A stretch of DNA of 64,000 nucleotides from Acetatifactor sp. (GTDB taxonomy: Bacteria; Bacillota; Clostridia; Lachnospirales; Lachnospiraceae), in the NCBI GenBank assembly GCA_022511425.1, contig JAFLRO010000003.1, positions 1-64,000 of the forward strand, written 5' to 3'. This document shows, piece after piece, positions 1-64,000 of this stretch. Position numbers and translations under genes: made by a program. Each line of letters begins with the position of its first letter. Positions within the stretch are counted from its first letter, which is position 1. The notes under the pieces were generated by a model. It ran no database searches and was not told the origin of the DNA. It saw nothing but the letters and a program-made list of their open reading frames with translations.

Positions 1-2
1 AG

Positions 3-665
3 ACCCAGTTTGGTTTCGTTCCCTGCTATGTGAACAGCCGTCTCACCGGTATGGGTATCCCTGTGTCCTGCGAGGTTGATATTTATGGCTGTCTCAGCGA
101 GTTTATCGGTACCTGTGTCAGCAACGATGCTGTTACCCTGCTCGACATCAACAACTCCGTTCCCGCTGATATGTACGAAGAAGCTATCAAGGGCAAGTTT
201 GATTATACTCACAAGGATACCTTCATGGGATTCCACTGCGGCAATACCTGCTCCAGAAAGCTGGCTGCCTGCAGCATGAAATATCAGAAGATCATGGCAA
301 GAAATCTGCCTGTAGAGGTGACCAACGGTACTCTGGAGGGCGACATCATGCCCGGCGATATCACCTTCTATCGCCTGCAGTCCACCGCAGATTGCAAGCT
401 TCGCGCTTACATAGCTGAGGGCGAGGTACTTCCTGTAGCATCCAAGTCCTTCGGAGGCATCGGCGTGTTCGCTATCCCTGAGATGGGACGTTTCTATCGC
501 CACGTGCTGATCGAGAAGAATTATCCTCACCACGGCGCAGTTGCATTCGGCCACTTCGGCAAGGCTCTGTTCGAGGTGTTCAAGTATGTGGGCGTGCCCA
601 TCGAGGATCTGAACTACAACCAGCCCAAGAGTGTGCCTTATCCTACAGAGAATCCCTTTGCGTAA
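3..665 (+). CDS. L-fucose/L-arabinose isomerase family protein, C-terminal part (5' truncated by window)
   Basis: The open frame runs in from base 3, so only the last 220 or so residues are present. It carries the conserved FHCGNT segment and the VNSRLTGMGIPVSCEVD and GRFYRHV..HHGAVAFGHFG regions typical of the C-terminal half of the fucose/arabinose isomerase family, cytoplasmic metal-dependent ketol isomerases that convert an aldose to a ketose. The exact sugar cannot be told from this part. The GTG at 30 is internal, not the start. A strong terminator follows about 120 bases downstream. Confidence 0.75.
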   Translation, partial: TQFGFVPCYVNSRLTGMGIPVSCEVDIYGCLSEFIGTCVSNDAVTLLDINNSVPADMYEEAIKGKFDYTHKDTFMGFHCGNTCSRKLAACSMKYQKIMARNLPVEVTNGTLEGDIMPGDITFYRLQSTADCKLRAYIAEGEVLPVASKSFGGIGVFAIPEMGRFYRHVLIEKNYPHHGAVAFGHFGKALFEVFKYVGVPIEDLNYNQPKSVPYPTENPFA

Positions 666-782
666 GCTGAGGTGAAGTGGGATATGTGAACTATCTATTT
701 TCGCTGGCGATGAGCCAAGTAGCCGTGATTGCACTGTTATTTGGCGTATACCGCAGAGTATTGATAGTAAAAATAATAGAAG

Positions 783-803
783 CCCCGGACATTGTGTCCG
801 GGG
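783..803 (+). terminator. Rho-independent terminator after the isomerase
   Basis: A 9-bp GC-rich perfect stem (783-791 with 795-803) with a 3-base loop, followed by a short T-rich tract. It ends the operon containing the isomerase. The 120 bases before it hold only a doubtful 41-codon frame (686-811). Confidence 0.85.
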
Positions 804-871
804 TTTCTTAACGTAACTTATAACTTAAGATAATTTTATGAATCCAGAGAATATATCTATGACAGGAATGG

Positions 872-2548
872 TCAAGGAGTGTACTCGTACAGATACAGGT
901 ATCTCATATCTGTATTTTCATCCTGAGCTTCGATACAAAAGCCATTTTTACCGTACCAGAAGCCTGTCGTTTCATGAATGGTCTCGCCGGGCTCCCGGTC
1001 AAAATACCAAGCCTCACCTATAGCGGGGGCGATAAATCCCAGCCTGACTTTTTTGCCCTCCGAATGCAGCTCGAACTGTAGAAGGCTATGGTCAGGATTG
1101 AAGAAGAAAGTAAGGTTTTTTGATGGGAGAATATCTTCCAGCAAAGTCCTGGAGCCATCCCTAAGGCTCATGAGATAGATGGCATCTTCCTCATAATAGA
1201 CACAATATCCACCTCCTAGAGTGTTGAAGAAACACCGTCCGGAAGTATCCGCCCAAGCATTATAGTTGTAGAGAGTGTTGGTGAACACTGTAGTAGTAGT
1301 CTGGGTATCAGAGTTATAAATATAGCCATCCATACCTTCGTCATAGCTGCCTATGGTGTAAAATACCGTGTTGTCACTGGTGGCAAACCAGATCAGGCAA
1401 TTGTCTACGGGAGGCTGGGGAGAGGTGCTCTCTGTAATCATACCGTCGGCCAGGTTCACGGTTATTTTTTGCAGATGGTCATGATCTCGACCAGCCATGG
1501 CAGTGACTTGGCTCATGTCCTCCGTGAACTCAAGATCCACAATGCAGGTGTAGGCAGAAAAGTCAATTTCAGCCAGCGGGTCTGAAACCTGGCCGGTAGA
1601 GAGACTGAGCAGGAAGGGATAGGAGTATTCCGTCCTCTGAGAATCCAGATAAAAGAATACCTCAACGATATCATTATTGTCAGGAAAGGCGCGGTAGGAG
1701 AAAGAGCCGTCGTAATCATCTCCCAGATTAACTCCATAAGTGCTTCCAATGTCAAAACGATGCTCTGATTCGGTGGCATTGTAATTTATCAGGATATCTT
1801 TACCATATTGCTGCCAGACCAGGCTGAAGGTCATTTCCGGCAACTGTAGCTCCTTATAAGGAGCTGAATTTCCTTCATACGTCATAACGCCGGGAAGAAC
1901 ATGCAGCTTTATTTTTGCGCTGAGCGTCTGAGGTTCAAGTAAAACTTCTGTCAGAATCCCATCTTCAAGAGTATAATACAGTGGCGCGTTCTCCGCAGTA
2001 CTGGTAGAGAATAAAAGAGCGCCGGAGGGTGTTCTGACAACGTCCAGAAAGTCCGGACTGCTGGCATAAATAGCTGTAAAATGCTCATCTAGAGTGACGC
2101 TCCTTGTCAGGGTGAGACTACCTACGGTTTGTACAGCAGGGATATCCTGGCCATTGTTGGTATCGGGTGAGGGACTTGATGAGTGATCAGAAACAGGGGT
2201 GGTACCTTGGGCTCCGTCCGTTCCTGGTATTTCTGATTCAAAGCTCTCATTCAAGTCCACAGGCGGTGTTTCCACTGTGCCAAGACTGAAAAAACGTACT
2301 ACTGCAGCCCGGAGATCAGGGTTGGCCGCCAGTGCTGTGGCAGAGCCAAGAAAAAATACGAAGAATATCAAGAGGACCATCTGCCATATAGGGACATACC
2401 GCAGGCGTGTCAGGCGGTTGTGAGGCCGGTTGACATGCATTTTTTTCATTTGAGGAGATACTGGTACAGTTCCTGTTGGTATGGGCAGTTGTGCAGCGGC
2501 TTTCAAGAGATCGCGTTCAATGTCAGATATAGAGTTTTGTCTATTCAT
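872..2548 (-). CDS. Membrane-anchored putative anti-sigma / extracytoplasmic sensor protein
   Basis: This 558-residue protein has a short cytoplasmic N-terminus, one transmembrane segment at about residues 53-75, then a Ser/Thr/Pro-rich linker and a long, beta-rich predicted extracytoplasmic domain with no family I recognise. It lies 50 bases downstream of an ECF sigma factor gene on the same strand, the usual arrangement for a sigma factor and its membrane anti-sigma regulator. That role is inferred from context and topology; I see no zinc-binding anti-sigma motif near the N-terminus. The start at 2548 has a good AAAGGA ribosome binding site. Confidence 0.6.
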   Translation of the reverse strand: MNRQNSISDIERDLLKAAAQLPIPTGTVPVSPQMKKMHVNRPHNRLTRLRYVPIWQMVLLIFFVFFLGSATALAANPDLRAAVVRFFSLGTVETPPVDLNESFESEIPGTDGAQGTTPVSDHSSSPSPDTNNGQDIPAVQTVGSLTLTRSVTLDEHFTAIYASSPDFLDVVRTPSGALLFSTSTAENAPLYYTLEDGILTEVLLEPQTLSAKIKLHVLPGVMTYEGNSAPYKELQLPEMTFSLVWQQYGKDILINYNATESEHRFDIGSTYGVNLGDDYDGSFSYRAFPDNNDIVEVFFYLDSQRTEYSYPFLLSLSTGQVSDPLAEIDFSAYTCIVDLEFTEDMSQVTAMAGRDHDHLQKITVNLADGMITESTSPQPPVDNCLIWFATSDNTVFYTIGSYDEGMDGYIYNSDTQTTTTVFTNTLYNYNAWADTSGRCFFNTLGGGYCVYYEEDAIYLMSLRDGSRTLLEDILPSKNLTFFFNPDHSLLQFELHSEGKKVRLGFIAPAIGEAWYFDREPGETIHETTGFWYGKNGFCIEAQDENTDMRYLYLYEYTP

Positions 2549-2598
2549 ATAATTATTCCTTTCATTTTAGTTTGTATTGCAAAAGGCAATTACGGATG

Positions 2599-3126
2599 TT
2601 ACAGCCTGCGTTCCAACTTTTCCAAAGCGCGTCGATAACGCTTACGGCATGCGTCAGACTGTTGCCCCATGATCTGGCCGATTTCTTTCCAGGAAAGGTC
2701 TGCAAGAATACGCAGATTAACAATCTCCCGTTCATCGGGAGTAAGTGGGGCTATCAGATCCAGATAATATAAGTCCGAGGTATCGTCTGTTTTTTCCACT
2801 GCCTGTTGATCCAAAGCAGCAACCAAGGGAGATTTATCATCGGATTCCTGTTCCAGGCTTTGGATAGTTTCCCGATTCTGTTTGCGGAGATGATCATAGG
2901 ACAGATTGCGGGCGATAGTGGCAATCCAGGCGGCTTCGCTGATATTGCGGCGGTAGGAGGAAGCGTGTTCCTGGACTCGCAGAAAGGTCTCCTGTGTCAC
3001 GTCCTCCGCCAGATAAGTATCGCCCAGCATGGACAGCGCCAGACGGTACACCCTGACCTTATGTTGTTCGTACAGTGTCTCCAAGGCCTTCATATCGCCC
3101 ATGGCGATTTTGTGTATGTAGTTCAT
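2599..3126 (-). CDS. ECF-family RNA polymerase sigma factor
   Basis: This 175-residue protein has sigma region 2 (residues about 12-80, with LAEDVTQETFLRV and the WIATIARNLSYDHLRK stretch) and sigma region 4 (about 120-175, with LTPDEREIVNLR and the helix-turn-helix LSWKEIGQIM). The length and absence of regions 1 and 3 fit a group 4 (ECF) sigma factor. It should direct RNA polymerase to a small regulon and be held inactive by the membrane protein encoded just downstream. An AAGGAGAA site precedes the ATG. Confidence 0.93.
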   Translation of the reverse strand: MNYIHKIAMGDMKALETLYEQHKVRVYRLALSMLGDTYLAEDVTQETFLRVQEHASSYRRNISEAAWIATIARNLSYDHLRKQNRETIQSLEQESDDKSPLVAALDQQAVEKTDDTSDLYYLDLIAPLTPDEREIVNLRILADLSWKEIGQIMGQQSDACRKRYRRALEKLERRL

Positions 3127-3212
3127 AGAATTTCTCCTTCAATGAAAATGAGCGAGCTCTGCTCTCACAAATATAACGTAATGGAATGGCAGAAACGGAC
3201 AAAAAATGAATA

Positions 3213-3243
3213 AAGCCCGGTAGAAATGTTTTCTACAGGGCTT
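3213..3243 (-). terminator. Hairpin terminator downstream of the decayed GNAT gene
   Basis: An imperfect stem of about 13-14 bp (3213-3226 with 3231-3243) is followed on the minus strand by a T-rich stretch. It sits just past the stop codon of the GNAT remnant, where the parent gene's own terminator would be expected. Confidence 0.6.
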
Positions 3244-3247
3244 ATTC

Positions 3248-3354
3248 CTATATTTTCTTCCAATAACAGACATATTCTCCCACGGGATGAAAGCCAAGTT
3301 CCAGGCGAAATCTATGTATTTATCAAAGTCTTTTTTCTGTAATGGATTCAGCAT
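3248..3354 (-). pseudogene. GNAT acetyltransferase remnant, internally deleted
   Basis: A normal start (AGGAG, 8 bases, ATG at 3354) opens MLNPLQKKDFDKYIDFAWN, which looks like the N-terminus of clostridial two-domain GNAT acetyltransferases. In another frame the next bases encode LGFHPVGEYVCYWKKI and then TAG (3248-3250), which looks like the C-terminus of the same type of protein. So only about the first 18 and last 16 codons remain, joined out of frame, and the middle is missing. The open frame that continues to 3139 in the first frame runs through the old terminator and is probably meaningless. Confidence 0.65.
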
Positions 3355-3447
3355 GATGAATTCTCCTGTCAAGTTTTGTATCCATTTATGTATACAGTAA
3401 CATCCGTAGTTATTGAATAGAGAAAGTATAGCATACTACTTTCCGGC

Positions 3448-3476
3448 TTGCAAACACTGGCACAGTGTGGTACTAT
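3448..3476 (+). promoter_or_regulatory. Promoter with palindromic spacer (small gene + MATE exporter)
   Basis: TTGCAA (3448-3453) and TACTAT (3471-3476) are spaced 17 bases. The spacer holds the perfect palindrome ACACTG-GCA-CAGTGT (3454-3468), well placed to bind a repressor or activator. It drives the 78-residue gene at 3576 and probably the MATE exporter gene at 3849. Confidence 0.6.
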
Positions 3477-3575
3477 TTTTGAGCAGCGAAAAGTGCTGGT
3501 TTATGTGTGGAATGCGCCAGTTTGCGGGCGTAACAAGTGTTCCTGGCAAGCAGCGTCGGAGAGGAGAAAAATCAA

Positions 3576-3812
3576 ATGAATATGTCAGTATCCTCAATTG
3601 TGAGCAAAGATGGAAAGCGTGAGATATATGTGCTTTTTACGGAAGGTACGCGAAGTGCAGAGGGCAGGCTGTCCGACTATAAAATGATCAGCAATAAGGG
3701 CTTTTCCAGAGAAGAAATAGATATGCTGGAGGCATATATGCACAGAGAGACGGATCGTATTGTTCAAATGGCAAAGAATATCAATGTGATGGATGCCTTT
3801 TTAAATGGATAA
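3576..3812 (+). CDS. Small hypothetical protein upstream of MATE exporter
   Basis: A 78-residue soluble, charged protein of unknown family, with no signal peptide or membrane segment. I chose the ATG at 3576 because GGAGAGG lies about 9 bases before it; the open frame extends further upstream without a site. The last third (FSREEIDMLEAYMHRETDRIVQMAKNI) should form a helical hairpin. It ends 36 bases before the MATE gene and is probably cotranscribed, so it may be an accessory to it. The function is unknown. Confidence 0.6.
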   Translation: MNMSVSSIVSKDGKREIYVLFTEGTRSAEGRLSDYKMISNKGFSREEIDMLEAYMHRETDRIVQMAKNINVMDAFLNG

Positions 3813-3848
3813 TTAACATCCTTACAGAAATAAGAAGGAGAATTACTG

Positions 3849-5201
3849 ATGACTAAAAATATGACAAAGGGTTCGCCCATGAAGTTAATCTTGAGCTTTT
3901 CGGTGCCGTTGCTCTTTGGCTTTCTATTCCAACAGTTCTACAGTCTGGTAGATACCCTGATAGTAGGACGATTCCTTGGAAAGGAGAATCTGGCCGCAGT
4001 TGGCGCTACGGGCTCCATCAACTTTCTCATTATAGGTTTCTGTATGGGAGTGTGCGGAGGCTTCTCCATTCCCATCTCCCACAAGTTCGGAGCAGGCGAT
4101 CACTCCGGACTGCGCAGATACGCAGCAAACTGTATTTGGCTTTCCGCAACATTTGCCGTAGTACTGACTGTGTTGACAACCTTTCTTTGCCGTCAGATCC
4201 TTGCATGGATGCATACGCCGGAAAATATCATTGACGGTTCTTATTCCTACATATGGGTGATATTCCTGGGGATTCCTGTTACCTTTTTATACAACATGAC
4301 TTCCGGCATTATCCGGGCATTAGGAGATAGCAGAACACCTGTTATATTTCTTGTTATGTCTTCATTTCTTAATATTGGGCTGGATTTATTCTTTATCCTG
4401 AACCTGGAGATGGGTGTAAGGGGAGCAGCAATGGCTACCGTGATTTCTCAGGGAGTCTCGGGTGTATGTTGTCTGCTGTTCATGATAAAGAAGTTTGAGA
4501 TACTGCGCATACAAAAAGATGAGTGGACACCGGATGCACATATGATGCGGGTGTTGTGCGGCATGGGAATTCCTATGGGGCTTCAATACTCCATCACTGC
4601 AATTGGCAGCGTGATACTGCAAAGTGCTACGAATACATTGGGTTCCGATGCGGTTGCGGCAGTGACGGCGGCAGGGCGCATTGGCGGTTTTCTGGCATGT
4701 CCTTTTGATGCCATGGGTTCCACTATGGCAACCTATGGCGGTCAAAATGTAGGCGCAGGCAGGCTGGACCGGGTAGGACAGGGGCTGAAATCCTGTATCT
4801 TTCTTGGAGCGGGCTATTCCGTGATTGCACTGTGCATCAGCATCTTTTTTGGAAGACCGCTGGCTACCCTGTTTTTGGATGTATCAGAAATGGCTATCAT
4901 AAATAACGTGCGATTCTTTATGATTATGAGTACATCCTTTTATTTTCCGCTGGCACTGGTAAATATCATACGTTTTTTAATACAGGGAATGGGATTTCCT
5001 ACTTTTGCCATCCTGGCCGGTGTGTTCGAGATGGCAGCCAGAACCTTGGCGGGTCTGGTATTGGTGCCGTTGTTTGGCTTTACTGGCGTGACATTGGGCA
5101 GTCCTACTGCCTGGATATTGGCGGATGCGTTTTTGATTCCCGCTTACTTCCATGTACGGAAGGTGCTGGAGAAGAAGCTGGTGAGCCAGGTGGATGCTTG
5201 A
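3849..5201 (+). CDS. MATE family efflux transporter
   Basis: A 450-residue integral membrane protein with about 12 hydrophobic segments and the MATE signature regions (LILSFSVPLLFGFLFQQFYSLVDTLIVG at the N-terminus; GALGDSRTP-like RALGDSRTPVIFL near residue 155; PMGLQYSITAIGS at the second half). MATE proteins export cationic drugs, metabolites or peptides in exchange for Na+ or H+. The two-fold pseudo-repeat is visible and the length is normal. An AAGGAG site lies 9 bases before the ATG. The substrate is not predictable. Confidence 0.92.
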   Translation: MTKNMTKGSPMKLILSFSVPLLFGFLFQQFYSLVDTLIVGRFLGKENLAAVGATGSINFLIIGFCMGVCGGFSIPISHKFGAGDHSGLRRYAANCIWLSATFAVVLTVLTTFLCRQILAWMHTPENIIDGSYSYIWVIFLGIPVTFLYNMTSGIIRALGDSRTPVIFLVMSSFLNIGLDLFFILNLEMGVRGAAMATVISQGVSGVCCLLFMIKKFEILRIQKDEWTPDAHMMRVLCGMGIPMGLQYSITAIGSVILQSATNTLGSDAVAAVTAAGRIGGFLACPFDAMGSTMATYGGQNVGAGRLDRVGQGLKSCIFLGAGYSVIALCISIFFGRPLATLFLDVSEMAIINNVRFFMIMSTSFYFPLALVNIIRFLIQGMGFPTFAILAGVFEMAARTLAGLVLVPLFGFTGVTLGSPTAWILADAFLIPAYFHVRKVLEKKLVSQVDA

Positions 5202-5318
5202 GAATTATATAATATTATATAACATTATATAACACAAGAAATGCAATGACTGACAAATCAGCCATTGCATCAATTCTGACCAATAGTAAATTCATGACAT
5301 GTGCTTTGCACTGTCTTA

Positions 5319-5371
5319 TAAGAACATGCGATATTTAAAATACACACACTTTTTAATTTCGCATGTTCTTA
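5319..5371. repeat. 13-bp inverted repeat with 27-base AT-rich loop
   Basis: TAAGAACATGCGA (5319-5331) is repeated in inverted form at 5359-5371. It lies between two convergent genes and may act as a bidirectional terminator despite its long loop. Just upstream are AT-rich direct repeats of TTATATAA (5207-5231) and a hairpin over ATGCAATG/CATTGCAT (about 5241-5270). Confidence 0.5.
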
Positions 5372-5407
5372 AAATTTTATATTTATTGATGGCATGAATT
5401 TCTCGAA

Positions 5408-7345
5408 TTACGTATGTTTCTCAATTTGATGTTGTATATTTATTGTGCCGCCTTCGCCGGGTTTCAGGTCAACCTTCACCACCCGTCTGTCATAGGTCAC
5501 AAGACCGTTGACCTCCTCCTCAATATCGGAGAGCTGGGTGTAGACCGCACCGCTCAGACCCGCATCCACTAAAGAAAACAGGCGTTTTTCTATCAATTCC
5601 CGATAGGCATCTGTCAGTTCCTTAGGGGTATCATATTTTCGGTAGCCATAGACCCGATCCACACTGGAGTGTTCCGGAATATGGCAGGCAAATCCGCCAT
5701 ACTCGCTGATGACAAAAGCACGCTTTTTGTCTAACTTTACCTTTAAGGGTCGGAAATAATTATGGATACTTCTAAAGTCTCCTCCCTTCTGGTCAAACCA
5801 GCCGCTGGCATGGTCCACCGGGCGTGATGGGTCTTTTTCTTTGACCAGGGCGGCGATTCGGGCGGCATCAAATTGCCCCCAGCCCTCGTTGAAGGGAACC
5901 CATACTGCCAAAGAGGGTACACTGTGCAGGTGATCCATGGTTTCAAGGCATTCCTGCTCCCAGGCAGCACGTCCCTCTACCTCAGCCCTGGAGAAGAGAT
6001 GGTAGTGATGATCCCTTGTGTGGGTGCTGATATGGGGAAACAAGGTAGGCATATAGCAGACCAGGGGCATGTGATAGGTTGTGCCACCGCTGACCATGTC
6101 CTGCCATACGATCATCCCAAGCCTGTCACAGTGATAATACCAGCGCAGTGGCTCGATTTTAATATGTTTGCGCAGCATGTTAAAGCCCATGCTCTTTGCA
6201 AGGTTAATATCATAAAGAAAAGCTTCGTCACAGGGCGCTGTCATCAGTCCGTCGGACCAGTAGCCCTGATCCAGCAGTCCATGAAGGAAATAGGGCTTAT
6301 GATTTAAGCAGAACCGCAGGGTTCTCCGCTCGTCCGGCTCTACGGAAAAGGTGCGCATAGCAAAATAGCTGTGAATCTCATCCTCGTCAGCGGTGACGGA
6401 GAAACCGTAAAGATACGGTTCTTCCGGAGTCCAAGGGTAGAATCCGTCCTCCGGCAGGGTAAAGGTCAGCATACCGGAATTGGAGGACTCCATGGTCACA
6501 GATACACCGATGAGATTATGGTGAGCTTTTGTCGGCCGTGACATGCCTGAAGCCGCTGTATTAGCCGGTTCATCTATAGAAAACTGCTTGTCCGCAATCT
6601 GTATTGTACAGGTAATGGCAGTAAAGGGTTTCGGAGAGGATAATTCCACCTTTACCTGTCGGCTGTCAAGGTAAGGTGTAATGCGAATGGCTGTCACATG
6701 GTTCTTGGGGACCCATTCATACCACACACTCTGCCAGATTCCGCTCTGGGCCGTGTAGAACATGCCCCCCCGTTTCAAGGTCTGTTTTCCTCTGGTATGG
6801 TAGGAGGTGTCGCTATCGTCACGAACCCATACCTGCAGTAGTGTTCCTTGATTCGAGACAAAGTCTGTCACATCCGCTGAAAAAGGTAGATAGCCGCCTA
6901 TGTGCACTGCAATTTCCTGGCCGTTCGCGTAGACTGCGGTCTGTTGATCCACGGCCTCAAAGTGAAGGATACAACGCATGCCGACATCTTTTTTTGCCAG
7001 TTCCTCTTGGGAAAAAGTCAACTTTCGTTCATACCAAAGAAATTCACCGGGCTTTAACTGCCTGTCAACACCTGAGAGCAGCGCTTCCGGAGAGAAGGGT
7101 ACAAGGATTTCACCTTCCGTTTCCAGGGGCTGTCCCGGTTGCAGTTCCTGATCGGTGATGAGATAGCGCCATTTTCCGTTCAGCATGTGAAAATCCTTCC
7201 GACGCAGCTGAGGTCTGGGATATTCCTGCCAGACTTGTGGATTTTCTTCATTCTTTATCTTTTCTCCCCAGGGCGTGTACAGGGGGATCAGTACGTCCTC
7301 CGGATGTTCCTGAGAGAGACTTTCTATGGCTTCCTTCAATTTCAT
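5408..7345 (-). CDS. Glycoside hydrolase family 2 protein (beta-galactosidase/beta-glucuronidase type)
   Basis: A 645-residue enzyme with the GH2 order: N-terminal sugar-binding jelly-roll (about 45-210), immunoglobulin-like domain (about 215-330), and a TIM barrel (about 335-600). The acid/base is Glu487 in FNEGW and the nucleophile is Glu548 in ISEYGG. No signal peptide is seen, so it probably acts in the cytoplasm on imported glycosides. The family fits a beta-galactosidase, beta-glucuronidase or beta-mannosidase; the sequence does not decide. The ATG at 7345 was chosen for its AAAGGA site; an upstream in-frame ATG at 7384 lacks one. Confidence 0.85.
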   Translation of the reverse strand: MKLKEAIESLSQEHPEDVLIPLYTPWGEKIKNEENPQVWQEYPRPQLRRKDFHMLNGKWRYLITDQELQPGQPLETEGEILVPFSPEALLSGVDRQLKPGEFLWYERKLTFSQEELAKKDVGMRCILHFEAVDQQTAVYANGQEIAVHIGGYLPFSADVTDFVSNQGTLLQVWVRDDSDTSYHTRGKQTLKRGGMFYTAQSGIWQSVWYEWVPKNHVTAIRITPYLDSRQVKVELSSPKPFTAITCTIQIADKQFSIDEPANTAASGMSRPTKAHHNLIGVSVTMESSNSGMLTFTLPEDGFYPWTPEEPYLYGFSVTADEDEIHSYFAMRTFSVEPDERRTLRFCLNHKPYFLHGLLDQGYWSDGLMTAPCDEAFLYDINLAKSMGFNMLRKHIKIEPLRWYYHCDRLGMIVWQDMVSGGTTYHMPLVCYMPTLFPHISTHTRDHHYHLFSRAEVEGRAAWEQECLETMDHLHSVPSLAVWVPFNEGWGQFDAARIAALVKEKDPSRPVDHASGWFDQKGGDFRSIHNYFRPLKVKLDKKRAFVISEYGGFACHIPEHSSVDRVYGYRKYDTPKELTDAYRELIEKRLFSLVDAGLSGAVYTQLSDIEEEVNGLVTYDRRVVKVDLKPGEGGTINIQHQIEKHT

Positions 7346-7434
7346 GGGAATGATCCTTTCATGTTTGCTGCTACCAGTATACAACGTTTTTGTAAAGGAT
7401 AAAAGTAAATATTAAAAATTGCCTCACTGAAAAC

Positions 7435-7463
7435 TTGCAGTTTCCATGATAGCTGTGTAAAAT
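7435..7463 (+). promoter_or_regulatory. Sigma-70-type promoter for the serine hydrolase gene
   Basis: TTGCAG (7435-7440), 17-base spacer, TAAAAT (7458-7463), about 60 bases before the hydrolase start. Confidence 0.6.
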
Positions 7464-7525
7464 AAAGGCAATATATGGCAGGCGGCGATAAATGGATGCT
7501 GCGTCGGGAGAAAGGTGGGAATAGA

Positions 7526-8689
7526 ATGTATTATTACAAAGAGGCTATGGATAGAATTCTGAGGAATGAAGTGGAGAGCGGCTGGGTCAAGGGTGCCAGT
7601 GCATTAGTGCTCCACAGAGGAAAGGAATTATATTATAACGCCTTTGGTCTGGCGGACGAGGCAAGAGGAATTCCCATGAAGCGGGATACCATAATCCATT
7701 TGTACTCCATGACCAAGCCTGTGACAGCTGCGGCTGCGATGATATTGGCAGAGCGGGGAGAAATCGATCTGTGGGACCCGGTCTCAAAATACCTGCCCTG
7801 TTTTACGGGACAAAAGGTCTGGAGTGACGAGAAAGGGGAGATTCCGGCGGATCGGGAACCCTGCATATTTGATTTATTGAACATGACCTCCGGAATACCC
7901 TATCCCGACGCTTCCACAGAGCCCGGTCGGCGGATGGAAAAAGTTGTCCAGGAGTTTGTAGCCCGCAGAGAACGAGGCGAGCGGGTGGACACCCAGGAGT
8001 ATATGCGGGGGATTGCCTCCGTGCCTCTGTGCTATCAGCCGGGCGGACCCTGGATGTACGGTTTTTCTGCGGATGTGCTGGGCGGCATCATCGAGGCTGT
8101 GTCGGGCAAGAGTTTCGGACAGTTTCTGCAGGAGGAGCTTTTTGAGCCCCTGGAGATGCCGGATACAGGGTTTTTTGTACCCAGGGAAAAGCTGGATAGA
8201 TTTGCCCAGCACTACGAGCCCACGGAGGATGGTCGCCTGATTCCGCACATAGGAAGTCACTTAGGCGAGTATTATGGGGAGGATGTAGCTTTTGAATCCG
8301 GCGGTGCAGGTCTGGTGTCCACTTTGGATGATTACGGTCATTTTGCTTCTATGATGGTGAACGGGGGTGTTTATAAGGGAAAACAGCTTCTGGGGCGCAG
8401 AACGGTAGGGTTCATGAGTCAGAACAGACTGAATGACAGCCAGTGTCAGACTTTTGACTGGACGAGGGGCTACGGTTACGGTTGTCTGATGCGCGTGTTA
8501 ATGGATCAGGGCGCTGCGGCAACAAACGGTTCTTTGGGGGAGTTTGGATGGGATGGCTGGACGGGAAATTATGTGACCATGTCTCCTAAGGATGAACTTG
8601 TGATCCTGTATTTTATTCAGAGGTGCGGCGCAGGCTTCACCCCTGCGGCCAGGAAAATACGTATGGCGACTTATGGAGCATTGGAATGA
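7526..8689 (+). CDS. Serine hydrolase of the beta-lactamase / class C family (esterase or D-peptidase)
   Basis: A 387-residue protein with the penicillin-binding/beta-lactamase fold. The nucleophile motif SxxK is S61-M-T-K64 and the second motif is the Tyr of YGFS (Tyr178). No signal peptide is visible, so a cytoplasmic esterase or D-aminopeptidase-like activity is more likely than antibiotic resistance. The start at 7526 has GAAAGGTGGG upstream; the longer frame back to 7475 has no site. It stands alone, with its own promoter and a strong terminator. Confidence 0.85.
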   Translation: MYYYKEAMDRILRNEVESGWVKGASALVLHRGKELYYNAFGLADEARGIPMKRDTIIHLYSMTKPVTAAAAMILAERGEIDLWDPVSKYLPCFTGQKVWSDEKGEIPADREPCIFDLLNMTSGIPYPDASTEPGRRMEKVVQEFVARRERGERVDTQEYMRGIASVPLCYQPGGPWMYGFSADVLGGIIEAVSGKSFGQFLQEELFEPLEMPDTGFFVPREKLDRFAQHYEPTEDGRLIPHIGSHLGEYYGEDVAFESGGAGLVSTLDDYGHFASMMVNGGVYKGKQLLGRRTVGFMSQNRLNDSQCQTFDWTRGYGYGCLMRVLMDQGAAATNGSLGEFGWDGWTGNYVTMSPKDELVILYFIQRCGAGFTPAARKIRMATYGALE

Positions 8690-8702
8690 CTGTGATATGA
8701 CA

Positions 8703-8746
8703 AAAATGCGGCGGGATGGCCATCAGGCTTATTCCCGCCGCATTTT
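8703..8746. terminator. Bidirectional terminator between serine hydrolase and small membrane protein
   Basis: A perfect 14-bp stem (8703-8716 with 8733-8746) flanked by A and T runs on both sides, so it can stop transcription from either direction. It overlaps the last two bases of the TAA of the convergent 39-residue gene. Confidence 0.85.
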
Positions 8747-8864
8747 AATCGTCCGTACTGTCTGTTTCTGCCGCAACAGCAGCTGTCACAGCGGATACCA
8801 CCGCAACTACGACTGCAACCACTATTACCAGCAGACCGCCTGCTAAAAGAATGAACATAGACAT
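8745..8864 (-). CDS. 39-residue hydrophobic membrane peptide
   Basis: This short frame encodes MSMFILLAGGLLVIVVAV... with one transmembrane helix at about residues 3-31 (Val/Ala rich) and an acidic tail ETDSTDD. Support for it being real: a GAGGTG site 6 bases before the ATG at 8864, a matching promoter (TTGTAG/TATACT, 17-base spacer) at 8900-8928, and a terminator at its stop codon. The function is unknown; one-helix peptides like this include toxins of type I systems, subunits of membrane complexes and stress peptides. Confidence 0.65.
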   Translation of the reverse strand: MSMFILLAGGLLVIVVAVVVAVVSAVTAAVAAETDSTDD

Positions 8865-8899
8865 AGGATGCACCTCGCTCTAAACTGTTTTCTGTTTTA

Positions 8900-8928
8900 A
8901 GTATATCATTTTTTTGGACGGACTACAA
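8900..8928 (-). promoter_or_regulatory. Promoter of the 39-residue membrane peptide
   Basis: On the minus strand TTGTAG (8928-8923) and TATACT (8905-8900) with a 17-base spacer, about 36 bases before the start codon. Confidence 0.6.
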
Positions 8929-8991
8929 GAGGACAATTCCATATTTATAATCGGATGGGTAAAAAATAGTTACTATTCACACCCAGTATCA

Positions 8992-9166
8992 GGCATCGTG
9001 CGGTGGGTATGCCCAGCCGAACAATTCAGCGGCGCCTTTAGACGGAGCTGAAATCCACTGCTTACGCAGACTTAGGCGTGATGTCCTTACACGCCTTAGT
9101 CGAAGTTGGCAGTTAGTTCAGCGGAGCGTTGCCGCGTTCGCCTGGGCATACCCACCGCACGATGCC
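8992..9166. repeat. 175-nt element closed by a 25-bp perfect inverted repeat (MITE-like or structured RNA)
   Basis: The outer arms 8992-9016 and 9142-9166 are perfectly complementary over 25 bp; after one mismatch the pairing continues for 5 more (9018-9022 with 9136-9140). Inside are further local hairpins: ATTCAGC/GCTGAAAT (about 9024-9053), CTGC-TTAC-GCAG (9057-9068), AGGCGTG/CACGCCT (about 9073-9096) and GGCA/TGCC (about 9108-9133). The whole folds like a multi-branched cloverleaf. It has no open frame of note. I see no clear target-site duplication. It lies about 65 bases before the Tad promoter. Confidence 0.75.
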
Positions 9167-9229
9167 GTCACTTGCGGAAAACAACTGTAACATCAAAAAT
9201 TTATGTGTGGTAAAAAAATTTTTTGCATA

Positions 9230-9258
9230 TTGACATTTAGTGAATTATAGTGTAGATT
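9230..9258 (+). promoter_or_regulatory. Promoter of the Tad pilus operon
   Basis: TTGACA (9230-9235), 17-base spacer, TAGATT (9253-9258). The leader to the first gene is about 150-160 bases and contains two hairpins, ACTTAG/CTAAGT (about 9266-9292) and TCGGCT/AGCCGA (9321-9337), with no obvious terminator. This completes the account of the 8865-9411 gap, together with the 175-nt element. Confidence 0.65.
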
Positions 9259-9411
9259 AAATATCACTTAGCAAGTTGCGCAAGTCTAAGTATCTATTTT
9301 TTAAGTATTGTCATTTTATCTCGGCTGTATCAGCCGACCTTACCGAATTTATTTTACCGCATACACATTTACGTAATGCAAGTGCACTGTATTTTGTAAT
9401 CCGTATCGGTC

Positions 9412-10572
9412 ATGAATGGAGGGGTGAGACACATTAGATCAAAACAGGATACCGTCAAAACAGATTTACTGCAAAATTTGGTAAATGATTACATTACCCA
9501 AAAGCAGCAATCATTGATGCAGATGAGAAAGGGTCAGCTTTCCAGAGAGGCCTTTCTGGCGGAGGCAGCAATCCACATAGCAACATATTATCCGTCGTCT
9601 GATGATGCACAGAAAAAATTACTGGAAAACTTTGAGCGGTATATTTTCGGTTATTCCAGGTTATCCGAGCTGATTGACGACAAGACGGTCTCCGACATAC
9701 GGGTAGTAAGCTATGACAATATCCGCATCAAGAGAAGGGGACAGCGGATGGCTGCTGACACAGCATTTGCATCTCCCCGGGAATACAGGCAGTTTATTGA
9801 TTATATTGCCGCCAGGAATCAGGTCAACATATCTAATCTTAATGCAATTCAAAGATTTACGGACAATGAGAGTCATCCGGATTTTATTCTTCGATTTACA
9901 CTTTCCATGCCGTTTGTCAACACATACAGTGAGCCATATCTCTGTATCAGAAAGGTACCAAAGATTTTTCCTCAGATGAAGGAACTGATAGAACAGGAAA
10001 TGCTTGATCAGGGGACGGCTGAGCTGTTGATTCGGCGTTTTCGCCAGGGCTCCACGCTGATATGCGGAGGCAATTCCTCCGGGAAAACTACCCTGCTCAA
10101 CGCCCTGAAGGAAACCCTGCCGGACGATGTGGCAGTATTGGTGGCTCAGCAGGCAGATGAACTGACCACCTTGTACCATCCTGACATGATGTTTCTGCAC
10201 TCGCTGCCGGGGACAGGAGAACAGCAGGTCAGCTATGACCTGGAACATATCAGCATTGCAGGGCTGACTATGGACGTGGACTTTTTCATCATTGGTGAGG
10301 TCAAGGGTGCGGAGGCACTATACCTGTTAAATGCGGCATATACGGGTCAGCTTTGCGCGGCGACCATACATGCACCATCAGCAGACCGAGCGCCGGACAA
10401 GCTGGTAGACTATGCCATGTATGCAAGTCGGTATACCAGGGACGAGCTGATGAAGATGATGGATTGCTTTCAGACGCTGGTTTTTATGGAACATTTTCGG
10501 GTGAAAGAGATTTTTGAGTGCAGAGGCTGGGATCCGGAAAGGAGAAACCTGGCGTATAAGAGGATTTTCTAA
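9412..10572 (+). CDS. cpaF: CpaF/TadA-type pilus assembly ATPase
   Basis: A secretion/pilus ATPase (386 residues if started at the ATG) that powers Flp pilus assembly at the cytoplasmic membrane. Walker A is GGNSSGKTT (219-227), Walker B lies in FFIIGEVKG (291-299) and the His box is TIHA (318-321). The usual acidic Asp-box segment is replaced by VAQQADEL (about 244-251). It lacks the N-terminal extension of some CpaF proteins. The start is unclear: the only good ribosome site, GGAGGGG (9418-9424), falls inside the frame, 8 bases before an ATT codon at 9433, so translation may begin there. It heads the Tad operon. Confidence 0.9.
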   Translation: MNGGVRHIRSKQDTVKTDLLQNLVNDYITQKQQSLMQMRKGQLSREAFLAEAAIHIATYYPSSDDAQKKLLENFERYIFGYSRLSELIDDKTVSDIRVVSYDNIRIKRRGQRMAADTAFASPREYRQFIDYIAARNQVNISNLNAIQRFTDNESHPDFILRFTLSMPFVNTYSEPYLCIRKVPKIFPQMKELIEQEMLDQGTAELLIRRFRQGSTLICGGNSSGKTTLLNALKETLPDDVAVLVAQQADELTTLYHPDMMFLHSLPGTGEQQVSYDLEHISIAGLTMDVDFFIIGEVKGAEALYLLNAAYTGQLCAATIHAPSADRAPDKLVDYAMYASRYTRDELMKMMDCFQTLVFMEHFRVKEIFECRGWDPERRNLAYKRIF

Positions 10573-10603
10573 GGGCTGCTTGTGCGGCAGAAAGAGAGGT
10601 AAC

Positions 10604-11545
10604 TTGAAAATTGTAGTTTACATTTTTATTTTTATTATGTTATGCCATATTTTTTTCCTGCTGTTTAGTGAAATCCGTGTCCTTCAACAGTTCTCTGCGC
10701 TGCTGAAGCGCACCAGAGCTGATATGGACGCAGCTTCCCGGCAGAGGACATTGGACGGAAGAAAGCAGCTTATGGAATTGCAGCAGAAGCATACAGTGCT
10801 ATTCTCCCTGGAGAGACAACTGCAATACAGCGGTCTCAAGCTTCACTTTCCAAAACTCACAGTGGAATGGTGGATTGCCGGAAATGCGCTGGCAGCGGCA
10901 GCTGTGTTCCTGTTGCTATTGCTGCTTTTGGGACTGTGGCACGCTGTCGCGGGGGTGATTCTTATGGCAGTGGGAGAAGGACTGCTGCTGCGGATTCTGC
11001 GGACAGTAAATTTGCATCGGGTCAATAACAGCCTAATGAAGCTATTGGACTTTTTAGGGAATTACAGCATATCGTCCACGGAAGCTACCAGTGTATTCAG
11101 TCAGGTGGCACGGTATATGGAGGAGCCGTTGCGCAGCGCCCTGGATATCTGCTGCTATGAGGCTCAAACCACAGGAGATGCCGGTCTTGCACTGCTTTCC
11201 ATGGCAGAAAGGATAGAGCATCCGAAATTCAAGGAACTGGCCAGAAATATGGAGATCAGTATCCGCTACTGCGCTGATTTTTCTGCTCTTGTGAGCAGCA
11301 GCCGCAGAAGTATGCGGGAGTATCTCCGGGTATCACAGGAGCGCAGGGGAATGCTCCGGGAGGCGGCGGTAAATATGGTACTTCTGCTTGGCATGTCGGT
11401 AATCGTACTGATGACGGTGGGACATTTGACTGACAGAACGCTATGGGAGCTGCTTTGGGGAACACTGCCCGGTAAAGTAGGATGTGGAATTCTGTTGGGA
11501 ATATTTGGGCTTTTCGGTGGGCAGCTGCACCGAGCACAGAGCTGA
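10604..11545 (+). CDS. TadB-like pilus assembly membrane protein (GspF family)
   Basis: A 313-residue inner-membrane platform protein with hydrophobic segments at the N-terminus (about 4-20), the middle (about 90-125) and the C-terminus (about 265-305), and between them the cytoplasmic helical GspF domain. It anchors the CpaF motor to the pilus base. I place the start at the TTG at 10604, preceded by AGAGAGGT at the right distance; the frame extends upstream into cpaF without a site. TTG starts recur in this operon. Confidence 0.8.
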   Translation: MKIVVYIFIFIMLCHIFFLLFSEIRVLQQFSALLKRTRADMDAASRQRTLDGRKQLMELQQKHTVLFSLERQLQYSGLKLHFPKLTVEWWIAGNALAAAAVFLLLLLLLGLWHAVAGVILMAVGEGLLLRILRTVNLHRVNNSLMKLLDFLGNYSISSTEATSVFSQVARYMEEPLRSALDICCYEAQTTGDAGLALLSMAERIEHPKFKELARNMEISIRYCADFSALVSSSRRSMREYLRVSQERRGMLREAAVNMVLLLGMSVIVLMTVGHLTDRTLWELLWGTLPGKVGCGILLGIFGLFGGQLHRAQS

Positions 11546-11591
11546 TTCGTCGGGAGAGAAGTGCCGTATACACGGCTGAGAGGAGGTAAAC

Positions 11592-12431
11592 TTGAACGAG
11601 ACATATATCTTGTCAGCACTGCACTTACTACCGTTTCTTACAGCAGCATTGTTCTTTGGGCTGTTGTGTCAGATGTATTTGGATTACCACCCAGGACGTC
11701 TGATCCTGAAGACCTGGAAAGAGCTGTCGGGGCTGCTGCGGAAAAGAGAACAGGGGAGCGGCTGGTACGGAAAAACTCAGGAGTGGCTGGTAAGAAACGG
11801 TGCTTCCTTTCATTATGGGAAGCATATAGAACCTTGGCGTTATCTGGCCGTCCGGATGGTATTGGCTCTTTTGGGATTGACTGTTTTAAGCTCTGTAAGC
11901 TGGGTGAGTGGTATTGCTGCGGCTACATTGTTGTATTTTCTGCCTGGCGGACTGCTTATATATTTGAACGGAAGGGACAACGGCCGGCTGCTTCCGGAGC
12001 TCAAGCTGGTCTATCATGCTTTGGAAATACAGATTAGAGCCGGTGTCTATATGACAGATGCACTGTCAGAGTGCTACAGCAGCGTGCAGGAGCCCAGGCT
12101 GCGGGAGGCATTGCTGGAACTTGCGGGAGACATTGTAATGAAAGCTGACATTTGTCAGGCGTTGGACAGGTTTCAAAGAAAATTTGACAACCGCTATGTG
12201 GATTCGCTGTGTATCACTTTGCTGCAAGCTTTGGAGTCTGGGCAGGCCTTAGAGCTGTTGGGGGATATCGGTGAGCAGATCAAAGATGTGGAGGCAAATG
12301 TTCTGGAACGGAAGAAAAACACATTGGACAGGAGCATCACATTTTATCAACTGGGTGTGCTGGCTGTGGTGTTGGGTATTGCACTTTATGCCTGCGTGAC
12401 ATACATGTTTGGAACGGCTATGAGATTTTAA
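11592..12431 (+). CDS. TadC-like pilus assembly membrane protein
   Basis: A 279-residue second platform protein with membrane segments near the N-terminus (about 8-28), at about 85-120, and at the C-terminus (about 255-275), with a GspF-like cytoplasmic helical domain between (LELAGDIVMKADICQALDRF and following). It pairs with the TadB-like protein encoded just before it. The start is a TTG with AGGAGGT upstream. Confidence 0.8.
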   Translation: MNETYILSALHLLPFLTAALFFGLLCQMYLDYHPGRLILKTWKELSGLLRKREQGSGWYGKTQEWLVRNGASFHYGKHIEPWRYLAVRMVLALLGLTVLSSVSWVSGIAAATLLYFLPGGLLIYLNGRDNGRLLPELKLVYHALEIQIRAGVYMTDALSECYSSVQEPRLREALLELAGDIVMKADICQALDRFQRKFDNRYVDSLCITLLQALESGQALELLGDIGEQIKDVEANVLERKKNTLDRSITFYQLGVLAVVLGIALYACVTYMFGTAMRF

Positions 12432-12496
12432 AACTCAGTAGCCTTGTAGTAGAAAAATAAGCGTCTGTGAACGCAAAAAAGAAAGGGGATTGTATT

Positions 12497-12751
12497 ATGA
12501 TAAGGATTAATTTTAATAAGAGGAATTCCGTTTTATGCATAGATTGGATGCGTACTGGAGTAAGAAACCTGCTTCTGAAAGGAATGAAAAAGGAGCCGGG
12601 TATTGACGGGATACTGGTGACGATAGGACTCTGCATTATAGCGTTGTTGCTCTGTGTGGTGATGAAAGACAGCTTACAGGCTTTTATTACAACCATTGTC
12701 GATGCTATGACAGCAGAGGCTCAGCATATTCTGACTGGGGTGACAACATGA
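12497..12751 (+). CDS. Flp pilin-like small protein
   Basis: 84 residues: a basic N-terminal leader, then EPGIDGILVTIG and a long hydrophobic helix (about 38-58) and a short helical tail. This is the layout of a prepilin with a cleavage site after Gly, processed by the prepilin peptidase encoded at the operon's end. The Glu normally five residues after the cleaved Gly is not evident (Asp is two residues after it), so the cleavage site is an inference. The ATG at 12497 has GAAAGGGG upstream. Good candidate for the major pilin. Confidence 0.6.
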   Translation: MIRINFNKRNSVLCIDWMRTGVRNLLLKGMKKEPGIDGILVTIGLCIIALLLCVVMKDSLQAFITTIVDAMTAEAQHILTGVTT

Positions 12752-13104
12752 GACGGGAACGGGGGAGCGTGGGAGACATTTTGGTGACAGGATTTTACCT
12801 GTTGGCTATGACAATTGTGATGTTGGCCTACATGGGAAATGTCAGGCTGGTCTATCGGAAGGCGGAGATCAATCAGATTGCGCGGAAATATATCCTGCGG
12901 ATGGAAACGGCAGGGGAACTGACGGATGCTGACTGTATCTCAATTACCCGGGAACTTGAAAGTCTTGGTGTGACTGAAGTGAGCTTGGCAGGAACCACCA
13001 TGGAGCGGGTGTTCTACGGTGACCCCATTGTGCTGTTGATCAGGGGAAAATTGGAGGGAGAGTATGAGTTTGAGGAAAAAAGGGTTTCCACCGCTAAAAA
13101 CTGA
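12748..13104 (+). CDS. TadE/pseudopilin-like protein
   Basis: 118 residues; a short basic start MRRERGSVGD and a hydrophobic helix at about 9-28, then a mixed alpha/beta domain. GSVGDILVTGFYLL resembles the processing region of TadE-type pseudopilins. It overlaps the upstream pilin gene by 4 bases (ATGA), implying translational coupling. Probably a minor pilin that starts or caps the pilus. The family assignment rests on position and layout rather than a strong motif. Confidence 0.55.
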   Translation: MRRERGSVGDILVTGFYLLAMTIVMLAYMGNVRLVYRKAEINQIARKYILRMETAGELTDADCISITRELESLGVTEVSLAGTTMERVFYGDPIVLLIRGKLEGEYEFEEKRVSTAKN

Positions 13105-13645
13105 GAGCGGAAAGGTGGAGTGGGCAGCGGGTCTGTTTTTTCTGTTGTTTTTGGGAATATTGCTGTGTGCCATGCTGCAGGTAGATATATTCCAAAGCTC
13201 TTCCGATTATCTGGAAGATGCACTGGCGCTATCTAACCTGGCTTCAGCGGTGATTGATGTGGAGGAGTATGGCCTCTCCCACCAACTGGTGATTTCTGAT
13301 CCATACCGGGCTTATGGATTGTATCGGGAAGCGGTGAGGGGGAACCTGAATCTGGATGAAAACTGGCAGTGTCCGGCTGACCGGCTTATCTCCGGCCCGG
13401 TGCGCATTGTAAACTATACAGTATACAGCGTGAGTGGAAACGATGTGACGGTGAGCAGCTTTGATGAGAGCGGAAGGATGAATCAGTGGACGGAAGCTAT
13501 GGGCAGCGCTGTGGCTCCTAACGGCATTCTCATTGAATCCACTGGGGTGTACAGCGAGATCGCATATCAGGTGGAGGGATTCCTGGGGGTGACAGTAGAG
13601 GCTCACAAGGGAAAACTGGTAGATATTGTGGCAAACGAACAATAA
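13064..13645 (+). CDS. Single-pass membrane protein of the Tad operon (minor pilin-like)
   Basis: 193 residues with a basic N-terminus, one membrane helix at about 22-43 and an extracytoplasmic domain rich in beta strands. It starts inside the previous gene (41-base overlap) with GGAGGG before the ATG. Third in a row of pilin-like one-helix proteins, so a minor pilin or assembly factor is likely. I do not recognise a named family. Confidence 0.55.
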   Translation: MSLRKKGFPPLKTESGKVEWAAGLFFLLFLGILLCAMLQVDIFQSSSDYLEDALALSNLASAVIDVEEYGLSHQLVISDPYRAYGLYREAVRGNLNLDENWQCPADRLISGPVRIVNYTVYSVSGNDVTVSSFDESGRMNQWTEAMGSAVAPNGILIESTGVYSEIAYQVEGFLGVTVEAHKGKLVDIVANEQ

Positions 13646-13679
13646 TGAGTTATCATTGCGTAAGCAGGAAAGGGAAGAC

Positions 13680-14345
13680 ATGAGAGAGAAGAAAACGAGA
13701 GAAAGACGATGGAATCCTTCCCGCCTCCGGGTGGGAAGCATCCTTGCGGCATTGGTGGCATCGATAGCTGTATTTGCGGCTATGATACAGCTGGAAAGGA
13801 GCATCCTGACCAAGTATGAGAAGGGGGCAATATATACGGCAGTCAAGGGAATACCAAAGGGTCAGATGATCACAGAAGAAAATTATCAACAGTATTTCAG
13901 GGAGCAGCAGCTTGACTTAAGCTGTATTCCGCAGACAGCATTGAGTTCACCGGAACAGATTGCCGGACTTACCGCTACTTTTGACATAGAACCGGGTGTA
14001 CTGCTCACCAGTGGTATGTTTCAGGAACTGGACGCGGTGCTTGCGGGGATGGAAAAGCCTGTGGTGGCCGGTTTCAAGGCGGATGATATTTATCAGGTAG
14101 CCGGAGGTGTACTGCGAGCCGGAGACAGGGTCAACATTTATTCTGTGAAGGAAGGGGAAACCGTTTTGGTGTGGGCAGAGGTTTTTGTGCAGCAGGTCTT
14201 TGACGCATCGGGCACCGCAATCGCTAACGGCGACACAATCACTGCCGCACAGCGTATCAATGTGTATCTGGACGAGACAGAGGTGCCAGAATTTTACGCG
14301 GAGCTGGCTGGCGGATCCCTGCGAGTGGTAAAGCTTTTAAAATAA
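13680..14345 (+). CDS. SAF-domain pilus protein (CpaB/RcpC-like)
   Basis: 221 residues; one N-terminal membrane helix (about 18-38), then a SAF domain (YTAVKGIPKGQMITEENY, followed by GLTATFDIEPGVLL). CpaB/RcpC proteins of Tad systems carry this domain outside the cytoplasmic membrane and in Gram-negatives help the secretin; here there is no secretin, so it may act on the pilus or bind cell wall. The ATG at 13680 has AGGAAAGGG before it. Confidence 0.75.
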   Translation: MREKKTRERRWNPSRLRVGSILAALVASIAVFAAMIQLERSILTKYEKGAIYTAVKGIPKGQMITEENYQQYFREQQLDLSCIPQTALSSPEQIAGLTATFDIEPGVLLTSGMFQELDAVLAGMEKPVVAGFKADDIYQVAGGVLRAGDRVNIYSVKEGETVLVWAEVFVQQVFDASGTAIANGDTITAAQRINVYLDETEVPEFYAELAGGSLRVVKLLK

Positions 14346-14378
14346 TCAGTGCAGCTGAAGAAGGAGGACTGATACGGA

Positions 14379-16418
14379 TTGAGAAAATTTGGTTTACTGA
14401 AGTGGACGGCAACGCTGTTTCTGCTGTTGTGGGCAGCGTCTCTAAAGGTTGGTGCAGCAGGTCATCATACAATTTACAACAGTCCCTATGTGTCTTTCAG
14501 TCCGGACGGACAAGCCTGGACTGCCAATGCGGGAGATACCAATTGTGTCTGGTACAGTCAGGGAATGGTGGTGTCTACCGGAATTCACTCCTCTTTGAAG
14601 GATTTGGAGACAGGACAGCATTATTATAGCTATACCAGAGAAGGTGAGGTACCGGTGGAGAAATGGGTAGTGAGATATCGGACGGCATCCTGTGTTCATA
14701 GAGTAAATCTCAATGGAAAATATCATGGCATTACTGCGACCAACGAAATATGTCAAAGAGCATATTATTCGGGATGGGGGGGCTACTGCGCTGACTGTGG
14801 TGGGCTGCTCAACCAAATGTTTATATACATGAGCAAAGAGGCAGCAGAGTCGATTGATTACCTTGATGTAAGAGCGGATTTGGACTATTATTACCTCTGT
14901 CCATACTGCAGAGGCTTGGAGCAGGGGGCACCCATGGGCAGACATTTATGCAGGGGTATTTCCTGGAACCGGTACAAAGTAGCATATGCTCCCAACATTT
15001 TGGGTTTCAGCGGAGAACTTATGGAGGCCAGCGTGCACATGTACAATAATGCCGCTGAATATGAAGGCAATGCGGTGACGACGACCGGGCGTTTGACTCG
15101 GAACATCTATACACGGGCGGACTATGAGTTTGTGGAGTGGAATACCAGTCCGGACGGAACGGGGATCAGTTATGCGGATGAAGCGGAGATTTGGAATCTG
15201 ACTGCCCAGAACGGGGGAGTGGTGACACTTTATGCCCAGTGGAGACCGGCCAGAGGACCACTGAGAACTAGACAGCTTAAGCTTGAAGACGGTGAGAATG
15301 TTCATCAGGCAGAGGAGAACGTATGGTATGTAAGAAGTGATGGAATAACACCTTTTTGTCTGGAATATCAGGCATATATAGAGGGACAGGCTTTTTTGGA
15401 CTATCAGCTGAACTATGTTATTTTTCAATCCGTCTCCGGAGATACGGAAGCAAGAGACATTCTCTATACTCCGTCTCATCAGATTGTATCAGGTGAAATC
15501 AGGACGGAGATGGAAGAACTGACTTATTTCCGGCAAGGCAGCTCGCCGATTAGCCGACATCCCTATTGCCTGACTATCCGATCTGACAGAAACAGGGAAT
15601 TATGGGCTGTGCAGAAGTTTGTGCTGGATACAGACCTGTCCGGTAAGCGGTTTGAAATCGTGCCGATCGCAGGAGCCGAAAATCAGGGAGGCATTGTCTA
15701 CTCTAATCCGGACAGGGACAGGGAAAACAGTGCTGTAATCATAGCGGATGGAGAAGCGCCTGTGATCAGCGGATTGGATGTTCTGGATCACAGAGAACTG
15801 ATAGACAGGAGAGATGGCATTATGATACTGACAGTATCTGCAGAGGATTCGCTGAGCGGATTGAGAGAGCTGTATGTCAGCGTTGTCAATACTGATAGCC
15901 TTCTGGAGCAGACCTATTACCCGGACGCCGATGGCTGCATTCGGATAGAAATCACAAGGGAAGAACCTATATTCTGCGGAGATCTTGCTATTTCAGCACA
16001 TGCGGTGGATAACGTGGGAAACATTGCGGAAGCGGTCTATGGATTCACAGAATTTGCGCTGGAAACCAGGGTGGAAAGAATCTTAGAGCCCCATGATCCT
16101 GTATTTAAATGTGGGGAGAGCGGTTTTCTCTTTATTTCCGTCTGGGGGTATGCAGAGCGCGTAGAGGTGGAGTTTCCGCCGGAGATGGTAACATGGAATC
16201 CTGAACTGAACAAAACCTTTGTATATACTGAAAGCCCTGCATATCTCCAAGAGGAGAAGCTCCAGTTCATTATACCTCTGAAAACCCCTGCAAATCAAAA
16301 CTATACCATTATTGTGCGAGCCTATAAAGGAGATAAAAAGCTGGAGGAATACCCGTCAATAAGCACAGTGCGGGTAGAGGGAACGGTGTTGAATGAATTC
16401 CGTACCAGGCTGAGATGA
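14379..16418 (+). CDS. Large secreted protein with InlB-type repeat, encoded in the Tad operon
   Basis: 679 residues with a signal peptide (1-26, cleavage near GAA|GH), a cysteine-containing region with two CxxC pairs at 137-140 and 174-177 that could bind zinc or form disulfides, one InlB B-repeat-like unit (about 215-290, ending VTLYAQW), and Ig-like segments from about 460 (APVISGLDV...DSLSGL). No sortase motif or C-terminal anchor is seen. It lies between the SAF gene and the prepilin peptidase gene, overlapping the latter by 4 bases, so it is probably a pilus-associated adhesin or tip protein (inference). The start is TTG after AAGGAGG. Confidence 0.65.
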   Translation: MRKFGLLKWTATLFLLLWAASLKVGAAGHHTIYNSPYVSFSPDGQAWTANAGDTNCVWYSQGMVVSTGIHSSLKDLETGQHYYSYTREGEVPVEKWVVRYRTASCVHRVNLNGKYHGITATNEICQRAYYSGWGGYCADCGGLLNQMFIYMSKEAAESIDYLDVRADLDYYYLCPYCRGLEQGAPMGRHLCRGISWNRYKVAYAPNILGFSGELMEASVHMYNNAAEYEGNAVTTTGRLTRNIYTRADYEFVEWNTSPDGTGISYADEAEIWNLTAQNGGVVTLYAQWRPARGPLRTRQLKLEDGENVHQAEENVWYVRSDGITPFCLEYQAYIEGQAFLDYQLNYVIFQSVSGDTEARDILYTPSHQIVSGEIRTEMEELTYFRQGSSPISRHPYCLTIRSDRNRELWAVQKFVLDTDLSGKRFEIVPIAGAENQGGIVYSNPDRDRENSAVIIADGEAPVISGLDVLDHRELIDRRDGIMILTVSAEDSLSGLRELYVSVVNTDSLLEQTYYPDADGCIRIEITREEPIFCGDLAISAHAVDNVGNIAEAVYGFTEFALETRVERILEPHDPVFKCGESGFLFISVWGYAERVEVEFPPEMVTWNPELNKTFVYTESPAYLQEEKLQFIIPLKTPANQNYTIIVRAYKGDKKLEEYPSISTVRVEGTVLNEFRTRLR

Positions 16419-17041
16419 CGCTGGTGATCCTGGGAACAGTGGCAGCAGGATTATATCTCATCAAAAGGCTGGATCAGGCTATTAAACTGTCACGCAGGCA
16501 TATGTTGGTCATAGTCCTAGCGGGCTTTACCGGAAATGGGATTCTATGTTGGAGGCTGGGGCCGCAGGGATCACTTTCCCGGCTGCTTTTATCTGTGATT
16601 TTGGGATGTCTTCTGCTGGCTTGTATTACGGATCTGGCTATATATCAGGTACATAACTTTGTCTGGTGGTTCAGTGGGATTGCAGCCGGGCTGTTGCTTT
16701 TCGTAGAGATCCGAAGAGATATTGGGATTGCAGGCAGTGTGCTGTCCGAGCTTCTGGCGTTTTGTATCATACAGATCGTGTTATTTGGACAGCTGTACGG
16801 ACGGGCGGATTGTTATGCCTTCTGTGTGTGCGCTGGGGCAGAGGTAGGATTGGGAATGGGTATCGTTGGCTTTCTGGAACACATGATTCTGGCATTTCTA
16901 TTGCTTACTGTGGTGCAGGCATTCAGGAAAAATATTTCCCGAAAGGGCAATCTGAAAAAGCCGGTACCTTTTCTTCCCTACATCACCACGGCTTTCTACC
17001 TGTTGTTATTTTGCGAATCATGCCAGCTGTTTTGTAAATGA
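16415..17041 (+). CDS. Prepilin peptidase (type IV leader peptidase family, A24)
   Basis: A 208-residue multi-pass membrane aspartic protease. The two catalytic aspartates fit the Asp in ACITDLAIYQVHN (about residue 73) and the GxxD-like GRADCY (about residue 132). It would cleave the leader of the small pilins encoded upstream. It is shorter than the bifunctional PilD enzymes and lacks their N-methyltransferase part, as in other Tad loci. Last gene of the operon. Confidence 0.8.
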   Translation: MTLVILGTVAAGLYLIKRLDQAIKLSRRHMLVIVLAGFTGNGILCWRLGPQGSLSRLLLSVILGCLLLACITDLAIYQVHNFVWWFSGIAAGLLLFVEIRRDIGIAGSVLSELLAFCIIQIVLFGQLYGRADCYAFCVCAGAEVGLGMGIVGFLEHMILAFLLLTVVQAFRKNISRKGNLKKPVPFLPYITTAFYLLLFCESCQLFCK

Positions 17042-17086
17042 CACAGGTTGAATTGTTCTGATTTTAACAAAATACAACAGAAACAG

Positions 17087-17115
17087 TTGTACCGTTATCC
17101 TAATTTTGGTATTAT
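17087..17115 (+). promoter_or_regulatory. Promoter of the glycosyltransferase gene
   Basis: TTGTAC (17087-17092), 17-base spacer, TATTAT (17110-17115), 45 bases before the start codon. Confidence 0.6.
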
Positions 17116-17159
17116 TATATTTGTTGAGTCGCGTTCCGCGGCGGAAAGGCGGAGTTCTC

Positions 17160-18191
17160 ATGATTACGATTTCGCTTTGTATGATTGTCAAAAATGAAGA
17201 GAGTATACTGGCCAGATGCCTGGACAGTGTAGCAGAGCTGATGGATGAGATAATCATTGTGGATACAGGCTCTACGGATCGCACCCGTGAGGTGGCAGCT
17301 AAGTATACTGACAGAGTTTTTGACTTTCAGTGGGTTGACGATTTCAGCGCTGCTAGAAATTATGCCTTTTCCAAAGCCTCTATGGAGTATATCTATTCCG
17401 CGGATGCCGACGAGGTGTTGGATCAGGAAAATCAGGAGCGGTTTCGGGTGCTGAAGGAGACCTTGCTACCGGAGATCGAAATTGTGCAGATGAAATATGC
17501 CAACCAGCTGCAGTTTCAGACGGTCTATAACTTTGATGAAGAATACCGGCCGAAGCTTTTTAAGAGAAAACGAGATTTTATTTGGGAAGGACCCATTCAT
17601 GAGACGGTGCGGCTCGCCCCGCTGGTGTTTGACAGCGATATCGTCATTACCCACATGGCAGAGGGAGACCACGCCAAGAGAGATCTGGCCGGCTTTCACA
17701 AGCATTGTTCTACAGGATACCGGCCGGACAAGCGGCTGCACAATCTGTATGCCCGGGAGCTGATGATGGCTGGGGATGCGGAGGATTTTGCACGGGCAGC
17801 GGACTTTTTCAGGACATCGGCGGCCGACGGTGAGCGGGACGGGGAAGAAATTGCTGAGGCCTGCTGTGTGGCAGCCAGAGCCGCCAGGCTTAGCGGCGAT
17901 GTAATATCATTCTTTAAATATGTCTCCAAGGTAATTGCGGAGGAGGCTTGTTCAGAAATCTGCTGTGAACTGGGACAGTTTTACGAGGATAATCAGGATC
18001 CGGAAGAAGCGGCGGTCTGGTACTACAATGCAGTGTATGAGACCCAGCCAATTTTGGATATACGGTCAGGAGGAAAAACGGGACTGGAAGGGTTGATTCG
18101 CTGCTATGAAAAGCTGGAGTGCGACGAGCAAGCCAAACTGTATAGAGCGGAGCTTGAAAAAACTGTAAAATCCAATTTCCGCGAGCAATGA
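17160..18191 (+). CDS. Glycosyltransferase family 2 protein with TPR-like C-terminus
   Basis: 343 residues. The N-terminal GT-A domain (1-190) has ISLCMIVKNEE, the nucleotide-sugar loop VDTGSTDRT and the metal-binding acidic motif in SADADEVL. The C-terminal 150 residues are helical TPR-like repeats. It transfers a sugar from a nucleotide donor to an unknown acceptor and belongs to the SunT/glycan-type GT2 enzymes common in clostridia. I chose the ATG at 17160 with GGCGGAG upstream. It has its own promoter. Confidence 0.85.
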   Translation: MITISLCMIVKNEESILARCLDSVAELMDEIIIVDTGSTDRTREVAAKYTDRVFDFQWVDDFSAARNYAFSKASMEYIYSADADEVLDQENQERFRVLKETLLPEIEIVQMKYANQLQFQTVYNFDEEYRPKLFKRKRDFIWEGPIHETVRLAPLVFDSDIVITHMAEGDHAKRDLAGFHKHCSTGYRPDKRLHNLYARELMMAGDAEDFARAADFFRTSAADGERDGEEIAEACCVAARAARLSGDVISFFKYVSKVIAEEACSEICCELGQFYEDNQDPEEAAVWYYNAVYETQPILDIRSGGKTGLEGLIRCYEKLECDEQAKLYRAELEKTVKSNFREQ

Positions 18192-18194
18192 GCC

Positions 18195-18245
18195 GTACAA
18201 TCGAAATAATTCAATTGTACATGACAATCGAAATAATTCGATTGT
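18195..18245 (+). promoter_or_regulatory. Two tandem palindromes before hisC
   Basis: Two near-identical palindromes in a row: TACAAT-CGAAATAATTC-AATTGTA (in 18195-18220) and ACAATCGAA-ATAA-TTCGATTGT (18224-18245; 9-bp arms). They could be tandem operator sites for hisC or act as hairpins in its leader. No U-run follows, so they are not a standard terminator. Confidence 0.6.
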
Positions 18246-18281
18246 ATGGCGAATGCCGCGCGGGTCAAGGGAGGTGTCCGT

Positions 18282-19343
18282 ATGAAGTGGGAAGAAAATA
18301 TTCGCCGGGTGGTGCCCTATGTAGCCGGCGAACAGCCAAATAAACCGAACATGATCAAGTTGAATACCAATGAGTGCCCGTATCCCCCGGCACCGGGAGT
18401 GGCAAAGCTGGCGTCGGAGATGGACAGCAATGCGCTTCGTCTGTATCCGGATCCAAACACAACGCCTCTGGTAAAGGCTCTGGCAGAGTATTATCACGTA
18501 AGACAGGAGCAGGTGTTTGTGGGCGTTGGTTCCGACGACGTACTTTCCATGGCTTTTCTGACATTTTTCAACAGTGATAAACCGATTCTGTTCCCGGATG
18601 TGACCTATTCCTTTTATGATGTATGGGCTGATCTGTATCGGATACCCTACAAGACCTGTGCCCTGGATGAGAACTGGCATATCCGCCCTGAGGATTACGG
18701 GCAGCCAAATGGCGGTGTGATTTTTCCAAACCCCAATGCGCCCACAGGCGTGTTCGAGAGTCTTAAGACAGTGGAAGAGATTGTCCGGGAAAACAGGGAT
18801 GTGGTTGTAATCGTGGACGAGGCTTATGTGGATTTTGGCGGCGAGAGCGCTTTGTCCCTACTGGATAAGTACGACAATCTGCTGATTGTTCAGACCTTTT
18901 CCAAATCCAGATCCATGGCAGGTCTGCGAATCGGCTTCTGTATCGGCAATGAAAAGCTGCTCGGATACCTTAACGACGTAAAATTTTCTATAAATTCCTA
19001 TACCATGAACCTGCCGGCTCAGCTGCTGGGGGTGGAGGCAGTGCGGGATGACAGTTATTTTAAGTCCGTCACAGCAAAGATCGCTGCCACCAGGGAGCGG
19101 GTGAAGGGGGAACTGAAGGAGCTTGGTTTTTCCTTTCCGGATTCCAAAGCGAATTTTATTTTTGCCTCCCATGGGACAATCCCTGCGGAGCAGATATTCC
19201 TGGCCCTTCGCGAGGCAGATATCTATGTACGCTATTGGAATAAGCCCAGAATTTCCAATTGTTTGCGCATTACTGTGGGCACGGACGGGCAGATGGATAA
19301 ACTGATCGGTTTTTTGTCTGAATATGTAGTTAAACATCACTGA
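18282..19343 (+). CDS. hisC: Histidinol-phosphate aminotransferase
   Basis: A 353-residue PLP-dependent class I/II aminotransferase. It has the NTNECPYPP start segment, the PNPNAPTG motif and the Schiff-base lysine in FSKSRSMAGLRIG. HisC converts imidazole-acetol phosphate and glutamate to histidinol phosphate; relatives can also act on aromatic amino acids. There are no other his genes nearby, so another aminotransferase role is possible. Start at 18282 with AAGGGAGGTG. Confidence 0.85.
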   Translation: MKWEENIRRVVPYVAGEQPNKPNMIKLNTNECPYPPAPGVAKLASEMDSNALRLYPDPNTTPLVKALAEYYHVRQEQVFVGVGSDDVLSMAFLTFFNSDKPILFPDVTYSFYDVWADLYRIPYKTCALDENWHIRPEDYGQPNGGVIFPNPNAPTGVFESLKTVEEIVRENRDVVVIVDEAYVDFGGESALSLLDKYDNLLIVQTFSKSRSMAGLRIGFCIGNEKLLGYLNDVKFSINSYTMNLPAQLLGVEAVRDDSYFKSVTAKIAATRERVKGELKELGFSFPDSKANFIFASHGTIPAEQIFLALREADIYVRYWNKPRISNCLRITVGTDGQMDKLIGFLSEYVVKHH

Positions 19344-19351
19344 GTATATGG

Positions 19352-19429
19352 AACGATTAGAGAAATTAATATAATTAAAGTAGAAGTATAAGAAACGATT
19401 CAGAGAAATAAATATAATTAAAACATAAG
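19352..19429 (+). repeat. Imperfect tandem duplication before the DUF368 gene
   Basis: About 41 bases (19352-19392) starting AACGATTAGAGAAAT are repeated with small changes as 36 bases (19394-19429). Both copies are AT-rich and carry TATAATTAAA, so the duplication may have doubled a promoter-like region. Confidence 0.5.
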
Positions 19430-19443
19430 AATGGAGAAATGTA

Positions 19444-20289
19444 ATGATCAAAAGTGTTTTAAAGGGCATGGTAATTGGTATTGCAAACATTATTCCCGGT
19501 GTCAGCGGAGGAACCATGATGGTGTCCATGGGTATCTACGATAAGCTGATCCACTGTATCACTCATCTGTTCCGCGAGTTCAAAAAGAGTGTGCTGTTTC
19601 TGCTGCCCATCGCAGTGGGTATGGTGATTGCCATCGCGGGAAGTTCTTTCGGCCTTACATGGTTGTTTGAAAATTATCCGATACAGACTAACCTGCTCTT
19701 TGTGGGATTGATTCTGGGCGGGCTCCCTGCCATATGGAAAAAAGTGAAGGGAAGCAAGGTCAATATCGGACACATGGCAGCAGGCCTTCTGTTTTTTGCG
19801 CTGGTAGTTGTTTTTGCGGCCATGGGCGATACAGAGGGGACGGCGGCTGACCTTTCCTTTAACATAGGGAATGTATTGATATTATTCTGTGTGGGTATTA
19901 TAGCCTCAGCGACCATGGTCATTCCCGGCGTCAGCGGTTCTATGGTGCTGATGCTTATGGGCTTTTATCATCCGGTGTTAAATGCTATTCGAGACTTTTT
20001 CTCAGCGCTGGCGGCTCTGGATATACAGGGCATTTTAAAGGGCTGCGGAATCTTGATTCCCTTTGGCATAGGTGTGGTTGCGGGCATCTTTGGAATCGCA
20101 AAACTGGTGGAGATCATTTTTGAAAAGTTCCCGCTGTACGCATACTGGGCTATCATCGGTCTGATCATATCCTCGCCCATTGCCATCTTTTTGATGGGAA
20201 CCTTCCCCGCGTTGACAGTGCTGAATGTGTTAACAGGTGTAGTGGCGCTGGTAATCGGTTTTGGTATTGCTATGAAGCTCGGTGAGTAG
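19444..20289 (+). CDS. DUF368 family membrane protein, probable polyprenyl-phosphate transporter
   Basis: 281 residues with about 8-9 membrane segments and the paired family signatures NIIPGVSGGT near the N-terminus and MVIPGVSGSM near residue 160. DUF368 proteins (PopT) have been shown in other bacteria to recycle undecaprenyl phosphate across the membrane for cell-wall synthesis; the role here follows from the family. Normal length. Confidence 0.85.
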   Translation: MIKSVLKGMVIGIANIIPGVSGGTMMVSMGIYDKLIHCITHLFREFKKSVLFLLPIAVGMVIAIAGSSFGLTWLFENYPIQTNLLFVGLILGGLPAIWKKVKGSKVNIGHMAAGLLFFALVVVFAAMGDTEGTAADLSFNIGNVLILFCVGIIASATMVIPGVSGSMVLMLMGFYHPVLNAIRDFFSALAALDIQGILKGCGILIPFGIGVVAGIFGIAKLVEIIFEKFPLYAYWAIIGLIISSPIAIFLMGTFPALTVLNVLTGVVALVIGFGIAMKLGE

Positions 20290-20316
20290 ACTGAACTGTG
20301 AATGATAGGTGGTTGT

Positions 20317-21147
20317 ATGGAAGCGTACGGAGATTTTGCCGGGGTATATGACGAACTGATGGACGATACCCCCTATGACCAGTGGGCTGAGCGGCTGGAT
20401 TCCCTGATCAGAAAGTACGGAGTATCCAGGCCTGAGCGGGATGCGGAAGGAGCGCGGAACGTGGAAGGGGCGCTGGATGCGGAGCGGAATCTGGTGGTGG
20501 ATTTAGGCTGCGGCACTGGAACCCTGGCGGAGATTATGTACGGCATGGGTTATGATATGATTGGAGTGGATCTGTCCGAGGCCATGCTGAATATTGCCAT
20601 GGAGAAAAAGGAGAGAAGCGGATCGGAGATCCTATATCTGCTTCAGGACATGCGGGAGTTGGAACTGTACAGTACCGTGGGAACTGTGTACAGTGTCTGT
20701 GACTCGCTGAACTATATTCTGGAAGAGGATGAGCTGCTCCGAGTGTTTGCCCTGGTGAACAATTATCTGTTTCCCGGGGGTATTTTTATCTTTGATTTCA
20801 ATACGGACTACAAGTACCGTGAAGTCATCGGGAATACAACCATTGCCGAGAACAGGGAGGACTGCAGCTTTATCTGGGAGAACTATTATGACCCGGAGGA
20901 AGGGCTGAATGAGTACGACCTGACTGTATTTGTCCGACAGGAGGGTGACAGCTTCCGCAAGTTCTCGGAGGTTCATCTGCAGAGAGGCTACACCTTAGAG
21001 CAGATGGTCTCACTTTTGGAAAAGGCGGGAATGGCTCTGGTGGAAGCTGTGGATGCGGAGACGGGCGGATTGGTGACTCCGGAGAGCGAGAGAATATACA
21101 TTGTGGCAAGGGAACAGGGAAAAGAGTTTCCGGCTGCATGGAAATGA
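20317..21147 (+). CDS. Class I SAM-dependent methyltransferase
   Basis: 276 residues. Motif I is VVDLGCGTGTLAEI, followed by the acidic GVDLSEAML; the start MEAYGDFAGVYDELMDDTPYDQW is typical of a clostridial family of uncharacterised methyltransferases. The loop before motif I is a little long and rich in Glu/Ala/Arg. The start at 20317 has GGTGG upstream. It ends 7 bases before hslO, so they are likely cotranscribed. The substrate is unknown. Confidence 0.85.
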   Translation: MEAYGDFAGVYDELMDDTPYDQWAERLDSLIRKYGVSRPERDAEGARNVEGALDAERNLVVDLGCGTGTLAEIMYGMGYDMIGVDLSEAMLNIAMEKKERSGSEILYLLQDMRELELYSTVGTVYSVCDSLNYILEEDELLRVFALVNNYLFPGGIFIFDFNTDYKYREVIGNTTIAENREDCSFIWENYYDPEEGLNEYDLTVFVRQEGDSFRKFSEVHLQRGYTLEQMVSLLEKAGMALVEAVDAETGGLVTPESERIYIVAREQGKEFPAAWK

Positions 21148-21154
21148 GGAAAAT

Positions 21155-22033
21155 ATGAAAGACTATATTGTCAGGGCTACTGCGGCCAACGCACAGATCA
21201 GGGCTTTTGCCTGTACCGCAAAAGGTGTGGCAGAGGAGGCGAGAAAGGCTCATAACTTAAGTCCGGTGGTGACGGCAGCGCTGGGACGGCTTTTGAGCGC
21301 AGGAGCCATGATGGGAAGCATGCTGAAAGGTGACAGTGACATTCTGACCTTACAGATCAAGGGTGACGGGCCTGTTCGGGCATTGACCGTGACGGCAGAT
21401 TCCCATGGAAATGTGAAGGGTTATCCTGAGGTGCCGGATGTGATTCTTCCCGCCAATGCAGCGGGAAAGCTTGATGTGGGAGGCTCAGTGGGCAAAGGCA
21501 GTTTAAGCGTCATCAAGGATCTTGGGCTGAAAGAACCCTATGTGGGTCAGACGCTGCTCCAGACAGGGGAAATTGCTGAGGACCTGACTTATTATTTTGC
21601 AACCTCTGAGCAGGTGCCTTCCTCTGTGGGACTGGGAGTGCTCATGGAGCGTAACAATACCGTAAAACAGGCAGGAGGCTTTATTATTCAGCTGATGCCA
21701 TTTGCAGAGGATGCTATTATTGACAGGCTGGAGCAGAACCTGAAGGGTATCAGCTCCGTGACCTCCATGCTGGATGCGGGAAACAGTCCGGAACAGATGC
21801 TTGAATTGCTGCTGGAGGGACTGGAATTACAGATTACCGACACCATGCCTGTGGCCTTCACCTGTGACTGCTGTCGAGAAAAGATTGAAAAGGTATTGAT
21901 CAGCCTTGGTGCAGAAGAACTTAAGGACATGATCAATGAGGGAAAGGAAATAGAAGTAAACTGCAGCTTTTGCAGCAAGCGTTATAAGTTTGATGTGGAC
22001 GAGCTGAAGGCATTGTATGAAAGAAGCAGATGA
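21155..22033 (+). CDS. hslO: Hsp33 redox-regulated chaperone
   Basis: 292 residues, the normal length. The N-terminal holdase domain ends in a C-terminal zinc switch with CDC (FTCDCC) and, about 30 residues on, CSFC. Oxidation of these cysteines releases zinc and activates the chaperone under oxidative stress. Start ATG at 21155 after ATGAGGAAA. Confidence 0.95.
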   Translation: MKDYIVRATAANAQIRAFACTAKGVAEEARKAHNLSPVVTAALGRLLSAGAMMGSMLKGDSDILTLQIKGDGPVRALTVTADSHGNVKGYPEVPDVILPANAAGKLDVGGSVGKGSLSVIKDLGLKEPYVGQTLLQTGEIAEDLTYYFATSEQVPSSVGLGVLMERNNTVKQAGGFIIQLMPFAEDAIIDRLEQNLKGISSVTSMLDAGNSPEQMLELLLEGLELQITDTMPVAFTCDCCREKIEKVLISLGAEELKDMINEGKEIEVNCSFCSKRYKFDVDELKALYERSR

Positions 22034-22062
22034 ACGATGCCGCAGCGAAGAGAGGTTTCGTT

Positions 22063-23985
22063 ATGAAGCATGGTTTTATCAAAGCCGCGTCTGTGACGCC
22101 GAAGATCAGGGTGGCAGACCCGGCATACAATGCGGGAGTAATATGTGAGAAACTGGAAGAGGCATGGGAGAAGGGAGCCCGTCTGATCGTGTTTCCGGAG
22201 CTATGCCTGACGGGATATACCTGCGGGGATCTTTTCCTCCAACGGGCGTTGCTGGAGGAAGCGAAGAATCAACTTTTCCGGGTGGCAGCAGCCACTGTGG
22301 GAAAGAGGGGGCTGATCATGGTGGGGCTGCCACTGGAGCGGGATGGCAAACTCTACAATGTGGCGGCGGTACTCTGTGACGGTCGTATTCTGGGGTTGGT
22401 ACCCAAGGCGAATATCCCCTCCTATGCGGAGTTTTATGAGGGGAGGCATTTTACAGAGGGAAACAGGGACGCGGTGCCTTACCGTATTGGCGACCAGATC
22501 GTGAGCTTTGGCACGAATATCCTGTTCTGTTGCGAAGAACTGCCGGAGCTTATTGTGGGCTGTGAGATTTGTGAGGATCTGTGGGTGGCGGAACCGCCCA
22601 GTACGGGACTGGCGCTGAAAGGGGCCACAGTCATTGCCAACCTGTCCGCTTCCAATGAGACGGTGGGTAAGGACGAGTACAGGGAGCTCCTTGTAAAATC
22701 TGCCAGTGCCCGGCTGCTCTGCGGCTATGTTTATTCTTCGGCAGGGGAGGGAGAGTCCACTCAGGATCTTGTTTTTGGCGGTCACAATCTGATTGCGGAA
22801 AACGGAGTGATTCTTGCTCAGGCAAAGCGTTTTCAGGGTGAGACAGTGTATGCAGATCTGGATGTACACAGACTGCTGTCTGAGAGACTGAGGATGGGAA
22901 CTTTTGGGGGAGAACTTCAACCTTACATTAAAGTAATGTTCTCCATCACTCCGGAAGAGACGAAACTGGAGCGGACCTTCAGCAATATGCCTTTTATTCC
23001 GACTGACGAGGAAAAGCGCAAACTGCGGTGTGAGGAGATCTTGTCCATTCAGTCCTACGGATTGAAAAAAAGGTTGGAGCACACCGGCTGTTCTGCGGCA
23101 ATCATCGGTATCTCCGGCGGCCTGGATTCCACGCTGGCGCTTCTGGTGACAGTCCGCGCCTTTGATCTGCTTAAGCTGGACAGAAAGGGAATTTTAGCCG
23201 TGACAATGCCCTGTTTTGGCACTACGGACAGAACCTATGGCAATGCCTGCAAGCTGGCAGAAACTTTGAGAACAGAGCTTATGGAGATTGACATCAGAGA
23301 AGCTGTGGACACACACTTCCGGGATATTGGCCAGAATCCCGACGACCGTGATGTGACCTATGAGAACAGTCAGGCACGGGAGCGGACACAGGTGCTCATG
23401 GACCTTGCCAATAAGCGGAACGGTATTGTGATCGGAACCGGAGATATGTCTGAACTGGCATTGGGCTGGGCTACCTACAACGGCGACCACATGTCCATGT
23501 ACGGTGTGAACGCGGGGGTGCCCAAGACTCTGATCCGTCACTTGGTTCAATATTACACGGACACCTGCGGAGACAGAGAGTTGTCAGAGGTGCTGACAGA
23601 TGTTCTCGATACCCCGGTCAGTCCGGAACTGTTGCCGCCTGTGGACGGTGCAATTGCCCAGCGAACTGAGGATCTTGTGGGTCCTTACGAGCTCCATGAC
23701 TTTTTCCTGTACTATATGCTGCGCTGCAGCTTTCCTCCGGACAAAGTGTATCGCATAGCCCAATTGGCTTTTCGGGGACTTTACGATCAGGAGACAATCC
23801 TGAAATGGCTAAAGGTATTTTATAAAAGATTTTTCAGTCAGCAGTTCAAACGCTCCTGTCTGCCGGACGGCCCCAAGGTGGGTAGTGTTGCACTCTCGCC
23901 CAGAGGGGATCTTCGGATGCCTTCGGATGCCAGCGCGGGACTTTGGCTGGAACAGCTGGAAAAACTCCTGCCGCCGCAGAATTAG
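22063..23985 (+). CDS. nadE: Glutamine-dependent NAD+ synthetase
   Basis: A 640-residue two-domain enzyme. The N-terminal nitrilase-type amidase has Glu46 (FPEL), Lys115 (PKANIP) and Cys170 (EICEDLW); the C-terminal synthetase has the ATP loop SGGLDSTLAL and GTGDMSELALGW. It makes NAD+ from deamido-NAD+ using ammonia from glutamine. I chose the ATG at 22063 with AGAGG upstream. A minus-strand terminator overlaps its 3' end. Confidence 0.95.
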   Translation: MKHGFIKAASVTPKIRVADPAYNAGVICEKLEEAWEKGARLIVFPELCLTGYTCGDLFLQRALLEEAKNQLFRVAAATVGKRGLIMVGLPLERDGKLYNVAAVLCDGRILGLVPKANIPSYAEFYEGRHFTEGNRDAVPYRIGDQIVSFGTNILFCCEELPELIVGCEICEDLWVAEPPSTGLALKGATVIANLSASNETVGKDEYRELLVKSASARLLCGYVYSSAGEGESTQDLVFGGHNLIAENGVILAQAKRFQGETVYADLDVHRLLSERLRMGTFGGELQPYIKVMFSITPEETKLERTFSNMPFIPTDEEKRKLRCEEILSIQSYGLKKRLEHTGCSAAIIGISGGLDSTLALLVTVRAFDLLKLDRKGILAVTMPCFGTTDRTYGNACKLAETLRTELMEIDIREAVDTHFRDIGQNPDDRDVTYENSQARERTQVLMDLANKRNGIVIGTGDMSELALGWATYNGDHMSMYGVNAGVPKTLIRHLVQYYTDTCGDRELSEVLTDVLDTPVSPELLPPVDGAIAQRTEDLVGPYELHDFFLYYMLRCSFPPDKVYRIAQLAFRGLYDQETILKWLKVFYKRFFSQQFKRSCLPDGPKVGSVALSPRGDLRMPSDASAGLWLEQLEKLLPPQN

Positions 23986-24009
23986 TAAGCAAGTGGGGCG
24001 GCAGGAGTT
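23963..24009 (-). terminator. Terminator of the FMN-binding-like gene, overlapping the end of nadE
   Basis: A perfect 13-bp stem (23963-23975 with 23997-24009), followed on the minus strand by five T. It lies partly inside the nadE coding end. A second hairpin, GTGTACTGTA/TACAGTACAC (24013-24022, 24031-24040), sits between it and the minus-strand stop codon. Confidence 0.75.
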
Positions 24010-24047
24010 CCAGTGTACTGTAATGAGTGATACAGTACACCAGCCTG

Positions 24048-24545
24048 CTATCGTACCGCAGGACTGGCTGAAGGCGAAGGTGAAGGGGTTGCCTTGTTCA
24101 AAGAGGTCTGGATGGCTTCCAACAACACCAGAGAGGTATACTTGGCATCCGCGGTATAGGTGACCTGCTCCAGTGACTGGAGCTCATATACCTGTTGGCA
24201 TATGGAGTCGAAGGTGGGCTCCAGCAGCGGATACATGGTGGTGACGGCATCATTCAGGTTGACCATGCGGATTGAGGTGATGGCGTCATTATCCACAATG
24301 ACCTCCACATCTATGGCCTGGCTGCCCAGCACCAGCTCTGTGGTGTATATGCCGGGTATGTAGAGAGAATCTGTGTTTGTGACATCAGTTTGAGTTTTAT
24401 TCTGCTCAGGAGCCGGACTTTCTTCTTTATCCGGAAGGAACATCACAACCAGCAGAATCACAAACAGGATGCCAAGCACAACAAAGACTCCGGTATAGAT
24501 CAGTTCTTTCATATGAAGTACAATGATTTTCGTTTTAGCACTCAT
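24048..24545 (-). CDS. Membrane-anchored FMN-binding-domain-like protein
   Basis: 165 residues: one membrane helix (about 14-36), an acidic/Pro linker, then a domain laid out like the FMN-bind family: IPGIYTTELVLG, VIVDNDAITSIRMV and the C-terminal TADAKYTSLVLLEAI where the family usually has SGATYTS. The flavin-attaching Thr/Ser region is thus altered, so flavin binding is uncertain. Family members act in RnfG/NqrC-type electron transfer or extracellular flavinylation. It is alone on its strand with its own terminator. Confidence 0.6.
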   Translation of the reverse strand: MSAKTKIIVLHMKELIYTGVFVVLGILFVILLVVMFLPDKEESPAPEQNKTQTDVTNTDSLYIPGIYTTELVLGSQAIDVEVIVDNDAITSIRMVNLNDAVTTMYPLLEPTFDSICQQVYELQSLEQVTYTADAKYTSLVLLEAIQTSLNKATPSPSPSASPAVR

Positions 24546-24618
24546 CTTTTTCCCCTTAAACTCTTTCTGGACACTTTTTCTTTATAATAGATATGAGCAT
24601 AAGGAAAAGAATATGCCA

Positions 24619-24648
24619 TTGACAAAGTACCGCGACGGTTGCTATCAT
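24619..24648 (+). promoter_or_regulatory. Possible promoter for glnA
   Basis: TTGACA (24619-24624) and TATCAT (24643-24648), spaced 18 bases. A TATAAT at 24583-24588 further upstream is another possible -10, and would give a leader that contains the whole antitermination structure with room to spare. Confidence 0.5.
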
Positions 24649-24654
24649 AGAGGT

Positions 24655-24703
24655 AAGACAAGGGCGTCTTCCGCATGGGAAAAGACTGCCCTTTTGTGCG
24701 TTT
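24655..24703 (+). promoter_or_regulatory. ANTAR-type antitermination leader of glnA: two hexaloop hairpins and a competing terminator
   Basis: Hairpin P1 is AAGAC[AAGGGC]GTCTT (24655-24670) and hairpin P2 is AAAAG[ACTGCC]CTTTT (24680-24695). Both loops have six bases with A at position 1 and G at position 4, the known recognition pattern of ANTAR RNA-binding proteins. The P1 loop AAGGGC (24660-24665) also pairs with GCCCTT (24688-24693), and TCTT (24667-24670) with AAGA (24682-24685), forming a terminator-like hairpin followed by T-rich sequence. P1/P2 and the terminator exclude each other. An ANTAR gene follows glnA. Confidence 0.8.
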
Positions 24704-24740
24704 AAATGTTCATCTGCAGGATGAAACGGAGGAGGACTAT

Positions 24741-26072
24741 ATGGGAAATTACACAAGGGAAGATGTTATAAGGATTGTTGAAGAAGAGGATGTAGAGTTT
24801 ATCAGACTGCAATTCACAGATATGTTTGGTAACCTGAAAAATATTGCAGTCACTGCAAGCCAACTGGAGAAGGCGCTTGATAATAGCTGTATGTTTGACG
24901 GCTCTGCTATTGACGGTTTTGTGAGCGTTGAGGAGTCGGACATGTGCCTGTACCCGGATCCTTCCACCTTTGCCATTCTGCCATGGAGACCCCAGCAGGG
25001 TAAAGTGGCAAGAATGCTTTGCAATGTACATCATCCCGATGGCAGGCCCTTTGCGGGAGATCCCAGGCAGGTATTGAAAAAAGTCACTGCGGAGGCTCGT
25101 GAACTGGGGTACACTTTTGAAGTGGGACCCGAGTGTGAGTTTTTTCTGTTCAACACAGACGAGAATGCAATACCAACCACAGAGACCAGCGAACAGGCCA
25201 GTTATTTTGATATCGGTCCTTTGGATGGCGGTGAAAATGCAAGACGGGATATTGTTATGGTTCTGGAAGACATGGGGATGATCATCGAGGCCTCCCATCA
25301 CGAGATGGCACCGGTGCAGCATGAGATTGATTTCCGTTATGACGAGGCACTTGTCACCGCGGACAATATTATGACATTCAAACTGGCCGCCCGTACGATT
25401 GCCAAGCGCCATGGTCTTCACGCTACTTTTATGCCGAAGCCCAAGGTGGGTGTGAACGGTTCCGGCATGCACATCAATATGTCGCTTCACAAGGACGGCG
25501 TCAACATATTTGAGGACAAGAACGATCCTAATGGCTTAAGCCGGGAAGCATACTATTTTATCGGGGGTATCATGAAGCATATCAAAGGAATGGCGGCTAT
25601 CACAAATCCTCTGGTAAACTCCTATAAGAGATTGGTTCCCGGTTACGCGGCACCGGTGTATATCGCATGGAGCGCCACCAACCGCAGTCCATTGATCCGA
25701 ATTCCGGCGGTTGTGGGTTCCGGAACAAGGATCGAACTGAGAAGCCCGGATTCTGCTGCAAATCCCTATCTGACCCTGGCAGTATGTCTGAAGGCAGGGC
25801 TGGATGGCATCATAAATAAGATTGAGCCGCCCAGAAGTGTTGACTGTAATATCTATAATATGACGGACGAGGAGCGCAAGGCGCTGAATATCGAGCTGCT
25901 TCCGGGGACGTTACTCGATGCTGTCGAGGAGCTGAAGAAAGACCCTCTCATCCTCGAAGTACTGGGAAAGCATATATCGGAAAATTATATCGCCGCCAAG
26001 GAGGCTGAGTGGCAGAGATACCGCGCCAATGTCTCCGAGTGGGAAATCCAGGAATATCTGTATAGATATTAG
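24741..26072 (+). CDS. glnA: Glutamine synthetase, type I
   Basis: 443 residues, the length of the Firmicutes GSI-alpha type. It has DGSAIDGFVSVEESD near the N-terminus, the ATP/metal signature VNGSGMHIN, and NRSPLIRIP. It makes glutamine from glutamate, ammonia and ATP, the main route of ammonia assimilation. No adenylylation-loop tyrosine is expected in this subtype. The ATG at 24741 has GGAGGA upstream; the open frame continues back to 24675 through the leader hairpins, which argues against an earlier start. Controlled by the leader described above. Confidence 0.97.
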   Translation: MGNYTREDVIRIVEEEDVEFIRLQFTDMFGNLKNIAVTASQLEKALDNSCMFDGSAIDGFVSVEESDMCLYPDPSTFAILPWRPQQGKVARMLCNVHHPDGRPFAGDPRQVLKKVTAEARELGYTFEVGPECEFFLFNTDENAIPTTETSEQASYFDIGPLDGGENARRDIVMVLEDMGMIIEASHHEMAPVQHEIDFRYDEALVTADNIMTFKLAARTIAKRHGLHATFMPKPKVGVNGSGMHINMSLHKDGVNIFEDKNDPNGLSREAYYFIGGIMKHIKGMAAITNPLVNSYKRLVPGYAAPVYIAWSATNRSPLIRIPAVVGSGTRIELRSPDSAANPYLTLAVCLKAGLDGIINKIEPPRSVDCNIYNMTDEERKALNIELLPGTLLDAVEELKKDPLILEVLGKHISENYIAAKEAEWQRYRANVSEWEIQEYLYRY

Positions 26073-26114
26073 TCCCTTCTTATTCATATTTCATATGGAA
26101 TAGGAGGTGGGCAT

Positions 26115-26663
26115 TTGACGAATATAATTGTAGCACTGCCGAAGTTGGATGACGCCAAGGGCATCAAGAATGTGCTTGTGAGAAACGGCTTTCCTGTGGC
26201 AGGTGTCTGCACTGCGGGCGCACAGGCCATCAGTCATATGGACGGTTTGAACGACGGCATCGTGATTTGCAGTTACAAGCTGGCTGACATGGTATATTCG
26301 GAATTGCAGGAATGTCTCCCCCCGGGATTTGAGATGCTGTTAATAGCCTCGGATCATTTGCTCAGCCAATGTGAGGGTAGTGGTATTGTATGCCTTTCCA
26401 TGCCCTTGAAGGTCCACGACCTGATAAGTACGGTTGCGATGATGTCTGAGGGAATCGTCAGGAGACGGAGGAAGGCCCGGCTGAAACCGAAGGTCAGAAG
26501 TGCGGATGAGGAGGCTTCCATCAAAGAGGCAAAAGAGTTATTGATGGACAGGAACCATATGACGGAGGAAGAGGCGCACCGTTACCTGCAAAAGTGCAGC
26601 ATGGACAGCGGAACCAATCTGGTGGAGATGGCGCTTATGGTATTGTCAATGATGAAGGAATAG
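26115..26663 (+). CDS. ANTAR-domain response regulator
   Basis: 182 residues. The N-terminal part (1-115) has a receiver-like fold, but I do not see the usual phospho-acceptor Asp pocket clearly (VICSYK stands where a D-containing strand is expected). The C-terminal ANTAR domain (about 128-180: IKEAKELLMDRNHMTEEEAHRYLQK...LVEMALMVL) binds paired hexaloop RNA hairpins and prevents termination. The start is TTG after AGGAGGTGG. Lying 42 bases after glnA, it very probably acts on the glnA leader. Confidence 0.88.
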   Translation: MTNIIVALPKLDDAKGIKNVLVRNGFPVAGVCTAGAQAISHMDGLNDGIVICSYKLADMVYSELQECLPPGFEMLLIASDHLLSQCEGSGIVCLSMPLKVHDLISTVAMMSEGIVRRRRKARLKPKVRSADEEASIKEAKELLMDRNHMTEEEAHRYLQKCSMDSGTNLVEMALMVLSMMKE

Positions 26664-26696
26664 GCATCAACAGGAAGGAAAAAGGAGGTTGGCAGC

Positions 26697-27551
26697 ATGC
26701 ATTTTACAAAGATGGAGGGCTGCGGAAACGATTATATCTATGTAAACGGCTTCGAGGAAAAAATTCCTCAGGTGGAGAAACCTGGGCTGGTTCGCAGACT
26801 CAGCGACAGACATTTTGGCATCGGTGGGGACGGAGTGATCTTTATCAATCCTGCTGAGGAAGCAGATTTTGAGATGGAGATGTACAATGCGGACGGAACC
26901 CGGGCGGAAATGTGCGGAAACGGCATACGATGTGTGGGCAAGTTTGTATACGACAAGGGTCTGACAGACAAGGAACAGATTACTGTGGTCAGTGCAGGAA
27001 AGGTAAAAGTTCTGGATCTGACTGTGGAGAAGATGACCGGGCAGCAGGACAGAGGTGTTGTGACCAGAGTGCGTGTAAACATGGGCAGTCCTATTTTAGA
27101 GCCCGCCCTGATTCCGGTAGAAGCGGAGGGGAGTAGGGCAATCAACGAGCCCATCACTGTGGATGGCAGGGAATATCGCATGACCTGTGTGTCTATGGGG
27201 AACCCCCATGCCGTGATTTTTACTGAGGGTGTGGCTGATTTGGAATTGGAGCAGATTGGGCCACTGTTTGAAAACCATGAGCGTTTTCCTAAGCGCACCA
27301 ATACAGAGTTCGTGGAAATCCTTGACAGGCAGACTGTCTTTATGCGGGTCTGGGAGAGGGGAACCGGAGAGACGCTGGCCTGCGGGACCGGGTGCTGCGC
27401 TACTGCTGTTGCCTGCATCTTAAATGAATTGACGGATGATAAAGTAACAGTTAAGCTGTTAGGAGGGGAGTTGCTGATTGAGTGGGACAGGGAGAATAAT
27501 CTGATCTACATGACAGGTCCGGCAACGACGGTCTTTGAGGGAACCGCGTGA
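26697..27551 (+). CDS. dapF: Diaminopimelate epimerase
   Basis: 284 residues. The two catalytic cysteines are in CGNGIRC (about 73) and ACGTGCC (about 222). It converts LL- to meso-diaminopimelate for lysine and peptidoglycan. An AAAGGAGG site precedes the ATG. It stands directly before dapL, which makes its substrate. Confidence 0.96.
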
Positions 27552-27591
27552 CGGTATGACGGGAAATTGTAAAGAAGAGGAGAGGAAAAAC

Positions 27592-28812
27592 ATGTTTAAG
27601 CTAAATGATAACTACCTAAAGCTTCCCGGAAGTTATCTGTTTTCTACCATCGGGAGGAAAGTGAATGCTTACAGTGCAGCAAATCCGGACAAGAAGATTA
27701 TACGCCTTGGAATCGGGGATGTGACCCAGCCCCTGGCGCCGGTTGTCATACAGGCGCTCCACCATGCTGTGGATGAAATGGGAAAAGCCGAGACCTTCCG
27801 CGGGTATTCACCGGATCTGGGCTATGAATTCTTAAGAAATGCCATTGCAGAGAATGATTACAGGGCAAGGGGCTGTAATATATCGGCTGATGAAATCTTT
27901 GTTTCCGACGGAGCAAAGAGCGATTCCGGCAATATCCAGGAGATTTTTAGCCTGGACAACAGAATTGCGGTGTGTGACCCTGTTTATCCGGTGTATGTGG
28001 ATTCCAATGTTATGGCGGGCCGGACCGGTAATTATGACGGGAACACGGAGATCTGGAGCAATGTGATCTATATGCCCTGTACTGCAGCGAACAATTTTGC
28101 ACCTGAGCTGCCCAAGGAAACCCCGGATTTGATCTATCTTTGTTTCCCCAATAATCCCACCGGCGCTACGGTGACAAAGGCTCAGCTTCAGGAATGGGTG
28201 GATTATGCCAACAAAGTGGGGGCAGTGATCATTTTCGATGCCGCTTATGAAGCATATATCTCTGAGGCAGATGTCCCCCACAGCATTTACGAATGTGAGG
28301 GTGCCAGAACATGTGCCATAGAACTGCATTCCTTCTCTAAGAATGCGGGATTTACCGGGGTACGCTTGGGATATACTGTGATTCCAAAGGATTTGAAATG
28401 CGGTGATGTGGCGCTGCACAGTCTGTGGGCAAGACGTCACGGCACCAAGTACAACGGAGCGCCCTATATTGTACAGCGTGCGGGAGAAGCCGTGTATTCC
28501 GAGGAGGGGAAAGCTCAGTTAAAGAAGCAGGTGGCATATTACATGAACAATGCCAGCTATATATACAACGGATTAAAGGAAGCGGGTTTCACTGTCTCCG
28601 GCGGTGTGAACGCACCCTATATCTGGCTTCAGACCCCCAAGGGCATGACCAGCTGGGAATTCTTTGACTACCTGTTAGAGAACGTAAATGTAGTGGGCAC
28701 CCCCGGCTCCGGCTTTGGCCCCAGCGGTGAAGGGTATTTTAGGCTGACCGCCTTCGGCAGTTACGAGAACACAGTGGAGGCCGTGGACAGGATCAAGACC
28801 TTGAAATTATAG
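27592..28812 (+). CDS. dapL: LL-diaminopimelate aminotransferase
   Basis: A 406-residue PLP enzyme with the DapL start region [29 protein letters not shown] and the lysine in [15 protein letters not shown]. It makes LL-diaminopimelate straight from tetrahydrodipicolinate, bypassing the succinyl or acetyl steps. The ATG at 27592 has AGAGGAG upstream and fits the family's length; the longer frame overlaps dapF. Confidence 0.95.
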
Positions 28813-28855
28813 CATATAAGCCCATTGCGCTGGCAAAAGAAAGGCGGAAAATAAT

Positions 28856-30607
28856 ATGGATGTTAAGAACTGTTACAGAGACCTGACGATCAAAGACATC
28901 GGCGAACAGCATATTGGAGAGACCCTCCGTGTGGCGGGATGGGTGGAGAATATCCGTGACCACGGTGGCGTTTCCTTCATTGACTTGCGGGATATGTATG
29001 GCGTGCTGCAGGTGGTGCTGCGCGACACGGATCTTTTGAAGGGGCTGACCAGAGAGACCTGTGTCAGCATTCAGGGGCCTGTGGAGAAGCGTGATGAGGA
29101 CACCTACAACCCCAGGCTGCTCACGGGAACCATAGAATTGGAAGCAAAGGAAATTACTGTGCTGGGCAAGGTGTATAAACAGCTTCCCTTCGAGGTGATG
29201 ACATCAAAGGAAACGAGAGAAGAGGTGCGGCTGATTTACCGCTATCTGGACATGAGGAACGCCAAAGTGCGTGACAACATTCTCTTCCGTTCCCAGGTTA
29301 TTGCCTTCCTGCGCCAGAAGATGACGGAGATGGGATTTGTGGAGATCCAGACCCCCATCCTCTGTGCATCCTCCCCCGAGGGAGCCAGGGACTATATTGT
29401 TCCCTCCAGACGTTTTAAAGGAAAATTTTACGCCCTGCCCCAGGCGCCCCAGCAGTATAAACAGCTGCTGATGGCATCAGGTATCGACAGATACTTCCAG
29501 ATCGCGCCCTGCTTTCGGGACGAGGATGCCCGGGCGGACCGTTCTCCCGGCGAATTTTACCAGCTGGATTTTGAGATGAGCTTTGCCACTCAGGAGGATG
29601 TGTTCAAAGTGGGAGAAGAAGTACTCTCTGCCACTTTTGAAAAATTCGCACCCGAGGGAAGTGTTGTAACTCCGGCTCCCTATCCAATTATCAGTTATAA
29701 ACAGGCGATGCTGGAGTTTGGCACCGACAAGCCGGATCTGAGAAATCCCTTACGCATTATAGACCTGACAGACTTTTTCCAGAAATGTACCTTTAAGCCA
29801 TTCCTGAACCGCACTGTCCGCGCCATTAAAGTCCATGCGGACATGAGCAAAGGTTTTCATGAAAAGCTTTTGCAGTTTGCCACATCCATGGGTATGGGCG
29901 GACTGGGCTATCTGGAGGTGGCTGAGGATCTGTCCTATAAAGGTCCCATTGACAAATTTATCCCGGATGAGCTTAAGAGCGTAATGAGGAAAGAGGCAGG
30001 ACTGGAGGTAGGAGATACCATTTTCTTCATTGCCGACAAGGAAGACAGAGCTAATTTTTATGCGGGCAGGCTTCGCACAGAGCTGGGAGAGAAGCTGGAT
30101 CTCATCGAAAAGAACGCTTTCCGCTTCTGCTATGTGAACGACTTCCCCATGTATGAGATGGACCCGGATACAAAACAGCCGGCCTTCACCCACAACCCCT
30201 TCTCCATGCCCCAGGGTGGTCTGGAAGCATTGGAGACAAAGGATCCGCTGGACATTCTGGCTTATCAATATGACATCGTATGCAACGGCGTGGAACTATC
30301 CTCCGGTGCCGTGAGAAACCACGACATGAACATCATGGTAAAAGCCTTTGCCATAGCGGGCTACGACGAAGCAACCCTAAAGTCCAAATTCGGAGCCCTT
30401 TATCAGGCGTTCCAATTCGGCGCGCCCCCTCACGCAGGCATGGCGCCCGGCGTGGACCGCATGCTGATGCTCCTTCGCGGAGAAGACAATATCCGAGAAG
30501 TCATCGCCTTCCCCATGAGCGGCTCCGGGCAAGATCTCATGTGCAACGCCCCCAGCGAAGTGACAGAGCAACAGCTCCGCGAAGTCCACATCAAAGTCCG
30601 AGACTAA
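28856..30607 (+). CDS. aspS: Aspartyl-tRNA synthetase
   Basis: 583 residues, bacterial type: N-terminal OB-fold anticodon domain (about 1-110), class II catalytic domain with motif 2 [15 protein letters not shown] and motif 3 [12 protein letters not shown], and the GAD insertion between (about 290-420). It is followed by gatCAB, so it may be non-discriminating and also charge tRNA-Asn with aspartate for amidation. I see no asnS in the window. The last 320 or so bases have codon use that differs from the rest of the gene. Confidence 0.96.
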
Positions 30608-30626
30608 TAGAAAGGAACCCCACCGC

Positions 30627-30920
30627 ATGCCAAACATCATCACCGACGAAACCATAGAATACGTAGGCATCCTAGCCAAACTGGAACTCTCCGATGAAGA
30701 GCGCGAACAGGCCAAGAAAGACATGGGCAGAATGCTGGATTACATCGACAAACTGAACGAACTTGACACTTCAGGCATAGAACCCATGTCCCACGTATTC
30801 CCGGTGCAGAACGTATTCCGTGAGGACGTTATAACAAACGGCGACGGAAGCGAAGAGACCCTGAAAAATGCTCCGGAAGAAAAGAACACCATGTTCGTGG
30901 TGCCCAAAACTTTTGACTGA
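30627..30920 (+). CDS. gatC: Asp/Glu-tRNA amidotransferase subunit C
   Basis: 97 residues, normal for GatC: helical [14 protein letters not shown] start, [15 protein letters not shown] in the middle and the typical [16 protein letters not shown] end that wraps GatA and GatB. It stabilises the amidotransferase. It begins 19 bases after aspS with an AAAGGA site, and ends 16 bases before gatA. Codon use (many GAA, CTC, ATC, CGA) is unlike its neighbours. Confidence 0.95.
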
Positions 30921-30936
30921 GAGAAACGAGGTAGCT

Positions 30937-32394
30937 ATGGAACTTTTATCCCTATCGGCTGCAGCACTTGGAACAGCCATCAAAGAAGGAAAGACCACGG
31001 CCGTGGAGGCCATGCAGGCCGTTCTGGACAAGATAGACCGGACAGAAGAACTGTACAACTGTTATGTGACAATCGATAAAGAAGGCGCATTGCGCAGAGC
31101 GAAAGAGGTGCAGAAAAAGATTGAGACAGGAGAGCTGACCGGCCCTCTGGCAGGCGTGCCCGTGGCCATCAAAGATAATCTGTGTACCAAGGGAATCCTG
31201 ACCACTTGTGCCTCCAGAATTCTGGGTAACTTTAACCCGACCTTCTCTGCAGAAGCCGTGCTGAACCTGGAAAAAGCCGGTGCAGTGTTAATCGGCAAGA
31301 CCAACATGGATGAATTTGCCATGGGATCCACTACAGAGACCTCCGCTTACGGTGCGACTAAGAACCCCTGGAACCCGGAGCATGTGCCCGGCGGATCCTC
31401 CGGCGGTTCCGCGGCAGCTGTGGCGGCTCAGGAGTGTTTCTTTGCGCTGGGATCTGACACAGGCGGTTCCATCCGACAGCCCGCCTCCTTCTGCGGGGTA
31501 GTGGGTATGAAGCCCACCTACGGAACGGTATCCCGGTACGGACTGGTGGCATACGGATCGTCCCTGGATCAGATCGGGCCTCTGTGCAAGACTGTGGAGG
31601 ACTGCGCCGTGATTCTGGAGACGATCGCCTCACATGACCAAAAGGATTCCACCTCTATCGAGCGACAGGATACAGATTTTACTTCTGCACTGGTAAAGGA
31701 TGTTCACGGAATTCGTATCGGAATCCCCAGAGACTACTTCGGCGAGGGCCTGGACCCGGAGGTAAAAGAAGCAGTACTTCGAGCGGCGGAGCTATTGAAG
31801 GCAAACGGTGCGCTTGTGGAAGAATTTGATTTAAGCCTGGTGGATTATGCCATTCCCACCTACTATACCATCGCTGCCGCGGAAGCCAGCTCGAACCTGG
31901 AGCGTTTCGACGGTATCAAATACGGCTGCCGCGCCGAAGCAGAAGGTCTGCATCAGATGTACAAAAAGACTCGTTCCCAGGGCTTTGGACCTGAGGTAAA
32001 ACGCAGAATCATGCTGGGCAGTTTTGTATTAAGTTCCGGCTACTATGATGCATATTATCTGAAGGCTTTGCGGGTGAAGGCAATGATCAAAAAGGCCTTT
32101 GACGATGCCTTTACAAAATATGACTGTATCCTGGGTCCTGCTGCACCCACCACGGCTCCCAAGCTGGGTGAGAGCCTGTCCGATCCCCTAAAAATGTATC
32201 TGGGAGATATTTACACCATCTCTGTGAACCTGGCAGGACTTCCGGGTATCTGCGTGCCCTGCGGAACGGACAGTAAGAGCCTGCCTATAGGTCTGCAGCT
32301 GATCGGCGATTGTTTCCAGGAGAAGAAGTTGATTCAGACTGCCTATACCTATGAACAGTTGAAAACGGAGGAAGGAGGGAAGGAAAATGGCTAA
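30937..32394 (+). CDS. gatA: Asp/Glu-tRNA amidotransferase subunit A
   Basis: A 485-residue amidase-signature protein. The catalytic triad is Lys in VAIKDN, the first Ser in GSDTGGSIRQPA and the second in that segment; GGSSGGSAAAVAA is the glycine/serine signature. It releases ammonia from glutamine for transfer to aspartyl- or glutamyl-tRNA. Start ATG 30937 after ACGAGG; an upstream in-frame ATG lies inside gatC. Confidence 0.96.
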   Translation: MELLSLSAAALGTAIKEGKTTAVEAMQAVLDKIDRTEELYNCYVTIDKEGALRRAKEVQKKIETGELTGPLAGVPVAIKDNLCTKGILTTCASRILGNFNPTFSAEAVLNLEKAGAVLIGKTNMDEFAMGSTTETSAYGATKNPWNPEHVPGGSSGGSAAAVAAQECFFALGSDTGGSIRQPASFCGVVGMKPTYGTVSRYGLVAYGSSLDQIGPLCKTVEDCAVILETIASHDQKDSTSIERQDTDFTSALVKDVHGIRIGIPRDYFGEGLDPEVKEAVLRAAELLKANGALVEEFDLSLVDYAIPTYYTIAAAEASSNLERFDGIKYGCRAEAEGLHQMYKKTRSQGFGPEVKRRIMLGSFVLSSGYYDAYYLKALRVKAMIKKAFDDAFTKYDCILGPAAPTTAPKLGESLSDPLKMYLGDIYTISVNLAGLPGICVPCGTDSKSLPIGLQLIGDCFQEKKLIQTAYTYEQLKTEEGGKENG

Positions 32395-33817
32395 AGAATA
32401 CGAGACAGTCATTGGCCTGGAGGTACATGTGGAGCTGGCCACCAAAACCAAGATCTTCTGTGGATGCTCCACGGCCTTCGGCGGAAGCCCTAATTCCCAT
32501 ACCTGCCCGGTGTGCACCGGCATGCCCGGTTCCCTCCCTGTGCTGAATAAGAAGGTACTGGAATACGCGGTGGCAGTGGGACTCGCAGCTAATTGCCAGA
32601 TTACCCGTTACTGCAAATTTGACCGAAAAAATTACTTTTATCCCGACAATCCACAAAATTATCAGATATCCCAACTTTATCTGCCCATCTGCCGGAATGG
32701 CTGGGTGGAGATAGACACACCGGAAGGATCTAAAAAAATCGGCATCCACGAGATTCATATGGAGGAGGATGCAGGTAAGCTGGTCCACGACGAGTGGGAG
32801 GACTGTACGCTGGTTGACTACAACCGCTCCGGCGTTCCGCTGATTGAGATTGTGTCGGAGCCGGATATGCGAAACGCTGAAGAGGTCATCGCCTATTTGG
32901 AGAAACTTAGGCTGATCATTCAGTATCTGGGAGCCAGCGATTGTAAGCTTCAAGAGGGCTCCATGCGTGCCGATGTGAATCTCTCTGTCCGTGAGAAGGG
33001 CACAGAGGAGTTTGGCACCCGCACTGAGATGAAAAACCTGAATTCCTTCCGGGCCATCTCCCGTGCCATCGAGGGGGAGAAGAACCGCCAGATTGACCTG
33101 TTGGAAGCGGGAGAGCATGTCACCCAGGAGACCAGAAGGTGGGATGATACGAAGGAGACTTCCTATGCCATGCGTTCCAAAGAGGATGCGCAGGATTACC
33201 GCTATTTCCCGGATCCCGATCTGACTCCCGTCAGTATCAGCGACGAATTTCTGGAGGAGATCCGTAAAAGGCAGCCGGAGTTCCGCACGGAGAAGATGAA
33301 GCGCTACAAGGAGGAATTCGATATTCCGGAATATGATATTGAGATCATCACCGGATCTAAGCATATGGCGGACATTTTTGAGGCAACCGTAGCCTTGGGA
33401 AGTCAGCCCAAGAAAGTGTCCAACTGGCTTATGGTGGAGACATTGCGTCTTTTAAAGGAAAAAGAAATGGATCCCGAGGACATCCACTTTTCGCCGGAGA
33501 ATCTTGCAAAGCTCATTAACCTCACGGAAAGTAAAGCTATCAATTCCACGGTGGCGAAAGAAGTCTTTGAAGTTATGTTTGAGGAGGATGTGAATCCGGA
33601 AAAATACGTGGAGGAGAAGGGACTTAAGATGGTAAACGACGAGGGCGCTCTGCGAAAGACCGTGGAAGAGGTCATCGCCGCTAATCCCCAGTCCGTCCAG
33701 GACTACAAAAACGGCAAGGAGAAAGCCATTGGTTTCCTGGTTGGACAGACTATGAAAGCTATGAAGGGAAAAGCAGATCCGGGCAGTGTGAATAAGTTGC
33801 TGAAGGAACTGCTTTGA
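32387..33817 (+). CDS. gatB: Asp/Glu-tRNA amidotransferase subunit B
   Basis: 476 residues with YETVIGLEVHVEL start, the Cys-rich zinc-binding region (CGCS...CPVC) and the YqeY-like helical tail. It binds misacylated tRNA, phosphorylates the side chain and adds ammonia. It overlaps gatA by 8 bases. Because a glnS gene is present at 45.6 kb, the main job of this complex here is probably Asn-tRNA formation. Confidence 0.96.
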   Translation: MAKEYETVIGLEVHVELATKTKIFCGCSTAFGGSPNSHTCPVCTGMPGSLPVLNKKVLEYAVAVGLAANCQITRYCKFDRKNYFYPDNPQNYQISQLYLPICRNGWVEIDTPEGSKKIGIHEIHMEEDAGKLVHDEWEDCTLVDYNRSGVPLIEIVSEPDMRNAEEVIAYLEKLRLIIQYLGASDCKLQEGSMRADVNLSVREKGTEEFGTRTEMKNLNSFRAISRAIEGEKNRQIDLLEAGEHVTQETRRWDDTKETSYAMRSKEDAQDYRYFPDPDLTPVSISDEFLEEIRKRQPEFRTEKMKRYKEEFDIPEYDIEIITGSKHMADIFEATVALGSQPKKVSNWLMVETLRLLKEKEMDPEDIHFSPENLAKLINLTESKAINSTVAKEVFEVMFEEDVNPEKYVEEKGLKMVNDEGALRKTVEEVIAANPQSVQDYKNGKEKAIGFLVGQTMKAMKGKADPGSVNKLLKELL

Positions 33818-33842
33818 AACTGTTTTATGTTGAGCGTCCGCC

Positions 33843-34586
33843 CTATTGAAATATATAGTCAATGAACTTTAGCGCTATATCGGTTCTGGAGGTATTCACA
33901 TATACCCCCAGAACCATTTCTTCACTTATGAAATTGAAATTTTCTTTCAATGCAGCACAGTTATCCAGATATATTCCCACAGGGACGGGATTTTGCATTG
34001 CATCGGGATCTTTGGGATCAGGATAGGGCAGTTCGTAGGTCTGTCCACCTTTATTTGCCTCGGCTACGGCATCTACCACTGTCTGATCCACATAGTAGAA
34101 ATAAGGCTGGCAAAGGGCTATCTGTTCGGGAGTCAGGATATCCCGGAGATCATGAAAATTCTTACCATTTGCATAGCGCTCAATGAATTCAGAGCCTGCG
34201 ATCATTATATCTGCATCGCCCGCCATAGTATAGGTCGTGATTTTCTGAAGGGTGGCTGCCGTTTCCATACCTGTCATATCAGCATTTATGAACATGTCGG
34301 TGTCGAAGACCACCTCATACTTGTCTGTGTCAATCCCTGCGTATTCTGCAAAGTTCTGCACATAAGTCTCTGCCCAAGGAAATGACGATGTGTTCAGCAG
34401 GCATACATAAAAGCCCCAATCCTTATGGTTTATGAAGCTTGACACCAGGGAAATGACCACTGCAACCAAGGCTATCACTGCCAAAGTATGCCACTTATAA
34501 TAATCAAAAAAATAGGAGAGTTTGTCCTTCAGACTTTTATTTTTCAGCGCCTGCCGTTCCTCTCTGAATTCATCCATCACCGGCAT
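33843..34586 (-). CDS. Membrane-anchored protein with solute-binding-like outer domain
   Basis: 247 residues: basic cytoplasmic N-terminus, one membrane helix (about 33-52), then an outer domain (WGFYVCLLNTS..., DADIMIAGSEFIERYANG) whose alternating strand-helix order is like periplasmic substrate-binding proteins. I do not recognise a named family. I chose the ATG at 34586 for its AAAGGTGGT site. It is convergent with gatB, 25 bases apart, and divergent from the next gene across a palindromic promoter. Confidence 0.55.
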   Translation of the reverse strand: MPVMDEFREERQALKNKSLKDKLSYFFDYYKWHTLAVIALVAVVISLVSSFINHKDWGFYVCLLNTSSFPWAETYVQNFAEYAGIDTDKYEVVFDTDMFINADMTGMETAATLQKITTYTMAGDADIMIAGSEFIERYANGKNFHDLRDILTPEQIALCQPYFYYVDQTVVDAVAEANKGGQTYELPYPDPKDPDAMQNPVPVGIYLDNCAALKENFNFISEEMVLGVYVNTSRTDIALKFIDYIFQ

Positions 34587-34689
34587 GATCGTAACCACCT
34601 TTCTTCAAATTACATCATACAGACTTATAAAATCATTGTCAATGAATCCCCAATTATTAGATTCTAAAAAAAGGATAAAAACTTCAGCT

Positions 34690-34720
34690 TTTGGGAAAGT
34701 TACCTTGCAACTTTCCCAAA
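34690..34720 (+). promoter_or_regulatory. 12-bp palindrome overlapping a promoter
   Basis: TTTGGGAAAGTT (34690-34701) and its perfect complement (34709-34720) flank a 7-base loop. The right arm covers the -35 of a promoter TTGCAA (34705-34710), 17-base spacer, TATCAT (34728-34733). This looks like an operator; a hairpin role in RNA from the opposite strand is less likely since the minus-strand gene starts beyond it. Confidence 0.6.
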
Positions 34721-34784
34721 GTTGTTATATCATTAATACAGAATGTAACCATGAGAGCGTAGAACGCTGTAAACGGAGGAAATA

Positions 34785-35282
34785 ATGAGCGATGCATATG
34801 TAGAATGCCTTGTGAAGGCAAAGTCTTCTGTAATGGCTGTCTTTTGTAAGTTTTTATTGCTGGCGATAGCCGTGATCAGCTTTTTTGGTATACTGATAGG
34901 CATTTCACTGGCGATTATCCCATGCCTTCTGGCTTCTGTGGGTGCTTATTTTGTAAATATGTACGCGGACCTGGAATATGAGTACCTGTACCTTGATAAG
35001 GAACTGGTGGTGGACAAGATAATGGCAAAGTCCAAGAGAAAGCGCATGGCTACCTACACCTTGGACAGAATGGAAATCCTTGCTCCCATTAAAAGCTACC
35101 ACTTGGACAATTACAAGAATCGCAATGTGAAGGAGAAAGATTACAGCATTGGCCAAGTGCTGCAGCCGGACCTTCGCTACGCCATGTATTACGAGGGCGG
35201 CGAGAAAATAATTCTCAGCCCATCGCCTGAGATGATCAAAATCATGAAAAGTGCAGCGCCCAGAAAGGTTTTTTCAGATTGA
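34785..35282 (+). CDS. Conserved two-helix membrane protein (DUF6106-like)
   Basis: 165 residues: two close membrane helices (about 18-40 and 43-62) and a cytoplasmic domain (LEYEYLYLDKELVVDKIMAKSKRKRMATYTLDRMEILAP). It resembles an uncharacterised clostridial family I remember as DUF6106. The layout recalls bacterial PH-like membrane proteins. Start has CGGAGGA upstream. Function unknown; its promoter carries an operator-like palindrome. Confidence 0.6.
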   Translation: MSDAYVECLVKAKSSVMAVFCKFLLLAIAVISFFGILIGISLAIIPCLLASVGAYFVNMYADLEYEYLYLDKELVVDKIMAKSKRKRMATYTLDRMEILAPIKSYHLDNYKNRNVKEKDYSIGQVLQPDLRYAMYYEGGEKIILSPSPEMIKIMKSAAPRKVFSD

Positions 35283-35304
35283 CCTTTTGGATGGGAAAAA
35301 TATG

Positions 35305-36874
<1,570 letters not shown>

Positions 36875-36896
36875 AATGTAAGGTGGTGGCTTTATC

Positions 36897-39503
36897 GTGC
36901 AAAACATATCCACTGAGGTGATCAATCTAAAGGAAATGCAGCGCTTGCAGGAGGGATTCTGCAAGGCTACCGGACTGTGTGCATGCTGTCTGTCAGATGA
37001 TGGGCGCAAGATCACGGAACTGTCGGGTACAATGGAGCAGGTGAAAACAGTGGGAAAATATCTTGATCTGCCCCAGGTGAAAACGGCTCTGGAGCGGGTG
37101 GAGAAAGGATCTCTGGAAGACCAGGCCTTTGAAGATCTTGGAACGGAAGGTGCCGGCCGGGTGGCGGCAGTAGCCGTGCGCGTGGACGGAATTACTGTGC
37201 TCCAATGGCTGGTATTCTGCTTAAATCCCGATAGACAGAAAGATGCCGCTGATTTTGAAAATGCAGTTGATCTTTTGAGAGATGCCAGTTGTTCGCTGTT
37301 TTCCAACAAACTCTCCAGTTTCAATGCCGAGGTGGAACGGCAGAAGAGTGTCTCCGCAGAGGAGGAGATGAGCAGGAATTTCCAGAATGTAGTGGCTTTG
37401 GCAAGACTGATTCAACTGCTGGACAGCGATGAAGGTGTGGAGAAGCTGATGGAGAAATGGCTGGGAATTCTCAGCAGCCACCTTCAGGTGGATACGGCCC
37501 AACTCTATAGGACGAACCATGTTGCCGACACTATGGATGTGCTTTGTGAGTGGCTTCGCCCGGGGCAGCATTCCATATACGATAAGATAGGAAGACTGCA
37601 GATACCGCGGTTTCTTAAAACAGAAAAAGATATGATCATTGCGTCCGATTCTTCTGATTCGGTTATACAGGAATATCTGAAGGAGTGGAATCTGAGGGCT
37701 ATAATTCAGACACCGATCTTGCGGCAGGAGGGAAAAGGCGCCCTGATGCTGTCACTGAATCATAGAAAGTCTCATGTGTGGGATATGGAGGAGATCAGGT
37801 TTGTCGGAGATGCAGTGAGGATATTTCAGAATATCCTTACCAGAAGGATGCAGAAAAACTCCCTGAATAACTCCAGACAGACACTTGAGACGATGCTTGA
37901 TAACGTGGGCTGTGCAGTGTATGTTGCAGATTCTAAGACCGGAAAAGTGCTGTTTGCTAACAGCCTGCTACAGAACACCTTTGCATCAGAGCTTATGGAC
38001 GGCACCTTTGAGAATCTGCTGGAGAGGGGGCTTGACCAGGGGCAGAGCAGCGGTATCTACGAGATTCATCACGTGAAGAAGGATCGTTGGTACGATTTGA
38101 TGCACACGGAGATCACCTGGGTGGAAGGGGAGTCCGCCGTGCTTTACTCCCTTTACGATATTACGGACAAAAAAATCTATCAGCGGAGAATTGAGCAGCA
38201 GGCCTACACTGACTTTTTGACAGGTCTCTACAACCGCATGTGCTGTGAGCGGGATCTGGCACGTTACGTGGACCGCGCCAGAAAATCAGGGCAGACAGGT
38301 GCATTGCTATATATGGACCTGGATGATTTCAAGCATATAAACGATGGCTTGGGACACCAGTACGGAGATGTGCTGCTGAAAGCGATTTCTCACGCACTCC
38401 AGAGAATACCTGGAATTGAGCAAACCTGCTATCGTGTGGGCGGTGATGAATTTGTCATTGTAGTTCCGCATGATAAGTACGTAGAATATGACAGGATTGT
38501 GGAGGACATCAGGGAGATCTTTGAGCGGCCCTGGTTCCTGAAAGATGCGGATTATTATTGTACCATGAGTATGGGAAGTGTCACTTTCCCGGATTTGGGA
38601 GAGTCGGTGACTGAACTGGTAAAAAAAGCCGATATTGCCATGTATGAGGCGAAAAAGGGCGGCAAGAACCGTATTGTGACCTATATAGAGGGACTCAACG
38701 CAGTTTCAGGCAGGCGTCTCGACATGGAGCGCAACATGCGAGATGCCACTGCGGAAGGCTATAATGAGTTTGAAGTCTATTACCAACCCATCATCGACGT
38801 GCAGGACGGCGTCAAATGTGCGGGAGCGGAGGCATTGATACGCTGGAACAGCTCGAAGCTGGGATTCATCCCCCCGGCGGAGTTCATTCCTCTGGCAGAG
38901 TATTTGGGTCTGATCAATCCCATCGGCAATCATGTTCTGAAGGAAGCCTGTATTCAATGTAAGAAATGGAATGACAACGGCTATCCTGACTATAAGATAA
39001 ATGTAAATCTGTCCGTAGTGCAGCTGCTTCAGACGGACGTGGTGGATATTGTAGAGAGTACTATTGAGGAGACTGGCATCCGACCCAGGAATCTGACGCT
39101 GGAGGTAACGGAGAGCCTGGCTATCAATGACATGATGCGGATGAAAGAAATCCTGAACCGCATCAAGGCTCTGGGTGTGAGGATCGCGCTGGATGACTTC
39201 GGCACTGGCTATTCCTCCCTGAACCATATCCGAGAGATTCCCCTTGACCTGATCAAAGTGGATCAGAGCTTTGTAAAGGGTTTGGCGGAGGACGCCTATT
39301 CCCAGTCCTTCATCAAGATGGTGGCGGAACTGGCAGGTACGCTGGGCGTCAACGTCTGTGTGGAAGGAATAGAGACTATAGATCAGTACAGGGCGCTGAA
39401 GGATATGAATGTCAAGTACATACAGGGATTTTATTTCGACCGTCCCATGAAGCGGGAGGATTTTGAGCAGAAATATGTTGCAAATAAAAGCGAAAGCGAG
39501 TAA
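36897..39503 (+). CDS. Diguanylate cyclase/phosphodiesterase with PocR-like, GAF and PAS sensors
   Basis: 868 residues: PocR-like sensory domain (about 5-145), GAF-like domain (about 165-315), PAS (about 325-425), GGDEF (about 430-595; GGDEF at 515-519) and EAL (about 605-860; EALIRW 645-650, DDFGTGYSS 766-774, VEGIET 822-827). Both catalytic motifs are complete, so it may both make and break c-di-GMP; no RxxD inhibitory site precedes GGDEF. No membrane segments, so it senses a cytoplasmic signal. The start is GTG after AGGTGG, 22 bases after guaB, which supplies GTP precursors. Confidence 0.92.
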   Translation: MQNISTEVINLKEMQRLQEGFCKATGLCACCLSDDGRKITELSGTMEQVKTVGKYLDLPQVKTALERVEKGSLEDQAFEDLGTEGAGRVAAVAVRVDGITVLQWLVFCLNPDRQKDAADFENAVDLLRDASCSLFSNKLSSFNAEVERQKSVSAEEEMSRNFQNVVALARLIQLLDSDEGVEKLMEKWLGILSSHLQVDTAQLYRTNHVADTMDVLCEWLRPGQHSIYDKIGRLQIPRFLKTEKDMIIASDSSDSVIQEYLKEWNLRAIIQTPILRQEGKGALMLSLNHRKSHVWDMEEIRFVGDAVRIFQNILTRRMQKNSLNNSRQTLETMLDNVGCAVYVADSKTGKVLFANSLLQNTFASELMDGTFENLLERGLDQGQSSGIYEIHHVKKDRWYDLMHTEITWVEGESAVLYSLYDITDKKIYQRRIEQQAYTDFLTGLYNRMCCERDLARYVDRARKSGQTGALLYMDLDDFKHINDGLGHQYGDVLLKAISHALQRIPGIEQTCYRVGGDEFVIVVPHDKYVEYDRIVEDIREIFERPWFLKDADYYCTMSMGSVTFPDLGESVTELVKKADIAMYEAKKGGKNRIVTYIEGLNAVSGRRLDMERNMRDATAEGYNEFEVYYQPIIDVQDGVKCAGAEALIRWNSSKLGFIPPAEFIPLAEYLGLINPIGNHVLKEACIQCKKWNDNGYPDYKINVNLSVVQLLQTDVVDIVESTIEETGIRPRNLTLEVTESLAINDMMRMKEILNRIKALGVRIALDDFGTGYSSLNHIREIPLDLIKVDQSFVKGLAEDAYSQSFIKMVAELAGTLGVNVCVEGIETIDQYRALKDMNVKYIQGFYFDRPMKREDFEQKYVANKSESE

Positions 39504-39509
39504 TATAAA

Positions 39510-39624
39510 AGAAGTAGCTGCATGACTGGCGGAAGTGGGAGCACCCACGGGAAGTGCAGCGGGATTTATGAGCCGACCGCCTGGGCACCACTCGTCTTGT
39601 GATGCGCAGACGGGCGGCTTTATT
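39510..39624 (+). promoter_or_regulatory. ZTP (pfl) riboswitch with terminator
   Basis: The aptamer shows the conserved GACTGGCGG (39524-39532), the hairpin GTGGG-AGCA-CCCAC (39535-39548) and the 3' core CCGCCTGGGCA (39577-39587). The expression platform is a terminator in which AGCCG-A-CCG (39571-39579) pairs with CGG-G-CGGCT (39611-39619), then TTATT; it takes apart the aptamer's 3' half, so ligand binding should turn expression on. ZTP/ZMP build up when 10-formyl-THF is low, fitting purO and the AICAR formyltransferase downstream. Confidence 0.9.
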
Positions 39625-39649
39625 AATAAGTTGACGGAGGAAGAAAATT

Positions 39650-40360
39650 ATGCTGAAACTGGACATGGAACTGAAGAACAACGAATATCCCGGAAGAGGT
39701 ATCGTGATTGGACGATCAGCCGATGGAAAGTACGCTGTGACAGCATACTTTATCATGGGCAGAAGCTCCAACAGCCGCAATCGTGTATTCGTGACAGAAG
39801 GAGAGGGAATCCGCACCGAAGCCTTCGATCCCTCCAAACTGGAGGATCCCAGTCTGATTATCTATGCCCCTGTGAGGGTGCTAAATTGTGACACAATTGT
39901 CACAAATGGAGACCAGACAGATACCATATATGATGGTCTGAAAGCCGGTAAGACTTTTGAGCAGTCCTTGAGAAGCCGTGAATTTGAGCCGGACGGACCC
40001 AACTATACTCCCAGAATTTCGGGTATCATGCATATAGAAAACGGCGCTTATCACTTTGCGCTATCCATCTTAAAGAGCAACGACGGCGATCCTTCCTGTT
40101 GCAACCGCTATACCTTTACCTATGACAATCCGATACCGGGAGAGGGCCGATTCATTCATACTTACATGCATGACGGAAATCCCTTGCCCAGTTTTCAGGG
40201 CGAACCCAAGAAGGTGGAAATGACCGGGGATATTGACAGTTTCACGGATATGGTGTGGAACAGCCTGAACGAAGACAACAAGGTATCCCTGTTTGTGCGC
40301 TACATTGACATTGCCACCGGTAAGTATGAGACCAGGATTGTGAACAAAAACAAATCATAA
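39650..40360 (+). CDS. purO: IMP cyclohydrolase, PurO type
   Basis: 236 residues of the archaeal-type IMP cyclohydrolase family: NEYPGRGIVIGRS start, RNCDTIV-like VLNCDTIVTNGDQTD, and NYTPRISGI. It closes FAICAR to IMP, the last step of purine synthesis, replacing the cyclohydrolase half of PurH. Start ATG 39650 with GGAGGAA. It lies under the ZTP riboswitch and is followed 84 bases later by the transformylase gene. Confidence 0.9.
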   Translation: MLKLDMELKNNEYPGRGIVIGRSADGKYAVTAYFIMGRSSNSRNRVFVTEGEGIRTEAFDPSKLEDPSLIIYAPVRVLNCDTIVTNGDQTDTIYDGLKAGKTFEQSLRSREFEPDGPNYTPRISGIMHIENGAYHFALSILKSNDGDPSCCNRYTFTYDNPIPGEGRFIHTYMHDGNPLPSFQGEPKKVEMTGDIDSFTDMVWNSLNEDNKVSLFVRYIDIATGKYETRIVNKNKS

Positions 40361-40444
40361 CCAGCATGCGGAATAAATTAAGCGGCGAAGCGACTGTGGG
40401 CAGAAAACATGAATATTTGAATGATAAAATGGAGAGAAAAGAAT

Positions 40445-41623
40445 ATGAAAGAGATTGAACTGAAATACGGATGCAACCCCAACCAAAAGCCATCCAGGAT
40501 CTACATGGAGGACGGCAGCGACCTGCCCGTCACCGTTTTGAATGGCAGACCCGGCTATATTAACTTCCTGGATGCATTCAATGGCTGGCAGCTTGTGAAG
40601 GAGCTGAAGGAGGCCACCGGCCTTCCCGCAGCCACCTCCTTTAAGCATGTATCTCCAGCCGGCGCTGCAGTGGGTCTTCCATTGAATGATACGCTGGCGA
40701 AGATATACTGGGTGGATGACCTGGGAGAACTGTCCCCCCTGGCCTGTGCTTATGCCAGGGCAAGGGGTGCGGATAGAATGTCCTCCTTCGGGGACTTTAT
40801 CGCCCTTTCCGATGTCTGCGATGGGGATACGGCGCGCCTGATCAAGAGAGAGGTGTCAGACGGTGTCATCGCGCCCGGCTATACGGAGGAAGCGCTGGCT
40901 ATCTTAAAAGAGAAGAAAAAAGGCGCATACAATGTGATTCAGATCGATGAAGCCTATATGCCTGCACCTCAGGAGAAGAAGCAGGTATACGGCATTACCT
41001 TCGAACAGGGCAGGAACGAGCTGGACGTGAACGGCGATCTGCTCTCCAACCTTGTCACCAGGAATAAAGATATCCCCGATAAGGCTCTGATTGACATGAA
41101 GATCGCTCTGATCACTCTGAAGTATACTCAGTCCAACTCTGTATGCTACGTGAAGGACGGACAGGCTATCGGCATCGGAGCAGGCCAGCAGTCCAGGATA
41201 CACTGCACAAGGCTGGCGGGTTCCAAGGCGGACAATTGGTTCCTGCGGCAATCTCCCCAGGTCATGGGACTAAAGTTCGTGGACGGTCTGGGCAGGGCTG
41301 ACAGGGACAATGCCATCGACGTGTATATGGGCGATGAGTACATGGATGTGCTGGCGGATGGTGTGTGGGAAAAGACCTTCAAGGTCAAGCCCCCGGTGTT
41401 TACCCGGGAGGAGAAAAGGGAGTGGCTTAATAAGCTTCAGGATGTGACCCTTGGCTCCGATGCCTTCTTCCCTTTTTCCGACAATATCGAGAGAGCAAAG
41501 AAGAGCGGTGTGAAGTACATCGCTCAGCCCGGCGGCTCTGTCCGGGATGATGCAGTCATTGAATGCTGTGATAAATATGACATGGTGATGGCGTTTACCG
41601 GCATCCGGCTGTTCCATCATTAA
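40445..41623 (+). CDS. AICAR formyltransferase, stand-alone (PurH C-terminal domain)
   Basis: 392 residues matching only the transformylase half of PurH: LKYGCNPNQKP, TSFKHVSPAGAAVG (catalytic Lys-His) and SDAFFPFSDNIERA. It formylates AICAR with 10-formyl-THF. The N-terminal cyclohydrolase domain of normal PurH is absent and PurO upstream supplies it. The ATG at 40445 has GGAGAG upstream. The 84-base gap before it holds nothing I can name. Confidence 0.93.
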   Translation: MKEIELKYGCNPNQKPSRIYMEDGSDLPVTVLNGRPGYINFLDAFNGWQLVKELKEATGLPAATSFKHVSPAGAAVGLPLNDTLAKIYWVDDLGELSPLACAYARARGADRMSSFGDFIALSDVCDGDTARLIKREVSDGVIAPGYTEEALAILKEKKKGAYNVIQIDEAYMPAPQEKKQVYGITFEQGRNELDVNGDLLSNLVTRNKDIPDKALIDMKIALITLKYTQSNSVCYVKDGQAIGIGAGQQSRIHCTRLAGSKADNWFLRQSPQVMGLKFVDGLGRADRDNAIDVYMGDEYMDVLADGVWEKTFKVKPPVFTREEKREWLNKLQDVTLGSDAFFPFSDNIERAKKSGVKYIAQPGGSVRDDAVIECCDKYDMVMAFTGIRLFHH

Positions 41624-41633
41624 GGAGAACCAT

Positions 41634-43145
41634 ATGAGATTATCAGAATTGGAGAAATACGACAAAATCACTATACAGTGCCACGACAACCCGGACGCGG
41701 ATGCTCTGGCATCCGGCTTCGGTCTCTACTGCTATTATCGCAGCAAGGGAAAGGACGTCCGGCTGGTATACAGCGGCAGGAATCAGATACAGAAATCGAA
41801 CCTGCGGCTGATGGTGGATAAACTTAATCTGCCGGTTGAGTATGTGAGTGCGGGAGACAGTGGCGTTGTCACCGTAGAGGGGCTGCTAATCACTGTGGAT
41901 TGCCAGTACGGCGCCGGTAATGTGACGGGGCTGGTGTCCGAGGATGTAGCCGTCATCGATCATCATCAGGTAGAGAAGGAGTTGACGCCCCTCAGCGTTA
42001 TCCATTCGAATCTGGGGAGTTGCTCCACCCTGGTCTGGAAACTGCTTCTGGATGAGGATTTTGACATTGACAGCAATGAGCAATTGAGTACGGCTCTTTA
42101 CTACGGCTTGTACACCGATACCAACCAGTTCACCGAACTGTCCAATCCTTTGGACATGGATATGCGGGAAGCGCTTCATGCAGACAATAGCCTGATCACT
42201 TTGTTTCGAAATTCCAACCTGTCCTTAAAGGAGCTGGAGATTGCCGGTATCGCTCTGATCCGGTACAGCTATAATGATGATCACGAGTTTGCAGTCATCA
42301 AGTCGCAGCCCTGTGACCCAAATATTCTGGGATTGATCAGTGATTTTCTGCTACAGGTGGATGCCATCAAGACCTGTGTGGTGTTCAACGAGGTACCCGA
42401 CGGCTATAAATACTCGGTGCGCAGCTGCATCAAGGAAGTAAATGCCAGTGAGCTGGCGGCATTCCTGGCTCAGGATATTGGCTCCGGCGGCGGACATTAC
42501 GAGAAGGCGGGCGGATTTATCAGTCTGTGGAGATATGAGGAGAATTTCCCCACTCTTCATACAGAGGCTTATTTCAACAATCGCATGACCCAGTATTTTG
42601 ATAGTTTTGATTTGATTTATGCCGAGGATTTCCAGGCGGATCTGGAGAATATGAAGCAGTATGAAAAGCGAAACATTCCTGTGGGTTATGTGAAGGCGGA
42701 TCGTGCGCTGCCAGTGGGAACGCCCATCACCATCCGTACTCTGGAGGGAGATGTGGAGCTGACAGTGGATGAGGACCTCTATATCATCATCGGTATCAAG
42801 GGTGAGGTGTATCCTAACCGTCGGGAGAAATTTGAACGTTCATATCGCATACTGGATCAGAAGTACCAACACAACTCGGAACTGGAGTATGTACCTACTA
42901 TCAAGGACCGACAGGATGGGAGCACCTTGACTCTGACCGACTATGCCGGTGTCTGCGTACCCACGGGAAAGGTGAGGATATATGCCCGGGAGCTGGACAG
43001 GGGCGTGAAGGTATTCACAACCTGGGATAAGGCAAAATACATGCTGGGTAAACCCGGAGATTATTTAGCTGTTCGGTGTGATGACCTGCACGATGTGTAT
43101 GTAGTGGAAAGGGACATTTTTGACAAGAGCTATGACGAAGTATAA
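41634..43145 (+). CDS. DHH-family phosphoesterase with C-terminal extension
   Basis: 503 residues. The DHH part (1-300) has HDNPDADALASG (17-28), DHH (109-111), the metal-binding YTDT (160-163) and the DHHA1 motif GGGHYEKAGG (285-294), as in NrnA-type enzymes that cleave short oligonucleotides, pAp or cyclic-dinucleotide products. The last 200 residues are a beta-rich extension I do not recognise; NrnA itself is only about 320 long. It starts 11 bases after the AICAR formyltransferase gene with AAGGAG, and overlaps the TIR gene. Confidence 0.85.
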   Translation: MRLSELEKYDKITIQCHDNPDADALASGFGLYCYYRSKGKDVRLVYSGRNQIQKSNLRLMVDKLNLPVEYVSAGDSGVVTVEGLLITVDCQYGAGNVTGLVSEDVAVIDHHQVEKELTPLSVIHSNLGSCSTLVWKLLLDEDFDIDSNEQLSTALYYGLYTDTNQFTELSNPLDMDMREALHADNSLITLFRNSNLSLKELEIAGIALIRYSYNDDHEFAVIKSQPCDPNILGLISDFLLQVDAIKTCVVFNEVPDGYKYSVRSCIKEVNASELAAFLAQDIGSGGGHYEKAGGFISLWRYEENFPTLHTEAYFNNRMTQYFDSFDLIYAEDFQADLENMKQYEKRNIPVGYVKADRALPVGTPITIRTLEGDVELTVDEDLYIIIGIKGEVYPNRREKFERSYRILDQKYQHNSELEYVPTIKDRQDGSTLTLTDYAGVCVPTGKVRIYARELDRGVKVFTTWDKAKYMLGKPGDYLAVRCDDLHDVYVVERDIFDKSYDEV

Positions 43146-45606
43146 GTACGACGCATTTATCAGTTACAGGCATACAGAGCTGGATAAATTCACTGCAGAA
43201 CTTCTCCACAGACAGCTGGAGGCATTTCGTCTGCCGGGGAATCTTGCCCGACAGAGAAAAGGGCAGCGCACCCGTATTAACAGGGTATTTCGCGATAAGG
43301 ATGAGCTGCCTCTGACCAATAATCTGGAAGACCCCATTATGCAGGCTCTTGGGGATTCTGACTATCTGATTGTGATTTGTTCCCCCAGGCTTAATGAGTC
43401 CCTGTGGTGCAGAAAGGAGATTGAGACATTCATCTCCATGCACGGCAGAGAGAAGGTACTGGCAGTACTCATAGAGGGTGAACCCGATGAGTCGTTCCCG
43501 GAGGAGCTTTTGTATCGGGAGGAGACTGTCACCGATGCGGACGGTACCAGCCATGTGGAGCGGATTCCTATGGAGCCTCTGGCAGCGGACATCAGGGGGA
43601 AGGATAAACGCGCCATGAAAAAGGCGCTGAAGACGGAGCTGCTTAGATTGCTGGCTCCCATGTTCTCCCTGAACTACGATGACTTGAGGCAGCGTCACAG
43701 GGAACGTCGCATGAAGCGTATTCTGGCGGCATCCTTGAGTGTGGGCGCAGTGTGCCTTGCCTTTGGCACCGTCAGTACCGCTATGGCGCTTCGTATCAAG
43801 AGCCAAAATGTGCAGATACAGGCCCAATCGGATGAAATATTACAGCAAAATGAAGAGATCAGGAAGCAGAACGAAGCCATTCAACGGCAGAATCAGGAGA
43901 TAACGGAGCAGAACGAGACGCTTCTGAATCATCAGGCTGTGGGGCTTGCAGAGGAATCCTCCCGGCTGTTGGCTGCCGGCGACAGGGTCGGCGCCATAGA
44001 GGCGGCCCGGAATGCCCTGACCTCTTATCAGGGAAGCGAGATGCCATATACGCCGGAGGCATTTTTTGCCCTGACGGAAAGCCTCCGTGTCTATGATAAC
44101 GGTATATCCATAAAGCCCATGTACCAGATGGAAACCATGGGGGTTATCTACTATATGAAGCTGACGCCGGACGGGAAGACCCTAATGACTTACGACAACT
44201 CCCAGTGCTTAACGGTATGGGATGTGGAAAGCGGCAGCAGAATTTATGAAGTGCGGGAGTTAAGTCTTTATAACGAGGACAGCTTTACTGCTCTGGGAAA
44301 CGACAGGATAGCCTACAAGGCCGTGAATGGATATTTGGATATTTATGACATAACGGCCGGAGAGGTAATTGATGAGCTGGAATACGACTATGTGAGCAAC
44401 ATTTATGCGGATAGAGAAGGAAAGCGGATTGTCCTGGAGGGATTTAGAGGGCTGTGGTTCTTAAACGGAGAGACTTTTGAAGAAACAGGCTTCATAGAGA
44501 AGAACGGTATTTTTTATGGAACAGCCATGAGTTCGGACGGCGTATTCCTTGCCTTTCAGGAGGAGCTGGAGGACGAGAGCAGGATATTACGCCTTTGGAA
44601 CCTGGAGACGGGTGAGGAATGTTCCAGGATGAATACGGGGAAGCGTTCTCTGAAAAAGATCTTGTATCGGGACGGTACGGCATATGTGCTGTTGAATGAA
44701 GCTTCGGCGGCTTATGATTCCGTGAACGCAACAGTACTGGCGTGGGATTACAGCTCAGGAAAGATACTGTGGGAGTATCATACGGAGGATTACGGCGGCG
44801 ATATCCTGCTGCCCTATGTGGAAGGCGCGACACGGATGCTCTTGACGGTCACCTTTGAAGGGAAACTTTTAGATCTTTCGGACGGCTCGGAGGTGGAGAG
44901 CTTCCCATATGGCAACAGCATTGCCGGTGCAGCTGCCTTTAAGAATATTGACTATTTCATGGTATTTACAAGAGTTGGCGAACTCCACACTATAGTTGTT
45001 GATCAATTGATGGATTACTATAACACCGCTACCCTTTTGAGCCACTCCCAGAATGTCAAAACATTTCTTGTAGCAGAGAACGGATTTGTGCTCCTGCCTT
45101 ATCAGGACAACCGGGTTACCTATTATATGCTAAGCACCGGAGAGGATCTTGTACCCTACGAAGGGGAAGCACCCGCCCCGGAGTCGGAGCAGGACATCGG
45201 CCTTTATGCGAATACAAAAGCACAGGAACTGGGACTTGTGAAGGCAGCGCTGGCTACTCATATCTTTTATAACGGGGATGAATCAAAGCTATTTGTCACA
45301 TACTCGGACAACACGCTGGAAATTTATCAGACATCGGATATGACTCTGCTAAATACTTTGAAGGAGATCAGGGGAACACCGAACCAGTTCCTGGGAACGG
45401 ACAAAGCGGGAAATATGTATATCGCGGGGTATTCCTATGGGTATATGCTGGATGCACAGTGCCATCCTCTGGCAGTCATTGAGGGTCTGCTTGGGGTGGA
45501 CCAGGCAAACAATCGGCTGATCGTGGGCCGGTATGATAAAAAATATACAGTGCCAATCTACACTGTGGAAGAACTGCTTGCTAAGGCAGCGCAAGGTGTG
45601 CTATGA
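43120..45606 (+). CDS. TIR - transmembrane - coiled coil - beta-propeller protein
   Basis: 828 residues: TIR domain (about 8-180; DAFISYRH, FRDKDELP, and the conserved WCRKE with candidate catalytic Glu100), one membrane helix (about 201-223), a heptad-rich coiled coil of Gln/Asn/Glu (224-270), a short helical repeat, then a WD40/propeller-like region (about 330-828; VWDVESGSRIYEV, LRLWNLETGEECS). TIR domains either split NAD or scaffold signalling. The TTG at 43120 sits 5 bases after AAAGGGA; the ATG at 43132 is the alternative. Either way it overlaps the DHH gene. Confidence 0.85.
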   Translation: MTRAMTKYKYDAFISYRHTELDKFTAELLHRQLEAFRLPGNLARQRKGQRTRINRVFRDKDELPLTNNLEDPIMQALGDSDYLIVICSPRLNESLWCRKEIETFISMHGREKVLAVLIEGEPDESFPEELLYREETVTDADGTSHVERIPMEPLAADIRGKDKRAMKKALKTELLRLLAPMFSLNYDDLRQRHRERRMKRILAASLSVGAVCLAFGTVSTAMALRIKSQNVQIQAQSDEILQQNEEIRKQNEAIQRQNQEITEQNETLLNHQAVGLAEESSRLLAAGDRVGAIEAARNALTSYQGSEMPYTPEAFFALTESLRVYDNGISIKPMYQMETMGVIYYMKLTPDGKTLMTYDNSQCLTVWDVESGSRIYEVRELSLYNEDSFTALGNDRIAYKAVNGYLDIYDITAGEVIDELEYDYVSNIYADREGKRIVLEGFRGLWFLNGETFEETGFIEKNGIFYGTAMSSDGVFLAFQEELEDESRILRLWNLETGEECSRMNTGKRSLKKILYRDGTAYVLLNEASAAYDSVNATVLAWDYSSGKILWEYHTEDYGGDILLPYVEGATRMLLTVTFEGKLLDLSDGSEVESFPYGNSIAGAAAFKNIDYFMVFTRVGELHTIVVDQLMDYYNTATLLSHSQNVKTFLVAENGFVLLPYQDNRVTYYMLSTGEDLVPYEGEAPAPESEQDIGLYANTKAQELGLVKAALATHIFYNGDESKLFVTYSDNTLEIYQTSDMTLLNTLKEIRGTPNQFLGTDKAGNMYIAGYSYGYMLDAQCHPLAVIEGLLGVDQANNRLIVGRYDKKYTVPIYTVEELLAKAAQGVL

Positions 45607-45653
45607 TAGTGGGACAGGGAAAATGAGATTTCCGGAAAGGTAATTCAGACTAT

Positions 45654-47321
45654 ATGAGTGAGACAGAATCGAGAAATTTTATAGAAGTAATCATAGATAA
45701 GGATCTGGCGGAGGGTGTCTATGACACGGTACACACCCGTTTTCCGCCGGAGCCCAACGGATATCTGCACATCGGCCATGCCAAGAGCATCCTGCTCAAT
45801 TACGGCCTGGCTCGGAAGTACAACGGCAAGTTCAACATGCGCTTTGACGATACGAATCCCACCAAGGAGGATATCGAGTTTGTTGAGTCCATTAAAGCGG
45901 ACATTCAATGGCTGGGGGCAGACTGGGAAGACCGGCTTTTCTATGCGTCCGACTATTTTGGCCAGATGTATGAGGCAGCGGTGAAGCTGATCAAAAAAGG
46001 CAAAGCCTATGTGTCTGACCTGACAGCAGAGCAGATCAAGGAGTACCGTGGCAGCCTGACGGAACCCGGCAAGGAGGACCCCTTCAACAGCCGCTCCGTG
46101 GAGGAGAACCTGCAGCTGTTCCAGGAGATGAAAGACGGAAAATACGCGGACGGTGAGAAGGTGCTCCGTGCCCGCATTGACATGGCCTCTCCTAATATTA
46201 ACATGAGGGATCCCGTGATTTACCGTGTGGCTCATATGTCGCACCACAACACGGGGGATGCATGGTGCATTTATCCCATGTACGATTTTGCTCATCCCAT
46301 AGAGGATGCCATCGAGGGAATTACTCATTCCATCTGTACTTTGGAGTTTGAGGATCACAGACCTCTCTATGACTGGGTGGTCAGGGAGCTGGAATACCCC
46401 CATCCCCCCAAGCAGATCGAATTTGCAAAGCTGTATCTGAAAAATGTGGTGACGGGCAAGAGATATATCAAGAAGCTGGTGCAGGACGGCATCGTGGACG
46501 GATGGGATGATCCCCGGCTGGTATCCATCGCCGCGCTCAGGCGTCGGGGCTTTACGCCGGAATCCATCAAGATGTTTGTTGAGCTCTGCGGTGTGTCCAA
46601 GGCCAACTCCATCGCGGACTATGCTGCTTTGGAGTACTGTATCCGTGAAGACTTGAAGGCTAAGGCTCCCCGCTATATGGCAATTTTGGATCCGATAAAA
46701 CTGATCATCGACAACTATCCGGAAGGTCAGAGGGAGATGCTGCCCGCGGGCAACAACCCGGAAAATGAGAGCTTGGGCAGCCGGGAGATTCCCTTTGGCA
46801 GGGAGCTGTATATTGAGCGGGAGGATTTTATGGAAGAGCCTCCTAAGAAGTATTTCCGCATGTTTCCCGGTAATGAGGTGCGCCTGATGAATGCGTATTT
46901 TGTCACCTGTACGGGCTGCGTGAAGGATGCAAACGGGCGGATCACGGAGGTACACTGTACCTATGATCCCGCTTCAAAGGGCGGCAACAGCCCTGACGGC
47001 CGTAAGGTGAAGGGAACGATTCATTGGGTGGCTGCGGAGACTGCAATAGATGCAGAAGTAAGACTTTATGAGAACATCATCGACGAGGAGAAGGGCGTAT
47101 ATAATGAGGATGGAAGTCTGAACCTGAATCCCGACTCCCTGACTGTGATGAAGAACTGCAAGCTGGAGCCCGCCTTTGCGGGGGCAAGAGCCTATGACAG
47201 ATTCCAGTTCGTGCGACAGGGCTTTTTCAGTGTGGATCCCAAGGATTCCACAGCAGAGCGCCCGGTGTTCAACCGGATTGTGTCGTTAAAGAGTTCCTTT
47301 GTGCTCCCGAAAGCAGAATGA
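45654..47321 (+). CDS. glnS: Glutaminyl-tRNA synthetase
   Basis: 555 residues. Class I HIGH motif (39-42) in [23 protein letters not shown], and two beta-barrel anticodon domains at the C-terminus. The second ATP motif, usually MSKR-like, reads VVTGKR (265-270). It charges tRNA-Gln directly, so the amidotransferase route is not needed for Gln. No YqeY tail. It begins 47 bases after the TIR gene. Confidence 0.94.
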
Positions 47322-47432
47322 TGAGATCCGTTCGTGCCGCCTGGCGGCATGTACATAAAGATTCATCGGGAAGTTAGATTATCTGGATAAGAACGATCAC
47401 AATGAAAGCTTCTCCAGGAAAAAGATGAAAAA

Positions 47433-47486
47433 GAATTAATAGAATAAATAGAATAAATAGAATAAATAGAATAAATAGAATAAATA
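47433..47486 (+). repeat. Tandem 9-nt repeat (GAATAAATA x 6)
   Basis: Six head-to-tail copies of GAATAAATA, the first with one change, directly before the DUF2225 gene; degenerate A/T-rich sequence follows. A slippage-prone array that may change the distance between an upstream promoter and the gene. Confidence 0.85.
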
Positions 47487-47531
47487 AAATAAAAAGAGCA
47501 GTAATAATTCTTTTAGAAAGGCGGTTTTGAT

Positions 47532-48389
47532 ATGGGAATACTGTCAGGACTGGGCGGCATGGGATTAGGCGGCCTGGAGAACATGGATATTTTTGAAGAT
47601 GAGGAAAAGGCGAAGGCGGAAGCCAAGGCGAAGGCAGCCGCTGCTGCACAGATCGAGGAGAAGGACATTGTCTTTGATAGGAGTTATACCTGTCCTGTGT
47701 GCGACGAAACTTTTACATCCAAATCAGTTAAGTCCGGAAAAGCAAAGCTGCTGGGTACCGATACCGATCTGCGGGCAAAGTACGATATCATCGATCCCGG
47801 CAAATATGATGTGATTTTGTGTCCTCACTGTGGCTATGCAGCGCTGACCAGATTTTTTGACAAGATCACTCATGCTCAGGGAAAGCTTATCATGGAGAAA
47901 ATCAGTTCTTCTGTACAGATTTGGGGACATAGTGATGCCATTTACAGCTATCCTGTGGCCATGGAGCGCTATAAGCTGGCGCTTGTCAATGCTGTGGTAA
48001 AGAAAGCGAGATCCAGCGAAAAGGCATATATCTGTTTAAAGAGCGCCTGGATTGTCAGAGGGTATAAGGAGAGTCTGCAGGCAGAAGGAAGTACAGATTT
48101 CGAGCTGATGGCTAATTTGGAAAAGCAGGAGGATGAATTCCTTCAGAACGCCTATAAGGGATTTGCGGAGGCAAGGCAGAACGAGGGCTTCCCCATGTGC
48201 GGTATGGATGAGATCACATTGGATTATCTGCTCGCAGTGCTTGCTGCTCACTGTAAGAAATATGATGTTGCCAGCAAGATGATAGGATCGGTACTGACCT
48301 CTTCCGCAGCAAATCCCCGCATGAAGGATAAGGCCAGGGATCTGAAGGAGCAGATTCAGCTGGAAATAAAGAAGAACAAAAATGTATGA
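47532..48389 (+). CDS. DUF2225 family protein
   Basis: 285 residues. After a Gly-rich start and an Ala/Lys/Glu coiled stretch (25-42) comes the DUF2225 pattern: a split zinc ribbon CPVC (55-58) and CPHC (about 98-101), then helical TPR-like repeats. Family members are linked to cell surface or motility regulation but are not defined. Start ATG 47532 with AAAGGCGG. Overlaps the MocR gene by 8 bases. Confidence 0.8.
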   Translation: MGILSGLGGMGLGGLENMDIFEDEEKAKAEAKAKAAAAAQIEEKDIVFDRSYTCPVCDETFTSKSVKSGKAKLLGTDTDLRAKYDIIDPGKYDVILCPHCGYAALTRFFDKITHAQGKLIMEKISSSVQIWGHSDAIYSYPVAMERYKLALVNAVVKKARSSEKAYICLKSAWIVRGYKESLQAEGSTDFELMANLEKQEDEFLQNAYKGFAEARQNEGFPMCGMDEITLDYLLAVLAAHCKKYDVASKMIGSVLTSSAANPRMKDKARDLKEQIQLEIKKNKNV

Positions 48390-49884
48390 GATGACTATCA
48401 GGCTCAGGACGGGGGATAAGACTTGCCTGTATGAGCAGATTTATGAACACATAAAGAATGAGATCAGAGAGGGGAAGCTGCTGGCAGGAGAGCGGCTTCC
48501 CTCCACGCGTTTTCTGGCGGAGTACCTTCAGGTGGCAAGGAGTACGGTGGACTATGCTTACAGCCAGCTGTTGGCGGAGGGCTATATTGAATCCCGACCG
48601 TACAGGGGATATTTTGTATGCCCCATAGAGGAACTGATGGGTTTGGAGGATCTTGGGAGGGGGCGCCCGGCTGGCGCGTCTGAGAAGGTGCATCGGGATG
48701 ACACTGACAGAACAGAGGCCGTTAAAGCGGCAAGCACAACAGCAGCCTCGACAGCAGATACGGGTGAAGAATCGTCCAGTGTGGATACATCCCCATACGA
48801 TCTGGATTTTTCACCCTATGATATCGATATGTCAGGGTTTCCTTTCAGCGTATGGAAAAAGCTTACAAAGAACATCCTGACTTATGAGAGCAGCGACCTT
48901 TTTTCCCGAGGAGAAGCCCAGGGGGATTATGAGCTGCGTGCCACGATCAGCCGGTACTTGCACTCCTCGAGAGGAGTGAACTGCAGGCCGGAGCAGATCA
49001 TAGTGGGTGCGGGCAATGATTATCTGTTGATGCTTCTGGAGAAGATTCTGGGGCGGCATGTGCGTATTGCCATGGAGAACCCCACCTATCTCAGATCCTA
49101 TCGCATCTTTCAATCCTTTGCCTACGACATTGTCACGGTGGATATGGATGAATACGGCATGCGGGTGGAGCCTTTGGTGAGGGAAGGTGTGCGTGCAGCA
49201 TATGTGATGCCCTCCCATCAGTTTCCCACGGGATTGGTGATGCCCATCCGACGAAGGCTGGAGTTATTAAAGTGGGCAGCAGGTGCGTCCGACCGCTATC
49301 TGATCGAGGATGACTATGACAGCGAATTCCGATTCCGGGGTAAACCCATTCCGGCTCTTCAAGCTTCAGATGAGCTGGGAAAGGTGATTTACCTGGGCAG
49401 CTTTTCAAAAGCCATCGCGCCGGCCATCCGGGTGAGCTTTATGGTACTGCCGGATTCCCTGCTTCAGGTATATCGGCGGGACTGCGCCTTTTATTCCTGT
49501 ACGGTGTCCAGGATTGATCAGAGCATTCTGAATGAGTTTATCAGGGACGGGTATTTTGAGCGTCATCTGAACAAGATGAGAAAGATTTACAGAGTCAAGC
49601 ATGACCTGATGCTGGAAGAGCTCCAGCCTTTCCATAAGAAGTTTACGGTCTCCGGGGAGAATGCCGGTCTGCACCTTTTACTGACGGCGAAAGGCTCGGC
49701 AAGCGAGGAGGAACTGGTGCGCAGGGCGGCTAAACAGGGAGTCAAAGTCTATGGCATGTCTTCGGGCATGACTGTGAACAACCCGCAAGCAGCGGCGATA
49801 CTGTTAGGATTTGGGGGACTGAGCCTTGAGCAGATCAGGGAGGGTATTTGCCGGTTGAAGATAGCATGGGAGATTGAAGTTTGA
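48382..49884 (+). CDS. MocR/GabR-type transcription regulator with PLP aminotransferase domain
   Basis: 500 residues: GntR winged helix (about 10-78; LYEQIYEHIKNEIREGKL...RSTVDYAY), a 55-residue Ala/Thr/Glu linker, then an aminotransferase-like domain with the PLP lysine in GSFSKAIAPAIRVSF and the DDYDSEFR motif. Such regulators sense amino acids or vitamin B6 by forming a PLP adduct. The target is unknown; no metabolic gene adjoins it except the coupled DUF2225 gene. An in-frame ATG at 48391 is an alternative start. Confidence 0.9.
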   Translation: MYEMTIRLRTGDKTCLYEQIYEHIKNEIREGKLLAGERLPSTRFLAEYLQVARSTVDYAYSQLLAEGYIESRPYRGYFVCPIEELMGLEDLGRGRPAGASEKVHRDDTDRTEAVKAASTTAASTADTGEESSSVDTSPYDLDFSPYDIDMSGFPFSVWKKLTKNILTYESSDLFSRGEAQGDYELRATISRYLHSSRGVNCRPEQIIVGAGNDYLLMLLEKILGRHVRIAMENPTYLRSYRIFQSFAYDIVTVDMDEYGMRVEPLVREGVRAAYVMPSHQFPTGLVMPIRRRLELLKWAAGASDRYLIEDDYDSEFRFRGKPIPALQASDELGKVIYLGSFSKAIAPAIRVSFMVLPDSLLQVYRRDCAFYSCTVSRIDQSILNEFIRDGYFERHLNKMRKIYRVKHDLMLEELQPFHKKFTVSGENAGLHLLLTAKGSASEEELVRRAAKQGVKVYGMSSGMTVNNPQAAAILLGFGGLSLEQIREGICRLKIAWEIEV

Positions 49885-49910
49885 AGGAGCAGAAGGAAAA
49901 GTAAAACGCA

Positions 49911-49941
49911 AAAAAAGCGCCGCTGTCTGCAGCGCTTTTTT
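49911..49941. terminator. Bidirectional terminator
   Basis: AAAAAAGCGC (49911-49920) pairs with GCGCTTTTTT (49932-49941), between the convergent MocR and acidic-protein genes. Strong in both directions. Confidence 0.9.
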
Positions 49942-49975
49942 CAAGTCTTTTCAAGTCAATTCTAGCTCTGAGATT

Positions 49976-50320
49976 TTAATTGTCCTTGATGGGTGGTTCC
50001 TCGTCGCCACCGTCCTCCTCATCAAAGAATTCCTCCACATCGGCATCGTCTTTATCGCCGCTCATGGATTCTTTGGTCTTGTCTGCGGGCTTAGCCACCT
50101 TATCAAGAGAAACAAAGCTTTCTTCTGTGTCAGGGGTCAGGGAAACATACTTTTTGCCTGTCTCCGCCTCATCCTCCAGATCCTCGCTGAAGTCGTCATA
50201 GTCATCATCCTCAGACACCAGATTGTCAGAGTCCTTTTTCTGGAAATAGTAGTAAGCAGCAGCGGCTGCACCGCCTATTGCTGCAGTAAAGAGCAAAAAC
50301 TTTCCAAATTTCTTAGCCAT
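49976..50320 (-). CDS. Small acidic membrane-anchored protein
   Basis: 114 residues: basic MAKKFGKF, one membrane helix (about 7-25, Ala/Gly rich) and a highly acidic, probably disordered tail rich in Asp/Glu. I chose the ATG at 50320 for its AAAGGAG site. No named family. The layout resembles YtxH-like or other small clostridial envelope proteins. Function unknown. Confidence 0.65.
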   Translation of the reverse strand: MAKKFGKFLLFTAAIGGAAAAAYYYFQKKDSDNLVSEDDDYDDFSEDLEDEAETGKKYVSLTPDTEESFVSLDKVAKPADKTKESMSGDKDDADVEEFFDEEDGGDEEPPIKDN

Positions 50321-50493
50321 GGTATAACTCCTTTCGTTAATTGATATTTCCAAATGATACCTGTCTCTATTTTAATACTATTTTGCTAAAAAGAAAAGGG
50401 AATATGTACCAATTTATAAAATTTTTATTCCCGTTCGACTACTTTTGTGTTATTATGACTTTATTCCGGATTTTCATAATGGGAGCAACATAA

Positions 50494-51111
50494 ATGAACA
50501 GCAAGTTCTTTGACCTGAAAAAAGAAAAGCAGGATAGGATGATCAACGCGGCGCTGAAGATATTCGCGCTCCGCGGCTACCGTCATGCCAGCACGGATGA
50601 TATTGTCCGTGAAGCGGCCATCAGTAAGGGACTGCTGTTTCATTATTTTGGGAGTAAACTGGGCGTGTACGATTTTATTTACGATTACAGCGTCCGGTAC
50701 ATGATATTGGAGCTGCGCTCCAATGTGGATTCCAAAGAGAAAGACCTCTTTGAGGTGATGAAGCAGATTGAGCGGGCCAGAATGCATGCCATGCGGGGAT
50801 ATCCGTATATGCAGCAGTTTTTGAACCGCTCCATGGCGGAGGATGTCAGCGAAGCGCTGCTTGCCATAGAGCAAAAGCGGGGGTCTCTTGAGGAGACTGC
50901 CGGCGCTATCTACAGCCAGGTAGATTACACTCAGCTTCCCCCGGAGATCGACGGGGAGAAGCTGCGGAAAATGCTGGATTTTACAATCAAGGGTCTAATG
51001 ACGGAGCGGTTCCAGGACGCATCCTTCCAGCCGGAGATGCTCTATGAGGAGATCTGCGATTACCTGGATATGATGAAAAAAATCGTTTACAGAACTACTT
51101 ACTCATCTTAA
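50494..51111 (+). CDS. TetR/AcrR family transcriptional regulator
   Basis: 205 residues. N-terminal TetR helix-turn-helix (about 12-58: MINAALKIFALRGYRHASTDDIVREAAISKGLLFHYFGSK-type pattern) and a variable C-terminal ligand domain. Represses unknown targets. It is convergent with and overlaps the DUF6062 gene by 17 bases. Confidence 0.9.
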   Translation: MNSKFFDLKKEKQDRMINAALKIFALRGYRHASTDDIVREAAISKGLLFHYFGSKLGVYDFIYDYSVRYMILELRSNVDSKEKDLFEVMKQIERARMHAMRGYPYMQQFLNRSMAEDVSEALLAIEQKRGSLEETAGAIYSQVDYTQLPPEIDGEKLRKMLDFTIKGLMTERFQDASFQPEMLYEEICDYLDMMKKIVYRTTYSS

Positions 51112-51856
51112 AGGGAGGATCCGCAGGGTGTCCTCCTTTTAGTTTTTGCATACCTCTTTGAATGGCGTCTTTGGAGTTCTTCCAATCTGCGTCCTTATTC
51201 CGATAGTCAAATTTTTCCACCATCCATGCCACATCCTCAGCCACGCGTTGCATATTCTGCTCCATCAGCGGAAGTACGGTGTCGTAGAAGTCCGTTTTCT
51301 CACGGTCGGAGAGCTTGGTATCCGAGGCCTCGCACAGGTCACCGAAATGGGTGAGGCAGAAGCCTTTGCTGTTCTTTATTTTGTCGCGGAAGTCCGAGTC
51401 CTGTCTCCAGAGGTAGAAGAAGGTGTCCATATATCGTTCGTAGGTCTCTTTGAATTGGCTGCAGATATAGCAGGAGGCATTCTTCTCGCGCACCCAGTTA
51501 CCGATGGCGTTGCCTGTTCCCTCAGTTTTCTTTAATTTATCCTTGAGGGAGGTCTTTCCGGGTTTGAAGCCGGAGAAGGTCTTCTGCATCTCGCCGATCA
51601 TTCTTCTGTAGTGGGTCTTGAGGATCCATGCGTTGCCAAGGGTATTGCCATAGTTGAACATTTTCTGGAAGTGATCCCGACAGAAACCGGCACGGTCCGT
51701 CATATCCCGGATGTCGGCTTCCATGTAGGAGGCACTGCTTCCCAGTACGAAGTCGATCAGGTCTTGTTCGATGCTGCGTTCTATGTAGCAGAAGGGGCAC
51801 TCATCGCCTGCGTTTACTGCGTCGTTTAGGGGGATGGTGTAGAGTTGTTCTTTCAT
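51095..51856 (-). CDS. DUF6062 family cysteine-rich protein
   Basis: 253 residues with four paired Cys/His sites: CPFC near 20, FCRDH near 57, CYIC near 132 and FCLTH near 169, which fits two metal-binding sites in a helical protein. I recognise it as the clostridial DUF6062 family; no function is known. The ATG at 51856 has AAAGGA upstream. Confidence 0.75.
   Translation of the reverse strand: MKEQLYTIPLNDAVNAGDECPFCYIERSIEQDLIDFVLGSSASYMEADIRDMTDRAGFCRDHFQKMFNYGNTLGNAWILKTHYRRMIGEMQKTFSGFKPGKTSLKDKLKKTEGTGNAIGNWVREKNASCYICSQFKETYERYMDTFFYLWRQDSDFRDKIKNSKGFCLTHFGDLCEASDTKLSDREKTDFYDTVLPLMEQNMQRVAEDVAWMVEKFDYRNKDADWKNSKDAIQRGMQKLKGGHPADPPFKMSK
51111..51140 (+). terminator. Terminator of the TetR gene, inside the convergent gene
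   Basis: AAGG(G)AGGA (51111-51119) pairs with TCCTCCTT (51131-51138), followed by TTTTAGTTTTT. It lies within the 3' coding end of the DUF6062 gene. Confidence 0.65.
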
Positions 51857-52089
51857 CGTTGGCGTCCTTTCTTTGCGGGATTGGTATTGAGTTTAGTATA
51901 GCATGGAGGCAGATTTTCCGCAAGAGACGGCAGTGGGCTGCGGGTATACTGGTTTCCACAAGTGACGGCATAGGGCGGTTGAGGAAGGGGATATTCAATT
52001 TGGGCTTATTAGGGCGCTTGCTGTGTCTGAGCGGAATTGTTTACTACGTTTTTGTAACATTTTGTAAATGAAAATTAAGATTTTTTTAG

Positions 52090-52118
52090 TTGTATTGTGA
52101 TGAATTCAAAGATACTAT
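52090..52118 (+). promoter_or_regulatory. Promoter of the MBOAT-SGNH pair
   Basis: TTGTAT (52090-52095), 17-base spacer, TACTAT (52113-52118). The 312-base gap 51857-52168 otherwise holds only AT-rich sequence and a doubtful 70-codon frame. Confidence 0.55.
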
Positions 52119-52168
52119 AGTAGTAAAGAAGTAATTTCGACACGAAAACGCGAAAGATGTGATGATTC

Positions 52169-53563
52169 TTGGTATTTAGCAGTATAGAATTCCTTCTCTG
52201 TTTTCTTCCGGTATTTTTACTTCTGTATGGTTTAACTCCCAAGGAATATAAGAATGTGACACTTCTTTTAGGAAGTCTCATTTTTTATGCAATGGGGGAA
52301 CTGAAGTTCCTGCCGCTGTTAATGGTGTCTGTGCTGGTAAATTTTCTTTTGGGGCTGCAGTTTGTAAATATATCCAGACAGAAGGGAAAGGGGAGACAGA
52401 AGAAAAGGATCAGAGGGATAAAAAAGAATAAGAGGCTGCTGGCTGTAGCGGTAGTGGGAAATATTGGTGTATTGGCACTGTTTAAGGCAGGTCTGGGTGA
52501 GGAGGGACTTCCTCTGGGAATTAGTTTTTATACTTTCCAGGTTCTGTCTTACCTGATCGATGTTTACCGGGGAGAGCAGCGGAAGGAGACTTCTCTGGTG
52601 CGGTTTGCAAACTATATTTGCATGTTTCCGCAGATGGTATCCGGTCCTATCGTGATGTACGGCGAGGTGAGGGAGGAACTGCGCAGGAGAGAGTTTACTG
52701 CGGAGGGTATACAACAGGGGCTGAAGGTGTTTACCGTGGGACTGGCGGCAAAAGTGCTTTTGGCGGATCGCATTGGTCTGCTGTGGCAGGAGGTACAGGT
52801 CACGGGGTTTGAGAGTATTTCCATACCGTTAGCGTGGATTGCCGCCGTGGCTTATTCCCTGAAAATTTACTTTGATTTTTACGGGTATTCCCTGATGGCC
52901 GTGGGGCTGGGGCGGATGCTGGGGTTCGAACTGCCGGAGAATTTCCGCGAACCGTACATGGCGGGATCTGTGCGGGATTTTTACCGCAGGTGGCACATGA
53001 CTCTGGGCAGATGGTTCCGTCAGTATGTATATATTCCTTTGGGCGGCAGCCGGAGAGGAGAGTTGCGGACGTTTTTCTGTCTGCTTGTGGTCTGGTCCCT
53101 GACGTCTATCTGGCATGGAGGGACCGCGAATTATCTGATTTGGGGCTTGCTGATTTTGCTGTTTATTCTGCTTGAACGGCAGCTGGAGGCGCTGGGAGTC
53201 ACAAAGATTTTAAAAAAGGGAGTATTGCGGGTGATTCCTCATTTATATCTGTTGGCAGTGATTCCAGTGACTTGGATATGTTTCGCAATCACAGACTTTT
53301 CTCAGCTTCAGGTGTACTGGGGCAGGATGTTCGGTACGCTGGAGGGAATCCGTGTCAGCACCGCAGATTGGCGGAAGGCGCTGGAGACTTACTGGTATCT
53401 GTTTGGCATTGGTTTTTTGGCCTGTACGCCGCTTCTTAAGCGGCTGTTTCAGAGATGGAAGGATAGCTTTGTGGGAATGCTGGTACTGGCGGCGCTGTTT
53501 TGGCTGTGCGTTTGGCGGCTGAGAGTAGAAGGGCAGAATCCTTTTATGTACTCCAATTTTTAA
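52169..53563 (+). CDS. MBOAT family membrane O-acyltransferase
   Basis: 464 residues, about 10-12 membrane segments, with the family start MVFSS (from a TTG codon), FYTFQVLSYLIDVYRG, the DFYRRWHMTLGRWFRQYVYIPLGG block and the conserved His in LTSIWHGGT. It moves acetyl groups across the membrane onto a surface polymer, like AlgI, DltB or PatA. It is followed by an SGNH-domain gene, the usual partner that transfers the acetyl group outside. Confidence 0.92.
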   Translation: MVFSSIEFLLCFLPVFLLLYGLTPKEYKNVTLLLGSLIFYAMGELKFLPLLMVSVLVNFLLGLQFVNISRQKGKGRQKKRIRGIKKNKRLLAVAVVGNIGVLALFKAGLGEEGLPLGISFYTFQVLSYLIDVYRGEQRKETSLVRFANYICMFPQMVSGPIVMYGEVREELRRREFTAEGIQQGLKVFTVGLAAKVLLADRIGLLWQEVQVTGFESISIPLAWIAAVAYSLKIYFDFYGYSLMAVGLGRMLGFELPENFREPYMAGSVRDFYRRWHMTLGRWFRQYVYIPLGGSRRGELRTFFCLLVVWSLTSIWHGGTANYLIWGLLILLFILLERQLEALGVTKILKKGVLRVIPHLYLLAVIPVTWICFAITDFSQLQVYWGRMFGTLEGIRVSTADWRKALETYWYLFGIGFLACTPLLKRLFQRWKDSFVGMLVLAALFWLCVWRLRVEGQNPFMYSNF

Positions 53564-53629
53564 TGAGAAGGCAAATACGTTAAGAGGTAGATGTAACAGT
53601 TACAGACAGGTTGTTCCTATGACGGAAGG

Positions 53630-54595
53630 ATGATGGACGTGAAGTGGCTAAAGAAATGGAGTTATCTGGCGCTGTTGACGGCAGTGGGGCTGGCTTATCT
53701 ATCCCTGATAGACGGATGGCAGGTTTATGCGGAACCACTGACCAGAGTGCAGGAGTGGATACAAGGTACGCAAGAGAGAAATCAACAATCCGGTGACGAC
53801 GGTCCGGGATTGCCAGACCAGGACATCCTGGAGACTTGGGCAGAGATTCCGGGAACAGAAGGGGAACCGGGAACCGGACTTAACAATCAGGACGGAACCG
53901 GAACAATGCCGGAAACGGAGCAGCCGAATGAGCAGGACGAAGCAGACGTAAATGACGCGGAGAGTAACGGTGGTTTCGGCGACGGCAGTGAACCGGTGTA
54001 TATGACTGTGGAGGATGACTATTTCTCAGATGCGGTGTTTATCGGGGATTCACGGACAGTGGGGATGTATGAGTACGGCGGACTGGAGGAGATTGCCACC
54101 TTTTACGCCTCCACAGGTCTGACAATCTATAAGATTTTCGACTCGGCGATAGTGGAGGTGCCGGGTCAGCGGCAGAAGATAACGATAGAAGAGGCGCTTG
54201 GACAGAATCAGTTTAAAAAAATTTACCTGATGATCGGCATCAACGAGATGGGAACGGGCACAGTGGATACTTTTGTGGCTAAGTATCAGGAGGTGGTGGA
54301 ACATCTGCTGGAGCTTCAGCCGGAGGCGATAATATATATACAGGGCATTTTAAAGGTCACTACGGAGCGCTCAAATCAGGGGGATTATATCACCAATGAG
54401 GGTATCGTAGCCCGGAACGAGGCACTGTCACAGCTGGCGGACAATGTGAGGGTATTCTACCTGGATGCGAATCCCACGATCTGTGATAGCACAGGGGGAT
54501 TAGAGCCCTCCTATACCTTTGACGGCGTGCATTTAAAAGCTAAGTATGTAGAGATCTGGAAGGATTATTTAAAGACCCATGCCATAGATTTGTAA
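53630..54595 (+). CDS. Membrane-anchored SGNH-hydrolase-like acetyl esterase/transferase
   Basis: About 320 residues: one N-terminal membrane helix (about 11-30), a Gly/Glu/Gln-rich linker (35-125) and an SGNH domain with GDSRT (Ser block), GINEMG (Asn block) and DGVHL (Asp-His block), so all catalytic residues are present. It probably completes O-acetylation with the MBOAT protein. Start codon unclear: ATG at 53630 or 53633, or GTG at 53639, which is best spaced from GGAAGG. Confidence 0.8.
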   Translation: MMDVKWLKKWSYLALLTAVGLAYLSLIDGWQVYAEPLTRVQEWIQGTQERNQQSGDDGPGLPDQDILETWAEIPGTEGEPGTGLNNQDGTGTMPETEQPNEQDEADVNDAESNGGFGDGSEPVYMTVEDDYFSDAVFIGDSRTVGMYEYGGLEEIATFYASTGLTIYKIFDSAIVEVPGQRQKITIEEALGQNQFKKIYLMIGINEMGTGTVDTFVAKYQEVVEHLLELQPEAIIYIQGILKVTTERSNQGDYITNEGIVARNEALSQLADNVRVFYLDANPTICDSTGGLEPSYTFDGVHLKAKYVEIWKDYLKTHAIDL

Positions 54596-54658
54596 CTTCT
54601 GTAGATTTTATAAGATATGTACCCTATAGTAGATTTTTCTAGTTTTGCAACCTTCCTC

Positions 54659-54687
54659 TTGACTGCTGTTTTCCAAAATGTTATGAT
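54659..54687 (+). promoter_or_regulatory. Promoter of the uracil permease gene
   Basis: TTGACT (54659-54664), 17-base spacer, TATGAT (54682-54687). Confidence 0.7.
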
Positions 54688-54746
54688 GCAAAATTGGGAT
54701 TGCCCATAGGGGTAAATCTAAAATTAATTTACAGGAGGATGAGTTC

Positions 54747-56129
54747 ATGAGCGACAATCAAAAGACAACGCTGGGGAGCGAGGGCATCTATGACGCCAAA
54801 TCCCTGGGTGTTCCAAAGGTACTGATACTGGGCTTGCAGCATATGTTTGCCATGTTTGGCGCCACCATTCTGGTACCCATGCTGACGGGTCTTGATGTGT
54901 CCACCACACTGCTGTTTGCTGGTCTGGGCACACTGCTATTCCATTTGCTTACAAAGGGTAAGGTGCCGGCGTTTTTGGGCTCCTCCTTTGCTTTCTTAGG
55001 CGGCTATGCGGCCATTGCGCCTATGGTGGATGCGGCCGGGGACGGTCTGGACAATTCCGCACTGCTTCCCTATGCCTGCTTCGGTGTGGCTTGCTCGGGA
55101 CTTTTGTATCTGCTGCTGTCCCTGCTGATCAAGCTGTTCGGCGCCAGCAAGGTAATGCGGTTCTTTCCGCCCATTGTCACAGGTCCCATCATCATAGCCA
55201 TCGGTCTGACGCTTTCCCAGTCAGCAATTGACAACTGTTCCGCAGACTGGCTGATCGCGGTCGTGGCTATCGCCCTAGTGATCGTGTGCAATATCTGGGG
55301 AAAGGGCATGATCAAGATCGTGCCCATCATCATCGGCGTCATTGGTTCCTATCTGTTGGCAGCAGTTTTGGGGCGGGTGGATTTTACCGCCGTGAAAGAA
55401 GCGGCCTGGGTAGGAGTTCCCATCCATTGGAACAACACGGCTTTCTGGGCTTTCCAGGATGGAAATACTTCCCTGCTGATTACCTCAGTCATAACCATCA
55501 TGCCCATCGCACTGGCTACCATGGTGGAGCATATCGGTGACGTTTCCGCCATCTCATCCACTGTGGGAAAGAATTATATCAAAGATCCCGGTCTGCATCG
55601 TACCCTTTTGGGCGACGGTCTTGCAACGATCATGGCATCCCTGTTCGGAGCGCCTGCCAACACCACATACGGCGAGAATACCGGCGTGCTGTCTCTGACA
55701 AAGGTATTTGATCCCCTGGTAATCCGGATTGCAGCGATATTTGCCATCCTGTTTTCCTTCTCACCGAAATTTGCGGCAATCATCGGCTGTATGCCCACCG
55801 CTACCTGCGGCGGCGTATCCCTGGTGCTCTACGGTATGATTTCTGCTGTAGGTGTGCGGAATATTGTGGAGACCCAGGTGGATTTTTCCAAGAGCCGCAA
55901 CGTGATCATTGCAGCCCTGATCCTGGTGTTATCTATCGGTATCAACTACAGTGCGGCAGGAGCCATTGCTTTCCACATTGGCGAGTTGAACCTCAGTTTT
56001 TCCGGCCTGGCTGTGGGCGCTTTAGTTGGCATTATCCTGAATGCGGTATTGCCCGGGAAGGATTATAAGTTTGACGACGATAAGCCCAGCACCACAGGAG
56101 TGGATTTTGCGGTGAGAGGCGACAAATAA
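54747..56129 (+). CDS. Uracil/xanthine permease (NCS2 family)
   Basis: 460 residues, about 12-14 membrane segments, with LGLQHMFAMFGATILVP and TTYGENTGVLSLTKV, close to the UraA uracil transporters that import uracil with H+. The conserved Glu pair (VEH...GEN) is present. AGGAGGA before the ATG, own promoter and terminator, so a single-gene unit. I see no PyrR-type attenuator in the short leader. Confidence 0.88.
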   Translation: MSDNQKTTLGSEGIYDAKSLGVPKVLILGLQHMFAMFGATILVPMLTGLDVSTTLLFAGLGTLLFHLLTKGKVPAFLGSSFAFLGGYAAIAPMVDAAGDGLDNSALLPYACFGVACSGLLYLLLSLLIKLFGASKVMRFFPPIVTGPIIIAIGLTLSQSAIDNCSADWLIAVVAIALVIVCNIWGKGMIKIVPIIIGVIGSYLLAAVLGRVDFTAVKEAAWVGVPIHWNNTAFWAFQDGNTSLLITSVITIMPIALATMVEHIGDVSAISSTVGKNYIKDPGLHRTLLGDGLATIMASLFGAPANTTYGENTGVLSLTKVFDPLVIRIAAIFAILFSFSPKFAAIIGCMPTATCGGVSLVLYGMISAVGVRNIVETQVDFSKSRNVIIAALILVLSIGINYSAAGAIAFHIGELNLSFSGLAVGALVGIILNAVLPGKDYKFDDDKPSTTGVDFAVRGDK

Positions 56130-56134
56130 TAAGT

Positions 56135-56181
56135 AACAGTTCAGCCATGCCGCCAACTTATTTCTGCATGGCTGAACTGTT
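56135..56181 (+). terminator. Terminator of the uracil permease gene
   Basis: A perfect 16-bp stem (56135-56150 with 56166-56181) with a 15-base loop. It is followed by only a weak T tract. Confidence 0.7.
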
Positions 56182-56224
56182 GTATTACATATAATTAGTT
56201 GACGGATTATTCAGTGAGGTGCCT

Positions 56225-57217
56225 ATGAGAGTGATTGACATGCACTGCGACACCATAGAGCGTCTTTTTATGCTGCAGGAGAAGGGACAGCCCCAGGTAC
56301 TGCGGGAGAATGAGCTCCACATTGATTTGCTTAGGATGAGGCAGAGTCAATATCTGCTCCAGAACTTTGCGTTGTTTGTGATGCTGAAGGAGGGAGAAGA
56401 TCCCTGGGAGCGGGTGTGCAGACTGTGTGATCTCTATGAGCAGGAGATGGAGCGAAACAGCGACCTCATTGCCCCGGTATACCACTTTTCTGACATAGCT
56501 GATAATGACAGGGCGGGCAAAATGTCCGCCCTTCTTACAGTGGAAGAGGGTGGAGTCTGCAAGGGAGAGATTGAAAAACTGCGGGAGCTGTACCGCAGGG
56601 GCGTCCGCATGCTGACCCTGACCTGGAATTTCCCCAATGAGCTGGGCTGGCCCAACCTCATCAAGGGGCAAGTCAACCGGCAGTCCTGCCATGTGCCCAA
56701 CACCACCCAGGGGCTTACGGAGCGGGGGAAAGAGTTTGTGGCAGAGATGGAGGCGCTGGGGATGATCCCGGATGTGTCCCACCTGTCCGACGCGGGCTTT
56801 TACGATGTGCTGGAGACGACGAAGAAACCCTTTGTGGCCAGCCATTCCAATGCCAGGGCGGTGTGCCCCTGGGTGCGCAATATGACCGATGATATGATTC
56901 GGAAACTGGCGGAGCGTGGCGGCGTCATGGGCCTGAACTTCTGCGCGGACTTTCTGGAGGAGGTGCCGGAGGGACAGAAGAATCCCGGAACAATCGCCGC
57001 TGTGGTACGGCACGCGAAGCATATTGCCAATGTGGGAGGCATTGATGTGCTGGGGCTGGGAAGTGACTTTGACGGAATCGACACCCATGAGGAGCTGCCA
57101 GGTGCGCAGAGCATGGGAGAACTGTGGGATGTCCTGAAGTCGGGGGGATTTACGGAGAGCCAACTGGATCAGATCTTTTGGAAGAACGTGCTGCGGGTGT
57201 ATGAGGAGGTCTTGTAA
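56225..57217 (+). CDS. Membrane-dipeptidase-family dipeptidase (M19)
   Basis: 330 residues, a zinc-dependent TIM-barrel peptidase: HCDT (the HxD metal pair) at the start, the bridging Glu in LTVEEGG, and His ligands in DVSHLSD and ASHSNAR. It splits dipeptides, often those with a D-residue. No signal peptide, so cytoplasmic. ATG at 56225 with GAGGTG close upstream. Confidence 0.9.
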   Translation: MRVIDMHCDTIERLFMLQEKGQPQVLRENELHIDLLRMRQSQYLLQNFALFVMLKEGEDPWERVCRLCDLYEQEMERNSDLIAPVYHFSDIADNDRAGKMSALLTVEEGGVCKGEIEKLRELYRRGVRMLTLTWNFPNELGWPNLIKGQVNRQSCHVPNTTQGLTERGKEFVAEMEALGMIPDVSHLSDAGFYDVLETTKKPFVASHSNARAVCPWVRNMTDDMIRKLAERGGVMGLNFCADFLEEVPEGQKNPGTIAAVVRHAKHIANVGGIDVLGLGSDFDGIDTHEELPGAQSMGELWDVLKSGGFTESQLDQIFWKNVLRVYEEVL

Positions 57218-57303
57218 ACGCGGATGGTCAAGATATATGGTATTTAAAACTATGTAAAAAAGATGAAAAAACCATAAAATGTAATTTAAAATAACAAATT
57301 CTG

Positions 57304-57332
57304 TTGCTATTTATGAAAAAAGATGGTATCCT
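57304..57332 (+). promoter_or_regulatory. Promoter of the DegV gene
   Basis: TTGCTA (57304-57309), 17-base spacer, TATCCT (57327-57332). Confidence 0.55.
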
Positions 57333-57386
57333 AAACGTAATGTATTATACAATCACATGCTGCCGACGCAGCGGAATAGAGGAAAT

Positions 57387-58292
57387 ATGAGCGAAACATA
57401 CCATATCATAAGCGACGGATCCTGTGATCTGCCCCCGGAGCTGGTTCAGGAAAAAAACATTACGATCGTGCCCTTTTATGTGTCTTTTGACGACACGAAC
57501 TTCCTGAAGGAGGGAGTGGATATCAGCGTCAGGGATTTCTACCAGCAGATGGTGGATCGAAAAGGCGTGTATCCCAAATCCTGCATGCCCGGCATCCAGG
57601 ATTACGAGGAAGTATTTCTGCCTTACGCAAAAGAGAAGATACCCGTGATCTGTATCTGTATCACCACCAAATTCAGCGGCTCCATGCAGACGGCGCTGAA
57701 TGCCCGGGAGATGGTGCTGGAGGAATACCCGGAGGCGGAGATCACCGTCATCGACTCCACAGTGGACACCGTACTACAGGGACAGTATGTGATGGAGGCG
57801 GTAAGGTTAAGAGACAGCGGCACAAGCTATCAAGATGCAGTGGCGCGGCTGGAGGAGATCAAGAGCACCGGAAGAATCTTTTTTACAGTGGGCGACATGG
57901 AATATTTAAAGCATGGCGGCCGCATCGGTAAAGTGGCTGCTGTGGCAGGCAGCGTGCTGGGCATCCGCCCTATCATCACCCTAAAGCAGGGCGAAATTTT
58001 CCCGTCCGGAATCGGCAGAAGCCGCAAGAAGACCACAGAGAAATCTCTGGAACTTCTGGTAGAGTATTTGAAGGAGAGCAAGCTGAGCGCTGACTGTTAC
58101 AGCATTTCCGTGGGCTTTGGCTACGACATACAGGAGGGAAAGGATTACCGGGATCACGTGATGGAGACCCTGCAGAAAAACGGGCTTGCCGTGGACGAAA
58201 TCCCGGTCTATCAGATCGGCGCTGGTATCAGCGTGCACACAGGACCTTATCCCTTGGGATTGGGAGTCCTTGAGAAGGCGATTCACGACTGA
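57387..58292 (+). CDS. DegV family fatty-acid-binding protein
   Basis: 301 residues with the DegV start HIISDGSCDLPPEL, the TTKFSGSMQTA segment that contacts the carboxylate, and GRIGKVAAVAGSVLGIRPI. DegV/FakB proteins present fatty acids to the kinase FakA for phosphorylation; no fakA is nearby. ATG at 57387 after AGAGGAAA. Confidence 0.92.
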   Translation: MSETYHIISDGSCDLPPELVQEKNITIVPFYVSFDDTNFLKEGVDISVRDFYQQMVDRKGVYPKSCMPGIQDYEEVFLPYAKEKIPVICICITTKFSGSMQTALNAREMVLEEYPEAEITVIDSTVDTVLQGQYVMEAVRLRDSGTSYQDAVARLEEIKSTGRIFFTVGDMEYLKHGGRIGKVAAVAGSVLGIRPIITLKQGEIFPSGIGRSRKKTTEKSLELLVEYLKESKLSADCYSISVGFGYDIQEGKDYRDHVMETLQKNGLAVDEIPVYQIGAGISVHTGPYPLGLGVLEKAIHD

Positions 58293-58382
58293 ACCTCGCA
58301 GCATTCGTTAAATATGTGCAACACATGCTTGCTAGCGCTGAGCCCATGCTTGACTCATCGCCAGCGGGAATAAATACACTAA

Positions 58383-58416
58383 AAAGAGCTTCTGTGCGAT
58401 GCATTAGAAGCTCTTT
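58383..58416 (+). terminator. Terminator after the DegV gene
   Basis: A perfect 11-bp stem AAAGAGCTTCT/AGAAGCTCTTT (58383-58393, 58406-58416). Its end lies only 16 bases before the next start codon. Confidence 0.7.
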
Positions 58417-58431
58417 ATCACGGAGGAAAGT

Positions 58432-59184
58432 ATGAAACTGATATCATGGAATGTAAACGGACTGAGGGCCTGTATGCAGAAGGGTTTTCTGGATTATTTT
58501 AAGCAGGTGGATGCGGACATTTTCTGTCTGCAGGAGACGAAGCTGCAGGAGGGGCAGATCGAGCTGGAGCTTGAGGGATATTATCAGTACTGGAACTACG
58601 CGGAGAAGAAAGGATATTCGGGAACGGCGCTGTTTACAAAGCAGGAGCCGCTGAACGTTACCTATGGCATAGGTATCGAGGAACATGACCATGAGGGCAG
58701 GGTGATCACGGCGGAGTTTCGGGATTACTATGTTGTGACGGTGTACACCCCTAACTCCCAGCGAGAGTTGACCAGGCTGGAGTACAGGATGAAATGGGAG
58801 GAAGATTTCCTGAAGTATTTAAAGAGCCTGGAGGAGCGCAAGCCCGTGATTTTCTGCGGCGACCTGAATGTGGCTCATAAAGAGATCGACCTGAAGAATC
58901 CCAAGACCAACCATGAGAGTGCCGGCTTTACGGACCAGGAGCGGGAATGCTTCAGCAGGCTTTTGGAGAATGGGTTTGTGGACACCTTCCGGCATTTCTA
59001 TCCGGATGTGACGGGGGTGTACTCCTGGTGGTCCTATATGTTTAAGTCCCGGGAAAAAAACGCGGGGTGGCGCATTGACTACTTTGTGGTGTCCGAGACC
59101 CTGAAGGAGAGGCTGGCGGATGCGAAGATACATACGCAGATACAGGGCTCTGACCACTGCCCAGTGGAACTGGAGATGAAATAG
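58432..59184 (+). CDS. xth: Exodeoxyribonuclease III / AP endonuclease
   Basis: 250 residues of the exonuclease-endonuclease-phosphatase fold: [15 protein letters not shown] (metal Glu), GDLNV and the catalytic GSDHCPV end. It repairs abasic sites and trims 3' ends. CGGAGGAA before the ATG; 9 bases before the WYL regulator gene. Confidence 0.95.
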
Positions 59185-59193
59185 GAGCGAGAA

Positions 59194-60195
59194 ATGATCA
59201 ACCGACTGCTGGGAATTATTTATATTCTCTTGAAAAAAGGCACTGTCACCGCCGGGGAGCTGGCGGAGCGATTCGAGGTGTCCACCCGCACCATTTACCG
59301 GGATGTGGAAAACTTAAGCATGGCAGGAATTCCCGTGTACACCAGCAAGGGCAAGAACGGAGGCATTAGCCTGACGGAGCAGTTTGTGCTGGATCGGTTG
59401 ATGGTGTCGGACGAGGAGCAGCAGCGGATCCTGGCAGCTCTGGCCAGCCTGCAGGAAACGGGAGCCAGTGAAGAGGGGGAGATCCTGAAAAAGCTGGGGG
59501 ATTTTTTCAAGGCAGAGCCGGTAAACTGGGTGTCCATCGACTTTTCCAACTGGAGTGGCAGGGATACGGAGCTCTTTGAACAGATTCGAGAATCAATTCT
59601 GGGACATAGGGTCATGGAATTTGATTACTATGGTCAGTACGGAGAGATGACCAGGCGGACGGTGGAGCCGGTGCAGCTGCTTTTTAAGGATTATACATGG
59701 TATGTAAGAGCTTATTGCAGGAAGCGCAGCGCCATGCGGATGTTCAAGGTGCGCAGGATGAAACGGGTCCAGGTGATGGAAGAGATTTTTGTGCCTCGGC
59801 CGACAGAGCCTGAGCCGATAGCGGAGAGTCAGGTGCAGGAAAAAGATAAACTGTCGGATATGAGGATGTCGCAGGAGAACGAAGCTGTAGCAGATGAAAC
59901 CACAGCAGGAGGAGCTACAACAGCGGCAGCCACGGTAGATGAAAGTCCTGAAATCCTAATCTGGATCGATGGGAAAGAAGCCTATCGGATCTATGATAAG
60001 TTCGAAGAGGAAGAGATCACGAAATTACCGGACGGGAACTTCGAGGTACGGGTAAGGTACTTTCTGGACGATTGGGTCTATGGGATGATTCTGTCCTTTG
60101 GCCCATCGGCTCGGATACTCAAGCCGAAAAGAGTGAGGAAGGAGATGGCACGGCGAATTACGGAGATGAAGAAGCTGTATTTGGATGAGGAATGA
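59194..60195 (+). CDS. WYL-domain transcriptional regulator
   Basis: 333 residues: N-terminal helix-turn-helix (about 5-55; TAGELAERFEVSTRTIYRDVENL), WYL domain (about 140-200; RRTVEPVQLLFKDYTWYVRAYC), and a C-terminal extension interrupted by a Thr/Ala-rich low-complexity stretch (about 230-250). WYL domains bind nucleic acid or nucleotide ligands and control DNA repair or defence genes. It follows xth closely and is probably cotranscribed. Confidence 0.88.
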   Translation: MINRLLGIIYILLKKGTVTAGELAERFEVSTRTIYRDVENLSMAGIPVYTSKGKNGGISLTEQFVLDRLMVSDEEQQRILAALASLQETGASEEGEILKKLGDFFKAEPVNWVSIDFSNWSGRDTELFEQIRESILGHRVMEFDYYGQYGEMTRRTVEPVQLLFKDYTWYVRAYCRKRSAMRMFKVRRMKRVQVMEEIFVPRPTEPEPIAESQVQEKDKLSDMRMSQENEAVADETTAGGATTAAATVDESPEILIWIDGKEAYRIYDKFEEEEITKLPDGNFEVRVRYFLDDWVYGMILSFGPSARILKPKRVRKEMARRITEMKKLYLDEE

Positions 60196-60232
60196 TTTCA
60201 GTGGGCGTTTAGGCCATATAAGATTATTTTAT

Positions 60233-60257
60233 AATATGACGCGCTAAGTGTCATATT
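60233..60257 (+). promoter_or_regulatory. Palindrome by a -10-like TATAAT
   Basis: AATATGAC (60233-60240) and GTCATATT (60250-60257) are separated by 9 bases and overlap a TATAAT at 60230-60235. The spacing fits a dimeric repressor site upstream of the zinc-ribbon gene; no convincing -35 is seen. Confidence 0.45.
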
Positions 60258-60359
60258 TAGTCTGGTATAGTTGTCTTATCCGCTGAAGAAAATCCAAAAC
60301 TCTATAAGGATTGATCCCCGCGGAAAAAATAACACCTTGCAAGCGACAAGGGAGGGAAA

Positions 60360-60662
60360 ATGGAGGAAGACAACATGGCAACAGAAATGGGAATGGAGAA
60401 TGTAAAGATCTGTCAGAGCTGCGGCATGCCCATGCAGGAAGAGGAGCAGTTTGGTACCAACGCAGACGGCACAAAGAACGAGAAATATTGCTGCTATTGC
60501 TTCAAGGACGGGAACTTTGTGGGGAACAGCACCATGGAGGAGATGGTAAAGTTCTGTGCGAAGTTCGAGGTGGAAGGCGGCAGGGCCAAGACCTTGGAGG
60601 AAGCAGAGAAGATGCTGTTAGAATATTTCCCTACGTTGGAAAGGTGGAAAAACAGCAAGTAG
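60360..60662 (+). CDS. Small zinc-ribbon protein
   Basis: 100 residues. Four cysteines, CQSCGMPM (near 17-20) and CCYC (near 42-45), form a zinc ribbon of the uncharacterised putative zinc-ribbon family often found alone in Firmicutes. A helical tail follows. Two starts are possible: ATG 60360 (GGGAGGG) or ATG 60375 (GGAGG at 8 bases). Followed by a terminator. Confidence 0.8.
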   Translation: MEEDNMATEMGMENVKICQSCGMPMQEEEQFGTNADGTKNEKYCCYCFKDGNFVGNSTMEEMVKFCAKFEVEGGRAKTLEEAEKMLLEYFPTLERWKNSK

Positions 60663-60698
60663 ATTTGAGAAAACGATGTGATAGAGGTATCGGATAAT

Positions 60699-60740
60699 GG
60701 GAGCCGTAGCAAGGATGTAATTTTTCTTTGCCCCGGCTCC
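60699..60740 (+). terminator. Terminator after the zinc-ribbon gene
   Basis: GGAGCCG pairs with CGGCTCC (60700-60706, 60734-60740), with inner GCAAGG/CTTTGC pairing, followed by TGTTTTG. Confidence 0.7.
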
Positions 60741-60844
60741 TGTTTTGTTGATTTCCTTGCTTTCCACCGAAAAATAGTATAAGATGTCGATAGGTGTTTT
60801 GATAAATAAGGTCTGTCAGACCATAAGGACAGGAGAGAGGGAAG

Positions 60845-61759
60845 ATGGGAAAAAAACACGGGATTTTCATAGCACTGTTTGTAATGGCCCTGCTAATGGC
60901 GGGGTGCGGTAATGAGGGCAGGCTGGACGAGGGCGACTGCCCGGTGGAGATTCGCCTGGCGGGGCTGCCAACGGGCTACGCCGAACTGACCGACGACCAA
61001 AAGGAGCAGGTTGTGGTCAACTTGCAGCTGGAAAACATGATCAATGAGAAGACATATACCTTCCGGCTCAACGATGACAATCACTTTTCCCAGGAGGCAT
61101 CCTTGAACCCCGGAACCTACCGAGTTGCATACTGCTACATAAGCGGAAGCAGCGCAGTGAGGATGAACGGGGAAGCCAGCGTGGAGACCATGGATATCAA
61201 CAGGGATACCATCAATATCATCTCTGTCAGCGTCACAAATCAGGAAGAATTTGACCAATGGGTTGCTCAGATGCGGGCGGACGCCGCTATCCTGCGCGCG
61301 GAGCAGTTCTCCCGTATCATACAGTTCGAGGGTCAGATCATCAACATGGAACAGATCCTGGACTATGTGGAGTTTACCCATGACCAGCAGGTGCGCGCCT
61401 ATGATAAGGTGGTGCTGGACAACGGTGAAAAGGGCGTACATGTCACCGTGTTGAATGACACCGGTGAACCTGCCGACTGGTGGAACTGTAAGGTAATTGC
61501 AGTCAGATTCACAAAGGATAATGTGATCTTTGGAAAAGGCGCCAGGGTCAAGATGCCGGCAGAGGAAATTTTGCACGCCAAGGATGGGCTCTACGGAACG
61601 CCCGACAGTCTTGCGGGCTGTGTACTGATCGGTGCAAGTTATGCTGACTTCGATGCCATTTACCATGAGACCAGATCGGGGGACCGCATGACCTTCACGG
61701 TCGATAGCTTTGGCGAGCATATCACCGAGATTACATATGAGTTCGCGGTGTTCGAATGA
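60845..61759 (+). CDS. Predicted lipoprotein of unknown family
   Basis: 304 residues. A lipoprotein signal ends in LLMAGC (Cys21), so the mature protein is tethered outside the membrane. The body contains two beta-rich halves joined by a helical stretch (about 135-185). No family recognised. It lies 14 bases before the membrane J-domain gene and is surely cotranscribed with it, suggesting a shared envelope task. Confidence 0.65.
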   Translation: MGKKHGIFIALFVMALLMAGCGNEGRLDEGDCPVEIRLAGLPTGYAELTDDQKEQVVVNLQLENMINEKTYTFRLNDDNHFSQEASLNPGTYRVAYCYISGSSAVRMNGEASVETMDINRDTINIISVSVTNQEEFDQWVAQMRADAAILRAEQFSRIIQFEGQIINMEQILDYVEFTHDQQVRAYDKVVLDNGEKGVHVTVLNDTGEPADWWNCKVIAVRFTKDNVIFGKGARVKMPAEEILHAKDGLYGTPDSLAGCVLIGASYADFDAIYHETRSGDRMTFTVDSFGEHITEITYEFAVFE

Positions 61760-61773
61760 GGAGGGAAGGATAG

Positions 61774-63051
61774 ATGAAAAAAGTATTCGGTGTCATTAAG
61801 ATTAATATTTTATCCCTGATAGCGCTTCCACTCCTGCTGGTTGCGGTAGCGGTGAAGATGCTGGCGAAGGCATTGGAAAAGACCATGGTTGCCATAGCAT
61901 CTGTGGTAATACTTCTGGCAGCCATGCTGATTTCCGCCATCATACAAAATCCAAGCGAAGTCCTCAGTACCTTGTTTGTTGTCATAATTGTGCTGGTCAT
62001 TTGCGGACTTATTACCTTGCTGATTGTCTGTATGTTCACTATTGCTTCCGGCATCATTATGGCGATAGCCTCTTTCATCATTGGTATTCTGAGCGGGATA
62101 TACGAGCTGCTCTATAGCGGCTACTCTGCCCTGTATAGCAAATGCAAGAGGTGCTATGAGGAGCAGTTGGGCGGAATTGAGAATTCTGCACTGAAGGGAT
62201 TTGTGTGCCTGTTCTACAGCATCCTGAGGGGGCTAAATGCCTGCATTATCTTCTTTGTGACCCATGCCTTGAAGCTGCTGGTGCTTGGATGCCTGTTGCT
62301 GGTGGGAGGAACATTATATTCGCTCAACCGGCAGACCCAGGCCATATTGGGACTTAACCTGTTCACAGCCCTGGGAATGTTCCCGGTCAGCGACTTGATC
62401 GCAGGAGCCGTTCTGTATCTGGCCCTTTTCTTCTGTATCAGCACAGTGTTAGTTTCCATGGGTCTTGAGTGGAATGAGTGGGGCCGGGAAATGAAGATGG
62501 CCACCACCGACTACGAGGGCTATCTGGCCAGCCTGGCGGAGACCACAGCCAGCCACAGCGAGGTAGAAATCGACGGTTCGGAGGACGAAGCCGCTCTGCG
62601 CTGCAGGGAGTACATGGACAAATTGAACCAGCACTTTTATGAGGCGGAGGAATTCCAGGCACAGACCCAGGGAATCATCCAGAAAAGCGAGAACCAGGTA
62701 CTGCGCTCTTTACTTGGGCAGTACATGAATCAGGCTGTAGATCTCTCAGAGAAAATGAACAGCCTACCGGAACGAATTTCCGTGCCGGAGTTCGAGAAGC
62801 TGATTCCTCAGATCAAGCGCTTAGACAGCCTGAAGGAGGACATCCAGAAGATGAATGTAAAGCTGGCAGCCCAGACCCCGGAAGGCGCAGGTACGGGATT
62901 TTTTGCCGGGTGTGATAGTCTAGAGAAGCTGGAGAAGCGGTATAAGGCGCTGTGCAAGACTTATCACCCGGATACTGAGGCAGGGGATGAGGAGACGTTT
63001 AAGAAGATGCAGGAGGAGTATGAGGAGTTGAAGGGGAAGTTGGGGGAGTGA
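61774..63051 (+). CDS. Polytopic membrane protein with C-terminal J-domain
   Basis: 425 residues: about six membrane segments in the first 230 residues, a helical cytoplasmic region (235-370), and a C-terminal J-domain (about 376-423) with the HPD motif at 398-400 (KTYHPDTEAG) and the following helix KKMQEEYEELKG. J-domains activate Hsp70/DnaK ATPase, so this protein may recruit DnaK to the membrane. No zinc-finger or client domain of DnaJ. The membrane part matches nothing I know. GAGGGAAGGA before the ATG. Confidence 0.75.
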   Translation: MKKVFGVIKINILSLIALPLLLVAVAVKMLAKALEKTMVAIASVVILLAAMLISAIIQNPSEVLSTLFVVIIVLVICGLITLLIVCMFTIASGIIMAIASFIIGILSGIYELLYSGYSALYSKCKRCYEEQLGGIENSALKGFVCLFYSILRGLNACIIFFVTHALKLLVLGCLLLVGGTLYSLNRQTQAILGLNLFTALGMFPVSDLIAGAVLYLALFFCISTVLVSMGLEWNEWGREMKMATTDYEGYLASLAETTASHSEVEIDGSEDEAALRCREYMDKLNQHFYEAEEFQAQTQGIIQKSENQVLRSLLGQYMNQAVDLSEKMNSLPERISVPEFEKLIPQIKRLDSLKEDIQKMNVKLAAQTPEGAGTGFFAGCDSLEKLEKRYKALCKTYHPDTEAGDEETFKKMQEEYEELKGKLGE

Positions 63052-63095
63052 GTTGTAAAGGAACGTTTTGTGAACTATAAAGGGAGTCTGGACAA

Positions 63096-63773
63096 ATGAG
63101 GATTATTGATTTGGCGCCGGGGTTAGGTGCCCGTGCAATAGCATTTCAAAAATTTGGCTTTCACGTAGTGTATGCGGCCGGTGACGATGCGGAGGATGCA
63201 AACATATATAATGCGCTTGTGCATCCGCAGGTATTTGATTTTAAGAATATCGCTGATATAGACCCGAAGGAATTACCTGAAGCAGACCTTATTATGGCGC
63301 GGCTGCTTATAGAGCCAAGGGTTAAATATGGAGATGAACAGATATATTTAAGAAGTCAAAATAATGGTGTTGTCAATTATATTATTCATACCAAGAAACC
63401 CGATTTCTTTATATTGGAGGCACCGGCTAGGTTTTTAGCTGGCGGAAACAGAGTTATAGCAGAGAAAATCCTGACAGACTATACTAGAAGCGGTTATGGT
63501 ATTATTTATAATGCTTTTTCAGAGGATGAATGTTCCGGATATCCTGTGGATGGAACGCGCTTGTTCTTTTTAGGGATAAGAAATTTTCCCGAAAATCGGG
63601 AATTCTATTTTGAATATCCTTATCTCGCTTCCATAAACCGGAAGCTAAAACTTGAAGCTGCAGAAACAGTTGATAGATGGTATAGAAATGTTCGTACCAT
63701 AGAAGGAAGTCAGTATATTCAAGGAGATTTCTATGTAAGGATGGGGGGGCTGAAAAAAAGACGGATCGGCTAA
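63096..63773 (+). CDS. Degenerate cytosine-C5 DNA methyltransferase-like protein
   Basis: 225 residues. It has the SAM-binding motif region DLAPGLGARAIAFQKFGF (5-22), then where C5-methyltransferases have the PCQ nucleophile loop it has DLIMARLLIEP, with EAP (108-110) for ENV and GYPVDGTRLFFLGIR (148-162) for GxPQxRxRxFxxG. The only cysteine is Cys146, in another place. So the fold is kept but DNA methylation is very unlikely. No target-recognition domain. AT-richer than its neighbours, GGGAG before the ATG. Confidence 0.7.
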   Translation: MRIIDLAPGLGARAIAFQKFGFHVVYAAGDDAEDANIYNALVHPQVFDFKNIADIDPKELPEADLIMARLLIEPRVKYGDEQIYLRSQNNGVVNYIIHTKKPDFFILEAPARFLAGGNRVIAEKILTDYTRSGYGIIYNAFSEDECSGYPVDGTRLFFLGIRNFPENREFYFEYPYLASINRKLKLEAAETVDRWYRNVRTIEGSQYIQGDFYVRMGGLKKRRIG

Positions 63774-63784
63774 CAGGAGGATTC

Positions 63785-64000
63785 ATGAGAGAAATGTATC
63801 TGATGGATTCCCTTGGGCTCAGAAGGTTCACACATAATGAAATCGCGTGGTCAAAAGGCATAGAAGGGTATGATTTTAATACTTGCAGTAATAAGCGGAG
63901 CATGTATCGGAAACTAGCTGATGCCGGAAGCGTTTTTGTGGCGGAGGTGGTAGCAAAGTCCGTCAGGAACTATGTAGTACATGTCAATTATGGATGGGAA
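63785..64000 (+). CDS. Partial gene after the methyltransferase-like gene (cut by window end)
   Basis: 72 codons are visible, starting at ATG 63785 after ACAGGAGGATT, 12 bases after the previous gene, so the two are cotranscribed. The visible part (MREMYLMDSLGLRRF...YRKLADAGSVFVAE) is not a family I recognise. AT-rich like its partner. Confidence 0.6.
   Translation, partial: MREMYLMDSLGLRRFTHNEIAWSKGIEGYDFNTCSNKRSMYRKLADAGSVFVAEVVAKSVRNYVVHVNYGWE

Follow-up and report, generated by a model that had tools for sequence, protein, structure and literature searches.

In the pattern defined by Ramesh et al. (2012; PMC3369931), the RNA target of ANTAR antiterminators consists of two hexaloop hairpins, and the hits reported there include sites before glutamate and glutamine synthase genes; the commentary on that work names glutamine synthetase (PMC3369936). 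The eut leaders of Enterococcus faecalis, recognised by EutV, are described as having two such hairpins, each with A at the first and G at the fourth loop position (A1 and G4), separated by a linker of 5-12 nt and mutually exclusive with a terminator (PMC3369931). A review (PMC6316151, citing Stutz et al. 2007) describes NitR of Clostridium saccharobutylicum as an ANTAR antiterminator that induces GS/GOGAT genes on nitrogen limitation, and in thermocellum the type I gene is Clo1313_2031, with Clo1313_2030 annotated as a receiver-ANTAR protein. Two further systems bear on how such a regulator might be controlled. AmiR (1qo0), which combines a pseudo-receiver with an ANTAR domain, is governed by the amide-binding protein AmiC (PMC3369936), and in Bacilli the repressor GlnR senses nitrogen through the feedback-inhibited GlnA encoded in the same operon (PMC9249791).

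Given the dual hexaloop and the NitR of C. saccharobutylicum, the kind of system described below was already known; what sets this glnA locus apart is the combination of a nested topology, a pseudo-receiver and a near-constant pairing with GlnA. A literature search, which covered few subscription papers, retrieved no description of the nested arrangement, of an element of this type in Lachnospiraceae, or of a partnership between GlnA and an ANTAR protein.

The glnA leader and its alternative folds

The locus lies in a 64,000 nt stretch of an Acetatifactor sp. genome, referred to here as the window, and comprises the following features:

24619..24648, + strand: promoter, with -35 TTGACA at 24619-24624, an 18-nt spacer and an extended -10 TG-n-TATCAT at 24643-24648
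24655..24670, + strand: hairpin P1, 5 bp, AAGAC-AAGGGC-GTCTT, hexaloop AAGGGC at 24660-24665
24660..24695, + strand: competing predicted terminator, 5' arm 24660-24672, 3' arm 24678-24693, bulged U 24687, U-tract 24692-24695
24680..24695, + strand: hairpin P2, 5 bp, AAAAG-ACTGCC-CTTTT, hexaloop ACTGCC at 24685-24690
24709..24725, + strand: small hairpin TTCATC...GATGAA in the computed fold, located after the terminator and immediately ahead of the ribosome site of glnA
24741..26072, + strand: glnA, type I glutamine synthetase, 443 aa (TIGR00653, 549 bits against a cut-off of 429)
26115..26663, + strand: NitR-like ANTAR gene, 182 aa, TTG start (PF03861)
26697..27551, + strand: dapF (PF01678)

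The promoter is a strong one, has 11 of 12 consensus matches and predicts a transcription start at about 24655, giving a leader of about 86 nt. A TTGAC motif is found upstream of P1 in 57 of the 61 genus leaders that have this hairpin, 35-37 nt before the stem in 47 of them, a spacing that puts P1 at about +1. At the other end of the locus, dapF starts 34 nt after the ANTAR gene and is probably cotranscribed with it. Elsewhere in the window, a ZMP/ZTP riboswitch was detected at 39512-39593 (61.6 bits).

Both of the 5 bp hairpins of the original prediction are present, with A1 and G4 in each loop, although the P2 stem is reduced to a 3 bp core in relatives. The 9 nt linker between them (24671-24679) falls inside the EutV-type range and is longer in several relatives. 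When 24653-24745 is folded, the minimum free energy structure contains the pairing of AAGGGC with GCCCTT that had been put forward as a terminator. The 5' arm of this structure consists of loop 1, the 3' strand of P1 and two more bases, whilst the 3' arm holds P2; as the bases are shared, the P1/P2 and terminator folds are mutually exclusive. The resemblance to a EutV-type target is thus a partial one, extending to the paired A1/G4 hexaloops but not to the topology: in eut it is the terminator's 5' base that gives rise to the second hairpin (PMC3369931), whereas both loops of the glnA leader lie inside the arms of a single terminator stem.

By computation, the first 16-24 nt fold best as P1, a structure that is superseded by the terminator stem during transcription of the P2 loop. 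The computed energy of P1 plus P2 is -5.3 kcal/mol, against about -17 to -19 kcal/mol for the best fold, which is the terminator; with so large a difference in stability, the unaided leader should adopt the terminator fold. The shuffle z score of the leader folding energy is only -1.44, hence folding energy alone does not provide evidence for a leader element.

We consider it likely that this leader is a nitrogen-responsive switch. A NitR-like protein, the product of the gene following glnA, is predicted to bind both hexaloops as a dimer, and the bound hairpins would keep the terminator from forming, such that readthrough would allow transcription of glnA, of the regulator's own gene, in what would be positive autoregulation, and probably of dapF. 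The signal is likely to be nitrogen limitation, perceived as low glutamine, and glnA would be on when nitrogen is likely limiting. A leader that is a plain attenuator, or a weak terminator setting a constant level, or the target of some other factor, with the ANTAR neighbour acting elsewhere, could have the same appearance at one point: the U-tract in the window is only TTTT, and the site is absent from the list produced by a simple terminator scan. Such a leader would not be expected to carry two A1/G4 hexaloops, however, and the window leader matches no Rfam family at the gathering score (three sub-threshold matches had E values of 1.2-4.4).

Conservation of the element and the standing of the second loop

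Two scans blind to loop sequence were used to look for the element in other glnA leaders, neither of which took kinship into account. The first accepted a hairpin with any six-base loop, provided that this loop opened the 5' arm of a terminator further downstream, and was applied to 129 leaders, being those of 139 loci less nine without glnA and two that were truncated, plus the window. It found the element in 62 of these, as against 30 of 1290 dinucleotide-block-shuffled sequences. The second, covering 300 nt, was applied to three sets of leaders and recovered the element in 56/90 from the genus, 34/45 from further named genomes (33 of the 80 named loci duplicate leaders already counted) and 15/39 from the wider family and order. 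In 53, 31 and 14 of these, respectively, it lies within the last 200 nt; base-shuffled 200-nt leaders contained it in 18 of 870 cases (9/450 genus, 4/225 named and 5/195 family/order), two of them with A1 and G4. The remaining 34 of the 90 genus leaders failed the second scan, and by eye some of these contain weaker forms and some none. A looser P1 pattern was discarded as a search tool: it had 82 matches in the genome and 247 in the control, and two of three exact hits lacked the element by eye.

Loop 1 has A1 and G4 in 51 of the 56 genus elements, 29 of the 34 named and 11 of the 15 from the family and order. The equivalent figures for loop 2 are 47, 25 and 3, falling to 39, 18 and 2 if a stem of at least 3 bp is required. 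Hence conservation of A1/G4 across orthologous leaders, which the original prediction called for, was found in all three sets for the first loop and within Lachnospiraceae for the second, but mostly not for the second loop beyond the family.

For finer comparison, 50 of 58 genus leaders were selected and aligned; the eight omitted have long linkers or no P2, so the P2 figures from this alignment are flattering. Within it, the pairs of P1 are kept in 99.6% of cells, with the closing pairs typical of an EutV-type target conserved (C-G at the loop in 50/50 leaders and the next, A-U, in 48/50), and each loop has A1 and G4 in 46/50. Covariation in P1 and P2 is weak, amounting to two pairs with double changes, which is not above the level in shuffles. 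The terminator pairing is kept in 91.2% of cells and includes 14 doubly changed cells, neither value being reached in 500 shuffles, although the number of terminator pairs with double changes, four, was equalled in 104 of the 500. The case for a leader element therefore appears to rest on conservation and on the terminator pairing, rather than on covariation within the two hairpins.

As P2 is mostly the complement of P1, the second loop needed a separate test. It is possible that NitR reads only P1, with P2 being mostly a by-product of terminator complementarity. The complement of AAGGGC followed by GTTCTT is AAG-AACGCC-CTT, a hexaloop hairpin in its own right; A1 and G4 are missing from loop 2 in 12 of the 15 family/order leaders; leaders of gdhA show P1 but, by eye, no proper P2; and P2 stems are short, those with A1, G4 and at least 3 bp occurring in 39 of 56 genus leaders. 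Against this, loop 2 has A at position 1 in 48 and G at position 4 in 47 of the 50 selected leaders, whilst positions 2 and 3 are variable. The comparison of positions facing a U is informative: opposite U15, position 1 has A and G in a ratio of 44:2, whereas opposite U14, position 2 has them at 13:18 (Fisher p = 1.5e-7 in the 50 selected leaders, ignoring kinship). Furthermore, 17 of the 50, including the window, have a register in which one bulged base, mostly U, keeps loop 2 six bases long. Where loop 1 ends in U, the partner is G in ten leaders and A in three, such that G4 is kept, although this is also a common wobble. In these selected leaders, loop 2 thus appears to be constrained beyond the needs of terminator pairing, and EutV is reported to require both loops (PMC3369931). 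We consequently regard recognition of P1 alone as rather unlikely. Since loop 2 is mostly lost outside Lachnospiraceae, the reading in which both loops are bound is held for this family only, where it is the likely one.

The ANTAR regulator and its predicted targets

The protein encoded at 26115-26663 matches the Pfam ANTAR domain with 54.7 bits (cut-off 27.3) and is the sole PF03861 match in a genome estimated to be 97.85% complete. Its gene is the next after glnA, not two steps downstream as the original prediction had it in its heading. It consists of a pseudo-receiver, a helix and the ANTAR domain: an AlphaFold2 model (mean pLDDT 89.1, pTM 0.64) shows a fold like that of a receiver, then a long helix and an ANTAR part made of helices, and Foldseek returned EutV and Rv1626 as the best matches, with AmiR sixth. 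VIA-align listed receiver folds, the ANTAR chains found by Foldseek not being among its best 50. An ANTAR protein is common to this locus and to the C. saccharobutylicum NitR/glnA system, a likeness drawn by description in PMC6316151 only.

A receiver fold would be compatible with a sensor kinase switching the regulator by phosphorylation, as with EutV, whose receiver is phospho-accepting (PMC3369931). The protein in the window lacks all the residues typical of two-component response regulators, namely the acceptor Asp, the acidic pair and the Lys. The acceptor position, residue 53, which aligns with the phosphorylated Asp in EutV and Rv1626, is Asp in none of 30 relatives, being Ser in 20 and Gly in ten, which bears out the earlier suggestion of a receiver without a clear acceptor site. 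Nine distant ANTAR proteins were also compared. Eight of these adjoin glnA, and have the acidic pair in no case and the Asp in two (L065 and L066); the ninth, L068, has no glnA in the stretch examined and possesses the full set of receiver residues, its acidic pair and Lys aligning with Leu8/Pro9 and Met96 of the window protein. Pfam gave no receiver match to the latter at E values up to 1, and no kinase gene was seen by eye among the open reading frames of 20000-32000. Control by phosphorylation therefore seems highly improbable.

A model of the RNA element, R1, built from glnA leaders only, was used to look for target sites. Among the 150 of 906 candidates that were scored in the source genome there is a single strong site (E = 5.3e-10), the next having an E value of 0.98, so the genome appears, on these sequence criteria, to pair one ANTAR gene with one good target. 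In the genus, with stricter filters, 89 of the 138 genomes contain R1 matches at E 0.01, whilst 94 of the 138 have a strong match to the regulator protein alignment. The two tend to occur together: among the matches listed, 79 of the 94 genomes whose NitR match is strong carry the site, compared with 10 of the remaining 44 (p = 3.5e-12), leaving 15 NitR genomes without a site at E 0.01. In named genomes, including Kineothrix, Lactonifactor and Acetatifactor, a + strand site at E 0.01 was found at 60 of the 80 loci, subject to the duplication of 33 loci mentioned above.

The ten site-bearing genomes that lack a strong NitR match are heterogeneous. A second kind of synthetase-ANTAR pair occurs in G020 and G157, an ANTAR fragment is present in G019 and G140, and G120 has glnA without an ANTAR match. 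The other five have no ANTAR domain, and their sites precede gdhA (G029), a potA-like gene (G030) and a circularly permuted ATP-grasp (CP-ATPgrasp) gene (G156), or represent a left-over leader (G161) and a match judged to be due to chance (G079).

Of 105 listed genus sites, 69 are 15-195 nt before a glnA match. The 36 found elsewhere were all read by eye, and Pfam was run on eight representatives; they precede gdhA (10), amtB (5), CP-ATPgrasp genes (3), glnB (2), glnQ-like ABC genes (2) and a potA-like gene (1), with five leaders before dapF and eight matches attributed to chance. The terms glnQ-like and potA-like are our own labels for ABC ATPases. In two genomes (G006 and G128) the site precedes the glnQ-like gene, not glnA, and three further sites are glnA leaders at contig ends.

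Some of these arrangements differ in form from the glnA leader. By eye, the ten gdhA leaders have no proper P2; what their terminator seems to pair with is not the 3' strand but the 5' strand together with the start of loop 1, which would be a third topology of the competition. At three loci the gene after the element encodes a circularly permuted ATP-grasp protein (PF14403/PF04174); one of these loci is in G156, in which no ANTAR domain was found. In five relatives dapF immediately follows the leader, and glnA and nitR are missing apart from fragments in one case; this is a left-over switch without its glnA-nitR pair.

Three genomes that lack any ANTAR domain nevertheless have a site, located before a gdhA, a potA-like or a CP-ATPgrasp gene, as would be anticipated of an attenuator independent of NitR. 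The co-occurrence of site and NitR across the genus argues against this, as do the coherent nitrogen genes that follow the sites away from glnA, and together with the paired A1/G4 loops they make a leader unconnected to its ANTAR neighbour improbable. Antitermination by the NitR-like protein remains our preferred interpretation.

Glutamine synthetase as a candidate sensor

In a regulator without a phospho-acceptor, the signal most likely arrives via a protein partner, as AmiC provides for AmiR. The constant neighbour of the ANTAR gene here is glnA. Of the 115 genus glutamine synthetase matches of at least 1000 nt, 110 are followed on their own strand, within 1.5 kb, by one of the ANTAR matches listed, a count that leaves out 31 weaker rows (E 2.8e-5 or above), nearly all of which cover the receiver part only. 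Three of the five unpaired synthetases are only 37-38% identical, and are probably a different synthetase type. Conversely, 113 of 119 ANTAR places among the matches listed are on a contig with a synthetase-ANTAR pair; the remaining six are partial matches. The second pair type found in the genus has a synthetase only 42-49% identical, which is likewise coupled with an ANTAR gene. These observations suggest GlnA as the first candidate for the protein partner of the NitR-like regulator, and the near-constant pairing raises the possibility that GlnA itself is the sensor.

This would parallel the Bacilli, in which regulator and glutamine synthetase also share an operon, and would explain the pseudo-receiver; the difference is that GlnR represses by binding DNA and is controlled by the feedback-inhibited enzyme (PMC9249791), whilst the regulator here is a predicted RNA-binding antiterminator. 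The Bacillus feedback mechanism is not simply transferable. In Bacillus glutamine synthetase, Glu304 and Arg62 make contacts both with glutamine and with one another (PMC9249791); by comparison with 7tdp, the window GlnA has Ala303 at the Glu304 flap position and Ser62 at that of Arg62 (Bacillus numbering). Among 209 matches, repeated genomes included, the Glu304 position is Glu in 122, Asp in 45 and Ala in 32. Of 172 other positions conserved in 23 order-level relatives, the window GlnA keeps 160. A type III glutamine synthetase is encoded in this genome as well.

We tentatively propose that GlnA might act as the nitrogen sensor, holding the pseudo-receiver of NitR when glutamine is high and freeing it when glutamine is low, such that the enzyme would control a terminator in its own mRNA. 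This proposal would draw together the altered active-site flap of this clade, the type III enzyme as a possible back-up and the nested two-loop target.

The element would constitute a very small nitrogen switch, of about 40 nt beginning at about +1, for a large group of gut bacteria, and the RNA model predicts a regulon of glnA, amtB, glnB, gdhA and transporter genes. It makes testable the question of how nitrogen is sensed by those ANTAR regulators of clostridia that have no phosphorylation site. Because the glnA and ANTAR genes are paired almost throughout, glutamine synthetase is a candidate for the sensor, in a parallel to the GlnR-GlnA system of Bacilli that would operate on RNA.
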